A stretch of 64,000 nt of DNA from Hyphomonas oceanitis SCH89 (GTDB lineage Bacteria > Pseudomonadota > Alphaproteobacteria > Caulobacterales > Hyphomonadaceae): NCBI RefSeq assembly GCF_000685295.1, contig NZ_ARYL01000002.1:1-64000 (forward strand). Direction: 5' to 3'. The notes beneath the pieces are model-generated. The model was not told where the DNA came from. It did no database searches and saw only the letters and a program-made list of their open reading frames with translations. Of the stretch, positions 1 through 64,000 are shown in pieces (within the stretch, counting starts at the first letter, position 1; every line of letters starts with the position of its first letter). The position numbers and the translations under genes are program-made.

Positions 1-2447
1 TTTCGCAGCCTGAAGCCGTGCCCCCTCCGACCGCTGCGCGGCCACCTCCCCCGCTTGCGGGGGAGGATAAGAAAAGGCCCGCGCTGCACACGCTCTATAT
101 CTCGCCGCTGAAGGCGCTGGCGGTGGATGTGCAGAGGAATCTCATGGCGCCGGTGGGCGACATGGGGCTGGATATAAGGATCGAGACACGCACGGGCGAC
201 ACGCCGTCCCATGTGCGCCAGCGGCAGCGGCGCAACCCGCCGGACGTGCTGCTGACGACGCCGGAGCAGCTGGCGCTTTTCATTGCGTCTGACCATGCGA
301 AGGACTTCTTTGCCGACCTCAAATGCGTGATTATTGATGAGGTGCACGCGATGGCCGCGTCGAAGCGGGGGGACTTGCTGTCGCTTGGCCTGGCCACGCT
401 GGCGGAATGGGCGCCGGCCTGCCGGTTCATCGGGCTCTCCGCGACAGTGAAGGAACCGGAGGAACTGGCGCGGTGGCTGGATGTGCGGCCTTCTCCCCTC
501 CGTCAGCCGGCTGCGCCGTCTGCCACCTCCCCCGCAAGCGGGGGAGGAGAAGCGGGTGGTGTACGCATCATCCGTGCCGAGGGCGGCGTTTCGGCTGAGG
601 TGGATATCCTTGTCTCGCGTGAGCGGATTCCGTGGTCGGGGCATTCGGGGCGGTTTGCCGTGCCGGAAGTGTATGAGGCCATCAAAGGCGCGAAGATGGC
701 GCTGGTGTTCGTGAATACGCGCAGCCAGGCCGAGTTCATGTTCCAGGAGCTGTGGCGGGCGAATGAGGACGGGCTGCCGATTGCGCTGCACCATGGCTCG
801 CTGGCCAGGGAGCAGCGTGTGCGCGTCGAGGCGGCGATGGCCGCCGGGCAGCTGAAGGCGGTGGTGTGTACGTCGACGCTCGATCTCGGCATTGACTGGG
901 GCGAGGTGGACTTGGTGATCCAGATGGGCGCGCCGAAGGGCGCCGCGCGCCTGATCCAGCGGATCGGCCGGGCGAACCACCGGATGGACGAGGCAAGCCG
1001 GGCCGTGCTGGTGCCGACGAACCGGTTCGAGGTGCTGGAATGCCGTGCGGCGGAGGCGGCGGTCGAGGCGGGCGAGATTGATGGCGAGGGCTTGCGGCAG
1101 GGATCGCTCGACGTGCTGGCGCAGCATGTGATGGGCCGGGCCTGCGGCGACGGGTTCGACCTCGCGCCGCTCTATGATGAGATCATCCGCGCGGCGCCCT
1201 ATGCCTGGCTCGACTGGGAGACGTTCGAGCGGATTGTCGATTTCGTGGCGAGCGGCGGCTATGCGCTGAAGACCTATGACCGGTTCCACCGGATCGTGCG
1301 GCGGCCCGACGGGCGCTGGGTGGCGCGTACACGGCAGGACGCGCAGCAGCACCGGATGAATGTCGGCGCGATTGTCGAGGCGGTGCAATTGTCGGTGCGG
1401 CTGGCAAGCTTTGTGGGGAAGGGGGAAGGCCCCCTCCGCCCTGCGGGCACCTCCCCCGCAGGCGAGGGAGGATCAGGCCGAACGGTGCGGGCGGGGCACA
1501 AGCTGGGGGAGGTGGAGGAATATTTCATCTCGACACTGGTGCCGGGCGACACGTTCCTGTTCGGCGGCGAAGTGCTGCGCCTGATCGGCGTCGAAGGGCT
1601 CGATGCGCTTGTGGTGCGGGCGGTAGGCGAGAAGCCGGCCATACCGAGTTACAATGGCGGGAAATTTCCGCTGACGACCTTTCTGGCCGAGCGGGTGCGC
1701 CAGATGATCCATGACCCGGCGCAATGGGACGCACTGCCGGGGCCCGTGCGCGAGTGGTTTGAAGTACAGGTGCGGCGCTCCAGCATTCCGCCGCCGGACC
1801 ATTTGCTGGTGGAGACTTTCCCGCGCGGCGAGCGGCATTACATGGTCTGCTATCCGTTCGAGGGGCGCCTCGCGCACCAGACGCTGGGCATGCTGCTGAC
1901 GCGGCGGCTGGAGCGGATGGGGGCAAAACCGCTGGGCTTCGTGGCGAGCGAATATGCGATGTCGGTCTGGGCGATGGAGGACATGTCTGGGCTGGACATG
2001 GGCGACTTGTTCCATCCGGACATGATGGGCGACGATCTGGAGGAGTGGCTGGACGAGAGCGCGCTGATGAAGCGGACCTTTGCGCACTGCGCGCAGATCT
2101 CCGGCCTGATCGCGCGCAACCTTCCGGGCAAGGAGAAGAATTCGCGGCAGGTGAGCTTTTCGTCGGACCTGATCTATGACGTGCTGCGCAGCCACGAGCC
2201 GGACCATATCTTGCTGCAGGCAGCGCGGCAGGATGCGGCGACAGGCCTGCTGGACGTGCGGCGCCTGTCGGACATGCTGGTCCGGATACGCGGCAAGATC
2301 GACCACAATGTGCTGGACCATATCAGCCCGTTTGCCGTGCCGGTCATGCTGGAGATCGGGCGGGAGCCGGTGTTCGGGGCCTCGGTGCAGGACGCGGTGT
2401 TGGGGGAGGCAGAGGCGGACCTGGTGCGGGACGCGATGCGGGATTAG
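1..2447 (+). CDS. Ligase-associated DEXH-box DNA helicase (Lhr-like), 5' truncated
   Basis: The reading frame is open to the left edge of the window, so the true start and the Walker A motif lie upstream; the GTG at 18 is not the start. Seen in order, numbered from that GTG: motif Ia ISPLKAL (28-34), TTPEQ (80-84), DEVH box (107-110), SAT (141-143), motif IV LVFVNTRSQAE, motif VI QRIGRANHR, then the long C-terminal region of the Lhr family. The family is known to sit with an ATP-dependent DNA ligase, an exonuclease and PdeM in a DNA-damage operon; PdeM follows here, which fits. It should be an ATP-driven 3'-5' DNA helicase acting in repair. Oddity: three copies of one palindromic repeat are translated in frame as Pro/Gly/Ala-rich inserts (about residues 1-17, 159-178 and 471-486), all in places where the family has variable loops. 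Confidence 0.93.
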   Translation, partial: SQPEAVPPPTAARPPPPLAGEDKKRPALHTLYISPLKALAVDVQRNLMAPVGDMGLDIRIETRTGDTPSHVRQRQRRNPPDVLLTTPEQLALFIASDHAKDFFADLKCVIIDEVHAMAASKRGDLLSLGLATLAEWAPACRFIGLSATVKEPEELARWLDVRPSPLRQPAAPSATSPASGGGEAGGVRIIRAEGGVSAEVDILVSRERIPWSGHSGRFAVPEVYEAIKGAKMALVFVNTRSQAEFMFQELWRANEDGLPIALHHGSLAREQRVRVEAAMAAGQLKAVVCTSTLDLGIDWGEVDLVIQMGAPKGAARLIQRIGRANHRMDEASRAVLVPTNRFEVLECRAAEAAVEAGEIDGEGLRQGSLDVLAQHVMGRACGDGFDLAPLYDEIIRAAPYAWLDWETFERIVDFVASGGYALKTYDRFHRIVRRPDGRWVARTRQDAQQHRMNVGAIVEAVQLSVRLASFVGKGEGPLRPAGTSPAGEGGSGRTVRAGHKLGEVEEYFISTLVPGDTFLFGGEVLRLIGVEGLDALVVRAVGEKPAIPSYNGGKFPLTTFLAERVRQMIHDPAQWDALPGPVREWFEVQVRRSSIPPPDHLLVETFPRGERHYMVCYPFEGRLAHQTLGMLLTRRLERMGAKPLGFVASEYAMSVWAMEDMSGLDMGDLFHPDMMGDDLEEWLDESALMKRTFAHCAQISGLIARNLPGKEKNSRQVSFSSDLIYDVLRSHEPDHILLQAARQDAATGLLDVRRLSDMLVRIRGKIDHNVLDHISPFAVPVMLEIGREPVFGASVQDAVLGEAEADLVRDAMRD
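20..67 (+). repeat. Palindromic element, copy 1, inside the helicase gene
   Basis: A C-rich lead (CCCCCTCCG) and a variable GC segment are followed by a perfect 10-bp inverted repeat, CCTCCCCCGC (45-54) and GCGGGGGAGG (57-66), with a TT centre. It is read in a different frame from copies 2 and 3: the bases of the left arm are read as Pro codons. No stop codon is introduced. Confidence 0.85.
494..548 (+). repeat. Palindromic element, copy 2, inside the helicase gene
   Basis: It has the same layout as copy 1: CCCCTCCG lead, variable GC segment, then CCTCCCCCGC (526-535) and GCGGGGGAGG (538-547) around an AA centre. It is translated as roughly SPLRQPAAPSATSPASGGGE between the SAT motif region and the strand VRIIRAEGG, a linker position. 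Confidence 0.85.
1429..1472 (+). repeat. Palindromic element, copy 3, inside the helicase gene
   Basis: CCCCCTCCG lead, short GC segment, then CCTCCCCCGC (1450-1459) and the imperfect right arm GCGAGGGAGG (1462-1471) around an AG centre. It is read in the same frame as copy 2, giving TSPAGEGG, just before the conserved LGEVEEYF stretch. The one-base arm mismatch suggests it is older or drifting. Confidence 0.82.
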
Positions 2448-2474
2448 CGGGGCACCCACCCGATTAACAAAGAG

Positions 2475-2561
2475 GCTCATCCTGAGCGAAGTCGAAGGAT
2501 GCGCCTCGTGCGATGCAGACCGGAAGCCCGCGCCCGTCCTTCGACTTCGCTCAGGATGAGC
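2475..2561. repeat. Dispersed 25-bp inverted repeat, copy A
   Basis: The left arm (2475-2499, beginning GCTCATCCTGAGCG) and the right arm (2537-2561, ending CAGGATGAGC) are perfect reverse complements over 25 bp, with a 37-bp spacer. The same two arms recur at 42854-42928 with a different spacer. It lies between the helicase and pdeM and would form a long hairpin in the operon transcript. Confidence 0.9.
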
Positions 2562-2621
2562 GCTTGGGAGATGTGGATTCTGCGTTTGACCCGGTTCGCG
2601 ATGCGGGCCATTTTCGGTGTC

Positions 2622-3341
2622 ATGACGGCTCTCGCTGCGCGCCCCTCGGATACGATGCTGCACTTGGCCGGCGAGCTGCTGTTGCCGCTGCCGGAAGGCG
2701 CGCTGTGGTGGGCGGCGGAGCGCGTGCTGGTCGTGTCGGACCTGCACCTGGAAAAGGGCAGTGCCTATGCGGCGCGGGGGCAGATGCTGCCGCCCTATGA
2801 TACCGGGGCGACGCTGAACCTGGTCGAGCGCCTCTGCGCGGCGCTGCGGCCGCGGACGGTGATTTCGCTGGGCGACAGTTTTCATGACCGGGCGGCCGAG
2901 CTGCGCCTGCCCGCTCCTTACGCGGCGCGGATACAGGCGCTGACCGGGGCGCATGACTGGGTCTGGGTGGAGGGCAACCATGACCCCGACCCGCCAGCGT
3001 ATTTGGGCGGACGCGCGGCGAAAGTGTTGCGGATCGGCAGCCTTGTGTTCCGGCATGAGCCGACCGGCGCGGCGGGCGAGATTGCCGGCCACCTGCATCC
3101 GGCGGCCAAGGTGAAGGGGCGCGGGCGACTGGTGCGGCGGCGCTGTTTTGCCAGCGACGGGGCGCGGCTGGTGATGCCGGCCATGGGCACGTTCACCGGC
3201 GGGCTGAATGTGCTGGACGCGGCCTTCGCGCCGCTCTTCCCGGAAGGCCTGATGGCCTTTGCGCTGGGCGGCGAGCGCGTATTTGCGGTGTCAGCCAAAA
3301 GCCTTGTGCCGGATGTGGCCGCAAGCCGCTGGCGGCTTTAG
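2622..3341 (+). CDS. pdeM: Ligase-associated DNA damage response endonuclease PdeM
   Basis: A calcineurin-like metallophosphoesterase of about 239 aa. All metal-binding motifs are visible: SDLHLEKG (DxH), GDSFHD, EGNHD, FRHEP and GHLHP. The family is known to work with the ligase, exonuclease and helicase of the same operon in processing damaged DNA ends; the helicase gene ends 175 bp upstream. The open frame extends back to 2499 but that part translates the inverted repeat, so it is not coding. ATG 2622 is chosen because it gives a short leader before the conserved LHLAGELLLPLPEGALWW; ATG 2655 is nearly as good. Its 3' end overlaps the convergent asmA-like gene by 4 bp. Confidence 0.9.
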   Translation: MTALAARPSDTMLHLAGELLLPLPEGALWWAAERVLVVSDLHLEKGSAYAARGQMLPPYDTGATLNLVERLCAALRPRTVISLGDSFHDRAAELRLPAPYAARIQALTGAHDWVWVEGNHDPDPPAYLGGRAAKVLRIGSLVFRHEPTGAAGEIAGHLHPAAKVKGRGRLVRRRCFASDGARLVMPAMGTFTGGLNVLDAAFAPLFPEGLMAFALGGERVFAVSAKSLVPDVAASRWRL

Positions 3342-5143
3342 CCTTCGGTCTGCGCATTCTTGGCGCGGGAGAGGAGGGCGCCGCAGGGGGCGTCTTTGCC
3401 GCTGCCGGTTTCGATGAAGGGGAGGGCGGCGAGCGGGCCGGCGACCTGCGCGAGGACGACAGCGAGGCCAACTTGCAGCACGGCCTTGCCGTTCAGCGGA
3501 TTGACGCTTGGCTTGCGCAGCGTGCCGCCGAGGGAGACATTGCCGACCAGCGTGCCCCATGAGGCATCCTTGGCGTCAGAGCGTATCTTGATGTCGAGCG
3601 CTTCGGTCTCGAAATCGACATCGCCTTTCATGACGATGAGGCTGTCTTCGGTGTCGAGTACGGCCGGGTTCAGCGTGCCGATGCCCTTGTTGATGTCCAT
3701 GACGACGGCGAGGCAGCGGGCGGGAGTGAAGACCGGATCGGCCTTGTCTTCCGAGGCGAGGAGGACGAGCGCCTCGCCGATATCGAGCCCGAGCGCCTCG
3801 CTGCCGAGGGCGAGGACCTGCGTATCCGTCGACCAGATCGAGAGGCTGCCATTGGCGCGGCCGAACGCGTCGCGCAGGCGGTTGCCGGACATGTCGGCCT
3901 TGAACTCGCCATCGACATTGCCGCGCGCGATCTTGTCCAGCGACAGGCTGGCGAGGGCGACATGGTCGAGCGAGCCGACGACATTGGTTTGGGCCGGCTG
4001 CTGCGTGCCGTCGATCGTGGCATAGGCGGTGATCGTGCCTTCATTGAAGGCAAAACGGGCAAGTTTGGCCTTCACGACACGGCCCGTGATGGTGAAATCG
4101 AGTTCGACGCCGGTGAGGTCGAGCGTGGAATTGATTACCGTGTCAGCGACATAATGCACCTGGCCATCAACGGCATCGAGGCGGGCAAAGTCGATCTCGA
4201 TATTGGGGATGAGGCGGCTGTCGCGCTGATAGGCTTCCTTGGCCTGGCGCTGCGCCTTGCCCACCGTCTCGCCATTGCCGGTGCCGAAGGGGAGGGCGAA
4301 GATGACGCCGAGGTCGTCAAAATCCAGCTGGTTGGATTTGATGTCGGCGGTGATGTAGGGCGTCTCCTTGTCGAGATCGACGAGGATGGAACCCGCAAGG
4401 TCGCTGTCGCCGACCGTGCCGGCAATATCATCGAGGTCATAGGCGCCGGGCTTGATGGCGAGCTGGGCGGTGAGATTGTAGGGCGGCGTATCGGGCGCGG
4501 CGAGGCCGACGAAGCGGGCGATATCAGCCATGTTGTCGCCCTTGATGCGGACGCGGCCACCGAGCGTGCTGCCGCCGGAGGCCTTGGCGCTGCCTTCGAA
4601 ACGGACTTCGGAATCGGCGCCCGTAGCGTGGAGCGTGACGTTACCGTTCTGGACTGAGCCCTCGGCGGAGACCAGCTTCAGCGTGCGCTCGGGCTTCTCC
4701 GGATTGAAGGCGAGATCGATATTGGCGAGGTCGATATAGTCGACCCATTTGCGCAGGTCGGGGCGCGCGCTGTCCTTGCTATCGTCTGACCCGGCGAGGC
4801 TGATGCGGCCGTCGCGGGCGCTGACTTCGGAGAGCCATGGAATGCCGGGCAGGAAGCCGAACACGTTGGCAGAGAGCGCTCCGGTTTTGACTTCGGCCAG
4901 CTGGGGCACGTCAGCGCCGGAAAGGACAAGCGTGCTGAGGGCGGGGAAGCGCAAGTGTGCGGAGGCGACCCTGGCGCCGTCTGGCCCCCAGGCGTTGAGG
5001 GCCCGGTTGACCACGGGGGTGGCGAAACGCGGCTGCGTCATGGCCAGCAGGAAGGCCAGGACGAGCACGGCGAGCGTGAGCAGCGCGGCGCAGATATAGA
5101 ACGCGGTTCGCTCAAGCGAACTGAGGCCGGAAAGGGATTTCAT
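3338..5143 (-). CDS. AsmA family protein
   Basis: A 601-aa protein with one N-terminal membrane segment (about residues 12-35, LLTLAVLVLAFLLAM) and a long beta-rich body. Its C-terminal region, with GNVDGEFKADMSGNRLRDAF and the following stretch ending near GTLRKPSVNPLNGKA, matches the AsmA C-terminal domain. Such proteins are inner-membrane anchored, project into the periplasm, and are linked to outer-membrane biogenesis and lipid transport. ATG 5143 is preferred over the GTG at 5167, which would add only eight residues before the basic MKSL start. Divergent from the S24 regulator. Family assignment is firm; exact role unknown. Confidence 0.85.
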   Translation of the reverse strand: MKSLSGLSSLERTAFYICAALLTLAVLVLAFLLAMTQPRFATPVVNRALNAWGPDGARVASAHLRFPALSTLVLSGADVPQLAEVKTGALSANVFGFLPGIPWLSEVSARDGRISLAGSDDSKDSARPDLRKWVDYIDLANIDLAFNPEKPERTLKLVSAEGSVQNGNVTLHATGADSEVRFEGSAKASGGSTLGGRVRIKGDNMADIARFVGLAAPDTPPYNLTAQLAIKPGAYDLDDIAGTVGDSDLAGSILVDLDKETPYITADIKSNQLDFDDLGVIFALPFGTGNGETVGKAQRQAKEAYQRDSRLIPNIEIDFARLDAVDGQVHYVADTVINSTLDLTGVELDFTITGRVVKAKLARFAFNEGTITAYATIDGTQQPAQTNVVGSLDHVALASLSLDKIARGNVDGEFKADMSGNRLRDAFGRANGSLSIWSTDTQVLALGSEALGLDIGEALVLLASEDKADPVFTPARCLAVVMDINKGIGTLNPAVLDTEDSLIVMKGDVDFETEALDIKIRSDAKDASWGTLVGNVSLGGTLRKPSVNPLNGKAVLQVGLAVVLAQVAGPLAALPFIETGSGKDAPCGALLSRAKNAQTEG

Positions 5144-5194
5144 TTTGCCGTAACGTGCTGAAACCACTTTGGTTCATTGCGATGCGTGGCGGAC

Positions 5195-5223
5195 TTGACG
5201 ATAGGATTATATACCCATTATAC
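5195..5223 (+). promoter_or_regulatory. Sigma-70 type promoter of the S24 regulator
   Basis: TTGACG (5195-5200), a 17-bp spacer, then TTATAC (5218-5223) gives a textbook -35/-10 pair, with the ATG 31 bp downstream of the -10. The AT-rich spacer contains TATA-CCCAT-TATA symmetry, a possible self-binding site for the regulator. The operator idea is inference. Confidence 0.65.
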
Positions 5224-5253
5224 AGGGCGTCGGACAGAACAGGGCCATTTGCC

Positions 5254-5871
5254 ATGCAGCACCGGGATATCTGGCGGGGAATCGACCAGTTGGCCGCGCA
5301 TCACGGCCTGTCGGCCTCGGGCCTTGCCAGGCGGGCGGGGCTGGACCCGACAGCGTTCAACCCCTCCAAACGCGAAGGCGCCGATGGCCGTCCGCGCTGG
5401 CCCTCGACCGAGAGCCTGGCGCGCGTGCTGGAAGCGGTGGGCAGCGGGTTTGATGATTTCGCTGCCATGTTGGAAGGGCGACGCGGGGGCCTCGCGCCGC
5501 TGATCGGCTTTGCGCAGGCGGGGCGGGACGGCTTTTTTGACGATGGTGGTTTTCCGGTCGGCGCGGGCTGGGAAGAGGTGCGGTTTCCGGGGCTCGGCGA
5601 TGAAGCGGTCTATGCGCTGCAGATCAGCGGGGATTCCATGGAGCCGGCCTATCGCGCAGGCGACCGGATCATCGTCGCGCCGGGCGCCGAGGTGAAGCCG
5701 GGCGACCGGGTGGTGGCCAAGACGACCGGCGGCGAAGTGATGGCCAAAGTGCTGGAGCGGCGCAATACGCGCGTTGTGGATCTCGCCTCCCTGAACCCGG
5801 ACTATCCGGTGCGCAGCTTCAAGCCGAACGAGATCGCCTGGATCGCGCGGATATTGTGGGCGAGCCAGTAG
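5254..5871 (+). CDS. LexA-like HTH regulator with S24 self-cleaving domain
   Basis: 205 aa. The N-terminal helix-turn-helix (about residues 8-75, LSASGLARRAGLDPTAFN) is followed by a peptidase S24 domain. The catalytic pair is visible: Ser128 in SGDSMEP and Lys165 in EVMAKVL, spaced 37 residues as in LexA. An Ala-Gly bond at 89-90 (FAQAGRDG) is the likely self-cleavage site. It should be a DNA-binding repressor inactivated by autocleavage, perhaps RecA-assisted. ATG 5254 is used because upstream codons in the frame run through the promoter. It directly precedes the PhyH-type gene, with which it may be co-transcribed. It is not LexA itself: the HTH region is of a different type. Confidence 0.85.
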   Translation: MQHRDIWRGIDQLAAHHGLSASGLARRAGLDPTAFNPSKREGADGRPRWPSTESLARVLEAVGSGFDDFAAMLEGRRGGLAPLIGFAQAGRDGFFDDGGFPVGAGWEEVRFPGLGDEAVYALQISGDSMEPAYRAGDRIIVAPGAEVKPGDRVVAKTTGGEVMAKVLERRNTRVVDLASLNPDYPVRSFKPNEIAWIARILWASQ

Positions 5872-5876
5872 GGGCG

Positions 5877-6551
5877 ATGACAGGCGCGATGGAGGCATTT
5901 GAAGAGACGGGCCGGTTCTGGGTTCGGGATGCCTTGTCGGAAACGGAACTCGCCCTGCTGGATGAAGCTTGCCGCGTTGAGGCGAGGCCAGGTGTCCGGC
6001 TGAAATGGTCTGATGCCCTGCGTGTGGCGCTGGGGCAGGAGAGTTCGATCGGGCGGCTTTGTGAAAGTGTTCTGCCGCGCGCGAAGCCCGTACGGCTCGT
6101 GGCCTTTGACAAGTCGGCGGACGCGAATTGGGGCGTGCCCTGGCATCAGGACCGGGTCATTGCCGTGCGCGCGCGCCATGATCTGGAAGGCTATGGCGCG
6201 TGGGTAAAAAAGGACGGCTTCTGGCATTGCGAGCCGCCGATCAGCATACTGCAATCCATGTTCTTTGTCCGTGTTCATCTCGATGCTGCGGACAGCCATA
6301 ATGGTTGCCTCGAAATTGCGGAGGGCACACATACATTGGGACGCATCGCGTCAGATCAGGCAAAGGATATTGCGATGACCTCACCCGTCGAGATTTGCGA
6401 GGCAAGTCGGGGAGACCTTCTGTTCGTGAAGGCGCTGGCATTGCATCGGTCGTCATCCTCATCGGTCGCGTCAGGCGGGCATCGCCGCGCCCTGAGGATC
6501 GACTATTCAAGCGAGGAATTGCCCTTTCCATTGGAGTGGGTGAGCCATTGA
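5877..6551 (+). CDS. Phytanoyl-CoA dioxygenase (PhyH) family oxygenase
   Basis: 224 aa with the 2-oxoglutarate/Fe(II) facial triad: His90 and Asp92 in WHQDR and a distal His190 in ALHRSSSS, followed by R-x-x-x-R-I-D-Y near residues 204-210, which could bind 2-oxoglutarate. The family hydroxylates varied small molecules, so the substrate cannot be named. The start is taken at ATG 5877, five bases after the stop of the regulator gene, with AGGGG just upstream. The tight spacing suggests translational coupling and possibly control by the same autorepressed promoter. Confidence 0.8.
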   Translation: MTGAMEAFEETGRFWVRDALSETELALLDEACRVEARPGVRLKWSDALRVALGQESSIGRLCESVLPRAKPVRLVAFDKSADANWGVPWHQDRVIAVRARHDLEGYGAWVKKDGFWHCEPPISILQSMFFVRVHLDAADSHNGCLEIAEGTHTLGRIASDQAKDIAMTSPVEICEASRGDLLFVKALALHRSSSSSVASGGHRRALRIDYSSEELPFPLEWVSH

Positions 6552-6638
6552 GGTCAGCCTCCTAAGGAGGATGAGGGGTGGCGTGCGTCGCTGCGGGCGC
6601 TTGTGTTTGAGGGTGATCCTGTGACCCCTCACCCCCGG

Positions 6639-6660
6639 CCCCTCTCCCGAGGGAGAGGGG
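6639..6660. repeat. Perfect 22-bp palindrome between convergent genes
   Basis: CCCCTCTCCC (6639-6648), GA, GGGAGAGGGG (6651-6660), preceded by a C-rich run. Such palindromes are common between genes in GC-rich alphaproteobacteria. It has no T tract, so it is a weak candidate for a two-way terminator between the PhyH gene and the convergent TrmO-like gene. Confidence 0.75.
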
Positions 6661-6664
6661 AGGG

Positions 6665-7132
6665 CTACCAGTAGGTCTCCATGATCTCTTTTGACCAGCC
6701 GGGTTCGCGCAGGGTGCCCCTGGGCTGGAAGCCGGACATGACGGGTTTGATGTCGAGGACGGGGGTGCCGTCGATGGCGTCGAGGCCCTTGAGGTGGAGC
6801 ACTGTGCCGTCGACGGAGAGGATTTCGCAGACCGTGGCGCCGAGCCGGTTGGGGCGGTTCTTGCCGCGCTGGGCGAAGATGCCGATTTTCGGCCAGTCCG
6901 TATTTCCGCGCGGGTGGCGCGCGCCGGTGACGATCTTTGCGTCCGGCACCTGATCGAACAGGAAGATCACTTCGGCATGGGAGAAGGTTTCGAGGCCCAT
7001 CAGCGCTTCTAAGTCGAAGACGGACGTGTCGAGTTCAATCCGGGCGGGAACGCTGTCCCAGTCATCATCGATCGCTTCGGTCCGGTCGCAGCGGACATGC
7101 CCGACGGGACTCATGAGAAACGGGTCTGACAT
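6665..7132 (-). CDS. TrmO-like SAM-dependent methyltransferase (UPF0066/TsaA domain)
   Basis: 155 aa. The block GIFAQRGKNRPNRLG is the hallmark of the TsaA/TrmO beta-barrel, whose E. coli member methylates N6-threonylcarbamoyladenosine at tRNA position 37 using S-adenosylmethionine. It is shorter than E. coli TrmO and lacks its C-terminal domain, so the exact substrate is uncertain. Monocistronic, divergent from the LysR gene across a 116-bp gap. Confidence 0.8.
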   Translation of the reverse strand: MSDPFLMSPVGHVRCDRTEAIDDDWDSVPARIELDTSVFDLEALMGLETFSHAEVIFLFDQVPDAKIVTGARHPRGNTDWPKIGIFAQRGKNRPNRLGATVCEILSVDGTVLHLKGLDAIDGTPVLDIKPVMSGFQPRGTLREPGWSKEIMETYW

Positions 7133-7248
7133 GCGAGTATCTCCTGTGGTGAGACCGCAAAATACACATTCAGGGCGAAAAAGCGATTTCGCAGATGCGG
7201 CACATTCTGTGCTTGCCCTTAAGTCAAACTGGCGTCACAAACCGCCCC

Positions 7249-8154
7249 ATGGATTGGGGTAAGCTCAGATCATTTCACGCGGCGGCCGAAGCGGGCAGCC
7301 TGACATCTGCGGGCGAACGGCTCGGGATATCGCAGTCGGCTGTCTCGCGTCAGATTGCGGCGCTGGAGGAGGCGCTGGGCGTCTCGCTGTTCCAGCGGCA
7401 TGCGCGCGGCCTGGTGATGACCGATAGCGGCCATACGCTGTATCGCTCGACGATGGAGATGGCGGCAGCGGCCACATCGGCCAATGCAGCGCTGAAGGAC
7501 CAGCAGGATACGCCGCAGGGCGAGCTGATCGTGTCGGCGCCGGTGGCGTTCGGGTCGACCTGGCTGGTGCCACGGCTTGGCGGGTTCACGCGCAAGCATC
7601 CGGACCTGCATCTCGACCTGCGACTCGACGATAATGACTATGACCTGCTGAAACTGGAGGCCGAATGCGCCATCCGGCTATGGGCGGCGGACAAGGCCGA
7701 CCTGATCCAGCGCAAGCTCGGTACGGTGGCGACGAACCTCTATGCTTCGCCGGAATACCTGAAGCAGAACGGCATGCCGCGCACGCCGCAGGACCTCGAT
7801 AATCATCGTATCATCGCTTATGGCGACGAAAGTTCGTTGCTGAACGTGATGAGCTTTGCCTGCCGGGTGGGCCGTGATGACAGCCCGCCGCGCCCGGCCT
7901 CGCTGAAGCTGAATAATGTGTTTGCCATGCTGCGGGCGGTGGATGCCGGGCTCGGGATTGCCGATGTGCCGGACTATATGGCCAGCACAATGCCGCGCCT
8001 TATCAAGGTGTTGCCGGAGCATGTCGGGCCGATCTTCGACCTCTACTTCGTCTATCCGAGTGACTTGCGCCGGTCGAAGCGTGTGGCGGCCTTCCGTGAC
8101 TTTGTGACGGCCGAAACGGAGGCCTTGCGCCGTCCGTCCATGCATCAAGGCTAG
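7249..8154 (+). CDS. LysR family transcriptional regulator
   Basis: 301 aa, the normal LysR length. The N-terminal winged HTH is clear (FHAAAEAGSLTSAGERLGIS, then QSAVSRQIAALEEALGVSLF), followed by a periplasmic-binding-like effector domain beginning GELIVSAPVAFGSTWLVP. ATG 7249 (MDWGKLRSFHAA) is chosen because LysR proteins begin just before the first helix; the open frame runs back to 7195. LysR regulators often control the divergent neighbour, here the TrmO-like gene, but I see no clear T-N11-A site to prove it. Ligand unknown. Confidence 0.88.
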   Translation: MDWGKLRSFHAAAEAGSLTSAGERLGISQSAVSRQIAALEEALGVSLFQRHARGLVMTDSGHTLYRSTMEMAAAATSANAALKDQQDTPQGELIVSAPVAFGSTWLVPRLGGFTRKHPDLHLDLRLDDNDYDLLKLEAECAIRLWAADKADLIQRKLGTVATNLYASPEYLKQNGMPRTPQDLDNHRIIAYGDESSLLNVMSFACRVGRDDSPPRPASLKLNNVFAMLRAVDAGLGIADVPDYMASTMPRLIKVLPEHVGPIFDLYFVYPSDLRRSKRVAAFRDFVTAETEALRRPSMHQG

Positions 8155-8184
8155 TTTGAACGTTTGATGAATTGCATTTGTGCA

Positions 8185-8353
8185 TGGGTGACCTGCTGTC
8201 ATGCAGGTTGTGCTGCAGCTGCGAAGCTTTATCTATGGGTCATGCCTTGGGCCCCGGGCATTTCCCAATCTCCTCCGATTGGGCGTTTCCTCCCCCCTTC
8301 GGGGCCCAATACTCATCAGCCCGGCGCGTTCATTCGCTGCCGGGCTTTTTTTT
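8185..8353 (+). ncRNA. Candidate trans-acting small RNA with CCUCC loops
   Basis: No credible ORF lies here, but the folding is strong. Hairpin 1: ACCTGC (8191-8196) with GCAGGT (8203-8208). A perfect 10-bp stem TTGGGCCCCG (8247-8256) with CGGGGCCCAA (8300-8309) encloses a 7-bp hairpin CCCAATC/GATTGGG (8264-8283) whose six-base loop is TCCTCC, followed by unpaired CGTTTCCTCCCCCC. A terminator hairpin with eight Ts ends it. Loops of CCUCC type that can pair with Shine-Dalgarno sequences are known from alphaproteobacterial sRNAs (mmgR/suhB-type and CcsR families). The 5' end is a guess; it could instead be a long 3' UTR of the LysR gene. Confidence 0.6.
8318..8353 (+). terminator. Rho-independent terminator of the sRNA candidate
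   Basis: AGCCCGGC (8318-8325) pairs with GCCGGGCT (8339-8346), followed by eight Ts (8346-8353). It is the clearest intrinsic terminator in the window. Confidence 0.9.
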
Positions 8354-8470
8354 ATTGCGCGCACGCCAAGGGCGCCCATCGCGGCGCGGCAGGCTGTCCA
8401 AAAAGGAAAAATGCATTCGTTTGTTTTCACTCTACCTGAGTGGGAAAGGCGCTGTGCGACCGTTATGCCG

Positions 8471-9136
8471 CTAGCCCGGCGGAGCGGTGGCCTTGTACTG
8501 GGCGGCGGCATTGGTGAATTCGAGGGCGTCGCGCAGGTCTTCCTCGAGCCCGTGACGGGCGAGACGGGGGACATAGGCGAAATTGAAGGGCACGGGGCGC
8601 GGGCTGCCTTTTGCAGCGCGTCGGGCGAGGAAGCGCGCGAGGCGCTTGGCGTGATGGTCCGGGTCGCCGAGGACCATGCTGAGCGCGATGAGGCGGTCTC
8701 TGAGTTTAGCGGCGGTTGGCGGGGCGCTGGGGCGTGCAGGCGGTTTGGGCGGCGCGGGCGGGCCGTCGAGATAGCGGATGCGGGGGCCGGTGGGTCTGGG
8801 CCCACGTGTGGGGGCCTCCGTCAGGCGGAACAGTATTTTCCGACTATCCCGGCGAAGGCCGGGATCTCTTGCGGTGGGCGCTGGGACCGAACTTGATGAG
8901 GCCCCGGCTTTCGCCGGGGACATGGATATTAGATCGGGTGCCAAGAGATAGAGGAGGCGTCTTGCGAGGGCTTCGGCGGGTTTGAGGATGGCAAGGATTT
9001 TTGCGGCGACGCCTTTCGGCAGGATCGCGTCGGCGACGGGGCCGAGCAGGTCGACGGCCATGAGCACCACGCGATCAAGCCGCGCCCAGCCTTCGGGCGC
9101 CACGATCTCCATGTCCTGTTCATCGAGCGGAAACAT
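8471..9136 (-). CDS. Hypothetical protein carrying a translated repeat
   Basis: I do not recognise this protein. About 221 aa if started at ATG 9136; the frame runs to 9205 but that start lies against the dps terminator, and ATG 9112 (MEIVAPEGW) is also possible. The N-terminal third is helical and hydrophobic (LDRVVLMAVDLLGPVADAIL), the middle is Pro-rich (GPPAPPKPPARPSAPP), and the C-terminal part is basic and helical. Residues translating 8838-8929 (PAKAGASSSSVPAPTARDPG) are an in-frame copy of a dispersed two-hairpin repeat, so they are probably an insertion rather than part of the ancestral protein. Codon use is like the neighbours. Confidence 0.6.
   Translation of the reverse strand: MFPLDEQDMEIVAPEGWARLDRVVLMAVDLLGPVADAILPKGVAAKILAILKPAEALARRLLYLLAPDLISMSPAKAGASSSSVPAPTARDPGLRRDSRKILFRLTEAPTRGPRPTGPRIRYLDGPPAPPKPPARPSAPPTAAKLRDRLIALSMVLGDPDHHAKRLARFLARRAAKGSPRPVPFNFAYVPRLARHGLEEDLRDALEFTNAAAQYKATAPPG
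8846..8919. repeat. Two-hairpin dispersed repeat inside the hypothetical gene
   Basis: Hairpin 1 is ATCCCGGC (8846-8853) with GCCGGGAT (8858-8865); hairpin 2 is CCCCGGC (8902-8908) with GCCGGGG (8913-8919). The layout and the peptide it encodes (AKAG...DPGLRRD) match a repeat widely seen in alphaproteobacterial genomes, usually between genes. Here it is read through in frame. Confidence 0.8.
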
Positions 9137-9205
9137 GGGGTGATTGTAGGCATGGTTTTGGAGGGGGCGGATAAGGGACGGGCTATCCGACACTTGCCGC
9201 GCCAC

Positions 9206-9233
9206 AAAAAAGGGGCTCCGCGTGGGAGCCCCT
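9206..9233 (-). terminator. Terminator of dps
   Basis: AGGGGCTCC (9211-9219) and GGAGCCCCT (9225-9233) form a 9-bp stem with a 5-base loop. On the minus strand it is followed by a run of Ts (As at 9206-9211 on the plus strand), 35 bp past the dps stop. Confidence 0.88.
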
Positions 9234-9267
9234 CAGGGATCGAATTCCTTGAAACCTGCTGGCGTGC

Positions 9268-9732
9268 CTAGAGGTTGGCGCGCAGCATCCAAGCGGTTTT
9301 TTCGGAAATGTCGGCGCGGCGGGTCATCAGGTCGACCGTCACGATATCATTGTTTTCCTCGGCAACCTTGAGGCCGATCTTGGCGGCGCGGCTGATCGCT
9401 TCATGGCCTTTGACGAGGTTCGAGATCATGGCTTCGGCGTCCGGTACGCCATTGTCCGGCTTGATCGTGGCTTCTTCCAGCATTTCTGCCGACGAGCCCG
9501 GCGCGAAATGGCCAAGGGCGCGGATGCGTTCGGCGATCTCGTCGAGGGCGGTCCAGAGCTCGGTATACTGGGTCATGAACATGGTGTGCAGCGAGTTGAA
9601 GCGCGGGCCGGTGACGTTCCAGTGATAGCCGTGCGTCTTCACGTAAAGGGCATAGGTTTCGCCGAGCAGGACGCTGAGCGCCTGGGCGGAAGACTGGCGG
9701 GCCTTGTCGTTCATTCCGATATCGATGGGCAT
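9268..9732 (-). CDS. dps: Dps ferritin-like DNA protection protein
   Basis: 154 aa, the usual Dps length. The ferroxidase-site signature is present: HGYHWNVTGPRFNSLH with the metal-ligand His, and downstream the D/E ligands in ALDEIAERIRALG. Dps forms a 12-mer that oxidises iron with hydrogen peroxide and coats DNA in starvation or oxidative stress. It has its own terminator, so it is monocistronic. The 229-bp divergent gap to the histidine kinase holds its promoter; no clear OxyR or Fur site could be picked out by eye. Confidence 0.93.
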   Translation of the reverse strand: MPIDIGMNDKARQSSAQALSVLLGETYALYVKTHGYHWNVTGPRFNSLHTMFMTQYTELWTALDEIAERIRALGHFAPGSSAEMLEEATIKPDNGVPDAEAMISNLVKGHEAISRAAKIGLKVAEENNDIVTVDLMTRRADISEKTAWMLRANL

Positions 9733-9961
9733 GGTCTAATTCCTTTGACGTTGCGTATATAGACCCGAAATGGGGTCGAACCCGCATCATGCCAATCTAT
9801 TTAGCGCTTGAGAGATATAGAGATATTCAATAGCATTTGCGCAGAATGGTGGACGCTGATGCAACAATTGTTAGTGAGCAGGCACTGATTTGTCTGTATG
9901 CTTGCAACTGAAATGCAGGCGTATGACGATCATGCGTATCGTCATGATTTGCTGGAGATCC

Positions 9962-11017
9962 ATGCCCCTATCCGCTGCCAATACGTTTTCCACCAAAACC
10001 TGGCTGATAACGCCCGACCTTCTGGGTGTACTGAACAGTGACGGCTACTTCCGGGGGACAAATCCTGCCTGGGAGGCCACGCTCGGGTACAAGCCGGAAG
10101 ATATCGAGAGAAACCAGTTCCTCGATTTCATTCATCCCGATGACCTCGCCCGGACGCAGGAGGCCTTTGTCGCGATACAGAAGGGCCTGCCGGTCCTGAA
10201 TTTCGAGAACAGGTATCGCCATAAGAATGGCACCTATCGCTGGCTCTCATGGAATTGCGTGCCGGACGATGGGCTGTTCTATTGCAGCGCGCGCGATGTG
10301 ACGCAGCATCACGAGGATCTGTCTGCCCTATCCAATAAGGAAGAAGAGGCGCGGTTCCGGGAACAGTTCATTGCCGTGCTGGGGCACGATCTGCGTAACC
10401 CGCTCAGCGCCGTCTCTTCGGCCATCCGGATCGCGTCACGTGAGGCGCAGACGGACCGTGCGCTGCAGGTTCTTGAGGCCGCGAATGGGTCGATTGAGCG
10501 CATGGCGGGCCTGATCAATGACCTAATGGACTTTGCGCGGGCCCGGCTGGGCAGCGGCATATCGCTTGACCTCGTGCCACACCCTGCGCTCGCCGAGGCC
10601 CTACACCAGGCTGTCGGCGAAATCCGGATCTCGCACCCGCAGGCGATGATCGAGGAGACCTATAATTTTGCGGAAGGCCTCAACTGTGAAGCCAGCCGGT
10701 TGCAGCAATTGATGTCGAATCTGGTGGCAAATGCCCTGACCCATGGTGATCCGGGCAAGCCGATCCAGGTGCAGGCCGTGGACGAGGAGGGGGACTTTGT
10801 CCTGACCGTGACCAATGCCGGGGGAGAGATCCCGGACAATGTCATGGCGAATCTCTTCAAACCTTTCGTGCGCGGAGATATGCGTGCTTCACAGCAAGGG
10901 TTGGGCCTTGGCCTTTTCATCGCCAAAGCCATCGCCAACGCCCATGGCGGGCGCCTCAGCGTCGTGTCCGACGCCGACCATACGACGTTTGAATTCCGGA
11001 TGCCGCGGAAAGCCTGA
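9962..11017 (+). CDS. PAS-domain sensor histidine kinase
   Basis: About 351 aa. A PAS fold with PAC tail (residues 16-118; GYKPEDI, FIHPDD, RYRHKNGTYRWLSW) is followed by the phospho-acceptor H-box FIAVLGHDLRNPLSA (His142) and a HATPase domain with N-box QLMSNLVANALTHG and G-box GLGLGLFIAKAI. No membrane segments, so it should sense a cytoplasmic signal; no response regulator is nearby, so it is an orphan kinase. ATG 9962 has GGAG just upstream; earlier ATGs at 9923 and 9932 would only add an unlikely basic leader. Confidence 0.85.
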   Translation: MPLSAANTFSTKTWLITPDLLGVLNSDGYFRGTNPAWEATLGYKPEDIERNQFLDFIHPDDLARTQEAFVAIQKGLPVLNFENRYRHKNGTYRWLSWNCVPDDGLFYCSARDVTQHHEDLSALSNKEEEARFREQFIAVLGHDLRNPLSAVSSAIRIASREAQTDRALQVLEAANGSIERMAGLINDLMDFARARLGSGISLDLVPHPALAEALHQAVGEIRISHPQAMIEETYNFAEGLNCEASRLQQLMSNLVANALTHGDPGKPIQVQAVDEEGDFVLTVTNAGGEIPDNVMANLFKPFVRGDMRASQQGLGLGLFIAKAIANAHGGRLSVVSDADHTTFEFRMPRKA

Positions 11018-11024
11018 ACCGCGC

Positions 11025-12404
<1,380 letters not shown>

Positions 12405-12501
12405 TCATCGGATTTCTTTATCGGTTTTTCAACCATACCTGCGATGCTGGAAGATCAGGATCCGGTAAACAGACCGGGACCGATGGAGGACTGCTGAGGC
12501 C

Positions 12502-12828
12502 ATGGTCTCATCGAACGATGTTTTACCCTTCGAGGAAATATGGGATCTGATCGTGCGCGAGACGCGGCACGGAGCGCACGATATGTATATCTGGCTCGAG
12601 CGCCTCAGCGATATGCAGCGCCTGATGGGACTGGTCGTGTTCGCGCTGATCTTGCTGATCCTGGCCTTCCGTCCGCATCAACTGGCAAAACGGAAGAAGA
12701 AGAGCGAGAAGAAGCAGGGCAGTGAGTTCTTCTATGCGGTTGTGATCGTGATGATCTTTGCTTTCGGCATTGGCTGGGGCTTTGATAGCGGGCTCGATGT
12801 CGAGCAACTGATGCGCGATCTGTTCTAG
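12502..12828 (+). CDS. Small two-TM membrane protein
   Basis: 108 aa, not recognised. Two hydrophobic segments (about residues 41-56, LMGLVVFALILLILAF, and 77-93, FFYAVVIVMIFAFGIGWGF) are separated by a very basic loop (KRKKKSEKKQG), implying both ends face the periplasm with the loop in the cytoplasm. A GAGG stretch lies a few bases before the ATG. It is 39 bp upstream of uvrC on the same strand and could be in its transcript. Base composition matches neighbours. Confidence 0.6.
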   Translation: MVSSNDVLPFEEIWDLIVRETRHGAHDMYIWLERLSDMQRLMGLVVFALILLILAFRPHQLAKRKKKSEKKQGSEFFYAVVIVMIFAFGIGWGFDSGLDVEQLMRDLF

Positions 12829-12867
12829 GCCTCGCAAGCAGCGCCCGCAGGCGCTATCTAGGGAGCC

Positions 12868-14742
12868 ATGGAATCGCAGGAGAATGACGCAACTACGCTT
12901 CGCGGCGTCGACGTCATCAAGGACAATCTGAAACGGCTGCCCGGGCGCCCCGGCGTCTATCGCATGTTCGGCGATGGCGGCGAGGTCCTGTATGTGGGCA
13001 AGGCGCGCGACCTGAAGGCGCGCGTGTCGAACTATGCGCGCCTTGGCGGGCATACGCAGCGGATTGCGCGGATGATCCTGCTGACGCGGCGAATGGAATT
13101 CGTTGTCACCGAGAGTGAGACCGAGGCCCTGCTGCTGGAAGCGAGCCTGATCAAGAGCCTGAAGCCGCGCTTCAATGTGCTGCTGCGCGACGACAAGTCG
13201 TTTCCCTATATCCTGATCCGGCGCAATCATGAGGCGCCGCAGATCAAGAAGTATCGTGGTACCAAGCATAATGAGGGCGACTATTTCGGGCCGTTCGCGA
13301 GCGCCGGGGCGGTCATGCAGACGCTGGACACGCTGCAGAAGGCCTTCCTGCTGCGCACCTGTGAGGACAGTGTGTTCAATGCGCGCACGCGGCCCTGCAT
13401 GCTGCACCAGATCAAGCGCTGTTCGGCGCCCTGCGTGGGGCTGATCTCGAAAGAGGATTATACCGAGCTGGCCGATGAGGCGGCAGACTTCCTGCGCGGG
13501 AAGGGGGCCGACCTACAGAAGCGGCTGGCCGAAGAAATGGACGTGGCCGCAGAGGCGATGGAGTTCGAGACCGCGGCACGCCTGCGTGACCGGATCCGCG
13601 CGCTGGCGCATGTGCGCGCGACGCAGGACGTGAACCCGGACGGGCTGGAAGAGGCTGACATCTTTGCCATCGCGATGGAGGGCGGGGTCTCGTGTGTGCA
13701 GGTGTTCTTCATCCGGGCCGGGCAGAACTGGGGCGCGACGGCGCACTATCCGCGTCATGACAGTGACCAGACGGTGGGCGAAGTGCTCGCCGCCTTCCTG
13801 GTGCAATTCTATGACAAGCGCCCGCCGCCGAAACTGATCCTCGTCAACGAGATGCCGGACCAGGCGAGCCTGATCGGCGAGGCACTGGAACTGAAAGCGG
13901 ACCGGAAAATCGAGATCCGCCGGCCGGAGCGCGGCTCGAAGCGGGACCTGGTCACACAGGCCGAGCGCAATGCGACCGAGGCCGTGACGCGCAAGCTGGC
14001 CGAGACGGCGAGCCAGGCGCGGCTGCTGGACGAGGTGCAGAAACTGTTCGAGCTGGAGACGCTGCCCCAGCGCATCGAGATTTACGATAACTCGCACATC
14101 CAGGGCACGAATGCCGTGGGCGGCATGGTTGTCGCCGGGCCGGACGGGTTCATGAAGACCGCCTATCGCAAGTTCAACATCAAGGACACGGATATCGAGC
14201 CGGGCGATGATTACGGCATGATGCGCGAAGTGATGCGGCGTCGCTTTGCGCGCGGCCTGAAGGAGAAGGCGGTCGGTAATGACCGCAACTGGCCGGACCT
14301 TGTGCTGATCGATGGCGGGCTTGGGCAGCTGAACGCCGTGCTGGAGGCGCTGGCCGGATTGGGCCTCGGGCCCGATGACGTGAACCTTGTGTCTATTGCC
14401 AAAGGCGTCGACCGCAATGCCGGGCGCGAGCAGTTTTTCCGGCCGGGCAGGGCGCCGTTCAAGCTGCCGGAGACGGCCCCTGTGCTCTATTACCTGCAAC
14501 GATTGCGCGACGAGGCGCACCGCTGGGCGATTGGCGCGCACAGGGCGAAGCGGTCGGCGGATATTGCGCGCTCACCGCTCGACGAGATCGAGGGCATCGG
14601 CCCGGCGCGCAAGAAGGCGCTGTTGCAGTATTTCGGTTCGGCGCGCGGGGTGTCACGGGCGAAAGTGGCGGACCTGATGGCGGTCGAAGGCGTCAACGAG
14701 GCGCTGGCCGAGCGCATCTATGGGCATTTCCATAGCGGCTGA
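12868..14742 (+). CDS. uvrC: Excinuclease ABC subunit C
   Basis: 624 aa, full length. N-terminal GIY-YIG nuclease (GRPGVYRMF, then [18 protein letters not shown]) makes the 3' incision; a UVR domain near residues 212-245 binds UvrB; the RNase H-like domain ([18 protein letters not shown]) makes the 5' incision; tandem helix-hairpin-helix motifs end the protein ([31 protein letters not shown]). It acts in nucleotide excision repair with UvrA and UvrB, which are not in the window. Confidence 0.97.
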
Positions 14743-14745
14743 GGC

Positions 14746-15360
14746 CTATTCCTTTGGCTGATTTTGCGCGCGGACAGCAAGCGCCATGAGGTAGCTTTCC
14801 ATAAGCAGCACGAGTTCGTCTTCCAGGGAGGCTGACTGGAGACCAAGTCCCGGCTCGGCAATCGCTGCGCGCAGGAGGCAGACCACGGCATGGGTGAGGA
14901 TGAAGGCTGACTCGGGCCGGTTGATAAAGCTCAGCTCTGGGTGGCTTTGCATGATGTCGCTGAAAGCTTTGCTGTGATCGATAATGGCCGCTTCACCGTG
15001 TACGCGGAACAGGGCATCGCTGAGCACGATACGGGTTTCGGCCGATCCCTGTACGCCGTGCATCAATGCGCGGACGACCTTGCGTATGCCGTCGGGCTCG
15101 GACGGGTCATGCATGATTTCGTGTATGCGCTCTCCGATGCCATCGGATTGACGCTTTCCCAGCGAGGCCAATATCGCATCCCGATCACTGAAATACTGGT
15201 AGAGTGTACCAATGCTGACACCTGCGCGCTCGGCGATGTGGTTTGTGGTGAGCTTGCTGAGGCCTTCCGTCTCAAGAATGTGAAGCGTCGCCTCGAGAAT
15301 GGCATCAACCGTCGCTTGAGCGCGGGCCTGCTTTGGATTTCTTCTCGTTTTTTCAGTCAC
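14746..15360 (-). CDS. TetR family transcriptional regulator
   Basis: 204 aa. The N-terminal HTH is typical (LTTNHIAERAGVSIGTLYQY), with a basic leader before it; the C-terminal ligand domain is variable and gives no clue to the ligand. GTG 15360 is the start. It is divergent from the Lcp/MpaB-like gene across 114 bp that hold matching palindromic half-sites, one of which overlaps its own start, so it probably represses both genes. Confidence 0.85.
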   Translation of the reverse strand: MTEKTRRNPKQARAQATVDAILEATLHILETEGLSKLTTNHIAERAGVSIGTLYQYFSDRDAILASLGKRQSDGIGERIHEIMHDPSEPDGIRKVVRALMHGVQGSAETRIVLSDALFRVHGEAAIIDHSKAFSDIMQSHPELSFINRPESAFILTHAVVCLLRAAIAEPGLGLQSASLEDELVLLMESYLMALAVRAQNQPKE

Positions 15361-15440
15361 TTATATTTTCCCTCTGCCCTCTCCGCCCCGTATCAACCGA
15401 TGCGAGTAGAAAACATGAGGATTACTTACATATATAAGTG
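15358..15440. promoter_or_regulatory. Candidate TetR operator region
   Basis: CACTTATAT (15358-15366) recurs inverted as ATATAAGTG (15432-15440), and the second site is itself part of the palindrome ACTTA-CATATA-TAAGT (15424-15439). One copy lies at the TetR start, the other 35 bp before the oxygenase ATG. Operator function is inference. Confidence 0.5.
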
Positions 15441-15474
15441 AGGCTGCCAAGTGAGCAGCGAGAGGGATTGAATC

Positions 15475-16809
15475 ATGCCTGAAGGTCACGCATCCATCCA
15501 CGACCGCATTGCGCACCAAAAGGCTGCATTGCCCGCCATGTATGGGGATGTCGATTTCTCCGTACTGCCTGAGCGCTATACCGAAGATGTCTCGGTCAGT
15601 TCGATTGCCTCCTATGCAGACAAGTTCCCGACGCCGCCGGCCGACATGGTGGACCGCGTACGGGCCTATACGATGCTGGGCGATGTGACGGCGGATGCCT
15701 ATGCCGCGCTGATGGGCGAATATGGCTTCAAGAAGCTGGTCGACATGCTGCAGACCGCTTGTGACAAGGGCATTGAGGCGGTGCCGGATGCGCCGCCGGA
15801 ACTGGTGGCCCTGATCGCCGAGATGGAGACCAAGCCAGACTGGCTGAACATGGACCTGGTGCGCGAGGGCGCGCGGCTGAACCGGCTGCCAATGGCCGTG
15901 GCCGCGCCGTGGATGATCCGGGGCTCGTTCCTCGCGACATTCCTGAACAAGTATACTGCCTTGCCAATGGCGCTGACCGGGACACTGAGCGGCACGACGG
16001 CGGCGCGGCGCGTCAACGAGACGGCGACCTTCTTTACCGTGACGACCCTGCCGGGGGCGATGGAGCCGCATGGCGAGGGCTTCAAGGCCGCCGCCATGGT
16101 GCGCCTGATGCACTCGATGGTGCGGTTCAATGTGCTGCGGCGCGTGAAGGGATGGGATGTGTCCGTCTATGGTATCCCGATCCCGCAGGTGGACCAGATG
16201 CCTGCGGGCCTGATCGACGTGTTCCTGCTGGCCTACCAGATGGTGGCCGAAGGGCGCACGGAATTTACGGCAGAAGAGCGTGCGCGGGTCGAGTTCAGCC
16301 GCTATCGCTGTTACCTGCTGGGCCTGCCGGAAGACCTGCTGATGGACACGCCGCAGGGGATTATCGACATCATGAATGCGCGCGGCGGATCGATCCGCGA
16401 CGGGTTTGACGATGCGACCTGCGGGGCGCTCGTGCGGGCGACGCTGGCGGCCTATATGCCGCCGGACAAATCATTCGGTAGCCGCGTGTTCGATGCCATC
16501 GAGAAACGGTTCTCGCGGATCGTGTTCATTCAGCAATTCCTGGGCGGGGACCGGAAGGCAGCCGCCGACATGGGCGTACCGGTCAGCAACCTCGACTATG
16601 CGGTTGCAGCGGTGATGGGGACCGGGATTGCGCTGAAGATGGCGGCCTACAAGCTGGCCCTGGCGACGCCGGGCCTGAAAGGGCTCGCCGACCGGCGACT
16701 GACGGGCAAGATACGCAAACTGCTGGCGCGCTATGGCCATGCCGAATTCACGACAGATGCGGGGGCCTATCGGCCTGCGACACCGGCTGGCGCGGCGCAC
16801 AGTCACTGA
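15475..16809 (+). CDS. DUF2236 / MpaB-Lcp type oxygenase-like protein
   Basis: 444 aa. The stretch GFKAAAMVRLMHSMVRFNVL carries the R-x-x-H-x-x-x-R pattern of the family that includes latex-clearing protein Lcp and fungal MpaB, haem-b proteins that cleave C=C bonds. Upstream, MIRGSFLATFLN and FFTVTTLPGAMEPHGEG fit the same fold. No signal peptide is seen, unlike secreted Lcp. A TetR gene diverges from it, as often found for this family. Substrate unknown; a hydrophobic isoprenoid or lipid is only a guess from the relatives. Confidence 0.75.
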   Translation: MPEGHASIHDRIAHQKAALPAMYGDVDFSVLPERYTEDVSVSSIASYADKFPTPPADMVDRVRAYTMLGDVTADAYAALMGEYGFKKLVDMLQTACDKGIEAVPDAPPELVALIAEMETKPDWLNMDLVREGARLNRLPMAVAAPWMIRGSFLATFLNKYTALPMALTGTLSGTTAARRVNETATFFTVTTLPGAMEPHGEGFKAAAMVRLMHSMVRFNVLRRVKGWDVSVYGIPIPQVDQMPAGLIDVFLLAYQMVAEGRTEFTAEERARVEFSRYRCYLLGLPEDLLMDTPQGIIDIMNARGGSIRDGFDDATCGALVRATLAAYMPPDKSFGSRVFDAIEKRFSRIVFIQQFLGGDRKAAADMGVPVSNLDYAVAAVMGTGIALKMAAYKLALATPGLKGLADRRLTGKIRKLLARYGHAEFTTDAGAYRPATPAGAAHSH

Positions 16810-17086
16810 TGGAGCTCACGGACCGCCCCCTTACGGTCCTCTGAGCTCTTGCGGGGGCGGCGGGACTGGTCTCACTCCCAGTCCCGCTTGCTGGCGGCGC
16901 GGGTCATGTTTTATTGCGCTGAAACTGCAATGGCGCCTGCAGGTGGGAAATTATTTCATATTCAAGTTGTTGTCGCGCTGATCCAGTTGCGCCCGCGCGG
17001 CGTAAATTGTTTCAATAACAATAAAGAATACCCAAGGCGAATTGTCGTGTGCCTTCCACTCCGCATCGCCGGAAGGGAGAGACACG
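16810..17086. other. Intergenic region with two hairpins
   Basis: It holds two inverted repeats just after the oxygenase gene: GGACCG with CGGTCC (about 16819-16840) and GGGACTGG with CCAGTCCC (about 16860-16887). Neither has a T tract, so they are weak terminator candidates. The rest is AT-richer and leads to the small ORF at 17087. No gene seen. Confidence 0.5.
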
Positions 17087-17245
17087 ATGAGACCCGGCAA
17101 AGGCTCAAAACTGCCTGGTAAGCACTGCATGCGTCCCCATCCAGCTTACCAGGCGCCACGCCCCGCCGTCTGGCGGGGTGTGGCACTTCATTTTGCTGGC
17201 CTGATGACGGCCCTGATCCTGACAATTGGCTCAATTATCGCTTAG
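17087..17245 (+). CDS. Possible small single-TM protein
   Basis: 52 aa, not recognised. The ATG is preceded by AGGGAG at a spacing of about 7 bases, the best ribosome-binding site in this gap. The N-terminal half is basic and Pro-rich; the C-terminal part (VALHFAGLMTALILTIGSII) is a membrane helix. A C-terminal anchor with basic leader would place the N-terminus in the cytoplasm. No neighbour suggests a role; it may also be spurious. Confidence 0.45.
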   Translation: MRPGKGSKLPGKHCMRPHPAYQAPRPAVWRGVALHFAGLMTALILTIGSIIA

Positions 17246-17400
17246 GCGCGGCCAAGTCGCGCAGACGCGTCATTAATGGTTTGCCCTGATAATGGGCGCA
17301 TCGCTTCCGGCGGACCTCACTTTGGGCAGGCCGAAGCGCGTGGCGGCGCTTTTGCAGGCGCACTATTGCAGGTTGAAGCGAATGCGGTCACATTAGTGTC

Positions 17401-17874
17401 ATGAAACCTACTGAGTTCAGTCTCAAGCGCGAATTGGCCGCCCTGGTGACAGGGTCGTGGCTGCGGCCGCCTGTGGCGCAGCAGGTGGCTGCGCTGTGCT
17501 GGCGCCGGGCAGGTGAGGGACATGAAGTGCTGCTGGTGACGACGCGCGGGCGCGGCCAGTGGATGCTGCCGAAGGGCTGGCCGAAAGAGAGCAAGCCGGA
17601 TGCCGAGATGGCGGCGGTCGAAGCGTATGAAGAAGCCGGTGTGCGCGGCGCGGTGGATGCCTCGCCCGTGGGCAGCTTTCATTACGAGAAGCGGATTGGC
17701 GCCGGAACGGTGATGGAGTGCGAGGCGACCGTCTATGCGCTGGAAGTAAGCGAACATGTGAGCCAATTCCCGGAAGCAGGTCAGCGTGAGTTGGGATGGT
17801 TCTCGCCCGGCGAGGCGGCGGTGAAAGTGGACTATCCGGAGTTGAGTGCGCTGCTGACGCGGTTTGCGCCCTGA
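17401..17874 (+). CDS. NUDIX hydrolase
   Basis: 157 aa. The Nudix box spans GWPKESKPDAEMAAVEAYEEAG with Glu residues of the AYEEAG helix binding metal. The layout (short, MLPKGWP just before the box) resembles diphosphoinositol or diadenosine polyphosphate hydrolases of the bacterial DIPP-like group. Substrate not predictable. It lies 111 bp before the phosphate transporter on the same strand. Confidence 0.85.
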   Translation: MKPTEFSLKRELAALVTGSWLRPPVAQQVAALCWRRAGEGHEVLLVTTRGRGQWMLPKGWPKESKPDAEMAAVEAYEEAGVRGAVDASPVGSFHYEKRIGAGTVMECEATVYALEVSEHVSQFPEAGQRELGWFSPGEAAVKVDYPELSALLTRFAP

Positions 17875-17985
17875 GGGCAGGGGTCACAGTCCCAGAAATT
17901 CGTCCTGAAATCTGAACGCGAATCCTGTATCCGGCCTGCAAGGCGTGCTACCGCGCGGCCAAGCAAGACGGAAACAAGAGCCAAC

Positions 17986-19476
17986 ATGCCCCAATCCAGC
18001 GGAATGAAGCCGACCCTCGACAAGGACCTTTCAAAGGTCGGGCAGATCGAGCAGGCCTCACATTCGGTCTCACGCTCCCTTCTGATGCCGGGACTGGCGC
18101 TGGTGTTCATCGCGCTCTGCGCGCTGGTGGTCAGCAGCATTATCCATGACACGCCGGGATCAGTCGTCATTGTCATGGCCGCCGCGATCGGGGCCTATAT
18201 GGCGCTGAATATCGGCGCCAATGACGTGGCCAACAATGTCGGCCCGGCTGTGGGGTCGAAAGCGCTGTCGATGATGGGCGCACTGGCGATTGCGGCGATC
18301 TGCGAAAGCGCGGGCGCGCTGATTGCCGGGGGCGATGTGGTCGGCACGGTTTCCAAAGGGATTATCGACCCGGCCGGCCTGTCGGATGCCAACACGTTCA
18401 TCCTGCTCATGATGTCGGCTTTGATCGCGGCGGCGCTGTGGATCAATATCGCGACCGTGTTCGGCGCCCCGGTTTCGACGACGCACTCGATTGTCGGCGG
18501 TGTGGCCGGGGCAGGGATCGCGGCGGCAGGCGTTGCGGCGGTGAACTGGCCGACCATGGGGCAGATTGCGGCAAGCTGGGTGATCTCGCCGCTGCTGGGC
18601 GGCATCATTGCGGCCTGTTTCCTCGCCTTTATCAAGACGGCGATCATCTATCAGGACGACAAGATTGCGGCAGCGCGGCGCTGGGTGCCACTGCTGGTCG
18701 CGGTGATGGCAGGGGCGTTCTCGACCTATCTGGCGACCAAGGGCCTGAAGCACCTGATCGAGATTACGCTCCCGCAGGCCTGCCTGATCGGCCTTGGCAT
18801 GGCCGTGCTGACCTGGCTCGTCTCAAGCCCGCTGATCAAGCGCCAGTCGCGCGGGATGGAAAACCGCAACAAGTCGCTCAGGGAATTGTTCAAGCTGCCG
18901 CTGATCTTCTCGGCGGCGCTGCTCTCGTTCGCGCACGGGGCCAATGATGTCGCCAATGCGATCGGGCCGCTGGCCGCGATCGTGTCGACGGCGCAGTCAG
19001 GCGCAGTGGCGGCCAAGGTTGGCATCCCGCTCTGGGTGATGGCGATCGGCGCACTGGGCATTTCGTTCGGCCTCATCATGTTCGGGCCGAAACTTATCCG
19101 TATGGTGGGCGACCAGATTACCAAGCTCAACCCGATGCGCGCCTTCTGTGTGGCCCTGTCGGCAGCGATCACTGTGATCGTCGCCTCGGCGCTCGGCCTG
19201 CCGGTCAGCTCGACGCATATCGCGGTGGGCGCCGTGTTCGGCGTCGGCTTCTTTCGCGAATGGTATACGGCCAATTCGAGACGGCGGCGCGAATATATTG
19301 CCCGCAACCCGCGCAACCCCGACCGCGACGAACCTGTTGGCGGCGACCAGCCGCGCTATCGCCGTCTCGTTCGGCGCCATCATTTCATGACGATCATCGC
19401 GGCCTGGGTTATTACCGTGCCAGCGGCTGGTGGCCTGTCCGCCGCGATCTTCCTCGTGTTCGAGATGCTCGGCTGA
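17986..19476 (+). CDS. PiT family inorganic phosphate transporter
   Basis: 496 aa, inner-membrane, with about 11-12 hydrophobic segments. Both PHO4/PiT signatures are present: GANDVANNVGPAVGS (near residue 75) and HGANDVANAIGPLAA (near residue 313), as are the paired VSTTHS and VSSTHI motifs. It couples phosphate uptake to protons or sodium. The low-affinity carrier usually is expressed constitutively; no Pho box was seen upstream. The N-terminal ~30 residues are a soluble leader. Confidence 0.93.
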   Translation: MPQSSGMKPTLDKDLSKVGQIEQASHSVSRSLLMPGLALVFIALCALVVSSIIHDTPGSVVIVMAAAIGAYMALNIGANDVANNVGPAVGSKALSMMGALAIAAICESAGALIAGGDVVGTVSKGIIDPAGLSDANTFILLMMSALIAAALWINIATVFGAPVSTTHSIVGGVAGAGIAAAGVAAVNWPTMGQIAASWVISPLLGGIIAACFLAFIKTAIIYQDDKIAAARRWVPLLVAVMAGAFSTYLATKGLKHLIEITLPQACLIGLGMAVLTWLVSSPLIKRQSRGMENRNKSLRELFKLPLIFSAALLSFAHGANDVANAIGPLAAIVSTAQSGAVAAKVGIPLWVMAIGALGISFGLIMFGPKLIRMVGDQITKLNPMRAFCVALSAAITVIVASALGLPVSSTHIAVGAVFGVGFFREWYTANSRRRREYIARNPRNPDRDEPVGGDQPRYRRLVRRHHFMTIIAAWVITVPAAGGLSAAIFLVFEMLG

Positions 19477-19561
19477 AAGTCGCTTTCTACCGGACGGACG
19501 CCGTGTTTCCGCAAGCTCGCAACCCCCGGGGGACATGGATGGATTCTGTCTAAAACAGTTC

Positions 19562-19580
19562 ACGCGAGTATTACGCGAGT
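19562..19580. repeat. Tandem 8-bp direct repeat upstream of the TonB receptor
   Basis: ACGCGAGT occurs at 19562-19569 and again at 19573-19580, 11 bp apart, so one helical turn. This suits a dimeric regulator bound on one face of DNA before the receptor gene. Function is inference. Confidence 0.4.
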
Positions 19581-19637
19581 GTCATGAAGCGCCGTTAACG
19601 GATCGCCCCGAGGGTCAATTATCCAAGGGTCAACTCC

Positions 19638-22274
19638 ATGTCATTCCGTTCCATAATCCTGCTCGGCGCGAGCCTTTCCATTCTTGCCGGCCATGTCGGC
19701 GCACAGGAGCAGCCCGTCGAAGATGATCGTGTGCTCGACACCGTCATCGTTCAGGGCAGCCAGCTTTCCCGCCAGAAGGGCATCGAGGAAAAGCGCGACG
19801 CGCTATCGGTGATCGATGCGCTCGGCGTCGACGAACTCGGCCAGCTACCTGACAAGAATGTGGGCGAAAGCCTCAACCGGATTGCGGGCGTCTCGATGCT
19901 GGTTGAGAAGGGCGAGGGGCGCTACGTCCAGATCCGCGGCATCAATCCGTCGCTCAACAATGTGACGATCAATGGCGCCAGCCTCGGGTCGCCCGAGACG
20001 GAAGGCGGCGGGCGCAATGCGCCGCTCGACATCATTGCCGGCGGCGTGCTGGGCTCGGTGCAGGTGATCAAGGCGCTGACGCCGGATCTCGACGGCCAGG
20101 GCATTGGCGGCACGGTGAATGTCGACACGAAATCGCCATTCGACAAGGATGAGACTCTCTGGGGCTATGCCACGGGCCGCTATGGCTTCGAGGAAATCGA
20201 GCCTGATGACCGCGCCGTTGGCGGCTCCAATCCCTATGCGCTGGACGGCACGCTGGCCGGGCAGAATGACGCGGGCACGTTCGGCTGGCTGCTGGCTGGC
20301 TCGTGGACGGACCGGGAATATATCGCGCCCGGCTATTATGCCGACGACTGGGCGGTCAATGATGCGGACACGGCGAGCGGCTCGGTCGGCGGCGTGGCGC
20401 CGGTGAACGTGAAAAACAATTATTACGTGATCGGCCGTGAACGGCTGAACCTGAACGGCACGGTGGAATTCCGCCCGGACGACAACACGAAATATTTCGC
20501 CCGCGCCTTCTTTGCGACCTGGGACGAGTTGCAGCACCGCAACCGCTATGAGCAGAATTTCGACACGGGCATTGTGTTCGACACGCCGACATCGGGTACG
20601 TCGGGCGCCAACCGGATTGCCGCCAACCTGCGCAATGAAGAAACGACCAAGGAAATCTTCACGCTGGCGGCGGGCGGCGAGAATGTCGTTGATGCCCTGA
20701 CCTTCAATTACGAAGTGCAGATGAACCAGAACCAGATCGACGAGGACTATGACTTCTGGGAGTGGCGCTCGGGCAAGATCTTCGGGCCGAATACGTGGAA
20801 TCTGAACGGCGACGGCATTGTCACCATCACGCCGGATGCCGATACGCCTGACCGCCAGGATGCCTCGCTGATCGATTTCCGCCGTGCGCGCTTCCAAAAC
20901 AGCCATATGGACGAGGACGGCCTGTCGGGCCAGTTCGACGTGCGCTGGGACCGGGATACGGACACCTGGTTCAAGGCCGGCGTCAAGGCACGCCAGGTCG
21001 ACCGCGCGTGGGATTACAGCCTCTCGCGGTATGATGATGCGGGCGCAGGCCTGACCCTCGGCACGTCGGATGCGTTCACCCGGGGCGCCTTCACCAATTG
21101 CAACGAGATCATGTGCGCGCCGAACATCTTCATGGACTATGAGGCGATGAACGCCTTCCTCGCGGATCCGGCCAATGCGGCCTATTTCGAACGCAACACG
21201 AGCGATGGATTCATCAGCGAGTATGCCAGCGACTATGACATCACCGAGACCGTTCTGGCTGGTTATGTCATGGGCGTGCGCCAGGTCGGGCCGGTCCAGC
21301 TGATTGCCGGTGTGCGCGTGGAGGCGACCGATGTGGACTCCTCCGGCTACCTGCTCGAAGGCGAAACGGCCGTGCGGGTGTCGGATGGCGGCGACTACCT
21401 GACCGTGCTGCCGGACGTGCTGGCGAACTGGGACGTGACCGATACGCTGAAACTGCGCGGATCGATCACGCGGGCGCTGGGACGGCCGGATTATGACGCC
21501 ATCGCGCCGCGCTCCTCCTATGGCGAGGAAGCGGGCATTGCCAATCTCTCGATCGGCAATCCGGACCTCAAGGCCCGCGTCTCGTGGAACTATGACATTT
21601 CGGCGGAATGGTATCCGAACGCGCTGACAATGCTGTCGGCGGCCGTGTTCTACAAGGACATTTCCGACGACCTGGTCGGCCTGTCGGAACAGTTCACCAC
21701 GCAGGCCGAGATTGCGGCCGAACTCGCGCGGCGCGGCCTCAGCGGTGCGGTCGATCCGGCCGACATCACGCAGAGCCTGAATGTCTCCACGACGGTGAAT
21801 GCCGGGTCGAGCACGCTGAAGGGGCTTGAACTGATTGCGCAGACGCAGTTCGACAATTTCCTGCCGGATTACCTCGCCGGGTTTGGCGTGTCGGCAAGCG
21901 CGACCTTCCTGGATGGCGAGACGGAAGTGGATGGCGAGACACTGCCGCTGCTGAACCAGGCCGAGCAGACCTATGCCTTCTCCGCCTTCTACCAGAATCA
22001 CGGGTTCGATGCCTCGGTCAGCTATGCCTATAATGGCAGCTTCCTGACGGATGTTGATCTCAACAATAGCGACAATGATCTCGACCAGGGCGAGTTCGGC
22101 CGGTGGGATGCGCGGCTGTCATATGAAGTGCGCGACAATCTCAAGCTGTTCATTGAAGGCGTGAACCTGAACAATGAACCGACCACGGAATTCCAGGGCC
22201 GGGACGAGACACGGATCACCGAATACGAATATGTCGGCAGCACGGTCTATCTCGGCTTTAGCTACGGCTTCTAG
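19638..22274 (+). CDS. TonB-dependent outer membrane receptor
   Basis: 878 aa. Signal peptide with cleavage near GHVGA-QEQ (about residue 23), a plug domain (DTVIVQGSQLSRQ, LPDKNVGESLNRIAGVSM, YVQIRGINPSLNNVTINGA) and a long beta-barrel ending in an aromatic residue (YLGFSYGF). It is of the Caulobacter/Xanthomonas TonB receptor class that typically imports carbohydrates or other large solutes rather than iron. A secreted lipoprotein gene follows after a hairpin. Substrate not shown; the upstream PiT gene only weakly hints at a phosphate-containing ligand. Confidence 0.93.
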   Translation: MSFRSIILLGASLSILAGHVGAQEQPVEDDRVLDTVIVQGSQLSRQKGIEEKRDALSVIDALGVDELGQLPDKNVGESLNRIAGVSMLVEKGEGRYVQIRGINPSLNNVTINGASLGSPETEGGGRNAPLDIIAGGVLGSVQVIKALTPDLDGQGIGGTVNVDTKSPFDKDETLWGYATGRYGFEEIEPDDRAVGGSNPYALDGTLAGQNDAGTFGWLLAGSWTDREYIAPGYYADDWAVNDADTASGSVGGVAPVNVKNNYYVIGRERLNLNGTVEFRPDDNTKYFARAFFATWDELQHRNRYEQNFDTGIVFDTPTSGTSGANRIAANLRNEETTKEIFTLAAGGENVVDALTFNYEVQMNQNQIDEDYDFWEWRSGKIFGPNTWNLNGDGIVTITPDADTPDRQDASLIDFRRARFQNSHMDEDGLSGQFDVRWDRDTDTWFKAGVKARQVDRAWDYSLSRYDDAGAGLTLGTSDAFTRGAFTNCNEIMCAPNIFMDYEAMNAFLADPANAAYFERNTSDGFISEYASDYDITETVLAGYVMGVRQVGPVQLIAGVRVEATDVDSSGYLLEGETAVRVSDGGDYLTVLPDVLANWDVTDTLKLRGSITRALGRPDYDAIAPRSSYGEEAGIANLSIGNPDLKARVSWNYDISAEWYPNALTMLSAAVFYKDISDDLVGLSEQFTTQAEIAAELARRGLSGAVDPADITQSLNVSTTVNAGSSTLKGLELIAQTQFDNFLPDYLAGFGVSASATFLDGETEVDGETLPLLNQAEQTYAFSAFYQNHGFDASVSYAYNGSFLTDVDLNNSDNDLDQGEFGRWDARLSYEVRDNLKLFIEGVNLNNEPTTEFQGRDETRITEYEYVGSTVYLGFSYGF

Positions 22275-22299
22275 GTCGGGACTGTTTTACCAATCGGGT

Positions 22300-22323
22300 G
22301 CCAGCCCCTTTGCGGGGGCTGGC
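22300..22323 (+). terminator. Intercistronic hairpin after the TonB receptor gene
   Basis: GCCAGCCCC (22300-22308) pairs with GGGGCTGGC (22315-22323). No T tract follows, so it may stabilise the receptor message or lower read-through into the lipoprotein gene rather than end transcription. Confidence 0.6.
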
Positions 22324-22347
22324 TCTCTCGCATTCAAGGGGTTTGAC

Positions 22348-23283
22348 ATGAGACATCCGTTCCGGGCCTTGGGCCTTTGTGTGGCAGGCGCGCTGGGGCT
22401 GTCGGCCTGCGTGAGTGGTGAGGTTGCTGCTGCGCCTGTGGCCGTGGCGATTGTCGATCTTGAGTCCGTGCCGGACTATGTCGCTCCGCCGGTGGCGCAG
22501 CTGGAAGCGAAGACGGTGCGCATCTATGACGCCCCGGAGGCCGATCAGGGCGTGGCGGTGGACATCGACTTTTTCTACGCGCTCGACAATACGGTGATCG
22601 GCAAATACCGGCGCGATACCGGCCAGCTGGTGGCGCGCTTTACGGCGCCGCACAAGGGCCTGATCCGTCACATGAATTCCTGCTATGCGCGTGATGAGAA
22701 GCTCTGGTGTGCGAACTCGAACTATTCGCTGGTGCCAATGGGGTCATCAATCGAAGTGTTCGATGCGGTGAGCATGGCCCATGTGGAGACGCATTCGCTG
22801 GGCATGATGGATGAAGGCTCGCTGACCTGGTTCGACGATATCGACGGAGGGCGTATTGCAGGCTTTGCGCACTATTCCGGAAATGGCGGCGTGCCGTTCA
22901 AGGACAGCACCTATTCCAGCGTTGTGACCTTCGACAAGGAGTGGCGCCGCACCGGCGGCTGGCTGTTCCCGGATGGCGTGATCAAGCGCATGGCGCCGCA
23001 TGCGGCCTCAGGCGGGGCAATCGGGCCGGACGGATTGCTTTATGTGCTGGGGCACGACCTGCCGGAAATGTATGTCCTGGCGCGCCCCCGCATGGGGCCC
23101 ACCATGATCCATGTGGCGACGATCAAGCTCGGCGTTGGCGGACAGGCGTTTTCCTTCGCGCCGGGCGAGGGACGCACGATATTCGCGATTGACCGAGCAG
23201 GCGGCAAGGTCAGCGAGATCGCGCTGCCGGATGTCGCGCTGAATACGCCGGATGCGCAGCCATTTACCCGTAAGGTGCCGTGA
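22348..23283 (+). CDS. Secreted lipoprotein, possible beta-propeller
   Basis: 311 aa, not assigned to a named family. A lipoprotein signal is clear (MRHPFRALGLCVAGALGLSAC, lipobox LSAC). The body repeats short blade-like strands with DG/GG turns (YDAPEADQGVAVDIDFFY, IEVFDAVSMAHVETHSLG, ATIKLGVGGQAFSFAPGEG), suggesting a propeller. ATG 22348 has CAAGGGG before it. Placement right after a TonB receptor suggests a surface or periplasmic partner in capture or processing of the same ligand; that is inference. Confidence 0.75.
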   Translation: MRHPFRALGLCVAGALGLSACVSGEVAAAPVAVAIVDLESVPDYVAPPVAQLEAKTVRIYDAPEADQGVAVDIDFFYALDNTVIGKYRRDTGQLVARFTAPHKGLIRHMNSCYARDEKLWCANSNYSLVPMGSSIEVFDAVSMAHVETHSLGMMDEGSLTWFDDIDGGRIAGFAHYSGNGGVPFKDSTYSSVVTFDKEWRRTGGWLFPDGVIKRMAPHAASGGAIGPDGLLYVLGHDLPEMYVLARPRMGPTMIHVATIKLGVGGQAFSFAPGEGRTIFAIDRAGGKVSEIALPDVALNTPDAQPFTRKVP

Positions 23284-23323
23284 CCCATTGCAGGGGCGGC
23301 CAAGCGCTGGCAATGCAGTGGTC

Positions 23324-23980
23324 ATGGATTTCAAATGGGTACCGAATGCGTTGACGATTGCCCGCTGTGCGTTTGCGGGCCTCGTCATATGGGGAATATG
23401 GAACGCTGAGCTTTCGGGCGTGGCCGCCGGCGCCGTGACGCCGGACATGCCGCCGGAAGATCTGCTGCGGCACACGGTGATGCAGCAGCTCTGGTATCAG
23501 TTCGCTTTGCTGGGCTTTCTCTCGGGCGCTTTGACCGACTTCCTTGACGGCTATCTCGCCCGCAAGCTGAAGGCGCAGAGCCGGTTTGGTGTCTGGCTGG
23601 ACCCGATTGCCGACAAGCTGCTGGTTGGGGCGGCGCTGCTGGGCCTTGCGATGGTGCTAAAGACCTGGCTGATCTGCCTGCCGGCGGCGGCCATTATCGG
23701 GCGCGATGTGTTCATGACCTGGCTGCGCACGACGCCGGCTGGAAAGGCTGTGGTTGATCCATCCAACCTCGCCAAGTGGAAGACCGGATTCGAGATGGCG
23801 GCCATTATCGGCCTGATGCTGCCGCTGGCTTTTGCGCCGGCTGATATGGCGGCTGATGCCAGCGGGGCGACGCCGCTTGTCTTTGTGATCGGCTCTTTCA
23901 TGCTGGTGGGCTTGCTCTGGGTGGCAGCTGCCCTGTCGCTGATCACGGGCTGGCGTTACATCCGCGCAACGCGGCGCTGA
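23324..23980 (+). CDS. pgsA: CDP-alcohol phosphatidyltransferase, PgsA-like
   Basis: 218 aa integral membrane protein. The full CDP-alcohol transferase motif D-x2-DG-x2-AR-x8-G-x3-D-x3-D is seen in DFLDGYLARKLKAQ and RFGVWLDPIAD. The sequence around it (NALTIAR near the start) fits glycerol-3-phosphate 3-phosphatidyltransferase, which makes phosphatidylglycerophosphate. ATG 23324 (MDFKWVPNALTIAR) is the family start. It has longer inserts than E. coli PgsA (residues 25-45 and 170-185), so another CDP-alcohol enzyme is possible. Confidence 0.82.
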   Translation: MDFKWVPNALTIARCAFAGLVIWGIWNAELSGVAAGAVTPDMPPEDLLRHTVMQQLWYQFALLGFLSGALTDFLDGYLARKLKAQSRFGVWLDPIADKLLVGAALLGLAMVLKTWLICLPAAAIIGRDVFMTWLRTTPAGKAVVDPSNLAKWKTGFEMAAIIGLMLPLAFAPADMAADASGATPLVFVIGSFMLVGLLWVAAALSLITGWRYIRATRR

Positions 23981-23996
23981 GCTGGCCGGAACGCAA

Positions 23997-24029
23997 AACG
24001 CCGACCCCGCGTGGACGTGGGCCGGCGTT
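23997..24029 (+). terminator. Hairpin after pgsA
   Basis: AACGCCG (23997-24003) pairs with CGGCGTT (24023-24029), with additional inner CCC/GGG pairing. Only a short pyrimidine run follows, so it is a moderate terminator candidate. Confidence 0.55.
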
Positions 24030-24139
24030 CTTATGCGGTGCGGCACGCCGGCAAGGGGAAGAACCGGGGCCGCGAGGGGTCTTTTGCGCGAAAGGATGGA
24101 GAAGCATCCTGACCACGTTCTAATCCTCGGTGAATTTCC

Positions 24140-24154
24140 TTAATGTCGCGTTAA
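24140..24154 (+). promoter_or_regulatory. CtrA-type binding site
   Basis: TTAA (24140-24143), seven bases, TTAA (24151-24154) is the full consensus spacing of the cell-cycle regulator CtrA. The only gene downstream on this strand before 25 kb is the 33-aa ORF at 24243, 88 bp away. Confidence 0.5.
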
Positions 24155-24242
24155 GACCCAAGGCGGGAATGAGGCGGAGATTTCGCAACACGGTCGGTAT
24201 TCTGCCCGTGATCGGCCTCAATCGCGGGCAAATTCTGGACGC

Positions 24243-24344
24243 ATGAAAAAGCGCGTCGCCCCCGAGATCAAATTCCTCGCCTTCATTTTGGCCGCGCTGC
24301 TGTTCCTGTGCGTGCCGGCCCTGCTGGCGTTTGCCGGGGCTTAG
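24243..24344 (+). CDS. Possible 33-aa single-TM protein
   Basis: A short ORF, MKKRVAPEIKFLAF then a strongly hydrophobic stretch ending LLAFAGA. The basic start and one helix would give a small inner-membrane protein or an uncleaved signal-like peptide. The ribosome-binding site is weak. In favour of reality are the CtrA-type site upstream and the otherwise empty 262-bp gap. Its stop overlaps the end of the convergent NUDIX gene. Confidence 0.4.
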   Translation: MKKRVAPEIKFLAFILAALLFLCVPALLAFAGA

Positions 24345-24814
24345 GACCTGGGGCCTGCCCAAAAGGGGCTTGCGGCCTCGTTGCCATAGATTTCAGCGAG
24401 ACGTTTGATCGTGCCGGGTGTTGCACCGTCAGGGGGATCAAGCGGATCGGCCCATACGGTTTCAGCAATCTCGCCGAAGGACGTGGCGGTCGTTTCGGCC
24501 CAGCTGCCATGGGGGACGCGGTAGAGCAGGACATGATCATTCCTGAAGACGTGGTGGTTTGAATAGAAGCCGACAAGCTGGGGAAGGCCGGTCAGTCTGA
24601 CGCCGGCTTCCTCAATCAGTTCGCGGGACAGTGCCTCAATGGCCGGTTCGCCGCGCTCGATGCCGCCGCCGGGCATGTACCAGCCCTTCACATAGGTATG
24701 GCGCACGAGGAAGACGCGGCCCGCTTCATTCTCAACCGCCGCGCGCACACCCAGCGTCATCGGGCGGCGCAGACGCGCATAGGTGTGGAAGAGGCGGGTG
24801 CGAAGGGTGGCCAA
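24341..24814 (-). CDS. NUDIX hydrolase
   Basis: 157 aa. The Nudix box is GGGIERGEPAIEALSRELIEEAG, with the RELIEEAG core intact. It is preceded by KGWYMPGG, typical of the family. Not a paralogue of the 17.4-kb NUDIX protein beyond the box. Substrate unknown: a nucleoside diphosphate derivative is expected. Confidence 0.87.
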   Translation of the reverse strand: MATLRTRLFHTYARLRRPMTLGVRAAVENEAGRVFLVRHTYVKGWYMPGGGIERGEPAIEALSRELIEEAGVRLTGLPQLVGFYSNHHVFRNDHVLLYRVPHGSWAETTATSFGEIAETVWADPLDPPDGATPGTIKRLAEIYGNEAASPFWAGPRS

Positions 24815-25013
24815 TGCAGGGTCTCCGAGAGCTGATTTGCGAGCCTAGCGCCGACCGGACGGGAAGTCGAAGGAGACGCGTTGACTTGGTCGTGACCCCG
24901 CGGAATCGGGCGATTTTGGTGTCGAATGAGGCTCGCCAAGGGGGGCAACGCGCTGTAAGGACGGGGCAACTAGTGATAACAGCTGCAAAAACAGACAAAA
25001 GCGAGACGGTGCA

Positions 25014-25106
25014 ATGATCCAGATCCATCCCTCACTGATTGCCATCGGCGTGATCGTGCTTGTGTTCGGCATCCTGAACCTCATCGAATTCAAGCGTCTC
25101 GACTAG
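25014..25106 (+). CDS. 30-aa single-TM protein
   Basis: MIQIHPSLIAIGVIVLVFGI then a short tail ending EFKRLD. One clean membrane helix with a charged C-terminus, preceded by GAGACGG. It lies 15 bp before the Na/Ca exchanger on the same strand, so it may be co-transcribed and could be a small partner or leader of the transporter. Too short for usual gene callers. Confidence 0.5.
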   Translation: MIQIHPSLIAIGVIVLVFGILNLIEFKRLD

Positions 25107-25121
25107 GGACGCTCAGGCAGC

Positions 25122-26111
25122 ATGCCGGACCTGACGCTGATTGCCGCCCTTCTGGGGGGGCTCGCCATCATGGCCTTTGCCGGGGATTTCCTGGTCAATG
25201 GCGCGGTGGCGCTGGCGCGCAGGTTTGGTGTCTCGCCGCTTATTGCCGGTATTTTCATTGTCGGGTTCGGCACGTCCGCGCCCGAAATGGTTGTATCGCT
25301 CGACGCTGCGATGGGCGGACAGCCCGGGCTCGCGCTGGGCAATATTGTCGGCTCCAACATCGCCAATGTCTGTCTCGTTCTGGGCTTTCCCGCGCTGATT
25401 TCGCCCTTCTTTGCGGGCGGGAAGGGCGAAGGCCGCGCGCTTGGCGCGATGCTGCTCGCGACGGCGCTCTGGATCGGCCTCACGGCGGTCATGCCGCTAA
25501 CGGCCGGTATCGGCTTCTTCTTCATCCTGATCCTTTTAGGCTATTGCGGCTTTACGCTGATCTCGGCGCGCCGCGCCGTGGCGGCTGGCATCGACCCGGG
25601 CGTTGCGGTGGATGATGATCCGCACATGGCCCTGTGGCGGGCGCTGGCCTATATCCCGCTTGGCATTGCCGGGCTGATCCTCGGCGCGCAGCTGATCATT
25701 GCCGGCGGCGTCGGCATGGCCGAGTTCTATGGCGTGCCGCAGGAATGGATTGGTCTGACGCTGCTGGCGATCGGTACGTCGATGCCGGAGATTGGCGCCA
25801 GCGTTGCGGCTGCGCTGCGCAAGCGGGGCGATGTGGCCATCGGCAACATTCTCGGCTCCAACGTGTTCAACATTCTGGGCGCGGGCGGGATCATTTCCTT
25901 CTTCGGACCGCTCGATGTGGCGCCGACGTTCAGGCAGTATGACCATTGGGCCATGGGGCTCGCGGCGGTGATCATCGCGCTGCTGATCATGACCAAGGCA
26001 AGGGTCGGGCGGCTCGTCGGGATCCTGCTGCTGCTGATCTATGCGATCTATATTTACGGGCTGATCAACGGGTTCAACATTCTTGGCCTGTTCCAGCCGG
26101 CAGGCGCATGA
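25122..26111 (+). CDS. Calcium/sodium antiporter (CaCA family, YrbG-like)
   Basis: 329 aa with two homologous halves. The alpha-repeats are clear: GFGTSAPEMVVSL with GNIVGSNIANVCLVLG, and AIGTSMPEIGASV with GNILGSNVFNILGAGG. It exchanges cations across the inner membrane. The SDR gene overlaps its stop by ATGA, so the two are translationally coupled. Confidence 0.9.
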   Translation: MPDLTLIAALLGGLAIMAFAGDFLVNGAVALARRFGVSPLIAGIFIVGFGTSAPEMVVSLDAAMGGQPGLALGNIVGSNIANVCLVLGFPALISPFFAGGKGEGRALGAMLLATALWIGLTAVMPLTAGIGFFFILILLGYCGFTLISARRAVAAGIDPGVAVDDDPHMALWRALAYIPLGIAGLILGAQLIIAGGVGMAEFYGVPQEWIGLTLLAIGTSMPEIGASVAAALRKRGDVAIGNILGSNVFNILGAGGIISFFGPLDVAPTFRQYDHWAMGLAAVIIALLIMTKARVGRLVGILLLLIYAIYIYGLINGFNILGLFQPAGA

Positions 26112-26860
26112 GGCCCGGTGCGGCCCTTGTGACAGGCGCGGGTGCGCGGGTTGGCAAGGCCATGGCCGAAGCGCTGGGGCAGGATGGCTGGGCAGTTGCC
26201 ATTCACTATCGCTCTTCGAAGGATGGCGCGCGGGAAACGCATGAGGCGATCAAGGCGGCAGGCGGACGGGCGTCCCTAGTTCAGGCTGATCTTGCAGACG
26301 AGGGCCAGGTCTCCGATCTGGTCGCGCGGGCAGGGGCTGAACTCGGCCAGCCCGTGAGCCTGCTGGTCAATTCGGCGTCCGTCTTCACCGATGATAGCGC
26401 AGCCGGCCATACGCGCGCTGACTGGGATGGGCATATGGAAGCGAACCTTCGCGCGCCTGTGCACCTGGCGCAGAAGATGGCGGCGGGCCTTGCGCCCGGT
26501 GAGAAGGGGCTTGTGGTCAACCTGATCGACCAGCGGGTTTGGAAGCTGACGCCGCAATTCTTCACCTATACATTATCGAAGGCGGCGCTGTGGCAGGCGA
26601 CGCAGACGCTGGCGCAGGCGCTGGCCCCGCACGTGCGTGTGAACGGGATCGGGCCGGGGCCGACGCTCAAGAGCGTGCACCAGAGTGAAGCGGCGTTTGA
26701 AGCCGAGAAGCAGGCGACGCTGACCGAGGAGGGCTCCAACCCTGATGAGATCGTGCGGGCGCTGCGCTACCTGATTTCAGCGACCAGCGTGACCGGTCAG
26801 ATGATCGCGGCCGATGGCGGCCAGCACCTGATGTGGCAGACGCCGGATACACAGATCTAG
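26108..26860 (+). CDS. SDR family oxidoreductase
   Basis: 250 aa. Rossmann NAD(P) motif TGAGARVGKAMA with an Arg typical of NADPH-dependent pteridine-reductase-like members, NSASVF at the usual NAG position, and catalytic YTLSK. The pattern TGxxxRxG resembles FolM/pteridine reductases, but substrate is not proven. Start at ATG 26108 overlaps the antiporter stop. Confidence 0.85.
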   Translation: MRPGAALVTGAGARVGKAMAEALGQDGWAVAIHYRSSKDGARETHEAIKAAGGRASLVQADLADEGQVSDLVARAGAELGQPVSLLVNSASVFTDDSAAGHTRADWDGHMEANLRAPVHLAQKMAAGLAPGEKGLVVNLIDQRVWKLTPQFFTYTLSKAALWQATQTLAQALAPHVRVNGIGPGPTLKSVHQSEAAFEAEKQATLTEEGSNPDEIVRALRYLISATSVTGQMIAADGGQHLMWQTPDTQI

Positions 26861-26959
26861 CGCGTCTGGCGCGGCGAAAAGCCCATCGTCAAAGGCGCCG
26901 CGAAACCCTATCAATCCCGCACAATTCCCATTGATGCAGATCGAACTCCCAGAGGCTTC

Positions 26960-27982
26960 ATGAACTTTTCCTCCGATACGTCCGCCCCGGCCCATCCCAA
27001 TGTCCTGGCGGCGCTTGCCCGCGTTAATACGGGCAATGAGGCAAGCTATGGCGGCGACGGCGTGACAGCTCGGTTGCGCGGCCAACTGGCTGACGTGTTC
27101 GAGACCGAGGATTTCGATTTCTGGATGACCGCGTCCGGCACGGCGTCAAATGCGCTTGCGCTGTCATGCTTCTGCCCGTCCATTGGCGCGGTGCTTTGCC
27201 ACGACGCCGCGCATATCGCGATTGACGAACGCGGCGCGCCGGAATTCTTTTCCGGCGGTGGCAAGCTTCACCTGCTGCCCGGGACGGGCGGCAAGATTGG
27301 TGCAGACACGCTGGCGACGGCGCTGGCGCAAATCGATCATGGTTTCGTACACCAGACGCCAGCGCATGTTCTGTCGCTGACCAACCTGACTGAAAGCGGC
27401 ACCGCGTATAGCGTGGCCGAGATCAGCGACCTCGCCGGGAAAGCGCGCGCGGCGGGCCTCGTGGTGCACCTTGATGGCGCGCGGTTTGGCAATGCGCTGG
27501 CCGCAACCGGGGCGAGCCCGGGGGAGATGAGCTGGAAAGCGGGCGTCGATGTCCTGACTTTCGGCCTGACCAAGACAGGCGCCATGGGCTGCGAGATCAT
27601 CATGCTGTTCGGCAAGGCGCGCGAGAAGTGGGGCGAGCTACGGGCGCGGGCCAAGCGCTCCGGGCATATGCCACCCAAGATGCGCTACCTGGCGGCCCAG
27701 GCCGAGGCGATGCTGGATGGCGGCCTATGGCTCGACCTCGCCGCGCGCGCCAACAAGTCGGCGCTGAAACTCGCGGCGACGCTGATGGCGCAGCCGGGCG
27801 TGCATCTGGTGACCAAGCCGGGTGGCAATGAAGTGTTCGCCCGCCTGCCCGATGGGCTGGCCGAGCGGCTGACAGCGGCGGGGGCGGTGTTCTATCCTTG
27901 GCCGGATGGCAGCCACCGGTTCGTCTGTTCCTGGGCCACCCAGGATGACGAGATCAGTGCCGTCGCGATCGCAATGGGCTGA
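26960..27982 (+). CDS. Low-specificity threonine aldolase family (PLP)
   Basis: 340 aa. Beta-eliminating lyase fold: FSSDTSAPAHPNVL at the N-terminus, YGGD, LHLDGAR-type HLDGARFGNA, and the PLP lysine in TFGLTKTGAMGCE. It should cleave threonine or related beta-hydroxy amino acids to glycine and an aldehyde. Some members of this branch act on other beta-hydroxy amino acids. Single gene with its own 99-bp upstream gap. Confidence 0.87.
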   Translation: MNFSSDTSAPAHPNVLAALARVNTGNEASYGGDGVTARLRGQLADVFETEDFDFWMTASGTASNALALSCFCPSIGAVLCHDAAHIAIDERGAPEFFSGGGKLHLLPGTGGKIGADTLATALAQIDHGFVHQTPAHVLSLTNLTESGTAYSVAEISDLAGKARAAGLVVHLDGARFGNALAATGASPGEMSWKAGVDVLTFGLTKTGAMGCEIIMLFGKAREKWGELRARAKRSGHMPPKMRYLAAQAEAMLDGGLWLDLAARANKSALKLAATLMAQPGVHLVTKPGGNEVFARLPDGLAERLTAAGAVFYPWPDGSHRFVCSWATQDDEISAVAIAMG

Positions 27983-27987
27983 GGCGT

Positions 27988-28605
27988 CTAGGCGGAGAGG
28001 GCGGTTCCCAGCCATGATTGCAGGAAGCCGATTGTCGCCTCTGCGTCGATCGGGGCTTCCGTATTGCCGCCCAGCAGATTCTGGTGGATCGACATGATGA
28101 GCAGGGGCGACATGATGGCAAGGGCCGCTGCGCGAAGGGCGGCATTTGTCGGCGGGCTGCCTGGCGTGCCCCGCAGTTTATCCATAATGGAGGTCAGGGC
28201 TGGCTCCAGCATGTTTTTGAGATAGGCCTTGCCGGCCGTCTCATCGGCGATGCCTTCGATGAGGCCGAAGGCGTGAGCGCGCGTAAAGTTTGCGAAGCGC
28301 ATGCCGGCATCAGCAACCCGATAATATTGCTCGACGGCATCCATCGGATTTTCCGCCGGAACGGAGATCGTGTTCCAGATCGGTGAGCCGCGCTGGCCGA
28401 TATTTTCGAGGATGGCAACAACGACGCCTGCGCGGTCATCAAAATAGTACCGCAGGGTGGGCTCTGACGCTTCGGCGGCAATCGCGAACTGACGCAGTGA
28501 CGGACGGCGCAGGTCCGCCTCCAGCGCAAAGTTGGTCAGGGCATCGACCAGGGCTGCGCGCTTCTCCTTGAAGTCATGGTTCCGTGCACCCACCGGACGC
28601 GGCAT
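27988..28605 (-). CDS. TetR family transcriptional regulator
   Basis: 205 aa. HTH: PSLRQFAIAAEASEPTLRYYFDD. Start chosen at ATG 28605 because GAGG (28614-28617 on the opposite strand) is then 8 bases away; the ATG at 28611 would be only 2 bases from it. Ligand and targets unknown; it could regulate the convergent aldolase or the upstream NqrB/DUF2330 pair on the same strand. Confidence 0.83.
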   Translation of the reverse strand: MPRPVGARNHDFKEKRAALVDALTNFALEADLRRPSLRQFAIAAEASEPTLRYYFDDRAGVVVAILENIGQRGSPIWNTISVPAENPMDAVEQYYRVADAGMRFANFTRAHAFGLIEGIADETAGKAYLKNMLEPALTSIMDKLRGTPGSPPTNAALRAAALAIMSPLLIMSIHQNLLGGNTEAPIDAEATIGFLQSWLGTALSA

Positions 28606-28712
28606 TGGCATTTCCTCATAGACAGAAAGTATACTTCTCGCAATTAAGAAGCATTCGCAGCGCATTCATACGGGATTTCCCCACCCGCGCAACCTACAAT
28701 ATTTGTTGCAGT

Positions 28713-30101
28713 TTAGCCATTACCCCAGAGGCGTTTCCACCATGATTTTTTGTTGACGGGATTCTCTACATCCACACCCCGGATCGCGGCAGCGGAATAT
28801 CCGCCGTCAGCCATCTTGTCGCGAATGTCATTCACATCCCATCCCGTGAGTTTTGCCAAGGCCACGGCTTCGGCGTCCCAGCGTTCTACCAGTGAACTGG
28901 CGTATTCACTGGCAGCGCTGCACGATGTGTAGTCACCACGCCAGGGATGGCGCAGGACATAGCGACCCTGATAGTTCTCCCGGTCGCCCGTAATTTCGAA
29001 TGTGAGGTCTTCCGGAAAGGTCTTCGCATCATAGCGCAGGTGCAGGCGCGTGACGAAAACATCGACCGGGGAAGGGGCCATTCCGCGGGGCGTGGGGCCC
29101 TCGGGTGCGTCATCAAGCCACATCACGCCAAGTTCCCGAAGTTCGGAGGGGCGTAGCGGCTCTGCGGCGCAGGGATCGCACCAGGACATGTCCCATGCAT
29201 ATTCCATAAAGACTGCCTTGCCGTTCTCTTTTTCGACCTGATGGGAAAACATGGCTTTGTAGAAGTCGGCAAATTCATCCTTCACGTAAATCGGCACATC
29301 CATGTCGGAGGGCAATTTCACGGTGCGGTAATTGCTGGTTTCGACGCGGCCCTTGCTGGTGAGCGCGAACACGAAGAGCTCCTGCTTGCCCTCGGCATTG
29401 ACGGTGCCGAGACGGATGGGGAGCATGAAGTCCTCATCCTCATAGGCGACCTGGATAGGACGCAGCATGGCCGAGCCGTCATGGCGTTCGAGGCTGACCT
29501 TGGCGACGAAGAATTTCATGTCGCGCTTCAGATAAGCACCAACGGTCTCCTCGGCACCCTTGGGAATCTTGTAGCCGTTCTGGTTCAGCCATTTGATGAG
29601 GCCATCGGATTCCTCGGCAGAGAGGATAAGGATGTCATACTCGCCGACTTCGTATTCGGCTTCTATGGTGACGCCTAGGGATTCCGCCTCGTCAGCTGCG
29701 CTGGGCATGGGCGGGGCCGGCATGGGGGCCGAATTCTCCATCATGCGATAGCGCCTGTCTGCCTCGCACGGGTTTTCGTCGTAATATTCGACGAGGCGCG
29801 GGGCGGTGTAGGCGTCGAGATGTTTGATCAGCGCCGGATTGGCGACATTGATCTGTTCGCGCTCCGGCACCGCGACGACCGGCACGACCATGGCGAATTC
29901 CGAGACATCGCCGCGGAAATCCGAGGCCATGGTGATGACGGTGCGGTCACCATCGCGGGCGAGGACGACTTTGGACGCGTCGTTGAAGAGGTCCGTGTCG
30001 GCCTTGGCGACATAGAAGCCGCAAAAGGCGCTTGCCGGCGCGGCAAAGGCGAGGCCAGCCAGCGGCAGCGCGAGGCTGGCGATCAGGTGCTTCAGTTTCA
30101 T
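28713..30101 (-). CDS. DUF2330 family secreted protein
   Basis: 462 aa. Signal peptide (MKLKHLIASLALPLAGLAFA, cleavage near ASA-FCG). The N-terminal FCGFYVAKADTDLFNDASKV and the FAMVVPVV block are DUF2330 hallmarks. Several Cys pairs (CDPC, C in TSCSAA) suggest disulfides in the periplasm. It follows the NqrB-like gene after 4 bp, so they form an operon and probably work together. Function unknown. Confidence 0.83.
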   Translation of the reverse strand: MKLKHLIASLALPLAGLAFAAPASAFCGFYVAKADTDLFNDASKVVLARDGDRTVITMASDFRGDVSEFAMVVPVVAVPEREQINVANPALIKHLDAYTAPRLVEYYDENPCEADRRYRMMENSAPMPAPPMPSAADEAESLGVTIEAEYEVGEYDILILSAEESDGLIKWLNQNGYKIPKGAEETVGAYLKRDMKFFVAKVSLERHDGSAMLRPIQVAYEDEDFMLPIRLGTVNAEGKQELFVFALTSKGRVETSNYRTVKLPSDMDVPIYVKDEFADFYKAMFSHQVEKENGKAVFMEYAWDMSWCDPCAAEPLRPSELRELGVMWLDDAPEGPTPRGMAPSPVDVFVTRLHLRYDAKTFPEDLTFEITGDRENYQGRYVLRHPWRGDYTSCSAASEYASSLVERWDAEAVALAKLTGWDVNDIRDKMADGGYSAAAIRGVDVENPVNKKSWWKRLWGNG

Positions 30102-30105
30102 CTTG

Positions 30106-31026
30106 TCATGTCTCCTTCGTCCCCCAAGGTTTCAGTGGTGATAGCGTGAAAATGGGCCGAGCTCGGTCAGGCGCAGGTGTGCCGCGCGGCCATTCGAACC
30201 GGCGCGCGGGCAGGGCGCGGTCAAGCAGGGGCGTCAGCAGGCCGAGGGCGGCAAGGGCCATCAGCGGCGCGCCGCGCTGGTTGGGACCGATGATGAACCA
30301 GGTGGCGAGCCCGGCGACGGCCATGGCGAAGAGGATGCGGCCGACGCGGCTGTCCGGTGTCGAGCGCGGATCGGTGATCATGAAGAAGGCGAAGATCAGC
30401 AGCGAGCCGGACGAGAGCTGGTGCAGCGGGATGGCCATGGGGTCACCCAGCCACATCGCGCGGGCAAAGAGGATGGCGGCGAAGGTGGCGAGGAAGCCGA
30501 TGGCGATGTCGAGTCGTTTGGCGCTGGAGAGGGTGAGTGCAGCGAGGGCGAGGGCGTAGCCGGCAATGAGGGGCATCTGGCCCCACTGGCCGGGTGAGAC
30601 CCAGGCGTCGCGACCGAGCAGCAGCATCATTGCGACAATGCCGATACAGCCCGGATTGAACACATGCTTGCCCTTGATGCGCACAAGGAATTTCAGCGCG
30701 ATGCCGGTGAAGGCGGCAGCAAACCAGATCCACGGGGCGGCGGCGCGCAGGAGGATTGTGACGCCGAGCGTGGTGATCAGGGCAGATTTGGGGTCGAAGC
30801 CGTGGAGCAGGGGGCGGCCCGCGCGCAGGTTCAAAACCGCCGAGCCAAGGCCTTGTGCGAGCATGGCGCCGCAGAAAGCGAAAAGGAGCGCGGAGGGCTC
30901 GGCGCCGAAGCTGCTTGTGCTGTAGGAAAACAGGAAGAGGCCCGCGAGGGCGATGATTTGCCAATGGCGAGGGTCCGCATCAATCGTGCGGAAGAGCGCG
31001 AGGGGAAGGCGAGCCACTGCGTCCAT
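30106..31026 (-). CDS. Orphan NqrB/RnfD-like membrane protein
   Basis: 306 aa with about 9-10 membrane segments. FNPGCIGI and FFMITDPRSTPDSRVGR match the NqrB/RnfD/YfiQ family. At the place where NqrB/RnfD carry the S-G-A-T motif whose Thr binds FMN covalently, it reads SSGSLLI, so the flavin-acceptor Thr seems absent. No other nqr or rnf subunits are nearby. It is followed by a DUF2330 gene. ATG 31026 is chosen; an ATG at 31044 would add six residues. Confidence 0.78.
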   Translation of the reverse strand: MDAVARLPLALFRTIDADPRHWQIIALAGLFLFSYSTSSFGAEPSALLFAFCGAMLAQGLGSAVLNLRAGRPLLHGFDPKSALITTLGVTILLRAAAPWIWFAAAFTGIALKFLVRIKGKHVFNPGCIGIVAMMLLLGRDAWVSPGQWGQMPLIAGYALALAALTLSSAKRLDIAIGFLATFAAILFARAMWLGDPMAIPLHQLSSGSLLIFAFFMITDPRSTPDSRVGRILFAMAVAGLATWFIIGPNQRGAPLMALAALGLLTPLLDRALPARRFEWPRGTPAPDRARPIFTLSPLKPWGTKET

Positions 31027-31159
31027 TCGACTCACATCATACACTAAATGCGCTCAGATTACGGCGGGTTCATGAAAGCTTCGCGCCGCGAAAGCCTGTA
31101 AAGTCTGGACCCATGGGCCGGATCACGGCAAGTAAAGGCCAATTGGAGGGGATTCGACC

Positions 31160-31819
31160 ATGAAAACGATTCTTCGTGCGGGCCTGATCGGCGCGCTACT
31201 GGCCACATCGACGCTCGCAGGCTGTGCATCCACCTATTATGGCGCGATGGAAAAGATCGGCTATGAGAAGCGCGATCTCCTTGTGCAGCGCGTCTCTGAA
31301 ACCGCGCGCAGTCAGGAAGCAGCCAAGACCGAGTTTGCCAATGCGCTCGAGGCCTTCCGCGCGGTGGTTTATGTCGAGCCGGGTGCACTCGAAAGCAGCT
31401 ATGACAGCCTGTCGAAATCCTATGACCGGTCGGTCGACAAGGCGGACAAGGTGCGCTCGCGGATCAAGGACGTGAAATCGGTGGCCCGTGACCTTTTCAA
31501 GGAATGGAATGGCGAGCTGACCGAATATTCCGATCCGGGCCTGCGCCAGAAGGCGGCGGAGCAGCTGGCCGAAACCGAAGCGCGCTATGACACGCTGGTC
31601 ATGAAGATGGATGCGGCGGCGGCCTCGATGGATCCGGTGCTGGTGATGTTCCACGACCGCGTACTGTACCTGAAGCATAACCTGAATGCGCGGGCGATTG
31701 CGGCGCTGGAGCCGGAGACCGCAGGCCTGCAGTCGAATGTCGAGAGCCTGATCGCGGACATGGAGCGCTCCATCGCGGACGCCGATGCGTTCATCGCGGA
31801 GATGCGCCCTGGCGTGTGA
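31160..31819 (+). CDS. DUF2959 lipoprotein
   Basis: 219 aa. Lipoprotein signal with lipobox TLAGC; then YYGAMEKIGYEKRDLLVQRV, the DUF2959 signature, and long helical stretches rich in charged residues suggesting coiled coils. Expected to be anchored in a membrane facing the periplasm. A GGAGG-like GGAGGGG is 11 bases before the ATG. Function unknown. Confidence 0.85.
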   Translation: MKTILRAGLIGALLATSTLAGCASTYYGAMEKIGYEKRDLLVQRVSETARSQEAAKTEFANALEAFRAVVYVEPGALESSYDSLSKSYDRSVDKADKVRSRIKDVKSVARDLFKEWNGELTEYSDPGLRQKAAEQLAETEARYDTLVMKMDAAAASMDPVLVMFHDRVLYLKHNLNARAIAALEPETAGLQSNVESLIADMERSIADADAFIAEMRPGV

Positions 31820-31829
31820 GCTTTGCAGA

Positions 31830-32285
31830 ATGGATATTCGGCCCGGTGACTTCGAGGATGCGCGGGTGCTGGACCTGTTGCGCGTGCACCTTGCGGGCAT
31901 GCATGCCAATTCGCCGGCCGGGAATGTGTTCGCGCTGGACCTGTCCGGCCTCAAGGCGCCGGAGATCAGCTTTTACACCGCGTGGGAAGACGAGACGCTG
32001 CTCGGCATGGGCGCGCTGAAGGCGCTGGGCGACGGCAGCGGCGAGATCAAGTCGATGCGGACTTATGAGGCGCATTTGCGCAAGGGCGTCGCGGCGCGGC
32101 TGCTGGCGCACATAATCAGCGAAGCGCGGGCGAGGGGCTATCATCGCCTCAGCCTCGAGACGGGGAGCGGGCCGGCGTTTGATCCGGCGCTGACGCTCTA
32201 TCAACGCAATGGCTTTGTTGAGGGCGAGGCCTTCGGGGATTATGAGAAGAGCGACTTCAACCAGTTCTTCCACCTTGACCTTTAA
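31830..32285 (+). CDS. GNAT family N-acetyltransferase
   Basis: 151 aa. Acetyl-CoA site at HLRKGVAARLLAHIISEARARG and the final LYQRNGF motif. It is similar in pattern to small GNATs of the PhnO/YsnE group. Start at ATG 31830 gives MDIRPGDFED; ribosome-binding site is poor. Only 10 bp after the DUF2959 gene and 12 bp before the iminopeptidase gene, so probably one operon. Substrate unknown. Confidence 0.82.
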   Translation: MDIRPGDFEDARVLDLLRVHLAGMHANSPAGNVFALDLSGLKAPEISFYTAWEDETLLGMGALKALGDGSGEIKSMRTYEAHLRKGVAARLLAHIISEARARGYHRLSLETGSGPAFDPALTLYQRNGFVEGEAFGDYEKSDFNQFFHLDL

Positions 32286-33257
<972 letters not shown>

Positions 33258-33261
33258 GGGC

Positions 33262-33663
33262 ATGGCAGAAACGCACGGTTATTCCGGCAAGCCGCTATTC
33301 CAAAAGCTCGGTCTGAAGCCGGGCATGACCTGCCTGCCCATCGGCGCGCCGATGGATTATGAGGCGCTTGTGGAAGGCGCCGAAGGTGTGCGCTTCCTGA
33401 AGCGGGCGGGTGAGGCAGACCTTGTGCACCTGTTCTGCGCCGACCGGCGCGCCCTCGACACCGGAATTCAGAAGGCGCTGGGCCATGTGGTCGAGAAGGG
33501 CATGCTGCGGATATCGTGGCCGAAGAAGAGTTCGAAACTGTTCCAGGACCTGACCGAGGATGACCTGCGGACCGTCATCCTGCCGACGGGCTGGGTCGAC
33601 GTGAAGGTCTGCGCTGTGGACGCGGATTGGTCGGGCCTGAAATTCCTGCGGCGGAAGACCTGA
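33262..33663 (+). CDS. DUF3052 family protein
   Basis: 133 aa. GYSGKPLFQKLGLKPGM at the N-terminus and WPKKSSKL followed by LPTGWVDVKVCAVDADWSGL at the C-terminus are DUF3052 hallmarks. Cytoplasmic, function unknown. Four bases after the pip stop. Confidence 0.85.
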   Translation: MAETHGYSGKPLFQKLGLKPGMTCLPIGAPMDYEALVEGAEGVRFLKRAGEADLVHLFCADRRALDTGIQKALGHVVEKGMLRISWPKKSSKLFQDLTEDDLRTVILPTGWVDVKVCAVDADWSGLKFLRRKT

Positions 33664-33670
33664 AAATATA

Positions 33671-34055
33671 TGACCAGACGGCCTGTAAGCCGGGTTCTGT
33701 TCCCCGCGCCCTCTCGGGACATCGGTTCGGCAACCATTCCTCTGCGACAGGCCTTGCAGCCTGCCTCTCGCGACACACCCGGGGCGCGGGCTGAAGACAT
33801 CCCATATGCACCCCCTACTTGGTCTTGCTCCAGGCGGGGTTTACCTTGCCAGTCCTGTTACCAGGCCCGCGGTGGGCTCTTACCCCACCCTTTCACCCTT
33901 ACCTGCCACCGAAGCGGCAGGCGGTCTGCTCTCTGTGGCACTTTCCCTCGGCTCGCGCCGGGCGGAAGTTATCCGCCGCCTTGTCTCCCTGGAGCCCGGA
34001 CTTTCCTCCAATGGCAGGTTACCCCACCACCAGCGGCTGCCCGGCCGTCTGGTCA
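33671..34055 (-). ncRNA. rnpB: RNase P RNA, bacterial type A
   Basis: Read on the minus strand. The conserved GAGGAAAGTCCGGGC of CR I is at 33995-34009, and the 3' CAGAACCCGGCTTACAG is at 33684-33700. The ends pair to form helix P1: TGACCAGACGGCC at the 5' end (34043-34055) with GGCCGTCTGGTCA at the 3' end (33671-33683), 13 perfect base pairs. About 385 nt. It is the catalytic RNA that matures tRNA 5' ends. The plus-strand ORFs over it are spurious. Confidence 0.96.
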
Positions 34056-34063
34056 TGGGAGGG

Positions 34064-34092
34064 CATATAGCGGGTAATGCGCCGGAGTTCGA
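34064..34092 (-). promoter_or_regulatory. Promoter of rnpB
   Basis: On the minus strand, TCGAAC (34087-34092), 17 bp, TATATG (34064-34069). Initiation 8-9 bases later falls right at the P1 helix start at 34055, which independently supports both calls. Confidence 0.65.
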
Positions 34093-34106
34093 GTCCCGCC
34101 GGGCGT

Positions 34107-34640
34107 TCACCCCTGATCGAAGATCAGGGGCTCGGCCTTGGCGCGGATCAGCTCGACCAGGTCCGCATCCATGTATTTATAGTCGTCCGGGATATCGAGG
34201 ACGTGCACGGGCTTGTAGGCGACTTCCTGCCGGAACTCGGCCCGCAGGCGGGACTTGTGCTTGTCTTCCATGACAAGGATCAGGTCCGCCCAACGGATAT
34301 CGGTGACCGAGATTTTCCGGCGGGCATCGCTGGCCGTGCCGGCCGAGCGGGCCGACACGCCTTCCACGCGCGCGAAGACGGCTTCGCCGGTAGGGCTGCG
34401 CCACTGGTTGCGGCTGCAGACGAACAGGACTTTTACGGGCTCGCTATCGGCCATCAGCTTCTTCCACTCCTTATGCGGCCAGATCTTCCCGAGCTGGCGG
34501 GCCCGGTGCAGCTTGTTATGGCGCAAATAGACGAGTTTCCAGTTTTTCTCGGCGAATCCGCGATAGGTAGGCTCGACCTTGCGGTCGCCATGAATGCGGG
34601 CAAGCGCGCGCCGCGCCGCCCGGGAGACGGGATGTGACAT
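34107..34640 (-). CDS. Low-molecular-weight tyrosine phosphatase-like protein with basic N-terminal extension
   Basis: 177 aa. C-x5-R phosphatase loop CSRNQWRS (Cys75, Arg81) after VLFV, and the later DIPDDYKYMD that places the acid region. The phosphatase unit itself is about 110 aa, like the short bacterial members. It is preceded here by about 65 basic, helical residues (SRAARRALARIHGDRKVEP, HNKLHRARQLGKIWPHKEW). GAGGA 7 bases before ATG 34640 supports the long start, although ATG 34454 would give the bare phosphatase. The gene ends in a hairpin (CCCCTGATC/GATCAGGGG) just before rnpB. Confidence 0.78.
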   Translation of the reverse strand: MSHPVSRAARRALARIHGDRKVEPTYRGFAEKNWKLVYLRHNKLHRARQLGKIWPHKEWKKLMADSEPVKVLFVCSRNQWRSPTGEAVFARVEGVSARSAGTASDARRKISVTDIRWADLILVMEDKHKSRLRAEFRQEVAYKPVHVLDIPDDYKYMDADLVELIRAKAEPLIFDQG

Positions 34641-34809
34641 GTTTAATTCCTCATATTGTCGGGTCAGCAGCCGCGGCAATAGAGGTTGATGAATACAAAA
34701 TAGCCGAAACGGGCTTGTTGCTCAAGTCAGGATCAAGCATGGCCTTAAGGGCCGGATCGGTTCACATTGAGCCTGGCACAAAGCCTGATCGAATCCTCCC
34801 GGAGGCCGA

Positions 34810-35739
34810 ATGCGCAAGCTGATAGACCGAATGCCCGTGCCCGAGGTGGTGAAGCACTGGCTGCTGATGCCGCTCTGGTGCGCCATCGTGCGCCTGTCCA
34901 AGCCCGAAATCCGTATCGTGACCGGCGGGATCAGCTTCTACGCCCTGTTCTCGATCTTTCCCCTTGTCTACCTGACCGTGACCTTGCTGTTCACCCTGCT
35001 GCCGGCCGATCTCAGCCGCCAATTGTCTGACACGATTGACCAGGTGCTGGTCTCGGCCGTGGCGCCGCTGTCGAAGGCGGATCTCGACACGATCCGCAGC
35101 ATGACCGCACGGACGCTGACGTTGCAGGCCATTGGTGCGATCATCGTCGTGTTCTATACGGCGAGTTCCGGGGCCAAGGCTGCGATTACCGGCATCCGCA
35201 TGGTGACCGGCAGCGAGCGGGCGACCAAGATCATCCGGTTCCAGGGCGTGTCGATCCTGATGACGGCGCTGCTGATCCTGGCTGTCTGGATCCTCGGCGC
35301 GCTGCAGCTGATGGCTTCGTTCATTACCGAGAATGAGGGCTATATTGCGTTCGACCTGGCGCAGGGCCTGTCGGACATTGCTTCGCGCCTGTGGCTGGGC
35401 AAGGGGCTCGCATGCTTTGCGATCTTCTACATGATCATTGCGCTGTCGCTGCACGGGCGGATCAAGGGGAACCGCGCCAAGGCGGCCGGGGCGGCGGCAG
35501 GGGCCCTGGCGTGGCTGGCTGTGACATGGGCGTTCCACATCTACCTGAAATTCTCGGCGCTGGATTCCTTTTACGGAGCGCTGGCCTCTGTGATCCTTGG
35601 CTTCATCTGGCTGTCGGTTTCGGTCTCGGCCCTGCTGCTCGGCGCGGCGCTGGCCGTTGAATGGGCGAGCCGCCTGCCGCGCGAAGGCCTGATTGCCGAG
35701 GAAGACGAAGCAGGCGCGGACGGGGCGATTACAATCTGA
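34810..35739 (+). CDS. YihY/BrkB family inner-membrane protein
   Basis: 309 aa with six membrane segments. GGISFYALFSIFPLVYL at the start and FYGALASVILGFIWLSVSVSALLLGA at the end are the UPF0761/YihY hallmarks. GGAGG precedes the ATG. Once called ribonuclease BN in error; function still unclear. Confidence 0.9.
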   Translation: MRKLIDRMPVPEVVKHWLLMPLWCAIVRLSKPEIRIVTGGISFYALFSIFPLVYLTVTLLFTLLPADLSRQLSDTIDQVLVSAVAPLSKADLDTIRSMTARTLTLQAIGAIIVVFYTASSGAKAAITGIRMVTGSERATKIIRFQGVSILMTALLILAVWILGALQLMASFITENEGYIAFDLAQGLSDIASRLWLGKGLACFAIFYMIIALSLHGRIKGNRAKAAGAAAGALAWLAVTWAFHIYLKFSALDSFYGALASVILGFIWLSVSVSALLLGAALAVEWASRLPREGLIAEEDEAGADGAITI

Positions 35740-35748
35740 TCGGGCAGA

Positions 35749-36498
35749 TCAGGCCGCGCCAGCGAACAGCCCATAGACATTTGCGATACGTTCAAGCGTT
35801 TCCGGATCGGCGGCGCCCGTAATCTGCGCAGGCACGTAGCGGCGCTGGAACGCGCTGATCACGAGCCGCGTGGTCTCGTCATAGGTGCCGGTGGCCTCCA
35901 GCCCATAGCCGATGGTGCAAAGCATGTTCTGCAGGTCACTGACGGCCGGGCCGCTATCGCCGGGCATGAGGGAGGACTCGTCGAGGCTGAGCGGAGCGGA
36001 CGATGGCCACAGGCCAATGCCCTCCGCTGCAAGCTGCGCCCAGGGGAAATGCTCGCCGGGATCTGTCTTGCGGGCCGGGGCGATGTCGGAATGGGCAACA
36101 ACGCGGCTGGCCGGAATGTCATGGCGAGACAGGATGCCTTTACAGAGCGCAATGACGGCGGCGATCTGCGCGTCCGGATAGGGCGGCAGCGTGCCGTCTG
36201 ACAAAGGCACATCATGGCCCCCATTGACGATCTCAATGCCGATGGAGCGGGAGTTCAGGTCCGTATCGCCCTGCCAGACTGAGACGCCGGCATGCCAGGC
36301 GCGTCTGTCTTCCGCCACGAGCTGGGTGATGCGACCCTCTTCCCAGACCATGTAGTGGGCCGAGACTTCGGCTGCCGGGTCACACATGCGGGCAAGGGCC
36401 GCCTCGCCGCTTTCCATCCCGGTATAGTGCAGGACCAGCATGTCGACCGCGTGCTTGCGGTCGTTGAAATTGGGGCTGGGGACCTGTTCCACCTGCAT
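35749..36498 (-). CDS. N-acetylmuramoyl-L-alanine amidase (AmpD-like) with peptidoglycan-binding domain
   Basis: 249 aa. Amidase_2 domain: LVLHYTGM (zinc His), RAWHAGVS, SIGIEIVNGGHD, VAHSDIAPARKTDPG (zinc His and Asp), then a C-terminal PG_binding_1 repeat (GPAVSDLQNMLCTIGYG). It should cut muropeptides between MurNAc and L-Ala, probably anhydro-muropeptides in recycling. No signal peptide, which fits a cytoplasmic AmpD role, though a PG-binding domain is more usual for exported enzymes. Start overlaps the EamA stop (TGATG). Confidence 0.87.
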   Translation of the reverse strand: MQVEQVPSPNFNDRKHAVDMLVLHYTGMESGEAALARMCDPAAEVSAHYMVWEEGRITQLVAEDRRAWHAGVSVWQGDTDLNSRSIGIEIVNGGHDVPLSDGTLPPYPDAQIAAVIALCKGILSRHDIPASRVVAHSDIAPARKTDPGEHFPWAQLAAEGIGLWPSSAPLSLDESSLMPGDSGPAVSDLQNMLCTIGYGLEATGTYDETTRLVISAFQRRYVPAQITGAADPETLERIANVYGLFAGAA

Positions 36499-37400
36499 CA
36501 GCTGTCTCCCGGGCCGATCTTCTTGCCGAGCGCGGCTTCGGGCATGCGGCGGTTGGGCCGGATGGCGATGACGAAAACGCCGGAGAGCGAGATGGCGGCG
36601 CCGAGGATGAGGCGCGCGGTGATCGGCTCGTTCAGAAGAACGATGCCGAAGATAACGCCCCATATCGGGGTCATCAGGGTCAGCGGCGAGATCATCGACA
36701 CGTCATATTTCTTGAGCAGTGTATAGAAGGCGCCGTGGCCGAAGATCGAGACGCCGACAATGGCGAAGAGGCTAGCGAGCCAGACGGGCCAGCCCGCGCC
36801 GATATAGCTGCCGATCTGGTTCGACTCGAAGAGATAGGAAAAGAGGAAGAGCGGCAGGAAGCTGAAAAGGCCGACCCAGGCCTGCAGCTGAAGGCCGGTG
36901 ACAGGCGCCATGCGCTTCATCAGGATGCCGCCCACCGAGCCGATAAAGGCTGAGGCGACGATATAGAGTAGGCCGACGGAGATGCCGAAACTGCCAGGAT
37001 CAAAGGCGATCAGCACAACGCCCGCAAAGGCGAGCATGATGCCGAGGCCGCGCCGCCAGCCGATTGTCTCGCCGAGGAATGCCATGGAGAGCAGGGTGGA
37101 GATTGGCACACCGAGCTGTCCGGTGACGGCGGCCGCCGAGGCCTCAGCGGTGGTCAGGCCGATGAAGAGGAGGGCGAAGTTCAGCGAGCCGATCATGAGG
37201 GCGATCATGAACAGGGTTTTCAGGTCTTCCGGTTTCGGCCGAAGGAACGGGATCAGGAAGAGCGCGACACCCGTAAAGCGCACGGCTGCAAAGAAAAGCG
37301 GCGGCACGCCGACATCGGCCACGACCCAGCGGCTGAGCACGATGTTGAGGCCCCAGACGAGGCAGACGGCGAAAAGCAGTGCGAAGTCACGAAAAACCAT
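36498..37400 (-). CDS. EamA/DMT family transporter
   Basis: 300 aa with ten membrane segments in two five-helix halves. CLVWGLNIVLSRW at the start and PLTLMTPIWGVIFGIVLLNEP in the second half are EamA features. Probable exporter of metabolites; cargo unknown. Coupled to the amidase gene. Confidence 0.88.
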   Translation of the reverse strand: MVFRDFALLFAVCLVWGLNIVLSRWVVADVGVPPLFFAAVRFTGVALFLIPFLRPKPEDLKTLFMIALMIGSLNFALLFIGLTTAEASAAAVTGQLGVPISTLLSMAFLGETIGWRRGLGIMLAFAGVVLIAFDPGSFGISVGLLYIVASAFIGSVGGILMKRMAPVTGLQLQAWVGLFSFLPLFLFSYLFESNQIGSYIGAGWPVWLASLFAIVGVSIFGHGAFYTLLKKYDVSMISPLTLMTPIWGVIFGIVLLNEPITARLILGAAISLSGVFVIAIRPNRRMPEAALGKKIGPGDS

Positions 37401-37430
37401 ACCCGCCCGATATCAGGCTTTGGGGGCGAA

Positions 37431-37453
37431 GGGCAGGGCCTTTTGCCCTGCCC
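37431..37453 (-). terminator. Hairpin after the MBL gene
   Basis: GGGCAGGGC (37431-37439) pairs with GCCCTGCCC (37445-37453), 10 bp past the stop of the persulfide dioxygenase-like gene. No clear T tract. Confidence 0.6.
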
Positions 37454-37462
37454 GAATGCATA

Positions 37463-38326
37463 TCACACGCCCAGCCGGTTGACCGGGATTTTCAGGTAGA
37501 CTTGGCCGTCATCCTCTGCCGGAGGCAGTGCGCCACCCCGGATGTTCACCTGTAGCGAGGGCAGGATGAGGCGGGGGGCCGCGAGTGTGGCGTCGCGGGC
37601 CTGACGCATGGCAACGAAGGCGGCTTCGTCAACGCCGTCATGGACGTGCACATTCGCGGCGTGCTGCTCTGCCACAGTGGTTTCCCAGGCTGGCTTGTCG
37701 CGGCCGACGGGCAGGTAGTCGTGCCCGACAAAGACGCGGGTTTCGGGCGGCAGATCGAGGATGCGGTGGATTGACTGATAGAGCATTGCCGCGTCACCGC
37801 CAGGGAAGTCTGCCCTCGCGGTGCCATAGTCCGGCATGAAGAGCGTATCGCCGACGAAGGCTGCATCATCGATCACATAAGTGACGCAGGCCGGTGTGTG
37901 GCCGGGCGTATGGATGACGCGCACGGCTAGCTCGCCGAGCGAGAAGGTCTCGCCATCCTTGAACAAGGCGTCGAAGGCGCTGCCGTTCGGGCAGACATCC
38001 GTCGCGTGGAACAGGGCGGAGAAGGCCGACTGGACCTCGGTGATGCGCGCGCCGATGCCGACCTTCGCGCCGGTCACGTCGCGCACATGGTGGGCGGCGG
38101 AGAGGTGGTCGGCATGCGCATGGGTGTCGAGGGCCCAGACGATTTTCAGGCCGCGCGCCTTGGCATCGGCCAGGATGCGATCAACCGAGGCCGTGGAGAG
38201 ATGCGCAGCATGGGGCTCGTAATCCATGACGGGGTCAATGATGGCAGCTTCCAGCGTCGCGTCATCCCAGGCGAGATAGGTGACGGTGGATGTGGCTGTG
38301 TCGAAATAGGCGTCTGTCTTGAGCAT
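37463..38326 (-). CDS. MBL-fold hydrolase, Blh/persulfide dioxygenase-like
   Basis: 287 aa. Metal site THAHADHLS (His69, His71, Asp73, His74), later HTPGHTPACVTYV, GDTLFMPDYGTARADFPGGD and FVGHDY. The pattern PDYGTARADFPGG is typical of ETHE1-like persulfide dioxygenases and Blh of the bigR operon, which oxidise glutathione persulfide to sulfite. It is divergent from bigR across the palindromic operator. ATG 38326 (MLKTDAYFD) is the natural start; the longer frame would cross the operator. Confidence 0.88.
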   Translation of the reverse strand: MLKTDAYFDTATSTVTYLAWDDATLEAAIIDPVMDYEPHAAHLSTASVDRILADAKARGLKIVWALDTHAHADHLSAAHHVRDVTGAKVGIGARITEVQSAFSALFHATDVCPNGSAFDALFKDGETFSLGELAVRVIHTPGHTPACVTYVIDDAAFVGDTLFMPDYGTARADFPGGDAAMLYQSIHRILDLPPETRVFVGHDYLPVGRDKPAWETTVAEQHAANVHVHDGVDEAAFVAMRQARDATLAAPRLILPSLQVNIRGGALPPAEDDGQVYLKIPVNRLGV

Positions 38327-38350
38327 TGTTTGGCTCCTTTCATCAAAGTA

Positions 38351-38387
38351 TATATTAGCACTTGCTAAATTAGCAATAGCTAATATA
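38351..38387. promoter_or_regulatory. Nested palindromic operator for BigR
   Basis: A 37-bp perfect-arm palindrome centred on A38369. Outer arms are TATATTAGC (38351-38359) and GCTAATATA (38379-38387); inner arms are TTGCTAA (38362-38368) and TTAGCAA (38370-38376). It lies 9 bp before the bigR ATG and 24 bp before the divergent MBL start, so one site can silence both. AT-rich palindromes of this type are the known BigR operator. Confidence 0.85.
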
Positions 38388-38395
38388 TATGACCC

Positions 38396-38731
38396 ATGAC
38401 AATGACTTTCCTCGATCCGGCCCTCTTCAGGGACAAGGCTTCCAAGGCGGCAAGGCTGCTGCGGAGCATGGGTAATGAACACCGTCTAATGATCCTTTGC
38501 CGTCTCGGGGCAGGGGAGATGACGGTGAGCGACTTGCAGGGCCATATCGGCCTCTCGCAATCGGCCCTGTCGCAACACCTTGCGGTGCTGCGCGATGAAG
38601 GCCTCGTGACGAACCGGCGCGAGGGACAGTCCATCCATTACAGAATTGCCGACCCGGCTGCGATCAAGGTGATCATGACGCTGGCGGCGATCTATTGCCC
38701 GGAGATGCTCGATGACCTTGACCAGACTTGA
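38396..38731 (+). CDS. bigR: ArsR-type persulfide-sensing repressor BigR/SqrR-like
   Basis: 111 aa winged-helix regulator (SQSALSQHLAVLRDEGLVTNRREG). It has exactly two cysteines, Cys35 (MILCRLG) and Cys101 (IYCPEM), which match the pair that forms a disulfide or tetrasulfide in BigR and SqrR; the metal-binding ELCV box of ArsR is absent. It represses the flanking genes until sulfide or persulfide oxidises it. Overlaps the rhodanese gene by 20 bp. Confidence 0.9.
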   Translation: MTMTFLDPALFRDKASKAARLLRSMGNEHRLMILCRLGAGEMTVSDLQGHIGLSQSALSQHLAVLRDEGLVTNRREGQSIHYRIADPAAIKVIMTLAAIYCPEMLDDLDQT

Positions 38732-39245
38732 CCCTAAAACCGCTGCTGACCGTATCAAGAGCGGTGAACTGAAACTCGTTGATATCCGCGAGGCTGATGA
38801 ATATGGCCGCGAGCATATTGGCGGGGCCATTTCCTTGCCCCTCTCGGGCGTGGACACGGCCGGGCTGATGCTCGATGCCGACCAGCATGCCGTCTTCCAT
38901 TGCAAGTCCGGCATGCGGACCGAAGCCAATTGCGACCGTCTGGCCGCGCATGTGAACGGTAATGCCTATATTCTCGAAGGCGGGCTGGATGCCTGGAAAA
39001 AGGCCGGCTTGCCCACCGTTCAGGATGCGAGCGCGCCGCTGCCGATGAACCGGCAGGTGCAGATTACCGCTGGTCTCCTGGTGCTGACGGGTGTGGTGCT
39101 TGGCTTTACCGTGCACCCAGGCTTCTTTGGTCTCTCCGGCTTTGTTGGCGCGGGACTGACTTTCGCAGGCCTCAGCGGCTGGTGCGGGATGGCGAATGTG
39201 CTGGCCGTTATGCCTTGGAACCGGAAAGGAGCACCTGCCGCGTGA
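38712..39245 (+). CDS. Rhodanese domain fused to DUF2892 membrane domain
   Basis: 177 aa. Rhodanese residues 1-100 with active loop HCKSGMRT (Cys64), the sulfur carrier. Residues 109-165 form two membrane helices of the DUF2892 type (ITAGLLVLTGVVLGF), which tether it to the inner membrane. It should move sulfane sulfur between donors and acceptors at the membrane. Starts inside bigR and overlaps the next gene by GTGA. Confidence 0.9.
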   Translation: MTLTRLDPKTAADRIKSGELKLVDIREADEYGREHIGGAISLPLSGVDTAGLMLDADQHAVFHCKSGMRTEANCDRLAAHVNGNAYILEGGLDAWKKAGLPTVQDASAPLPMNRQVQITAGLLVLTGVVLGFTVHPGFFGLSGFVGAGLTFAGLSGWCGMANVLAVMPWNRKGAPAA

Positions 39246-40036
39246 CCTTCGCTCTGACCCCCGACATTATTGTCGCTGCGATCATCAGCGGCGCGATCAT
39301 CGGCGTGTTCCTCGGCACGTTCGGGGGCGGCGGCTCGGTGCTGGCTGCGCCGCTGCTGCTCTATGTCGTGGGCGTCAGCGATCCCCATGTGGCCATCGGC
39401 ACGTCTGCCGCGGCTGTGGCGGCGATTGCGCTGTTCAGCTTGGTTGGCCACTGGCGCGGAGGCAATGTGAAATGGCCCTGCGCGATCGTGTTCGCGCTAT
39501 CGGGTTTTGCCGGATCGATCATCGGGTCGAGTATCGCGAAACAGGTGGACGGCACCCAGCTATTGCTGGCTTTCTCGGCGGCGATGGCGGTGATTGCACT
39601 GTCAATGTTCCGCAAGCCGGCCTTTGCAGGCAATCCGGACGTGCACCTGACCCGGCCCATCATGCTGCGGCTGGCGCCTCTGGGCCTGATCGTAGGCATG
39701 GCGGCCGGTTTCTTCGGTATTGGCGGCGGGTTCCTGATCGTGCCAGGCCTCATGCTGGCTGCAGGCATGACGATGACAAATGCGACAGCTTCCTCGCTCG
39801 TATCTGTGGCCCTGTTCGGGGCGGCGACCTCCGCCAATTATGCGCTGTCAGGCCTGGTCGATGGGCGCCTTGTGTTGTTGCTGTTGCTGGGCGGCGCCGT
39901 GGGCGGCCTTGTAGGGATTGGGATTTCCCGCCTGCTGAAGACACGCGTGCGGACGGCCCGATCCGCCTTTGCGGTCATGATCCTCGTCGTTGCCGCCTAT
40001 GTTGCGTGGAACGCATGGGGCGCAATGACCGTTTAA
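39242..40036 (+). CDS. TauE/SafE family sulfite/organosulfonate exporter
   Basis: 264 aa, about 8 membrane segments, with the two family repeats GTFGGGGSVLAAPLLLY and GFFGIGGGFLIVPGL. In BigR operons this protein is thought to export sulfite made by the dioxygenase. The GTG start at 39242 overlaps the rhodanese stop; the frame upstream to 39182 duplicates rhodanese coding sequence. Confidence 0.9.
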   Translation: MTFALTPDIIVAAIISGAIIGVFLGTFGGGGSVLAAPLLLYVVGVSDPHVAIGTSAAAVAAIALFSLVGHWRGGNVKWPCAIVFALSGFAGSIIGSSIAKQVDGTQLLLAFSAAMAVIALSMFRKPAFAGNPDVHLTRPIMLRLAPLGLIVGMAAGFFGIGGGFLIVPGLMLAAGMTMTNATASSLVSVALFGAATSANYALSGLVDGRLVLLLLLGGAVGGLVGIGISRLLKTRVRTARSAFAVMILVVAAYVAWNAWGAMTV

Positions 40037-40163
40037 CCCTGACAAGAACGGCCGCATCGCGTATGCATCCGCTTGCTAAATGCCCATCATGAAGATGATA
40101 TAGGTATGGGTGAATGCGGCTGGCTGAGGGATGCAGGCCAGGAACCGCGAAGGGAGATGTTGA

Positions 40164-40883
40164 ATGGGACTGATCTGGTGGATCTTGCCTGCTGTGGCGG
40201 GTGTCATTGGCCTGATGCTGCTATTCGCAGGCTTCGGGAAACTCGCGCAATTGAAGCCCATGGCTGGCGGCGGACGGTTGTTCTTCGGCGTCGGCTTCCT
40301 GGGCATTGCCGGTGTGGTGGCCTTTGCAGGCCTCAACCTGCAGACCTACAAGCGCCTCACCTATGAGCGTGACGTTGCCAATATCAAGTTTGCTGCGGTT
40401 CAAGGCGCGCCGGACACGTACAAGGTAGACGTCACTTTTTCCGATGGCCAGAAATTGCTTGAGGCGACTGGTGCACAGCCGATCCTGAAGGGTAACCAGT
40501 TCGAGATCGGCGCGCAGGTCATCAAGTTGCAGCCCGTGGCCAACATGCTCGGGTATGATTCGATCTACCGGCTCGATTATCTTGAAGGCCGCGAGGCAAA
40601 GCGCTTTTCGTCTGATGCGGTGACCGAGGCGCAGACCAATGGGATTGCCCTCACGCAGAACCCCGGCCTCGACGTGCATGCGCTGGCCGAGAAGGAAGGC
40701 CCGCGGTTCGGCATTGATGCGCAATACGGCTCGGCGACCTATCAGCCCATGGGTGACGGGTTCGAATACAATGTGAACATCACGCAGGATGCGCTCGTAG
40801 CGCGCCCGACCGAGGCGACGAAGGGCTTGATCCAGAAGGGCACCTATCCTGGCTTCCAGTCGACCGGGGGCCGCACGCAATGA
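40164..40883 (+). CDS. Membrane-anchored hypothetical protein
   Basis: 239 aa, not recognised as a named family. Two N-terminal membrane helices (WWILPAVAGVIGLMLLFAGF and FFGVGFLGIAGVVAFAGL) precede a soluble domain with regular strands (TYKVDVTFSDGQKLLEATG, FEIGAQVIKL, YRLDYLEGRE), probably periplasmic. The methyltransferase gene overlaps its stop (ATGA), so they are coupled. GGGAG precedes the start. Confidence 0.75.
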   Translation: MGLIWWILPAVAGVIGLMLLFAGFGKLAQLKPMAGGGRLFFGVGFLGIAGVVAFAGLNLQTYKRLTYERDVANIKFAAVQGAPDTYKVDVTFSDGQKLLEATGAQPILKGNQFEIGAQVIKLQPVANMLGYDSIYRLDYLEGREAKRFSSDAVTEAQTNGIALTQNPGLDVHALAEKEGPRFGIDAQYGSATYQPMGDGFEYNVNITQDALVARPTEATKGLIQKGTYPGFQSTGGRTQ

Positions 40884-41506
40884 ACCCTTGGGAGCGCTAT
40901 GTTGTCCCGAACCTGATCGCTTGCGCCTGCGGCACCAAACCGATCATGAAGCAGCGCGAGAAGGTCGTTCCGAAGGCTGAGGGTCGCGTGCTGGAACTCG
41001 GCTGCGGGTCTGGCACAAATTTCGCCATGTATAATGCCAGCAAGGTCGAGCGTCTCTATGCGCTCGAACCATCGCCCGGCATGCTGGTGAAGGCGCGGCG
41101 TGAAGCGGGCACACTCGGCTTTGGCAATAATATCGAATTCCTTGAAACGGGCGCGGAAGCCATTCCGCTGGAAGACAATTCCGTCGATACGGCCGTCATC
41201 ACGTTCGTACTGTGCACCATACCTGACTGGCGCGCAGCGCTGGCCGAAACACGCCGTGTGCTGAAGCCTGAAGGCCGTATCCTGTTTTCCGAGCATGGCC
41301 TTGCACCGGACGAAGGCGTCGCTAAATGGCAGCGCCGGATCGAGCCTGTGTGGAAGCCACTGGCGGGCGGGTGCCACCTGACGCGCGATATCTCTGCGCT
41401 GTTCACCGAATCCGGTTTCCGGCTGGAGGAGGCAGAAACCATGTACCTGCCATCCACGCCGAAGGTGGCCGGTTTTGTCAGCTGGGGCGCTGCCCGCGCG
41501 GCCTGA
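40880..41506 (+). CDS. Class I SAM-dependent methyltransferase
   Basis: 208 aa. Motif I VLELGCGSGTN, acidic ALEPS, post-I LEDNSVDTAVITFVLCTIPD, and SEHGLAPDEGVAKWQRR, a pattern of the Methyltransf_11 group close to thiol and METTL7-like enzymes. Substrate not predictable. Coupled to the upstream membrane protein gene and followed by the DUF3445 gene. Confidence 0.87.
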   Translation: MNPWERYVVPNLIACACGTKPIMKQREKVVPKAEGRVLELGCGSGTNFAMYNASKVERLYALEPSPGMLVKARREAGTLGFGNNIEFLETGAEAIPLEDNSVDTAVITFVLCTIPDWRAALAETRRVLKPEGRILFSEHGLAPDEGVAKWQRRIEPVWKPLAGGCHLTRDISALFTESGFRLEEAETMYLPSTPKVAGFVSWGAARAA

Positions 41507-41513
41507 ACTCACG

Positions 41514-42332
41514 ATGCGTACACCACCCTACCTGCCATACCTAGCAGGGCCACCGAGTCTCGCACCCGGCTTGGCCCCCATCGATACCGAGCGCTGGCTG
41601 GTGCCTGATACCGAGGCGGCTGCTTGGCTGCCGGCCAAGACTGTGCTGATGCGCACGCACCGTGACCTCGTGTTCGCGGATACAGGTATTCCTGCTGTCA
41701 TCGAGGAACTGGCGGGCGCCGTGCTGGCGGTGACAGGCATGGGCGATGATATCTGGGAAAGCCCGCTGGAAATGGCGGCAGCGCGCGTCTCCGACGATCT
41801 CTGCCTGCTGATGCCCAATGCAGACGGCTTGTGGACCTTGCGCGCGGCGAGCCTTGTCGCGCCGACATTCTGGTCTCTCGCTGACAAGATTGGCCAACCG
41901 CTGACGGGCCTGCATGGACCGGTGCCGAATGCCAATCCGGGCCTTGTGAGCCGCATTGCGCGCATGTTTGACGGCTTGCGGCCAGGCCATGTGCTGGAGC
42001 GGTTCAACTGGACGGTTCAGGCGGGACCATCGCGCTTTACGCCCAGCAGCGGACCGCTGAAGGCCATGGCCCGCACGGCGCCGGATGATGCGGCGCTGGA
42101 ACTTTTACACTTGCGCGTGGAGCGGCAGACGATTTCGAAACTGCCGGAGACCGGGGCCGTGGTGTTCACGATCCGCGTCTGTATTGATCCACTGCGCGCT
42201 GCCCTGCCGAACGCCGCCCACAGGCAGGCTTTTGCGGACGCGTGGAACGGCATTGACCCGGCACTGGCAGAGTACAAGGGCTGGCCGGACCATGATCGGC
42301 TCGTCCGGGCCGCACTGGCGCAGCTTGCCTGA
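41514..42332 (+). CDS. DUF3445 family, haem-dependent N-demethylase-like
   Basis: 272 aa. LHGPVPNANPGL and ERFNWTVQAG followed by LHLRVERQTISKLPETGAVVF are the core of DUF3445 proteins. One characterised branch is a haem-dependent oxidative N-demethylase (dimethylamine monooxygenase-like HODM), so a redox role is possible but not shown. ATG 41514 (MRTPPYLPYLAG) follows 7 bp after the methyltransferase stop. Confidence 0.8.
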   Translation: MRTPPYLPYLAGPPSLAPGLAPIDTERWLVPDTEAAAWLPAKTVLMRTHRDLVFADTGIPAVIEELAGAVLAVTGMGDDIWESPLEMAAARVSDDLCLLMPNADGLWTLRAASLVAPTFWSLADKIGQPLTGLHGPVPNANPGLVSRIARMFDGLRPGHVLERFNWTVQAGPSRFTPSSGPLKAMARTAPDDAALELLHLRVERQTISKLPETGAVVFTIRVCIDPLRAALPNAAHRQAFADAWNGIDPALAEYKGWPDHDRLVRAALAQLA

Positions 42333-42401
42333 CGGCCTCTGGGTGGACGTGAGGCACGGCGCCGCCTAGATCAGGCTGGCACGGCAGTACCGGAGACAGA
42401 G

Positions 42402-42839
42402 ATGAATTATTGGCTGATGAAGTCCGAACCCGACGCCTGGAGCTGGGAGCAGCAGAAGGCAAAAGGCAAGGCGGGCGAGGAATGGTCCGGCATTCGCAAT
42501 TATCAGGCGCGCAATTTCATGCGCGAGATGAAGCTCGGCGATCAGGTCTTCTTCTATCATTCCAACAAGGGGCTGGAAGTCGTTGGCATTGCCGAGGTTT
42601 GTGCGCTCAGCGCGCCGGACTCCACGACGGATGATGAGCGCTGGGACTGTGTGCATATCCGTGCGCTGGCCGATATGCCGAAGCCGGTATCGCTGAAGGA
42701 TGTGAAGGCGAACCCGAAGCTCGAGGAGATGAGCCTTGTGACGTCTTTCCGCCTGTCGGTGCAGCCTGTGCAGGCATCCGAGTGGAAGGAAGTTTGCCGT
42801 ATGGGCGGGATTGATCCGAAGACGCTGAAGCCTGTGTGA
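42402..42839 (+). CDS. EVE domain protein (Thy28-like)
   Basis: 145 aa, a single EVE domain: YWLMKSEPDAWSWEQ, GIRNYQARNFMREMKLGD, FFYHSNKGLEVVG. EVE domains are PUA-like and are proposed to bind modified bases in DNA or RNA. Free-standing cytoplasmic protein; no restriction genes are nearby, so a housekeeping RNA or DNA-modification reader is more likely than defence. Confidence 0.93.
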   Translation: MNYWLMKSEPDAWSWEQQKAKGKAGEEWSGIRNYQARNFMREMKLGDQVFFYHSNKGLEVVGIAEVCALSAPDSTTDDERWDCVHIRALADMPKPVSLKDVKANPKLEEMSLVTSFRLSVQPVQASEWKEVCRMGGIDPKTLKPV

Positions 42840-42853
42840 GACTGGCTTGAGGG

Positions 42854-42928
42854 GCTCATCCTGAGCGAAGTCGAAGGACTAGCCCCGGGGAAGCACACGC
42901 TTATCCTTCGACTTCGCTCAGGATGAGC
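42854..42928. repeat. Dispersed 25-bp inverted repeat, copy B
   Basis: Left arm 42854-42878 and right arm 42904-42928 are identical in sequence to the arms of copy A at 2475-2561; the 25-bp spacer differs. It sits between the EVE gene and the convergent racemase-like gene, a usual place for such hairpins. Confidence 0.9.
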
Positions 42929-42933
42929 GCTGT

Positions 42934-43626
42934 TCAGCTGATCGCTAGTTTCATCGCGGTCTCGCAATGGATCCGGGCGCTGTCATAGACGGGCAGGGGG
43001 CTGTTGGCCGTGTTGAGGACGAGGCCGATCTCTGTGCAGCCGAGGATCACACTGTCGGCGCCGCGCGTGGCAAGTGCTTCAACGATCTCGATATAGCGGC
43101 GCGTGGTTTCCGGCGTCACAATGCCTTTGACAAGATCGTCGAAGATTATGCGGTGGACGTCGTCGCGCTCAGCCGTATCCGGAATCAAAGGCGGCGCGCC
43201 GAAGGTCCCGGCGAAATGGTTCGGATAATAGGCGTCTTCCATCGTGTAGCGCGTGCCGAGCAGAGCAGGAGCGGTACGTCCGTCAGCGGTGAGACGCGCG
43301 GCAGTCGCATCCACGATATGCACGAAGGGTACGTTTAGAGCGACCTGCAGCGGCGCGGCGACCTTATGCATCGTGTTGGTGGCGAGCAGGATCAGCTCGG
43401 CGCCGGCCTGTTCGAGGCGCTGGCCTGAGGCAGCGAGTTGGCGCCCGGCCTCGTCCCAATCGCCGGATTGTTGCAGGGCCTGAATCTCGCCGAAGTCGAG
43501 CGCGTCGATGATCACGCGCGCGCTGGCATTGCCGCCGGAACGGTCGCGTGCCAGCTGGCAGAGCGTGTCGTAATAGATCAGTGTCGAGGCTGGGCCCATG
43601 CCGCCGATGATGCCGATCATCTTCAT
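42934..43626 (-). CDS. Aspartate/glutamate racemase family protein with Thr/Cys active site
   Basis: 230 aa. GIIGGMGPASTLIYYD start and GCTEIGL near the end. The first catalytic residue is Thr83 (LLATNTMHKVA) where most racemases have Cys; the second, Cys196, is kept. This Thr83/Cys197 arrangement is known in the E. coli homologue YgeA (EcL-DER), reported as an L-Asp/L-Glu racemase with an atypical site. Overlaps the GmhB gene start region by 4 bp (ATGA). Confidence 0.88.
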   Translation of the reverse strand: MKMIGIIGGMGPASTLIYYDTLCQLARDRSGGNASARVIIDALDFGEIQALQQSGDWDEAGRQLAASGQRLEQAGAELILLATNTMHKVAAPLQVALNVPFVHIVDATAARLTADGRTAPALLGTRYTMEDAYYPNHFAGTFGAPPLIPDTAERDDVHRIIFDDLVKGIVTPETTRRYIEIVEALATRGADSVILGCTEIGLVLNTANSPLPVYDSARIHCETAMKLAIS

Positions 43627-44153
43627 CCGCGATTGCCTTCCTCAAAGCCGGCGAGTGTCCATTCAGCAAACTGGAAGAGGTCGCCGCCATTGAACAGGAA
43701 GCCTGCGACGCCGGCCGCTTTTGCGGCGTCGATGTCGGTCTGCTTGTCACCGATCAGGAAGGAGGATTCGCGCTTCACGGGAAAGTCGGCCATCGCCTTC
43801 AGCAGCATGCCGGGCTTGGGCTTGCGGTCGAAACTGTCGCGCCGATAGCGCGGGTTTTCGCCCTCGTCATGATAGGGGCAGTAATAGATCCGGTCGATCG
43901 AGGCTCCCTGCTCGGCGAGGCGTTCCTGCATCCATTCATGCAGCGTGTGCATGTCATGCTCGGAATAATAGTCGCGTGCGATTCCGGACTGGTTGGTCAC
44001 GACGAACACGAACCAGCCGCGCGCCTTGAACGCCGCGATTGTCTCTGCCGCGCCTTCGATCCATTCGAAGTCTGACACCTGGCTGACATAGCCCTTGTCG
44101 ACGTTGATCACGCCGTCGCGGTCGAGGAAGAGGGCAGGACGCTGGGAGGTCAT
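43623..44153 (-). CDS. gmhB: HAD phosphatase, GmhB-like (heptose bisphosphate phosphatase)
   Basis: 176 aa. HAD nucleophile DRDGVIN (Asp11, Asp13), VTNQSGIARDYY, YYCPYHDEG, RKPKPGML and GDKQTDIDAAKAAGV. This pattern is GmhB/HisB-N. It should remove the 7-phosphate of heptose-1,7-bisphosphate in LPS core or S-layer sugar synthesis. The second half of the zinc site (a C-x-C) is missing, only one Cys of it remains, so metal binding may differ. Confidence 0.85.
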   Translation of the reverse strand: MTSQRPALFLDRDGVINVDKGYVSQVSDFEWIEGAAETIAAFKARGWFVFVVTNQSGIARDYYSEHDMHTLHEWMQERLAEQGASIDRIYYCPYHDEGENPRYRRDSFDRKPKPGMLLKAMADFPVKRESSFLIGDKQTDIDAAKAAGVAGFLFNGGDLFQFAEWTLAGFEEGNRG

Positions 44154-44297
44154 CTAGGCGTTGTTTGCCCGCGCGCCGCCCAAGTTGCAAGACTTGTCGC
44201 AATGGGGAAACCGCTGGACCTCGGTCCCGAAAAGAAGTTGTTTCGCGCTGACGGTCGGCAACGGCCTCCACGCAGTATCCATGGGAGGGCAAAACCA

Positions 44298-44582
44298 ATG
44301 GAACAATATCTTCCCCTTATCCTGAGCGCCGTCAGTGGACTCGTGATGGGGCCTCTGGCGTCCAAGCTGACAGGCGGCAGTAGCATCGGCGGCATCATAG
44401 GCGGACTGCTCGGCGGCGTTGGCACATATTACGGTCTTGAGGCTGCCAACGTGCATCTGTTCGGCGTTCCCGCGCAGGGGCCAACGGCGCTGAAGAACAT
44501 CCTCAATTATGTAATGGAAGGCGGCGTAGGTGGCGGGGTTGTCGGCGTGATTGTCGGCATGCTGGTCAAGCATAAGGCCTAG
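44298..44582 (+). CDS. Small Gly-rich membrane protein
   Basis: 94 aa, not recognised. Three hydrophobic stretches, very rich in Gly (GGSSIGGIIGGLLGGVGTYYG and GGVGGGVVGVIVGML), like glycine-zipper helices that pack or oligomerise in membranes. GGGAGGG lies 9 bases before ATG 44298, which fixes the start; the longer frame to 44202 is not supported. Confidence 0.7.
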   Translation: MEQYLPLILSAVSGLVMGPLASKLTGGSSIGGIIGGLLGGVGTYYGLEAANVHLFGVPAQGPTALKNILNYVMEGGVGGGVVGVIVGMLVKHKA

Positions 44583-44644
44583 CGTTCTCGCAGGCAGGCC
44601 CCATGACCTCAACTCGAGGCGATCCGGCTCTGCCCTGCGGCCTT

Positions 44645-45898
44645 TTACTCCGCTGCGGTCGGTATGGCAGAACGGTTCTCGCGTACACCGCGCATGAAGG
44701 GCACGATGGCAAGGGCACTCAGCAAGGCGGCCATCAGGAAGGCTGCGCCGCCGAAGCGGAATGGCGCGCCGTCATGCGTAAAGTAATAGAGCACGCCGTT
44801 CATCGTGAGCGGGCCGATGATCATCGCAAGCGAGTTGAGGCTTGAGCTGGCACCCTGCAGCTCGCCTTGCGCATTGCGCGGTGTCAGCGTGGACATCAGC
44901 GAGTTGATCGACGGGCCAGTCACGCCGCCGAGCGCGCTGATCGGGATGATCAGGTAGACCATCCATGGCTGTCCGGCGAAGGCGAAGGCGGTCAACGTGA
45001 AGAAGCTGACGCCCATGCCCAGCAGTGCCGTGCGCACTGTGCCAAGCCGTTTCAGGATCATGCCCATCAGGCCCGCCTGCACAACGGCGGCGCCGATGCC
45101 GACAAGGCCCAGCGAGAAGCCGATTTCTTTCGGGCTCCAGTCATAGCGGATCTCGCCATGCACCGACCATGTGCCCGGAAACACCGTATGCGCGAGAAAG
45201 AAGATGCCTGCTGCCACAAGGAACCAGGCGATGTGTGGCAGTTTCGAGAAATGTTTCACCGCGCCAAACGGGTTGCCGCGCTTGATGTCAAACGGACGAC
45301 GGTCTTCCGGTGCCAGTGATTCCGGCAATACGAAAAAGCCGTAGCAGAAATTGAGGGCGGCGAGGCCCGCTGCCGCAAAGAAGGGCGCGCGCGGGCTGAT
45401 CTCGCCAAGGAAGCCGCCAATGACCGGCCCGAACACAAAGCCAAAACCGAATGCGGCGCCGATCATGCCAAAGGCCTTGCCGCGGTTCTCCGGCTCGGTG
45501 ACGTCAGCGATATAAGCATTCGCAGTGGAATAGGTGGCGCCGGAAATGCCGGACAGGGCCCGCCCGATGAAGAGCAGCCAGATCGAGCCTGCAACGCCCA
45601 TGATCAGGAAATCCACGACCAATGTGCCAATGGAGACCAGCAGAACGAGACGCCGGCCGAAACGGTCTGATAGGGCGCCGACGATGGGCCCGAAGATGAA
45701 ATTCATCAGGGCATAGGTGGCCGCCAGCATGCCGAGCCAGATTGTGGCGTCTTCGGGCGGCACATGCAGCATTTCCTGCACCAGGCTGGGCACAACCGGG
45801 ATGATGAGGCCGAAGCCCAGCATATCGATTGCGACCGTTACGAGGACGAAGAAAAACGCGTTCTTGCCATGCTTCCGGGAGGCGGGAGAGTCGGTCAT
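44645..45898 (-). CDS. MFS transporter, TetA-like
   Basis: 417 aa, 12 membrane segments. MFS motif A GALSDRFGRRLVLL, and GLIIPVVPSL plus GPVIGGFLGEISPRAPFFAAA (motif C region) as in TetA/BcrA drug-proton antiporters. Many chromosomal proteins of this type are not tetracycline pumps; cargo unknown. ATG 45898 is used. Confidence 0.88.
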   Translation of the reverse strand: MTDSPASRKHGKNAFFFVLVTVAIDMLGFGLIIPVVPSLVQEMLHVPPEDATIWLGMLAATYALMNFIFGPIVGALSDRFGRRLVLLVSIGTLVVDFLIMGVAGSIWLLFIGRALSGISGATYSTANAYIADVTEPENRGKAFGMIGAAFGFGFVFGPVIGGFLGEISPRAPFFAAAGLAALNFCYGFFVLPESLAPEDRRPFDIKRGNPFGAVKHFSKLPHIAWFLVAAGIFFLAHTVFPGTWSVHGEIRYDWSPKEIGFSLGLVGIGAAVVQAGLMGMILKRLGTVRTALLGMGVSFFTLTAFAFAGQPWMVYLIIPISALGGVTGPSINSLMSTLTPRNAQGELQGASSSLNSLAMIIGPLTMNGVLYYFTHDGAPFRFGGAAFLMAALLSALAIVPFMRGVRENRSAIPTAAE

Positions 45899-46133
45899 GT
45901 TCACGCTTTGGGCGGGAAATGGCCAAAGGTCAATCACTGTGACAGGGCATCACGACCAGCGCTTGATGTGCCTTGCGCGGCTTGGGCTTTGCTGAGAGAT
46001 TCATGGCATTGGAATCCAGTGGACACGGCGCTTGCCGGCCCGGCATGCCCTATTTCGCAGTGCGTGACTTTTATGAAACGGACGCGCGCCGAAATTCATA
46101 CTAACTGGACGCACAACCAATGGAGACGCGCTG

Positions 46134-47234
46134 ATGAAGTGGAACGCAACGGCATTCGCCGCCGCACTCCTTGTCGCCTGCGCGGCCGGAGGGCAGCCAG
46201 GGCAGGCGCAGATGTCGCCACCCGTCGTGGACGGCGCCATTGTGGCTGTCATGCCGGATCCAGCGGCGCGTGAGGGGCTGAGCGGATGTTGCAGCACCCA
46301 GTTCAAGGTTGGCCGGTCGGGCAAGATCAGGGATATTTCGGCCGAATGCACGCTCCCGCTGTTCAGGGACGCGGCTGTGTCGGCAATTCGGGAGGCCGGG
46401 TACAAGCCCGCGAAGATTCTGGGTATCGCTATCACCTCGTCGCAGCAGTCGCAGATGGTCGCCTTCGAACAGTCTGGCGAGGAAGGTATTTGCCGGTCGG
46501 GTGATGCAGCCTGGGAAGAGCTGACCTATCGCGGCGAAAAGGCCTTTCCCTTCCTGACGGTCAATACGCTGACGATGAAGCCCTATGCTGATGAGGCCGA
46601 GAAGGGCGCCGGCATCGCGCGCGGCTGGGCCGACTATTACGCGACGCTCGACTTTGATACGCCCTGTGGCCCGTCTCCCGCTTACCAGCCGCCTGTCAGC
46701 CAATCGAAGACGATCGACACGATGGGCTGGGACGCGCTGCGCCGCACAGGAACGGCGTTTGAAAAAGTGTTCGCCTGGATGAATTGCCGGGACGACATGC
46801 TGGCAGGCTATGGTGCGCAGGCGGCGGAATGGCATGCAACCTATGATTCCGCCGCGCCGGACGAGATGGAGCATTGGGTCGGCGCCATTATGGACAAGCG
46901 GATCCGCGCCGAAAGGGGCCGGTACGATTTAGATCGCCAGCTGATGATTGCGTATGGCGGCCAGATCCTGCGCCGTGAGCAGACGCTGCGTGCGCGCGAT
47001 GCTGCCAAACTGGCTGCGCAGGCCAGTGATGAGGCTGCCGACGCACCGACCCCCATGGTCCGACGCGAAGTGGTGCCGACTTATCGGGCGCCGAATACGC
47101 TCCGGAGGGAGTGGTCTGCGGCAGACCAGTTCTTCTACGAGCGCGGTCCCGGCCACTATCAGGCTTGTCTCGACAGGGCCGCCACTTATGGCGCGCAGCA
47201 GGACTGCCTCAGCGCCTTGCATGGCAGCGACTAG
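46134..47234 (+). CDS. Secreted protein with TonB-C-like domain
   Basis: 366 aa, no firm family. Signal peptide MKWNATAFAAALLVACAAGG with a possible lipobox (VAC), ending near QAQ. Residues about 50-95 (CCSTQFKVGRSGKIRDISAE, then FRDAAVSAIREAGYKPAKI) have the strand-helix-strand pattern of a TonB C-terminal domain, but no membrane anchor or Pro-rich spacer. The C-terminal 200 residues are helical and unrecognised. No TonB partners nearby. Confidence 0.7.
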   Translation: MKWNATAFAAALLVACAAGGQPGQAQMSPPVVDGAIVAVMPDPAAREGLSGCCSTQFKVGRSGKIRDISAECTLPLFRDAAVSAIREAGYKPAKILGIAITSSQQSQMVAFEQSGEEGICRSGDAAWEELTYRGEKAFPFLTVNTLTMKPYADEAEKGAGIARGWADYYATLDFDTPCGPSPAYQPPVSQSKTIDTMGWDALRRTGTAFEKVFAWMNCRDDMLAGYGAQAAEWHATYDSAAPDEMEHWVGAIMDKRIRAERGRYDLDRQLMIAYGGQILRREQTLRARDAAKLAAQASDEAADAPTPMVRREVVPTYRAPNTLRREWSAADQFFYERGPGHYQACLDRAATYGAQQDCLSALHGSD

Positions 47235-47276
47235 GCGGTGGCAGAGGGCATCCCGGTCACGCGTATTGAGGTTCCG

Positions 47277-47858
47277 ATGAGTCGGATCAATGCGATCCGG
47301 GACGCGGTTCGCAGCGTGACACATCTGGGCGACGGGCCTGACGCTTCGCGCCTAGCCGGTCCAGAGGACGCGCCTGCGCTGCTGGCTTTCCTGTCGGACC
47401 CCGCCGTGCACGCGCCGATCTACACATTGCCGAGGCCACTGACGGAGGCCAGCGTTGAGACCTTCATCACGGATCATCTGGCCCAGCAGGCAGACGGCGA
47501 GGGGCTGCTATTCGTGCGTGAGGATCGCGACGGCGCCATCGTCGGCTACAGCGACATTCAGGTCTGGCCGCACTGGGCGGCGGGGGAGCTCGGCGGGGCG
47601 CTTGATCCCTCGCTACACCATCAGGGCCGTGGCACAGCGGGCGCAGCCATGAGCTTTAGCTGGATGTTTCGGGCGCTGCACCTTGATCTCATTTGCGAAA
47701 CGGCAAGCCCTGAGAACGTGCCAACGCACCGTCTGCTGGACGGGCTCGGCTTTGAGCGGCGGGGTGAGGTGACGAGCGTGCGGACAGATGGCACGACACG
47801 GGCGTCGCTGGTCTGGGAAGCCATGCGTGCCGACTGGTTCGACCGGCATAAGGATTGA
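47277..47858 (+). CDS. GNAT family N-acetyltransferase
   Basis: 193 aa. HHQGRGTAGAAMSFSWMF (acetyl-CoA loop) and ETASPENVPTHRLLDGLGFERRGE, the RimJ/RimL-like pattern. GAGG is 6 bases before ATG 47277; the GTG at 47238 is an alternative. May acetylate a protein N-terminus or a small amine. Confidence 0.83.
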   Translation: MSRINAIRDAVRSVTHLGDGPDASRLAGPEDAPALLAFLSDPAVHAPIYTLPRPLTEASVETFITDHLAQQADGEGLLFVREDRDGAIVGYSDIQVWPHWAAGELGGALDPSLHHQGRGTAGAAMSFSWMFRALHLDLICETASPENVPTHRLLDGLGFERRGEVTSVRTDGTTRASLVWEAMRADWFDRHKD

Positions 47859-47861
47859 CGC

Positions 47862-48638
47862 CTAAAAGGCGCCGTGGCGACCTTTGCCTTTGGTGAAAGC
47901 AGTAGCGCCCTGCAGCGTTTCGCCGGACTTCAGCACCTCGAGACCGCCCTCGATTTCCGCCTTTAGCGCCGTCTCCATGTCGAGGCTCCACTGGCGCATC
48001 GCGGATAGCCGGTCAGCGCGCATACAGTTTTGCGGGAAGGCGGCGATGTCATTGGCAAGCTGAAGCGCGCGGTCGAGTGCTTTGCCAGCCGGGGCGGCGT
48101 AGTTCGCAAGCCCGATGGCCAGCGCCTCGTCCGGGCCGACTTCGCGCCCGGTGAGGATCAGGTCTGTCGCCCGCGAAGCGCCGATCAGGCGGGGCAAGCG
48201 GACCGTACCGCCATCAATCAACGGCACACCGAAACGGCGGCAGAAGATGCCGAAGCGCGCGGTGTCAGATACGACGCGAAGGTCACACCAGAGGGCGAGT
48301 TCCATGCCGCCCGCCACGGCATAGCCTTCGATGGCGGCTATGACGGGCTTGGAAAGTTCGAGCCGCGTCGGCCCCATCGGGCCCATGTCCCCCTCTGGCC
48401 GCACGGGATTGCCTTTGCCAGCGGCAACCGCCTGAAGGTCTGCACCTGCGCAGAAGTTGCCTTCCGCGCCGGAGAGGATTGCGACGGATAATGTGTCGTC
48501 GGCATCAAACGCCTTGAACGCGTCATAGAGAGCCTGCGCCGCCTCCCGGTCCACGGCGTTGCGCCGGGCAGGGCGATTGATCGTGACGATAAGAACCGCG
48601 CCCTCACGCCGCGTTCCAACAGAAGCCGCCCCGCTCAT
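47862..48638 (-). CDS. Enoyl-CoA hydratase/isomerase (crotonase) family
   Basis: 258 aa. Oxyanion pieces SGAEGNFCAGADLQAVA and IEGYAVAGGMELALWCDLRV. The glutamates of true hydratases are not both obvious, so other crotonase activities are possible. Its start overlaps the end of the alpha/beta hydrolase gene by ATGA, so they form an operon. Confidence 0.88.
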   Translation of the reverse strand: MSGAASVGTRREGAVLIVTINRPARRNAVDREAAQALYDAFKAFDADDTLSVAILSGAEGNFCAGADLQAVAAGKGNPVRPEGDMGPMGPTRLELSKPVIAAIEGYAVAGGMELALWCDLRVVSDTARFGIFCRRFGVPLIDGGTVRLPRLIGASRATDLILTGREVGPDEALAIGLANYAAPAGKALDRALQLANDIAAFPQNCMRADRLSAMRQWSLDMETALKAEIEGGLEVLKSGETLQGATAFTKGKGRHGAF

Positions 48639-49561
48639 CGGGAAAAGTTTGCGCGGGTCGCTTCAGGCGCATTGCGGTGAAGGAATGGGACAATCCGCTC
48701 CAGCAAGGCCGGTACGATCTTCTCGGGCAGGTCATGGCCCCATTTATCGATCACCTCAATCTCCGCGCCAGGAATGCGGTGCGCAATATCGCGGCCTGCT
48801 TCCGGCTTGATCAGCGGATCAGCAGCGCCGTGCAGCACCAGCGTCGGTACCGTGAGTCCGGCGAGGCGCTCGTGCCACCGCGGCTGGGCAAGGATTGCAG
48901 AATATTGCCGGGCCACGCCGAGCGGCCGGTCGGACCGGTTGAAATCGGCCATGGACTGCGCGCGGACTTCGTCATCGCTGGCACGCATTTCGGGCACCGA
49001 GCCGATCGCATGACGAGATTTGACGGAGAGCTCGGCGATGGCGCTGGCAGTGCGCATGTCGGGCACTGCGGTGAGCGCGGCCTGCGCAGCGGGGTCGGCC
49101 TGCGGCAGGCCGGGCGCACCTGATGTGGTCATCACAGGGATCAGTGTGCGAACCTGGGCCGGATGGTTCAGCGCCATCAGCTGGACGATCATGCCGCCCA
49201 TCGAGGCGCCCATGATGTCTGCCTGTGTTGCGCCAAGCGCCTCGACCAGCGCAGCCGCGTCGGCGGCCATATCGTCCAGCACATAGGGCACCATATCGCG
49301 GGCGGATTTGCCTTCGGCGACAGCCTTGACGATATCGCGCGGGGCAGCCGCCACCTTGCCGGCGAATTCCGTCGAGAGGCCGATATCGCGATTGTCAAAC
49401 GTGATGACATGGCGGCCCGCATCTGCCAGGCCGCGCTTCAGGCTTTCGGGCCATCGCGTCAGTTGACCGGAAAAACCCGATACGAGCAGCATCATCGGGT
49501 CATTTGGTGACCCGGTCGCCTCGTATTCGATCTCGATGCCATTTGCCTTGATGCGCGCCAT
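48635..49561 (-). CDS. Alpha/beta hydrolase
   Basis: 308 aa. GFSGQLTRWP, nucleophile elbow GASMGGM, acid in LHGAADPLI, His in DKWGHDLPE. Similar in pattern to hydrolases of the PcaD/bioH-like group. First gene of the operon with the crotonase, which suggests a shared pathway on CoA or ester substrates (inference). Confidence 0.88.
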   Translation of the reverse strand: MARIKANGIEIEYEATGSPNDPMMLLVSGFSGQLTRWPESLKRGLADAGRHVITFDNRDIGLSTEFAGKVAAAPRDIVKAVAEGKSARDMVPYVLDDMAADAAALVEALGATQADIMGASMGGMIVQLMALNHPAQVRTLIPVMTTSGAPGLPQADPAAQAALTAVPDMRTASAIAELSVKSRHAIGSVPEMRASDDEVRAQSMADFNRSDRPLGVARQYSAILAQPRWHERLAGLTVPTLVLHGAADPLIKPEAGRDIAHRIPGAEIEVIDKWGHDLPEKIVPALLERIVPFLHRNAPEATRANFSR

Positions 49562-49734
49562 TCGGGGCCTCCCGTGTGTTTTCTATTTTCCGACCATCGT
49601 GGTCCTCAAAAAAAATGCTTTCAAGGGGGAGAGGTTGCATATCTGGCGTTTCTAGACTGTCCTGTGAAAGCGGTGGGGCATGCTGGCAACCTTGCCGCGC
49701 CTGTGACGTTGCTGAAGGAACGGAGGAATGCCTT

Positions 49735-50088
49735 ATGAAACCTGTACCCATTCTTTTCCTGCTCGTTTCAGCTCTTGTTACGGCCTGCTCGCCGAGCGGC
49801 GGCGATGTAGCAGCGCCATCCGCGTCGCTGGAAAAGGAGGCGACCGATAGCCCGCAGGCTGCAGCGCCCGAGACGACAGAGACGGAGACTGTGCAGGCCA
49901 CGTGCGACCAGGACATTGGCGCCCAAGCGGCTCGCGTGCTGGTGGGCCAGTGCATCCAGATATCACCTGCAACCCATCCGCCGTGCAATGCGCAGAACAG
50001 CTGCGACATGATCCGCGACGAAATCCGCCGCGGTTGCGGATTTGGCGATACGATAAATAATCCGGACTTCTGCAGCGACTATCAGTAA
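49735..50088 (+). CDS. Small Cys-rich lipoprotein
   Basis: 117 aa. Lipobox LVTAC at residues 14-18. A Thr/Glu/Pro/Ala-rich linker is followed by a compact C-terminal part with six cysteines (CDQDI, GQCIQI, PCNAQNSC, RGCGFG, FCSDYQ), probably three disulfides in the periplasm. GGAGG is 8 bases before the ATG. No known function. Confidence 0.75.
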   Translation: MKPVPILFLLVSALVTACSPSGGDVAAPSASLEKEATDSPQAAAPETTETETVQATCDQDIGAQAARVLVGQCIQISPATHPPCNAQNSCDMIRDEIRRGCGFGDTINNPDFCSDYQ

Positions 50089-50105
50089 GCGCCGCGCTGA
50101 ATGGG

Positions 50106-51287
50106 CTAGCGCCCGAGTTCCTTCATCGCCTCGTCGAGGCCGCTGAGGGTCAGCTCGAACATGCGGTGCTCCCCGATCAGTTCGCGGATCAGCTTGATCG
50201 AGCCGGTATAGTCCCACGCGCCTTCCTTGACCGGGTTTAGCCAGACCATGTTCGGGAAGCGCTGCACGAAGCGCTGTATCCAGATGCCGCCGGCTTCCTC
50301 GTTCCAGTGCTCGACCGAGCCGCCGGCATAGGTGATTTCGTACGGGCTCATCGTGGCATCGCCGACGACGATCACCTTGTAGTCTGACGGGAACTTGTTC
50401 AGCACGTCCCAGGTCGGTATGCGGTTGTTCATGCGGCGGCGATTGTCCTTCCACAGGCCCTCATAGGGGCAGTTGTGGAAGTAATAGTATTCGAGGTTCT
50501 TGATCTCCGACTTGGCCGCCGAGAACAGCTCTTCCATGATCCGCACATAGGGGTCCATCGAACCGCCAACATCGAGCAGCAGGAGGACAGACACAGCATT
50601 GCGCTTTTCGGGGCGCATCTCGATATCGAGATAGCCCTTGCGGGCCGTGTTGCGGATCGTCTGGTCGAGGTCCAGTTCGTCTGGCGCGCCCTTGCGGGCC
50701 CATTTGCGCAGGCGCTTCATGGCAACCTTGATGTTGCGGGTGCCAAGCTCGACGCTGTCGTCGTAATTCTTGAATTCGCGCTTGTCCCACACCTTCACGG
50801 CGCGGCGATGGCGGGACTTCTCCTGCCCGATGCGCACGCCTTCAGGATTGTAGCCATTGGCGCCGAAGGGGGATGTTCCGCCCGTGCCGATCCACTTGTT
50901 GCCGCCTTCGTGGCGCTTTTTCTGCTCCTCGAGGCGCTTCTGCAGGGTTTCCATCAGTTTCTCGAAGCCGCCCATGGCCTCGATCTCGTCCATTTCTTCC
51001 TTGGAGAGGAATTTCTCGGACATCTTGCGCAGCCATTCCTCGGGAATGTCGGTCACGTCGACGGCGTCTGCCATGCTGTCGAGGCCCTTGAAGACGTGTC
51101 CGAACACCTTGTCGAACTTGTCGATATTGCGCTCGTCCTTCACCAGGGCCGCGCGGGACAGGTAATAGAAATCCTCTACATTCGAATCGATGACCTGTTT
51201 GTCCATGGCTTCCATGAGCATCAGGTATTCCTTCAGCGTCACCGGCACTTTGGCTTCGCGCAATTCATTGAAGAAGTTGAGGAACAT
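50106..51287 (-). CDS. VWA domain protein, CoxE-like
   Basis: 393 aa. N-terminal CoxE region (FFNELREAKVPVTLKEYLML, FYYLSRAALVKDERN), a charged middle, and a VWA domain with the MIDAS variant LLLLDVGGSMDPY (Asp239, Ser243). Such proteins pair with a MoxR ATPase as a chaperone for metal-centre or complex assembly. Its expected partner is at 55.3-56.2 kb, same strand, but 4 kb away with a block on the opposite strand between them. Confidence 0.9.
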   Translation of the reverse strand: MFLNFFNELREAKVPVTLKEYLMLMEAMDKQVIDSNVEDFYYLSRAALVKDERNIDKFDKVFGHVFKGLDSMADAVDVTDIPEEWLRKMSEKFLSKEEMDEIEAMGGFEKLMETLQKRLEEQKKRHEGGNKWIGTGGTSPFGANGYNPEGVRIGQEKSRHRRAVKVWDKREFKNYDDSVELGTRNIKVAMKRLRKWARKGAPDELDLDQTIRNTARKGYLDIEMRPEKRNAVSVLLLLDVGGSMDPYVRIMEELFSAAKSEIKNLEYYYFHNCPYEGLWKDNRRRMNNRIPTWDVLNKFPSDYKVIVVGDATMSPYEITYAGGSVEHWNEEAGGIWIQRFVQRFPNMVWLNPVKEGAWDYTGSIKLIRELIGEHRMFELTLSGLDEAMKELGR

Positions 51288-51411
51288 ATGGGCGTCTTTC
51301 CTGTCGTCTTTGGCAAAAGATAACCCGCCTTGGGCCCCATGTCCAAGCTGACGCAGCGAAAAGGGCGCCTGCTCATGTCCGGTTCACCCCGGATGGCCTA
51401 GAGGACAGGCC

Positions 51412-52158
51412 ATGCTGAGGGCTTTCCTGATCCTGTGTGCCGTCTTTTCGCTAGACGTTACGGCGCGTGCCGATACGCAAACCTGCGCCGCTGCAAGCGA
51501 GCCATCCTGTATGTTCGAGGCGATCTGGGCGGCGGCATCGCCCCTTCCTCCTGAGAAAAAGGCACGGATTCAGCCCTTTTTCCTTGAAACTGTGGGGCAG
51601 GCGGGGGACGCGGCCCTGTTGCAGCAATGGCAAGCTCGGCTTGGGGCGCCCGCTATTCATCGCAGCCCGGCCGTGGACTATGCCGTCGATCAGGCCCGCG
51701 ACGTTGTCGCCGAGAGCGGCTGGGACGGGTTCGAGCAGCGCGCCCGGACCGGAGCGGTGCCGTTCAACACAGGGCGTCCGGAAATCATGGCTGCTGGCGT
51801 TCGCCTTGCGCCGGATGCCGTCACCAAGCGCCGCCTGACGCAGGCCATGTTTGATCTGGCCCAGACAAAGCATACACGCGGCGGCATGGGCGACGATTTC
51901 GAGAAATCCGATTTCGGCCATGCGTTGGCTGAACTCTCGATGCGGGCTTGCGACCTGTCCGGGTTTGACCGTGCCGTGGCGATGACGGCGGCGCCGGACA
52001 GTTTGCGCTATGCGCTGTGGCGTGCCCGGATCACAGGGCATGCCGGAGCACTGGCATCACGCATCCGCAAAGAGGCGTCAGCGGATGATACGCGCCATGT
52101 GCGCGGGGCGCTGGAAGGCTATGCGCCTGTGGCATCCTTAGGCTATTGCGCGCGGTAG
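51412..52158 (+). CDS. Secreted hypothetical protein
   Basis: 248 aa, not recognised. Signal peptide (MLRAFLILCAVFSLDVTARA). Helical, with four cysteines early and late (TCAAASEPSC, RACDL, YCAR). First gene of the plus-strand block inside the CoxE-MoxR pair. Confidence 0.7.
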   Translation: MLRAFLILCAVFSLDVTARADTQTCAAASEPSCMFEAIWAAASPLPPEKKARIQPFFLETVGQAGDAALLQQWQARLGAPAIHRSPAVDYAVDQARDVVAESGWDGFEQRARTGAVPFNTGRPEIMAAGVRLAPDAVTKRRLTQAMFDLAQTKHTRGGMGDDFEKSDFGHALAELSMRACDLSGFDRAVAMTAAPDSLRYALWRARITGHAGALASRIRKEASADDTRHVRGALEGYAPVASLGYCAR

Positions 52159-52178
52159 ACTGAACAAATCGGCGGCTC

Positions 52179-53111
52179 ATGCGTAATGGCCGCATGGAGC
52201 TTACCCCCCTGACTGACCTTCGCGAGTCTCTTGACGGCATGGCGACCGGATTTTTCAAGAGCCTCCCCAACCTCGTTCTCGCCATCATTGTGCTGGTCGG
52301 CATCCTGCTGGTGGCGCGTATTGCGCGGGCGATTGTCTCGGCGGCCATGAAGAAGGCGCATGTGCGCGAGGCGCTGCGGACACTGGCCCAGAACCTGATC
52401 GGCATTGCAGCCTGGATCGTCGGCGTCGCGATTGCGCTGACAGTGCTGCTGCCCTCCATTTCACCTGCTGACATCATTGCCGGGCTGGGCCTCACATCGG
52501 TTGCCATCGGCTTTGCCTTCAAGGACGTGTTCGAGAATTTCCTCGCCGGCGTCATCATCCTCAGCCGCGAAAAGATGCGGATCGGCGACATGATCGAATG
52601 CGAGGACGTGTATGGCCGCGTCGAGAATATCCTCATTCGCGAGACGCATGTGCGCGAGACGGACGGGGAACTTGTGATCGTGCCCAATTCCTTCCTGTTC
52701 AAGAACCCGGTGAGCATCGAGACGGACCATGCCCTGAAGCGGCAGGAGCTTGTCGTCGGCGTCGACTATGATGCGAGCATGCCAGAGGCACGCGATGCCC
52801 TGAAGGGCGCCCTGGAGGCCTGCGAGAGCGTTAGCAGCGAGCGTGACGCCGAGGTTCAGTGCGTGTCGTTTGGCGGCTCGTCCATCGATTTCCGCCTGCT
52901 CTGGTGGACCAAGAGCCAGCCGGCTGACCAGCGCGGATCCTATGACGAAGTGGCCTTTGCCGTGAAACAGGCACTGGACGATGCCGGCATCACGATCCCG
53001 TTCCCGCAATCGACCCTTTCCTTCCGCCCGGAAGCAATGCCGCTACGGCTGCAAGATTCCGGCAAGTCGGACACAGATTCGCCTGAGTCCGGCGACACGA
53101 AGAGCGGGTAA
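52179..53111 (+). CDS. MscS family mechanosensitive channel
   Basis: 310 aa. Three N-terminal membrane helices, the last being the pore helix (LTSVAIGFAFKDVFENFLAGVIIL), then the beta domain (FRIGD-like MRIGDMIECEDVYGRVENI, VPNSFLF). It releases solutes on hypo-osmotic shock. ATG 52179 is used; ATG 52194 is an alternative five residues later. Confidence 0.92.
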   Translation: MRNGRMELTPLTDLRESLDGMATGFFKSLPNLVLAIIVLVGILLVARIARAIVSAAMKKAHVREALRTLAQNLIGIAAWIVGVAIALTVLLPSISPADIIAGLGLTSVAIGFAFKDVFENFLAGVIILSREKMRIGDMIECEDVYGRVENILIRETHVRETDGELVIVPNSFLFKNPVSIETDHALKRQELVVGVDYDASMPEARDALKGALEACESVSSERDAEVQCVSFGGSSIDFRLLWWTKSQPADQRGSYDEVAFAVKQALDDAGITIPFPQSTLSFRPEAMPLRLQDSGKSDTDSPESGDTKSG

Positions 53112-53171
53112 CGTCGCGGCCACATCGGCCGGGCCTTGCGTCGCCATTGAACAAGTCCATAAAGGACACCG

Positions 53172-53945
53172 ATGACCGAATTCGATAATGACCTGGCCGA
53201 TCCGGACGGCGACCCGCCCGAAGCCATTTGCGGCAGCAAGGAAGTGGGCGCCATTGCGCACCTCTACCGCGCCGAAGTGTATCGCTCTACCGTGTGGCGC
53301 CAGCGGCTGGACCAGACGACGAACTGGGCCGTGATCTCTACAGGCATCGGCCTGTCGGTCGCCTTTGCCAGCGCGCAGGCTTCGCCCTTTCCCATCGTTC
53401 TGGTTGGCGCGCTCTGCATCGTGTTCCTGACGCTGGAATCGCGGCGCTATCGTTTCTTCTATGTCTGGCGCTTCCGCGCGCGGGTGCTGGAGATCGCCTT
53501 CTATGTGCCCATGCTGCGCGGGGAGGGGGCCCGTATCCCGCTCGACCGGGGCACCGCGCTGTCAGACGATTACGAAAAGCCACAATACCGCATCTCGATG
53601 ATCCGCGCGATTGGCCGCCGCCTGCGCCGCAATTATGGCTGGCTGTTTGCCATTCTGGGCGCGGCCTATTTTGCCAAGATTGCCATCCACCCGACGGATG
53701 TGGAAACCTGGTCGCAATTCATCCGGCGTGCGCATATCGGCCCGATTCCGGGCCTGGTCGCGATTGCGGGCGGGCTGACCTTCCATGCCATCTGGATCGG
53801 CATTGCCGTGAAGACCTGGCTCGACGAGCGCTATGACAAGTCTAAGATGGCCGACTTCCTGAAAAGCCGTCAGGACGTCAACACAAACGCCAACACGCTC
53901 GACCGCGAAGAAGCCCATACGAACATGGATATTCTCGGGCGGTAA
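53172..53945 (+). CDS. DUF2270 membrane protein
   Basis: 257 aa. HLYRAEVYRSTVWRQRLDQT, then LESRRYRFFYVWRFRARVLE and FYVPMLRG are DUF2270 hallmarks. Four membrane segments in two pairs. Function unknown. Follows the MscS gene after 60 bp. Confidence 0.87.
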   Translation: MTEFDNDLADPDGDPPEAICGSKEVGAIAHLYRAEVYRSTVWRQRLDQTTNWAVISTGIGLSVAFASAQASPFPIVLVGALCIVFLTLESRRYRFFYVWRFRARVLEIAFYVPMLRGEGARIPLDRGTALSDDYEKPQYRISMIRAIGRRLRRNYGWLFAILGAAYFAKIAIHPTDVETWSQFIRRAHIGPIPGLVAIAGGLTFHAIWIGIAVKTWLDERYDKSKMADFLKSRQDVNTNANTLDREEAHTNMDILGR

Positions 53946-54009
53946 GACAAAAGAATCCCTTGGGTAGAAAATTACTACCTCTTTTAATTGATAAGTCCGT
54001 CTACGTATG

Positions 54010-54024
54010 TTAACCTTTCGTTAA
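54010..54024 (+). promoter_or_regulatory. CtrA-type site before the low-GC gene
   Basis: TTAA (54010-54013), seven bases, TTAA (54021-54024), ending 19 bp before the ATG at 54044. Because it overlaps the likely promoter or start region it would repress rather than activate. A possible -35 TTGATA is at 53988-53993. Confidence 0.45.
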
Positions 54025-54043
54025 GCTGGGGGGAGGTTTCAAC

Positions 54044-55285
54044 ATGCGTGCAGTTATATTCAGTGCCTTGATAGGTGTATCGGCTTGTTCATCTATCGAT
54101 CCCGATAGAAGTCTCAGTGGAGGGATCGTTGATCTTGACCCGGGAGCGACGGGTTTCCTGAATCAAACGGACTATGAGAACAAAGCGCTGAAATTTGTTG
54201 ATCTACTGACAGAGCTTGACCCCGAAAATAAGTCTGGATGGCGCGAATCCGCGAAATGGAATTCGAGACAGGCGGAGACAGTTGCGAGTACTGATGAGGA
54301 CAAGTTGTGTTCTGGCGATAATGCAAAAATGCGTCAGGATCAGAAACTGTCTTGTGCCCTATCGGGCTTTTATCAGGATGCCACTGACGAAGACTTTGAA
54401 ACGAATGAAGTCACGTCGGCATCGAGCCTCAAGTTTCGACGTAACAGAGTTCAGGACCGAATAATCCTGGCGTCTAATCAAGCGTGCGACCAATACCGGC
54501 GGCACCTGCTGGCAACTCAAAGTGAGGTCAATTTCGCTTATGGAAACGCTGCGACGCTTACGGCAGGACTGGGGGCTGTCCTGACACCAGCCGGGACCAG
54601 TCGTGCTCTTTCTGGAGCTGCGGCTATCATTACCGGCTCGCGTGCCGAATATAATGGCAACTTTTTCCGCAAGCTCTTGGCGGAAGTGATTACGCGCGGC
54701 ATTGCCGAGGAGCGCGACGGTGTATTCAAGAGCATCAAGAAAAATCAGAAAGAAAGCATCGCGGTATATACTGTTGAGCAGGCGATTGCCGATGCCGTTC
54801 AGTACAATGCAAAATGCTCTCTGATCGCCGGGCTGGAAAATGCCCAAAAGGCTCAAACTTTCTATGCCGACCCAGGACTTGAGCGTCTTTCGGAGCTATT
54901 TGATGGTGAAACGGGAGATTATTCCAATCTGCTGACGAAGATCTCTGCGGTGGACTCAAAAGTGGTTCCACAGGCTGTTCAAGCAGCCTTGCTGCAAAGC
55001 GCAAGGGAAGAGCTGAACGATGCCGAGAAGCAAGCTGACGCGGCTAGGGCTGCAAACAATTTATCACTAAAAGGCGCTAATAAGCTTGCGGCTGAGAAGG
55101 CGGTCACGGAAGCAGAAGCTGTCGAGAAGAATGCGCAGGAACGTCTAGGCAAGCTGACCGCAGCCGCTGCCAAATCCAACGCGAGCCCGGCGATAGTGCC
55201 ACCTGTGGCTGCTACGTCTCCCAGCCAATCTGTAGCGACGACTCCCCGCAACCAGGAAGAATTGCTTGACGGCAAGAATAACTAG
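54044..55285 (+). CDS. Lipoprotein of unknown family, low GC
   Basis: 413 aa, not recognised. Lipobox VSAC at about residues 12-15. Residues about 165-205 form a hydrophobic Gly/Ala/Thr-rich stretch (ATLTAGLGAVLTPAGTSRAL), which could sit in a membrane; the region from 310 on is a coiled coil rich in Ala, Glu and Lys and ends in a Pro/Ser/Thr tail. GGGGAGG precedes the ATG. Codon use has many AT-ending codons, unlike its neighbours, so recent transfer is likely. Confidence 0.7.
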   Translation: MRAVIFSALIGVSACSSIDPDRSLSGGIVDLDPGATGFLNQTDYENKALKFVDLLTELDPENKSGWRESAKWNSRQAETVASTDEDKLCSGDNAKMRQDQKLSCALSGFYQDATDEDFETNEVTSASSLKFRRNRVQDRIILASNQACDQYRRHLLATQSEVNFAYGNAATLTAGLGAVLTPAGTSRALSGAAAIITGSRAEYNGNFFRKLLAEVITRGIAEERDGVFKSIKKNQKESIAVYTVEQAIADAVQYNAKCSLIAGLENAQKAQTFYADPGLERLSELFDGETGDYSNLLTKISAVDSKVVPQAVQAALLQSAREELNDAEKQADAARAANNLSLKGANKLAAEKAVTEAEAVEKNAQERLGKLTAAAAKSNASPAIVPPVAATSPSQSVATTPRNQEELLDGKNN

Positions 55286-55295
55286 GGAAGCAGAC

Positions 55296-56171
55296 TCAGC
55301 CCGCCGGGCCGCGACGGCCGCCGCCCGGGCCGTCCTGGCGGCGCGAGAGGAAGGCAAGGCGTTCGAACAAAGCGACGTCCTGCTCGTTTTTCAGCAGCGC
55401 ACCGTGCAGTGGCGGCGTCAGCTTGTCCGGGTTCTGCTCGCGCAGCGTCTCGAGGTCGACATCCTCGTTCATCAGGAGCTTCAGCCAGTCGAGCAGTTCG
55501 CTGGTCGATGGCTTCTTCTTGACGCCCGGCAGTTCGCGCATGGCGTAGAACGTGGTGAGCGCATCGCCGACCAGCTTCTTCTTGATGTCCGGGAAGTGCA
55601 CGTCGATGATTTCGCGCATCGTTTCTTCGTCAGGGAACTTGATGAAGTGGAAGAAGCAGCGGCGCAGGAAGGCGTCCGGCAGTTCCTTCTCATTGTTCGA
55701 CGTGATGATCACGATCGGGCGCACTTTCGCCTTCACGACTTCGTTCGTCTCGTAGACGAAGAACTCCATGCGATCGAGTTCCTGCAGAAGGTCGTTCGGG
55801 AATTCAATGTCGGCCTTGTCGATCTCGTCGATCAGCAGGACAGGGCGCTTCTTGGCGGTAAATGCTTCCCAGAGCTTGCCCTTCTTGATGTAGTTCTTGA
55901 CGTCCTTGGCGCGCTCTTCGCCCATCTGGCCGTCGCGCAGGCGCGAAACCGCGTCATATTCATAGAGGCCCTGGTTGGCCTTGGTGGTGGATTTGATGTG
56001 CCATTCGATCAGCTCGCAGCCGAGCGATTTGGCCACTTCAATGGCCAGCACGGTCTTGCCGGTGCCCGGTTCGCCCTTGATCAGCAGGGGGCGCTCCAGC
56101 GCAATGGCAGCATTGACGGCCACTTTCAGGTCTTCGGTGGCGACGTAGTCCTTGGTGCCTTCAAAACGCAT
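55296..56171 (-). CDS. MoxR family AAA+ ATPase
   Basis: 291 aa. Walker A GEPGTGKT (33-40), Walker B VLLIDEIDKAD, sensor 1 IVIITSNNEKELPDAFLRRC, the MoxR sequence of an active ATPase. It remodels or loads partners together with a VWA protein, here surely the CoxE-like gene at 50.1 kb. Ends in a Gly/Arg-rich tail (DGPGGGRRG). Convergent with the low-GC gene, 10 bp apart. Confidence 0.93.
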   Translation of the reverse strand: MRFEGTKDYVATEDLKVAVNAAIALERPLLIKGEPGTGKTVLAIEVAKSLGCELIEWHIKSTTKANQGLYEYDAVSRLRDGQMGEERAKDVKNYIKKGKLWEAFTAKKRPVLLIDEIDKADIEFPNDLLQELDRMEFFVYETNEVVKAKVRPIVIITSNNEKELPDAFLRRCFFHFIKFPDEETMREIIDVHFPDIKKKLVGDALTTFYAMRELPGVKKKPSTSELLDWLKLLMNEDVDLETLREQNPDKLTPPLHGALLKNEQDVALFERLAFLSRRQDGPGGGRRGPAG

Positions 56172-56593
56172 GGGGCTCTATCCTCTTGTAACTCGTTAGG
56201 CTCACAATAGGCGCCGCGCCCGGCGGAGCAAGCTTTGACGTGGCGGGAAGCCTGACATTCCGTGAAAAAGTGGTAATCCGGCCATTCCGTAGCGGAAACA
56301 TCTTCGCCCGTATCGCGATCCGTGGTATGAAGATTACGCCATGCGCGCCGCCGCGGAGCACCAGCTTCAGCTAAGTGTCGCGCCTGTTCATGGTCTGCCA
56401 TTCCCATGCAGGAAAGGCGTTTCAGGACAGGTGCAGGCCGTATGATCCAAACTGCCCGATGATAACGGGCGCATGGCACTACTATCCCGCACTATCGTTC
56501 CGGCCTGCCAAGCCTTGATTAACGCGTGGCAATCAAGCGTTAACGCCTTTCTGCAAAATTCAAGGAAATCAGGTCGAATCGGATTTCCTAACG
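56172..56593. other. Intergenic region before flbT
   Basis: 422 bp between the MoxR start and flbT. I see no credible ORF in it. It must hold the promoters of both divergent genes. The clearest feature is the nested inverted repeat at 56515-56543. Confidence 0.6.
56515..56543. promoter_or_regulatory. Nested inverted repeat upstream of flbT
   Basis: TTGATT (56515-56520) pairs with AATCAA (56531-56536), and TTAACGC (56519-56525) with GCGTTAA (56537-56543). The two TTAAC-containing arms resemble CtrA half-sites in opposite orientation. 50 bp before the flbT ATG. Confidence 0.4.
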
Positions 56594-56980
56594 ATGCCCT
56601 TGAAGCTTTCCCTGAAGCCTGGCGAGACATTCGTCGTCAATGGCGCTGTCGTGCGCAATGGCGACCGTCGCGGCGTGCTGCTGCTGGAAAACCAGGCCCG
56701 TGTCCTGCGCGAGAAGGATATCCTTCACCCGGCGGATGCGACGACGCCTGTGCGCCGCGCCTATTTTGCCGTGATGCAGATGTACCTGCTCGGCGAGGTC
56801 GACGGCCCCGCCTATGCGCAGGCCGCTGAATCCATTGCCACCCTGCTGGCCAATGCCGCGCAGGATGAAGACAGGGCCGATGTGCTCGAGATTTCGGCCG
56901 ATGTGGCCGCCGCCGACCTCTACAAGGCCCTCAGTCGCTGCCGCAAGCTCATGGCGCGCGAGATGGCAGAGGCCGCCTGA
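56594..56980 (+). CDS. flbT: Flagellin synthesis repressor FlbT
   Basis: 128 aa. LKLSLKPGETFVVNGAVV, the FlbT start, and LLLENQARVLREKDILHP. FlbT binds the flagellin mRNA leader and blocks its translation until the hook is complete. FlaF, its usual neighbour, and flagellin genes are not here. The next ORF overlaps its stop by one base. Confidence 0.93.
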   Translation: MPLKLSLKPGETFVVNGAVVRNGDRRGVLLLENQARVLREKDILHPADATTPVRRAYFAVMQMYLLGEVDGPAYAQAAESIATLLANAAQDEDRADVLEISADVAAADLYKALSRCRKLMAREMAEAA

Positions 56981-57291
56981 TGGCGGACGGTACTCTCATG
57001 ACAGCGCGCGCACGCTCCCCAGACGCCCGCCTTGGCCTCGACGAGGCGATTGCCCGTCTGGAAGCTGGCAAGGGCGAAGGCCTTGTGGTCGATCTCGGGG
57101 AAGGGCGCACAGCCACGGCCAGCGGGCATCGCGGTGAGGAAGGCCTGCTGCAGCGCTTGCGCGGGCACCGCATGATGGTGGCACTGGCTTCCGGCGCGGC
57201 GGATCTCTCCCAGTTTTCGACCCATTCCGGTGTGCTGAAAGTGGCTCCGCTGGTGCAGGAAATACTCGACGCCGCAGGCCATAGGGATTAG
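56980..57291 (+). CDS. Small protein coupled to flbT, unknown
   Basis: 103 aa, not recognised; not FlaF. Starts at the last base of the flbT stop (TGATG), so translation is coupled. It is mixed charged and Gly/Ala-rich (ARLEAGKGEGLVVDLGEGRTA) with no membrane helix. By position it may be a flagellar regulator or assembly helper. The ATG 56998 (MTARARSPD) is an alternative start. Confidence 0.65.
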   Translation: MADGTLMTARARSPDARLGLDEAIARLEAGKGEGLVVDLGEGRTATASGHRGEEGLLQRLRGHRMMVALASGAADLSQFSTHSGVLKVAPLVQEILDAAGHRD

Positions 57292-57302
57292 GGGCCTCGC
57301 GC

Positions 57303-57953
57303 ATGAGCCCAGAACTGATCTCCCTTTTTACCGCCACTTTTGTCACATTCTTCGTGCTGATCGATGCCCCCGGCGTGGCGCCGGTGTTCGCAACGCTGAC
57401 AGCGCAAGGCGATGCGGCCTATCGGCGGCGCATGGCGTTCAAATCGACCTTCGTTGCGTCGATCATCATGTTCCTGTTTGCGTTTGGTGGGGCCTGGCTG
57501 CTCGGCGCCATGCACATCTCGATTGATGCATTCCGGGCGGCGGGTGGCGCGCTTCTGTTCCTTATCGCGCTCGACATGGTGTTCGAGAAGCGCACTGAGC
57601 GGCGCGAACACCGCGCAGAGGAATTGCTCGAAGGCCACGATGACGCGACAGAGCCGGACGATATTTCCGTATTCCCCATCGGCATCCCGATGATTGCGGG
57701 GCCGGGTTCTATAGCGACGGCCATGTTCTACATGTCCCAGGCCACCGTATGGACCGAGAAAGCCGTCGTTCTATCGGCCATCGGGCTGAACCTGTTGCTG
57801 ACGCTGGCAATCTTCCTGATCGCAACGCCGCTTGTGCGCCTGATGGGTGCGAGCGTGGCCGGTGCGCTGACGCGGATACTCGGCGTTATCCTGGCGGCGC
57901 TGTCGGTTCAGTTGCTCATCGACGGCATCAAGGGCGCGTTCAGTCTCGGCTAA
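57303..57953 (+). CDS. MarC family membrane protein
   Basis: 216 aa, six membrane segments. TFFVLIDAPGVAPVF near the start and FPIGIPMIAGPGSIATAMFY in the middle are MarC/NAAT hallmarks. Once linked to multiple antibiotic resistance without proof; function unknown. 11 bp after the previous ORF. Confidence 0.9.
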   Translation: MSPELISLFTATFVTFFVLIDAPGVAPVFATLTAQGDAAYRRRMAFKSTFVASIIMFLFAFGGAWLLGAMHISIDAFRAAGGALLFLIALDMVFEKRTERREHRAEELLEGHDDATEPDDISVFPIGIPMIAGPGSIATAMFYMSQATVWTEKAVVLSAIGLNLLLTLAIFLIATPLVRLMGASVAGALTRILGVILAALSVQLLIDGIKGAFSLG

Positions 57954-57956
57954 GCT

Positions 57957-59243
57957 CTATTGAGGCGCTTCCAGGCGTGGGCGACGGCGCAGCAATGTCC
58001 GGCGCAGGGTCGACAGTGTGACCCAGAACAGCACCAGACCGGCCGCCGTCAGCCCCATGAACTGCAGCACGAGTTCGCGTGTCCAGCGCACGCCGGTATC
58101 GGCAATGCGCATGGCTGATGGCCCCATCTGCTTGACCAGCGCGACGGACCGGTCACCGCCGGCTTCGGCAATCAGGCGCACCCGGCGCAGGTCTGCGCCG
58201 TCCCGTACCTGCTCGATCAGAGTCACCGCAGCGGCCGGATCGGTCAGCGTTCCGATACGGTTGATCTGTGCGAGATCGGATTCCAGCCGGGCGAGGCCTT
58301 TGGGGTTGATGGCGCCGGCATAGGCCGCACGCACACGCTCCACGCGCACCTTGGTGGTGGCAAGATCGGTGAAGGCCTCTTCCAGTGCAGGCTTGAGGGC
58401 GGAATCCGGTAGCGCAGCATCGAGACGGTCCGTGATGTAGTCGGTGAATTCCGGCGTCATGCGGCGCGAGCGTCGGGCAGACTTCAGGATGGATAGCGCG
58501 CGGATATTGGCCTCGGCCGTTGCATCCTGCGCGCTGGATTCGGCGAGTCCGATGCCGGTGATCTTCAGGACCAGCTCGTCCACACGGTCACCCTGCAGCC
58601 AGCGTTCCGAGTGGTTCGCGAGATCGGCATGTGTGCCGAGCATGGCGAAACGTGCCTCGGCAACGGGGGAGGGGGCCTCTTCAGGCGGAGCGTCTTCGGT
58701 GGCGGCTGGTGCCGGTTCAGGCTCTTCTGCCGGTGTTTCAGTGATCGTGTCGCTTACGGGCTCGGTCAGTGTACTCATGTTGCGGGCAGCGCCGCTTGCC
58801 TCGGCAAACCGCTGGCTGACTTCGACTGGCAGCTTACGCAGCGCGGCCAGCGCAATGCGCTCATCTTCCGTGCCCGTCACTTCCGCGTCCGCCGCGGCCA
58901 TCAGTTCCTTCACCTCTTCGCGGCTCAGCATCTGCGGCGCGGTCAGCAGGAAGCCGCGTGCCGCCGTCACGTCGCGTGCCGTCAGTTCGCGCGAGACGAT
59001 ATCGTGCCAGAACTTGTACTTGTCGTCCGCATTGCGCGGCGCCATTGCGGCGAAGGATTCGTCCATGTTGCGACGCGTCTGGTCGATGGCTTCGACGGTC
59101 GGCGCATCCGAGAAAGTCGCGCCTGAAAAGGCCGCTCCCAGTATCTGGGCGGCGATCACAGGCATGAGGATCAGCAATGAGTTAAACATCACAGCCTGCA
59201 TCCAACCTGAGGAGCGGATCGATCTTTTCCGTCGGCGGGCCAT
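57957..59243 (-). CDS. Large membrane-anchored hypothetical protein
   Basis: 428 aa, not recognised. One N-terminal membrane helix (MFNSLLILMPVIAAQILG) after a very basic leader (ARRRKRSIRSS) and one C-terminal helix (LVLQFMGLTAAGLVLFWVTL), so the body lies in the periplasm and both ends in the cytoplasm. The body is helical with an acidic Pro/Glu linker (TETPAEEPEPAPAATEDAPP). Start at ATG 59243 because the upstream frame to 59372 lacks character. Convergent with marC, 3 bp apart. Confidence 0.7.
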   Translation of the reverse strand: MARRRKRSIRSSGWMQAVMFNSLLILMPVIAAQILGAAFSGATFSDAPTVEAIDQTRRNMDESFAAMAPRNADDKYKFWHDIVSRELTARDVTAARGFLLTAPQMLSREEVKELMAAADAEVTGTEDERIALAALRKLPVEVSQRFAEASGAARNMSTLTEPVSDTITETPAEEPEPAPAATEDAPPEEAPSPVAEARFAMLGTHADLANHSERWLQGDRVDELVLKITGIGLAESSAQDATAEANIRALSILKSARRSRRMTPEFTDYITDRLDAALPDSALKPALEEAFTDLATTKVRVERVRAAYAGAINPKGLARLESDLAQINRIGTLTDPAAAVTLIEQVRDGADLRRVRLIAEAGGDRSVALVKQMGPSAMRIADTGVRWTRELVLQFMGLTAAGLVLFWVTLSTLRRTLLRRRPRLEAPQ

Positions 59244-59501
59244 GGGCTTTAACCGTTGCGAAAGCTGCACTTTGGACGAAGGATCATAGAGCGCGGCGTT
59301 GGCCCAAAGATCAAGCCTTGGCCTGCAAATTGCACCGGCTTTGGCGCTCCGGGAGAGTGTTTCGGTGTTCACAATAACATGAAATATACGCGAAATTGGC
59401 GCAATTACATGAAAAGATTGGGAAAATTAACTCAGCTTTCCCGATTGCGGTGAATCGCTAGCCGCTCTATATCGGGCCAAACCTTAATGAAGGTGTCTGC
59501 T

Positions 59502-59918
59502 ATGAGTATTGAACTATCAGACGATTACCGCCCCTCCGATGACGAGGAGTTCATGAACGAGCGTCAGCTGGCATTCTTCCGCCGGTTGCTCGAGAACTGG
59601 AAGGCGGACATTCTCGACGGCGCTAAACAGACCATCCACAATCTGCAGGATGAATCTGGTTCGCTCCCTGACATTGTCGACCGGGCGTCTGCCGAAAGCG
59701 ACAAGGCTCTGGAACTTCGGACTCGTGACCGTCAGCGCAAGCTGATCTCGAAGATCGACAGCGCCATTCGCCGCATCAATGACGGAACCTACGGGTTCTG
59801 CGAAGCGACAGGTGAGCCTATCGGCCTTCGGCGCCTTGAAGCCCGTCCAACAGCAACGCTGAGCCTTGAGGCGCAGGAGCGTCACGAGCGCAAGGAACGC
59901 ACGCTGCGCGACGACTGA
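59502..59918 (+). CDS. dksA: RNA polymerase-binding regulator DksA
   Basis: 138 aa. Coiled-coil FMNERQLAFFRRLLENWKAD and the globular YGFCEATGEPIGLRRLEARP with the terminal TLSLEAQERHERKE. Of the four zinc Cys of E. coli DksA only one is left (GFCEAT), as in the alphaproteobacterial zinc-free form. It binds in the secondary channel of RNA polymerase and works with ppGpp. ATG 59502 has AAGGTG before it; ATG 59487 is possible. Confidence 0.92.
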   Translation: MSIELSDDYRPSDDEEFMNERQLAFFRRLLENWKADILDGAKQTIHNLQDESGSLPDIVDRASAESDKALELRTRDRQRKLISKIDSAIRRINDGTYGFCEATGEPIGLRRLEARPTATLSLEAQERHERKERTLRDD

Positions 59919-59954
59919 TCGCCACCCGCTTCAGATCACGTCCGGAAACAAGAA

Positions 59955-59994
59955 CGGCGGCCTCCCGGTTTTCGGAAGTGCCGCCGCCTTTTTT
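59955..59994 (+). terminator. Terminator of dksA
   Basis: CGGCGGC (59955-59961) pairs with GCCGCCG (59980-59986), followed by six Ts at 59989-59994. Confidence 0.88.
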
Positions 59995-60201
59995 AGTCCA
60001 TCAACCCAACGCCATGGCGAATCTGTGTTTGCCTCGTGCGTTAAGGGTATGATCGCATCAAGGTCCAAACACAGGGTTACTTGAATGTAACCATGGGCTT
60101 AAGGCAAGGCCTGCTTGCTTAACGTGACTTCCGATTCGGTTAATGCGAGAGGTGATTCGGCGGCGCTGTGTTGTGCGCATAGGCGCCCTGCGGTGAAAGT
60201 C

Positions 60202-60217
60202 CTAACCACCCGTTAAC
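60202..60217 (+). promoter_or_regulatory. CtrA-type site before the fliM-like gene
   Basis: CTAA (60202-60205), seven bases, TTAAC (60213-60217); one mismatch to the consensus TTAA-N7-TTAAC. CtrA is known to activate class II flagellar genes, which fits the gene downstream. Confidence 0.55.
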
Positions 60218-60268
60218 TCTCTTTAGGGCACAACGTATGTTTAACGGACGGGATAACTGATCGCCCCC

Positions 60269-61336
60269 ATGAGCAGGCCATTGCCATCCACCGCCGATGA
60301 CGGATGGGACATGTCTCCAAGGCGTGAAAGCGCCGTCGTGCTCGAAATGCCGACCAGTTTTGAAACATTCGATGCGGTGAAGGAGAAGCCTATCCTGCGC
60401 GAAAAGCTCAGCTCCGCCGAGATCGAGGCATTGCTGCGGCCGGACCTGTCGGACATGGCGCCAGAGCCTGCGCCCCTGCCACCTGCCAAAGTGGTCGACC
60501 GCGCGATCCCGGATCTCGATACGCCTGCAGTCCTGACCCCGCGCACGGATGTGCCGGAAGATGCCCTACGCGTTGCTGCGCGTCTCTCGCTGGCCCTGCG
60601 CCAGGGCTGCGGCCTGCGCGCGGCGGCCACCGTCAAGGCCGTCTCCGATGGCACGTTCGCGTCTGCACTGGCCACGTCGACCGTGGAAACAGGGCAGGCG
60701 ATTGCCTGCTTCGCAGCGCCGAATGGCGAGATCGTCGCCATGCTCAGCCTCAGCGCGGAACTCGCCAATGCCCTCATCGAAAGTGCCTGTGGCGGTAAGC
60801 CAGGCGCCTATACGCCGCGCGAGCTGACGCCCGTTGACGCTGCCTTGCTCGAAGGCCTCGTCCGCCCCCTCGGCACTGGCATATCCTCATCGCTCAGCTT
60901 CGCGCGCATCGAAACCGATGCCGAGTTCGCCGCCGCGCTCGCGCGGCCGGGCGCCGTGGATGTCATCGATCTGGATGTCCGTTTCGAGCAGTCGCGGATG
61001 CCGGCGCGGCTGATTCTGGCGAGCGACGACCTTTTCGATACCGGACCTGTGCCCGGGAATGGGCAGGGAATGGTCACAGCTGCACCCGCCCATGCCCCAA
61101 AGGCGGCCCCGGTAACCGCCGTACTAACCGCGCGCATCGCCAGCCTCTCTGTCCCATTGTCACGCCTGACGGACCTGAAAGCCGGATCCACACTGCTTCT
61201 GGGTCTGCCGGCTGACCAGCCCGTTGAGCTGCTGTCAGGCGGCCGCAATGGCCCCGTGGCGGCTGAAGCCCAGATCGGCCGCAAGGGCGCTCACATGGCC
61301 CTGCGCATCACCAAGCGCGGCCCGGCCCTGCGCTAG
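60269..61336 (+). CDS. fliM: Flagellar motor switch protein FliM-like
   Basis: 355 aa. The FliM start motif LSSAEIEALL is at residues 47-56, after an atypical leader. The middle is weakly FliM/CheC-like, and the last 75 residues form a SpoA (FliN/FliM C-terminal) domain (ARIASLSVPLSRLTDLKAGS). It would be part of the C-ring that sets rotation direction. It is isolated from other fli genes and more divergent than usual. Confidence 0.75.
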   Translation: MSRPLPSTADDGWDMSPRRESAVVLEMPTSFETFDAVKEKPILREKLSSAEIEALLRPDLSDMAPEPAPLPPAKVVDRAIPDLDTPAVLTPRTDVPEDALRVAARLSLALRQGCGLRAAATVKAVSDGTFASALATSTVETGQAIACFAAPNGEIVAMLSLSAELANALIESACGGKPGAYTPRELTPVDAALLEGLVRPLGTGISSSLSFARIETDAEFAAALARPGAVDVIDLDVRFEQSRMPARLILASDDLFDTGPVPGNGQGMVTAAPAHAPKAAPVTAVLTARIASLSVPLSRLTDLKAGSTLLLGLPADQPVELLSGGRNGPVAAEAQIGRKGAHMALRITKRGPALR

Positions 61337-62244
61337 ACCCTCTGCTGTTTGCGATTGATATGCGCATCAGCGCCGTCGCGTGAGGCCTGTTCCGACCCAT
61401 CGCTAAACAGTTCAGCCTCCTTCTGTGCCCAGAGCCGTTTCTGGTAATTGGTCGAGATGATGTCGGTCACCACCAGCACGAAAATGACAAGATAGAAGCT
61501 GGACTTGCTCATCGCCTCTATTGCGTAGGTGAAGAGGGTGAGGTGCCCAAGGTGCGCGCCCTCGGTGACCAGCAGCACGCCGACCAGGAACAGGATAAAC
61601 AGGCCGAGGACTTCATACATCCTGTTTTTCTTGAGGAAATTTGCCACTGGATCGGCCATTAACGCCATCGCGATACCCGACACGACAATCGCGATCGCCA
61701 TCAGCCAGACCTGGTAATGAATGACAGGGTGGCCGACGGCGTCGAGCGTCTTGATATTGGCAATCGCCATGGCCGAGAGGATCGAGTCGAAGGAGAAAAC
61801 GAGGTTCATCGCCACAATCTTGACGATGGCCTGCGCGACCGATTTAGGCTGCGCTCCGTCAGTATGTTCAATGAATTCAACGGTAAGGAGGTGCGAGATC
61901 TCCTTGATGGCCGTGTAGATGATGAAGGCGCCACCCGCCATTGTCACAAGCGCCTGAAAGGTGAATTCGCCGCTGATGAATTTGGAGAGATACACGCCGA
62001 ACAATGGCTCGGCCATCGCATCGAACAGGCCGACAATGATGAACAGGAGAACGACGCGGAACAGCACAGCGAGCCCGATGCCCCAGCGCCGGACCATCGG
62101 GGCTTTCTCCTCGCCGACACGCTTGGACTCGATGGAGATGTAAAGCAGGTTGTCGAAGCCAAGCACCGCCTGCAGCAGCAGAAGCATAAGGAGCGTAAAC
62201 AGCCCCGATGTCGAGAATACTTCGTTGATGATGTCGCCGAGCAT
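61333..62244 (-). CDS. TerC family membrane protein
   Basis: 303 aa with about 8 membrane segments. LLLLQAVLGFDNLLYISIES and MNLVFSFDSILSAMAIA carry the paired FDN/FDS acidic motifs of TerC, thought to move metal ions such as manganese. It has a hydrophilic tail (AELFSDGSEQASRDG). Overlaps the fliM-like gene by 4 bp, convergent. Confidence 0.9.
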   Translation of the reverse strand: MLGDIINEVFSTSGLFTLLMLLLLQAVLGFDNLLYISIESKRVGEEKAPMVRRWGIGLAVLFRVVLLFIIVGLFDAMAEPLFGVYLSKFISGEFTFQALVTMAGGAFIIYTAIKEISHLLTVEFIEHTDGAQPKSVAQAIVKIVAMNLVFSFDSILSAMAIANIKTLDAVGHPVIHYQVWLMAIAIVVSGIAMALMADPVANFLKKNRMYEVLGLFILFLVGVLLVTEGAHLGHLTLFTYAIEAMSKSSFYLVIFVLVVTDIISTNYQKRLWAQKEAELFSDGSEQASRDGADAHINRKQQRV

Positions 62245-62351
62245 GTCTGCGCCCCCTGTTGCTGACTCCTGATCGCATTAGGTTAGACAGCGCATCGGGC
62301 CCGGCAGGGTTCCCTTCTGCAAGGAAACACGCTGCCGGGGCCGCCGCATAG

Positions 62352-64000
62352 CTATTCAGCCTGTTTGGATTCTGCGATCCAGGTGTCGACATTCTGTTCG
62401 AGCACGGCTAGTGGCACGGCGCCGTCCCGCAACACGACGTCATGGAAATCGCGAATGTCAAACTGGTCGCCCAAGGCGGTCTTTGCGGTCTGGCGCAGTT
62501 CGACGATTTTCAGCATCCCGATCTTGTAGGCCGTGGCCTGTCCCGGCATCACGATATAACGCTCGATGGCCTTCTTGCAGTCGCCCTCGGGGTTTGGCGT
62601 ATTGTCCAGCAGGTACTGGATCGCCTGTTCGCGGGTCCAGTGCTTGTCATGGATGCCGGTATCGACCACGAGCCTGGCAGCACGCCAGATTTCCATCGCG
62701 AGACGGCCAAAATCATCATACGGATCAGAGTAGTAGCCCATTTCTTTTGGCAGCAGCTCTGAATAGAGCCCCCAGCCTTCGGTATAGGCCGTGTAGCCGC
62801 CATACTTGCGGAAGCTCGGGATGCCTTCGAGTTCCTGCGCCAGCGCGATTTGCATATGGTGGCCCGGAATACCTTCATGGAAGGCAAGCGCCTGCATCTG
62901 GTAGGTCGGCATGTCCTGCATGCGATAGAGATTGGCGTAATATGTGCCGGGACGGCTGCCATCCGGAGCGGGGCGTGAATAGAACGCCTTTCCGGCCGAC
63001 TTTTCGCGGAACGGCTCGACGGCCTTCACGATCAGCTCTGCCTTCGGGAATGTCTTGAACACTTCGGGCAGGTCGCCGCGCATCTGGTCAATCGCTGCGG
63101 TTGCTTCGGCCAGGTATTCGGCTTTGCCTTCCTCCGTATTCGGTTTGAAGAATTGCGGATCAATCCGCATGAATTCGAAGAATTCCTTCAGCGTCCCCTC
63201 AAAGCCGACCTCGACCATGATGCCGCGCATCTCGTCCTGAATGCGGGCAACTTCCGCGAGACCGAGATTATGGATCTCGTCGGCGCTCATGTCGGTCGTG
63301 GTGATATGCTTCAGGCGCATGGCATAATAGGCATCCGCGTCAGGCAGCTTCCAGATACCGTCATCTGTCGTGGCCACCTCAGCTTGCGCCTTCATTTCGG
63401 CGATCGCGGCTTCGTAGGCTGGGCCTACTTTCTCAACCAGCGCAGTCTTGGCGTCGTCCATCAGTGTGTCGGCTTCGGCCTGTGGGATCGTGCCGGCCTC
63501 AACCAGTGCCTCGACCTTGCCCCTGAAATCTGCCAATAGCGGGCTGTCGGGCGTCCAGTTCGCGGCAAGCGGTGGAAAGGGCTCGCCTTTGATGACACTG
63601 CGGGAATCAGCGAGGACATAGTCGTAGACAAAGCGTGGCGGCATGATGCCTTTCGCCGCAGCGGCGCGCGCGTTGGCAACATTCTGGCCGAGATATTCCG
63701 GAATGCCATTGAGGCGCGAGATATAGGCCTTGGCATCCGCCAGGCTTGTCACCTTGTGCTGGTTCACGAGGAAGGCGGGAATGCCCGATTGCACGCCGTG
63801 CATCTGGTTGAAGATGTATTCGTGGTCGCGGAAGGGGAACTGGGCTTCGGCATCGGCCAGCTCATATTCCGCCAGCCGCCAGGAGAGTTTCGCCTGCGGG
63901 TCGAGCTTTTCGTAGTCAAAGGACTCCTTCATTTCCGCAACGGTGGCGCGCTGCAGTTCAAGGTCACCGAGCGCATGTGCCTCTGTAACGTCGTCCCATT
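62352..64000 (-). CDS. DUF885 zinc metallopeptidase, 5' truncated by the window
   Basis: At least 549 aa visible; the frame is open past the ATG at 63932 to the right edge (upstream codons read VTEAHALGDLELQ), so the gene starts outside. Zinc site HEGIPGHH with the following LAQEL helix, and TAYTEGWGLYSE as the third-ligand Glu region. DUF885 proteins are usually exported and may cleave peptides. The signal peptide, if any, lies beyond the edge. Confidence 0.9.
   Translation of the reverse strand, partial: WDDVTEAHALGDLELQRATVAEMKESFDYEKLDPQAKLSWRLAEYELADAEAQFPFRDHEYIFNQMHGVQSGIPAFLVNQHKVTSLADAKAYISRLNGIPEYLGQNVANARAAAAKGIMPPRFVYDYVLADSRSVIKGEPFPPLAANWTPDSPLLADFRGKVEALVEAGTIPQAEADTLMDDAKTALVEKVGPAYEAAIAEMKAQAEVATTDDGIWKLPDADAYYAMRLKHITTTDMSADEIHNLGLAEVARIQDEMRGIMVEVGFEGTLKEFFEFMRIDPQFFKPNTEEGKAEYLAEATAAIDQMRGDLPEVFKTFPKAELIVKAVEPFREKSAGKAFYSRPAPDGSRPGTYYANLYRMQDMPTYQMQALAFHEGIPGHHMQIALAQELEGIPSFRKYGGYTAYTEGWGLYSELLPKEMGYYSDPYDDFGRLAMEIWRAARLVVDTGIHDKHWTREQAIQYLLDNTPNPEGDCKKAIERYIVMPGQATAYKIGMLKIVELRQTAKTALGDQFDIRDFHDVVLRDGAVPLAVLEQNVDTWIAESKQAE

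Follow-up and report, generated by a model that had tools for sequence, protein, structure and literature searches.

We found that the gene for a ligase-associated DNA-repair helicase of Hyphomonas oceanitis SCH89 contains three in-frame copies of a short palindromic element, very probably a REP/BIME-like repeat that inserts in frame and persists within genes mainly in permissive loops. The window, that is, the whole stretch of 64,000 nucleotides that was analyzed, opens at base 1 of contig C2 in a draft genome of 4.28 Mb in 188 contigs, and its helicase reading frame (3–2447) lacks the N-terminus. The features are as follows:

3..2447, + strand: ligase-associated DNA damage response DEXH box (Lhr-type) helicase (TIGR04121, DEXH_lig_assoc; 996.8 bits against a cut-off of 850)
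21..71, + strand: element copy 1, site 1 (lead 21–29, small hairpin about 30–42, core palindrome 45–66, tail ATAAG 67–71)
494..552, + strand: element copy 2, site 2 (lead 494–502, small hairpin about 503–523, core palindrome 526–547, tail AGAAG 548–552)
1430..1476, + strand: element copy 3, site 3 (lead 1430–1438, small hairpin about 1439–1448, core 1450–1471, tail ATCAG 1472–1476)
2619..3341, + strand: PdeM, ligase-associated phosphoesterase adjoining the helicase (TIGR04123; 217 bits)

The unit measures about 50–60 bp and consists of a C-rich lead (CCCCTCCG), a variable small hairpin, a 22-bp C/G palindrome and a short tail, which is often ATAAG among the copies of the same genome. The first two cores are perfect palindromes and the third has one mismatch, while the sequence of the small hairpin differs among the three copies. 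A sequence-only reading had described one palindromic element with a common C-rich lead lying three times in frame in a DNA-repair helicase, two copies being read in one frame and the third in another, and had noticed no further copy in the window. All of this was borne out: each core follows the lead and a small hairpin, the three copies share one open frame in which copy 1 is read PPPLAGE, copy 2 TSPASGGG and copy 3 TSPAGEGG, and a search of the 64 kb at up to three mismatches gave three matches, all in the helicase (mean 0.03 and at most 1 in 100 shuffles of the window). The same pattern search gave no match within PdeM, and the one RNA-family match in the window, RNase P, lies away from the element. 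RNA folds of the copies are moderately better than those of shuffled sequences (z −1.8 to −2.2), and the fold of copy 3 pairs otherwise than its core palindrome.

Across the named loci and the window, 6 of 8 forward copies share one frame and all 11 reverse copies share one, counts that are not independent because the spacing of pairs fixes the relative frame. Those frames yield Pro/Ala/Ser/Gly-rich peptides, with a basic HLPR-type reading once (L035), and the reverse half of site 1 (on contig C1 and in the homologues P0002, P0003 and P0015) is read in a different frame as SSPACGGG or SSPASGGG. The stop-free tails of genic copies carry no evidence, because an open frame requires them. Comparing inserts with the empty sites of several relatives by eye, we found no clear target-site duplication or clean boundary at the helicase sites, and the flanking loop residues also differ between filled and empty sites.

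The truncated start of the gene was clarified by P0002, a full-length H. oceanitis protein that is the closest other one to the window helicase (97% identity; best 120 listed of 8000 scored homologues). Compared with it, the window frame is short by about 86 residues, of which 65 belong to the helicase and about 21 to another copy of the element, in reverse orientation. The missing N-terminal half was found at C1:~131000 (locus L005 of G000, the same genome), where the helicase N-terminus is followed by the reverse element and then by the 3′ end of a gene that we take to be ELM1-like. Copy 1 and the reverse element on C1 are the two halves, forward and reverse, of one inverted pair; in P0002 the pair runs ...SRAGSSSPACGGGAPKGRRG-L-SQPEAVPPPTAARPPPPQAGEDKK..., the first half matching C1 and the second the start of the window. 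As judged from these alignments, the earlier reading is thus amended in that site 1 is one half of an inverted pair.

We considered a gene truly split in this genome and rejected it, as P0002 unites both halves and the join on C1 looks chimeric. Because P0002 joins exactly these two halves, the C1 join to the ELM1-like gene is most likely an assembly chimera formed at the repeat, the alternative being a true rearrangement. In two of five relatives examined (G105 and G106; ORF translations) the ELM1-like gene is followed by a presumably EamA-like transporter, and a search of the own genome for this transporter gave nothing close (best match 26% identity). Three further contig ends of the same genome, the end of C8, the start of C10 and the end of C74 (L013, L023 and L026), are at most about 40 bases away from a copy of this repeat or of its sister. 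Contig ends placed beside repeat copies in this way suggest that the repeats interrupt assemblies and gene calls.

Beyond the window the element is dispersed. A whole-genome search, which the sequence-only reading had proposed, gave 14 further copies outside the helicase gene when the sister motif was counted too. Every one was scored as intergenic, but one, located on C1, is in fact the missing half of site 1. Within the family, the core pattern was present at up to one mismatch in 46 of 105 genomes and 6 of 10 genera, compared with none for a reversed-pattern control in the same 105 genomes; in a class-wide sample, 5 of 337 genomes, the own genome included, had the exact pattern. Copies often form inverted pairs with regular spacing: 30 pairs are arranged (−,+), 12 of them at 95 bp, and 47 are arranged (+,−), 24 of them at 50 bp. 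The latter often join the core to a sister motif (CACTTCCCCCG), and most of the 25 such pairs listed combine CACCT with CACTT. Pairs end in inverted repeats (e.g., C12:75721/75813). The lead was recognizable in 197 of the 214 copies with enough upstream sequence, and these 197 contain 67 distinct small hairpins, with a mean stem of 4.1 compared with 2.7 after shuffling. The element was delineated by patterns and scripts, as a MAFFT alignment had misplaced the variable small hairpin. In 15 of 20 non-genic (−,+) pairs the spacing leaves a remainder of 2 on division by 3, which is the phase of the genic pairs; 7 of these 15 belong to the common 95-bp class.

We then classified 217 distinct copies, drawn from 23 of the 46 positive genomes and including the sister motif CACTT at two mismatches: 173 are intergenic, 6 lie at gene edges, 27 in the helicase (12 genomes) and 11 in other genes. 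This sample left out 12 places (the start of G029:C22, three in G037 and all of G039–G042), and from seven further genomes only the 60 listed loci were included (G075 has no exact match). Genic and intergenic calls come from a codon-usage score trained on helicase orthologues, which may miss other genes; window copy 1 was set to genic by hand because the contig start had made the script call it an edge, and the C1 half of site 1 stayed counted as intergenic. When neighbours were merged, 147 units resulted (122 non-genic, 19 in the helicase, 6 in other genes), so that 19 of 25 genic insertion units fall in the helicase. If the gene is taken as about 2.5 kb and the genome is assumed to be 3.6 Mb, the 19 helicase units among 147 give p = 3e-37, a value that is too small given shared descent. 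Judging by these calls, one repair helicase is the main genic refuge of the repeat in the sampled genomes. The other hosts are GlyS in two genomes (L125 and L195), DnaE2 in three (L139, L145 and L152) and the linker of PDH-E2 in one (L187); the repeat is in frame in all three genes, at roughly one place in GlyS and in DnaE2. DnaE2 is an error-prone polymerase with a damage-response function.

The earlier reading had called for an alignment with orthologues, in which L033 and L034, the nearest of the named loci (91% and 89% identity), lack all three stretches. L035 (89%) carries its own insert at site 1 and none at site 2, and most of the 80 named helicase orthologues (the best 80 of 168 relatives) are free of inserts. 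Palindromic inserts were found at site 1 in L035, L053 and L060; at site 2 in L038, L048, L051, L053, L055, L060, L062, L081, L088 and L090; and at site 3 in L048, L053, L055, L060 and L062, with varying orientation, frame and type. L088, from a Caulobacteraceae MAG, carries two paired copies of another repeat, which has 23 matches in that genome; this is the only case outside the window's family in which dispersal of an insert within its own genome was seen. L090 bears the label Alphaproteobacteria and clusters in the tree with rows from Rhizobiaceae MAGs. It has a palindrome of similar layout; its genome gave 31 hits of a loose palindrome pattern, with the exact unit in the helicase only (ten loci inspected). 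A score that had been trained on another family placed all 17 sampled copies of the L088-type motif in the L088 and L090 genomes between genes.

On the best tree these states require 4 changes at site 1, 8 at site 2 and 3 at site 3 (15 gains or losses), and scored as any insert they require 9, of which 6 are forced by well-supported (starred) branches; the tree is a quick build without the insert sites from 80 of 81 rows (L076, partial and with an unscored site-3 expansion, was dropped), with long branches for L088 and L081 and site states assigned by ourselves. The insert label is clustered, since so low a number of changes was reached in just 6 of 500 shuffles, and some inserts are therefore inherited.

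Among very close relatives, seven homologues were read and six aligned. H. oceanitis P0002 has sites 1 and 2 filled and site 3 without insert; P0003 (94%) has sites 1 and 3 filled and another insert type at site 2; P0004, from H. chukchiensis (92%), and P0016 (89%) have only that other type, at site 2; and P0015 (90%) has the site 1 insert alone. The types in P0003, P0004 and P0016 were judged at the protein level. In P0003 and P0004, the other site 2 type reads PPCKGGVRGGS...DPHPASPFQGEE and replaces the insert of the window. Because inserts differ among proteins that are 89–97% identical to the window's, the three loops are, as far as these alignments tell, polymorphic on a short time scale. 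The sequence-only reading is also amended in that other insert types occupy the same loops in orthologues.

That the inserts fall in variable loops, as had been expected, agrees with two lines of evidence. In a survey of 81 sequences covering residues from the start of L033 onward, the three insert sites were the only inner loops varying by at least 10 residues; one lies between helicase motifs I and Ia, one follows motif III, and one precedes the C-terminal part. Four expansions at these loops (L058, L100, L086 and L096) lack a strong hairpin, and a hairpin alone is no proof of an insert because the scan gave 20 background hits elsewhere in the 81 genes. In an AlphaFold2 model of L053, which carries all three inserts (42-row alignment; mean pLDDT 76), eight stretches fall below pLDDT 50, and the three longest (69–88, 237–272 and 562–607) lie at the inserts. 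The proposed mapping on a structure therefore held in that all three inserts appear as low-confidence coil, with the qualification that it was carried out on the predicted model of an orthologue. Outside the sites, dN/dS is 0.070 for the window and L033 and 0.062 for the insert-free pair L033–L034, and it ranges from 0.014 to 0.097 over 12 pairs, the highest value belonging to the insert-bearing genes L053 and L060. Because all values are far below 1, the helicase outside the insert sites is under purifying selection.

In the account that we favor, the palindromic repeat would spread through genomes of the Hyphomonas family as single units and inverted pairs, with copies presumably moved by some enzyme. 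Selection would act as a filter, purging most genic insertions, so that surviving copies would be mostly intergenic and genic survivors would be found where the mostly Pro/Ser/Ala/Gly-rich encoded peptide is harmless. The three length-tolerant helicase loops would gain, lose and regain inserts from the repeat active at the time, and the insert-bearing protein presumably works. Dispersal, pairing, absence in orthologues, recurrence, the match with variable loops and purifying selection are the observations on which this account builds, and the earlier suggestion of an element that spreads while tolerated in loops is supported by the dispersed copies and the insert-free orthologues. The two outcomes that the sequence-only reading had named as refuting insertion, orthologues of distant genera that all carry the same residues and a genome without other copies, did not occur.

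Permissive loops alone do not obviously account for one gene holding so large a share of the genic units. The mobilizing machinery, or the state of the DNA during repair, may instead steer insertion toward repair genes or toward this one gene, with permissive loops merely deciding which hits survive. This agrees with the concentration in the helicase (19 of the 25 genic and 19 of all 147 units, with a p value that ignores shared descent), with the occurrence of a different repeat family in the same loop of L088, with the three genomes in which the damage-response gene DnaE2 is a host, and with the bias to repair genes described for other families in the available text of Di Nocera et al. 2013 (PMC3733652). 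GlyS and PDH-E2 are non-repair hosts, however, the loops also expand without strong hairpins, and no common target sequence was seen at the sites by eye; we consider such targeting unlikely.

A more specific idea concerns the pathway made up of the helicase, a ligase, an exonuclease and PdeM. Conjecturally, this pathway handles hairpin or palindromic DNA, and repeats that slightly alter their own processing enzyme would be favored, which, in addition to its permissive loops, would be why the helicase is hit. We give this idea little credence; if true, palindrome families across the alphaproteobacteria would converge on the same loops through favored insertion in the gene of the processing enzyme.

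It is quite improbable that the inserts are adaptive decorations, in which peptides or mRNA hairpins alter the activity or expression of the helicase and are positively selected. Recurrence at the same sites and the frame preference of reverse and forward copies would fit this, and altered repair proteins were speculated on by Di Nocera et al. 2013 (PMC3733652, available text). The reverse half of site 1 is nevertheless read in another frame on C1 and in three homologues, the peptide changes with orientation, type and frame, close homologues vary in their inserts and most of the 80 orthologues have none, and dN/dS shows no clear rise. That low-complexity loop sequence converged on palindromes, or that the inserts are assembly artefacts, is barely conceivable: the loops are GC-rich and encode Pro/Gly, background hairpins occur in these genes, the window begins at the edge of a contig and the element on C1 sits at a join that looks chimeric, but core and lead recur between genes, the dispersed copies refute this reading, the same inserts occur in proteins from other sources and shuffled windows average 0.03 matches.

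Among known repeats, the element resembles BIMEs/REPINs in its inverted pairs with regular spacing, alternating orientation and pairing of two sister core motifs. BIMEs/REPINs have been reported as linked with Y1 (RAYT) transposases, whereas no such link was found for the helicase element: the own genome has no match to PF01797 (Y1 transposase), and in 105 family genomes the element occurs in 8 of 21 with a match compared with 38 of 84 without (Fisher p = 0.63; scored per genome regardless of adjacency, with 16 of the 21 above the curated cut-off). A RAYT as the mover was rejected on these grounds.

GTAG- and CGTC-tagged REPs are short, mostly intergenic palindromes, often in inverted dimers, and copies in frame were described in many repair genes, DnaE2 among them, as well as in tRNA synthetases, and two Xanthomonas species carry different REPs at roughly the same position of recB (Di Nocera et al. 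2013, PMC3733652, available text). Chance targeting of repair genes was judged hard to believe in that text. The likeness lies in mostly intergenic palindromes, inverted pairs and in-frame copies in repair genes, as far as that text goes; the helicase element differs in having no end tag and in its two-hairpin unit with a C-rich lead. Of 212 copies, 3 have GTAG no more than 6 nt from the 3′ end, and 28 have GTAG or CTAC at some point in the 45-nt lead. The CGTC architecture (an unpaired CGTC end, an 8–9 bp stem opening with A-T pairs, a CCA tail) was likewise not seen: only 5 of the 212 copies have CGTC or GACG that close to the 3′ end, 60 of 212 have one of them somewhere in the 45-nt lead (TCCGTC in 22), and the core stem begins with CC. 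The available text of PMC3733652 describes no gene with recurrence at three fixed loops, and in it the term 'lhr' has no occurrence (Additional file 3 lies outside this count). Literature searches, with supplements outside their coverage, found no paper on palindromic insertions in an Lhr-type helicase.

The Rickettsia palindromic elements (RPEs), to which the sequence-only reading had likened the inserts, are described in the available texts as palindromic repeats of 105–146 bp read in frame inside conserved proteins and, per a review, Rickettsia-specific; different RPE groups lie near each other in orthologues, and Gmk, an enzyme carrying an RPE, proved active in a test but with altered affinity (PMC2229807, PMC3767692). 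The likeness stands for the mode of life, as the helicase element is in frame in conserved proteins and missing in some helicase orthologues (for GlyS, DnaE2 and PDH-E2 the comparison consists of the in-frame copies), but RPEs are not the sole precedent, in-frame REPs in repair genes having already been published. Compared by description and not by sequence, the helicase element differs from RPEs in being mostly intergenic, with genic copies chiefly in one gene. RIMEs have a palindromic architecture. These Rhizobium-specific intergenic mosaic elements are intergenic repeats of rhizobia (PMC2573895, available text), and by description they share with the helicase element an intergenic location and palindromes. 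As for MITEs, which have terminal inverted repeats and a target-site duplication, pairs of the element end in inverted repeats and no clear duplication was seen at the helicase sites.

We therefore regard the element as a new BIME/REPIN-like family with an RPE-like habit, belonging to neither tagged superfamily by the tag tests, with RPEs and RIMEs compared by description. In-frame repeats in repair genes were known before (Rickettsia RPEs; Di Nocera et al. 2013, PMC3733652, as far as the available texts go); new are a family without end tags, the predominance of a single host gene and the repeated use of fixed loops. That palindromic repeats inside genes favor DNA-repair genes is a puzzle, and the natural allele pairs described here, with inserts of more than one repeat kind present, absent or swapped, make this preference testable. 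They also suggest a route by which mobile DNA may supply new disordered peptide to a conserved enzyme.

A second palindromic family, TCCTTCGACTTCGCTCAGGATGAG, was observed in the window as two inverted pairs (2476–2499/2537–2560 and 42855–42878/42904–42927), with 4 exact matches compared with a mean of 0.00 in shuffles. One of these pairs sits between the helicase and PdeM.
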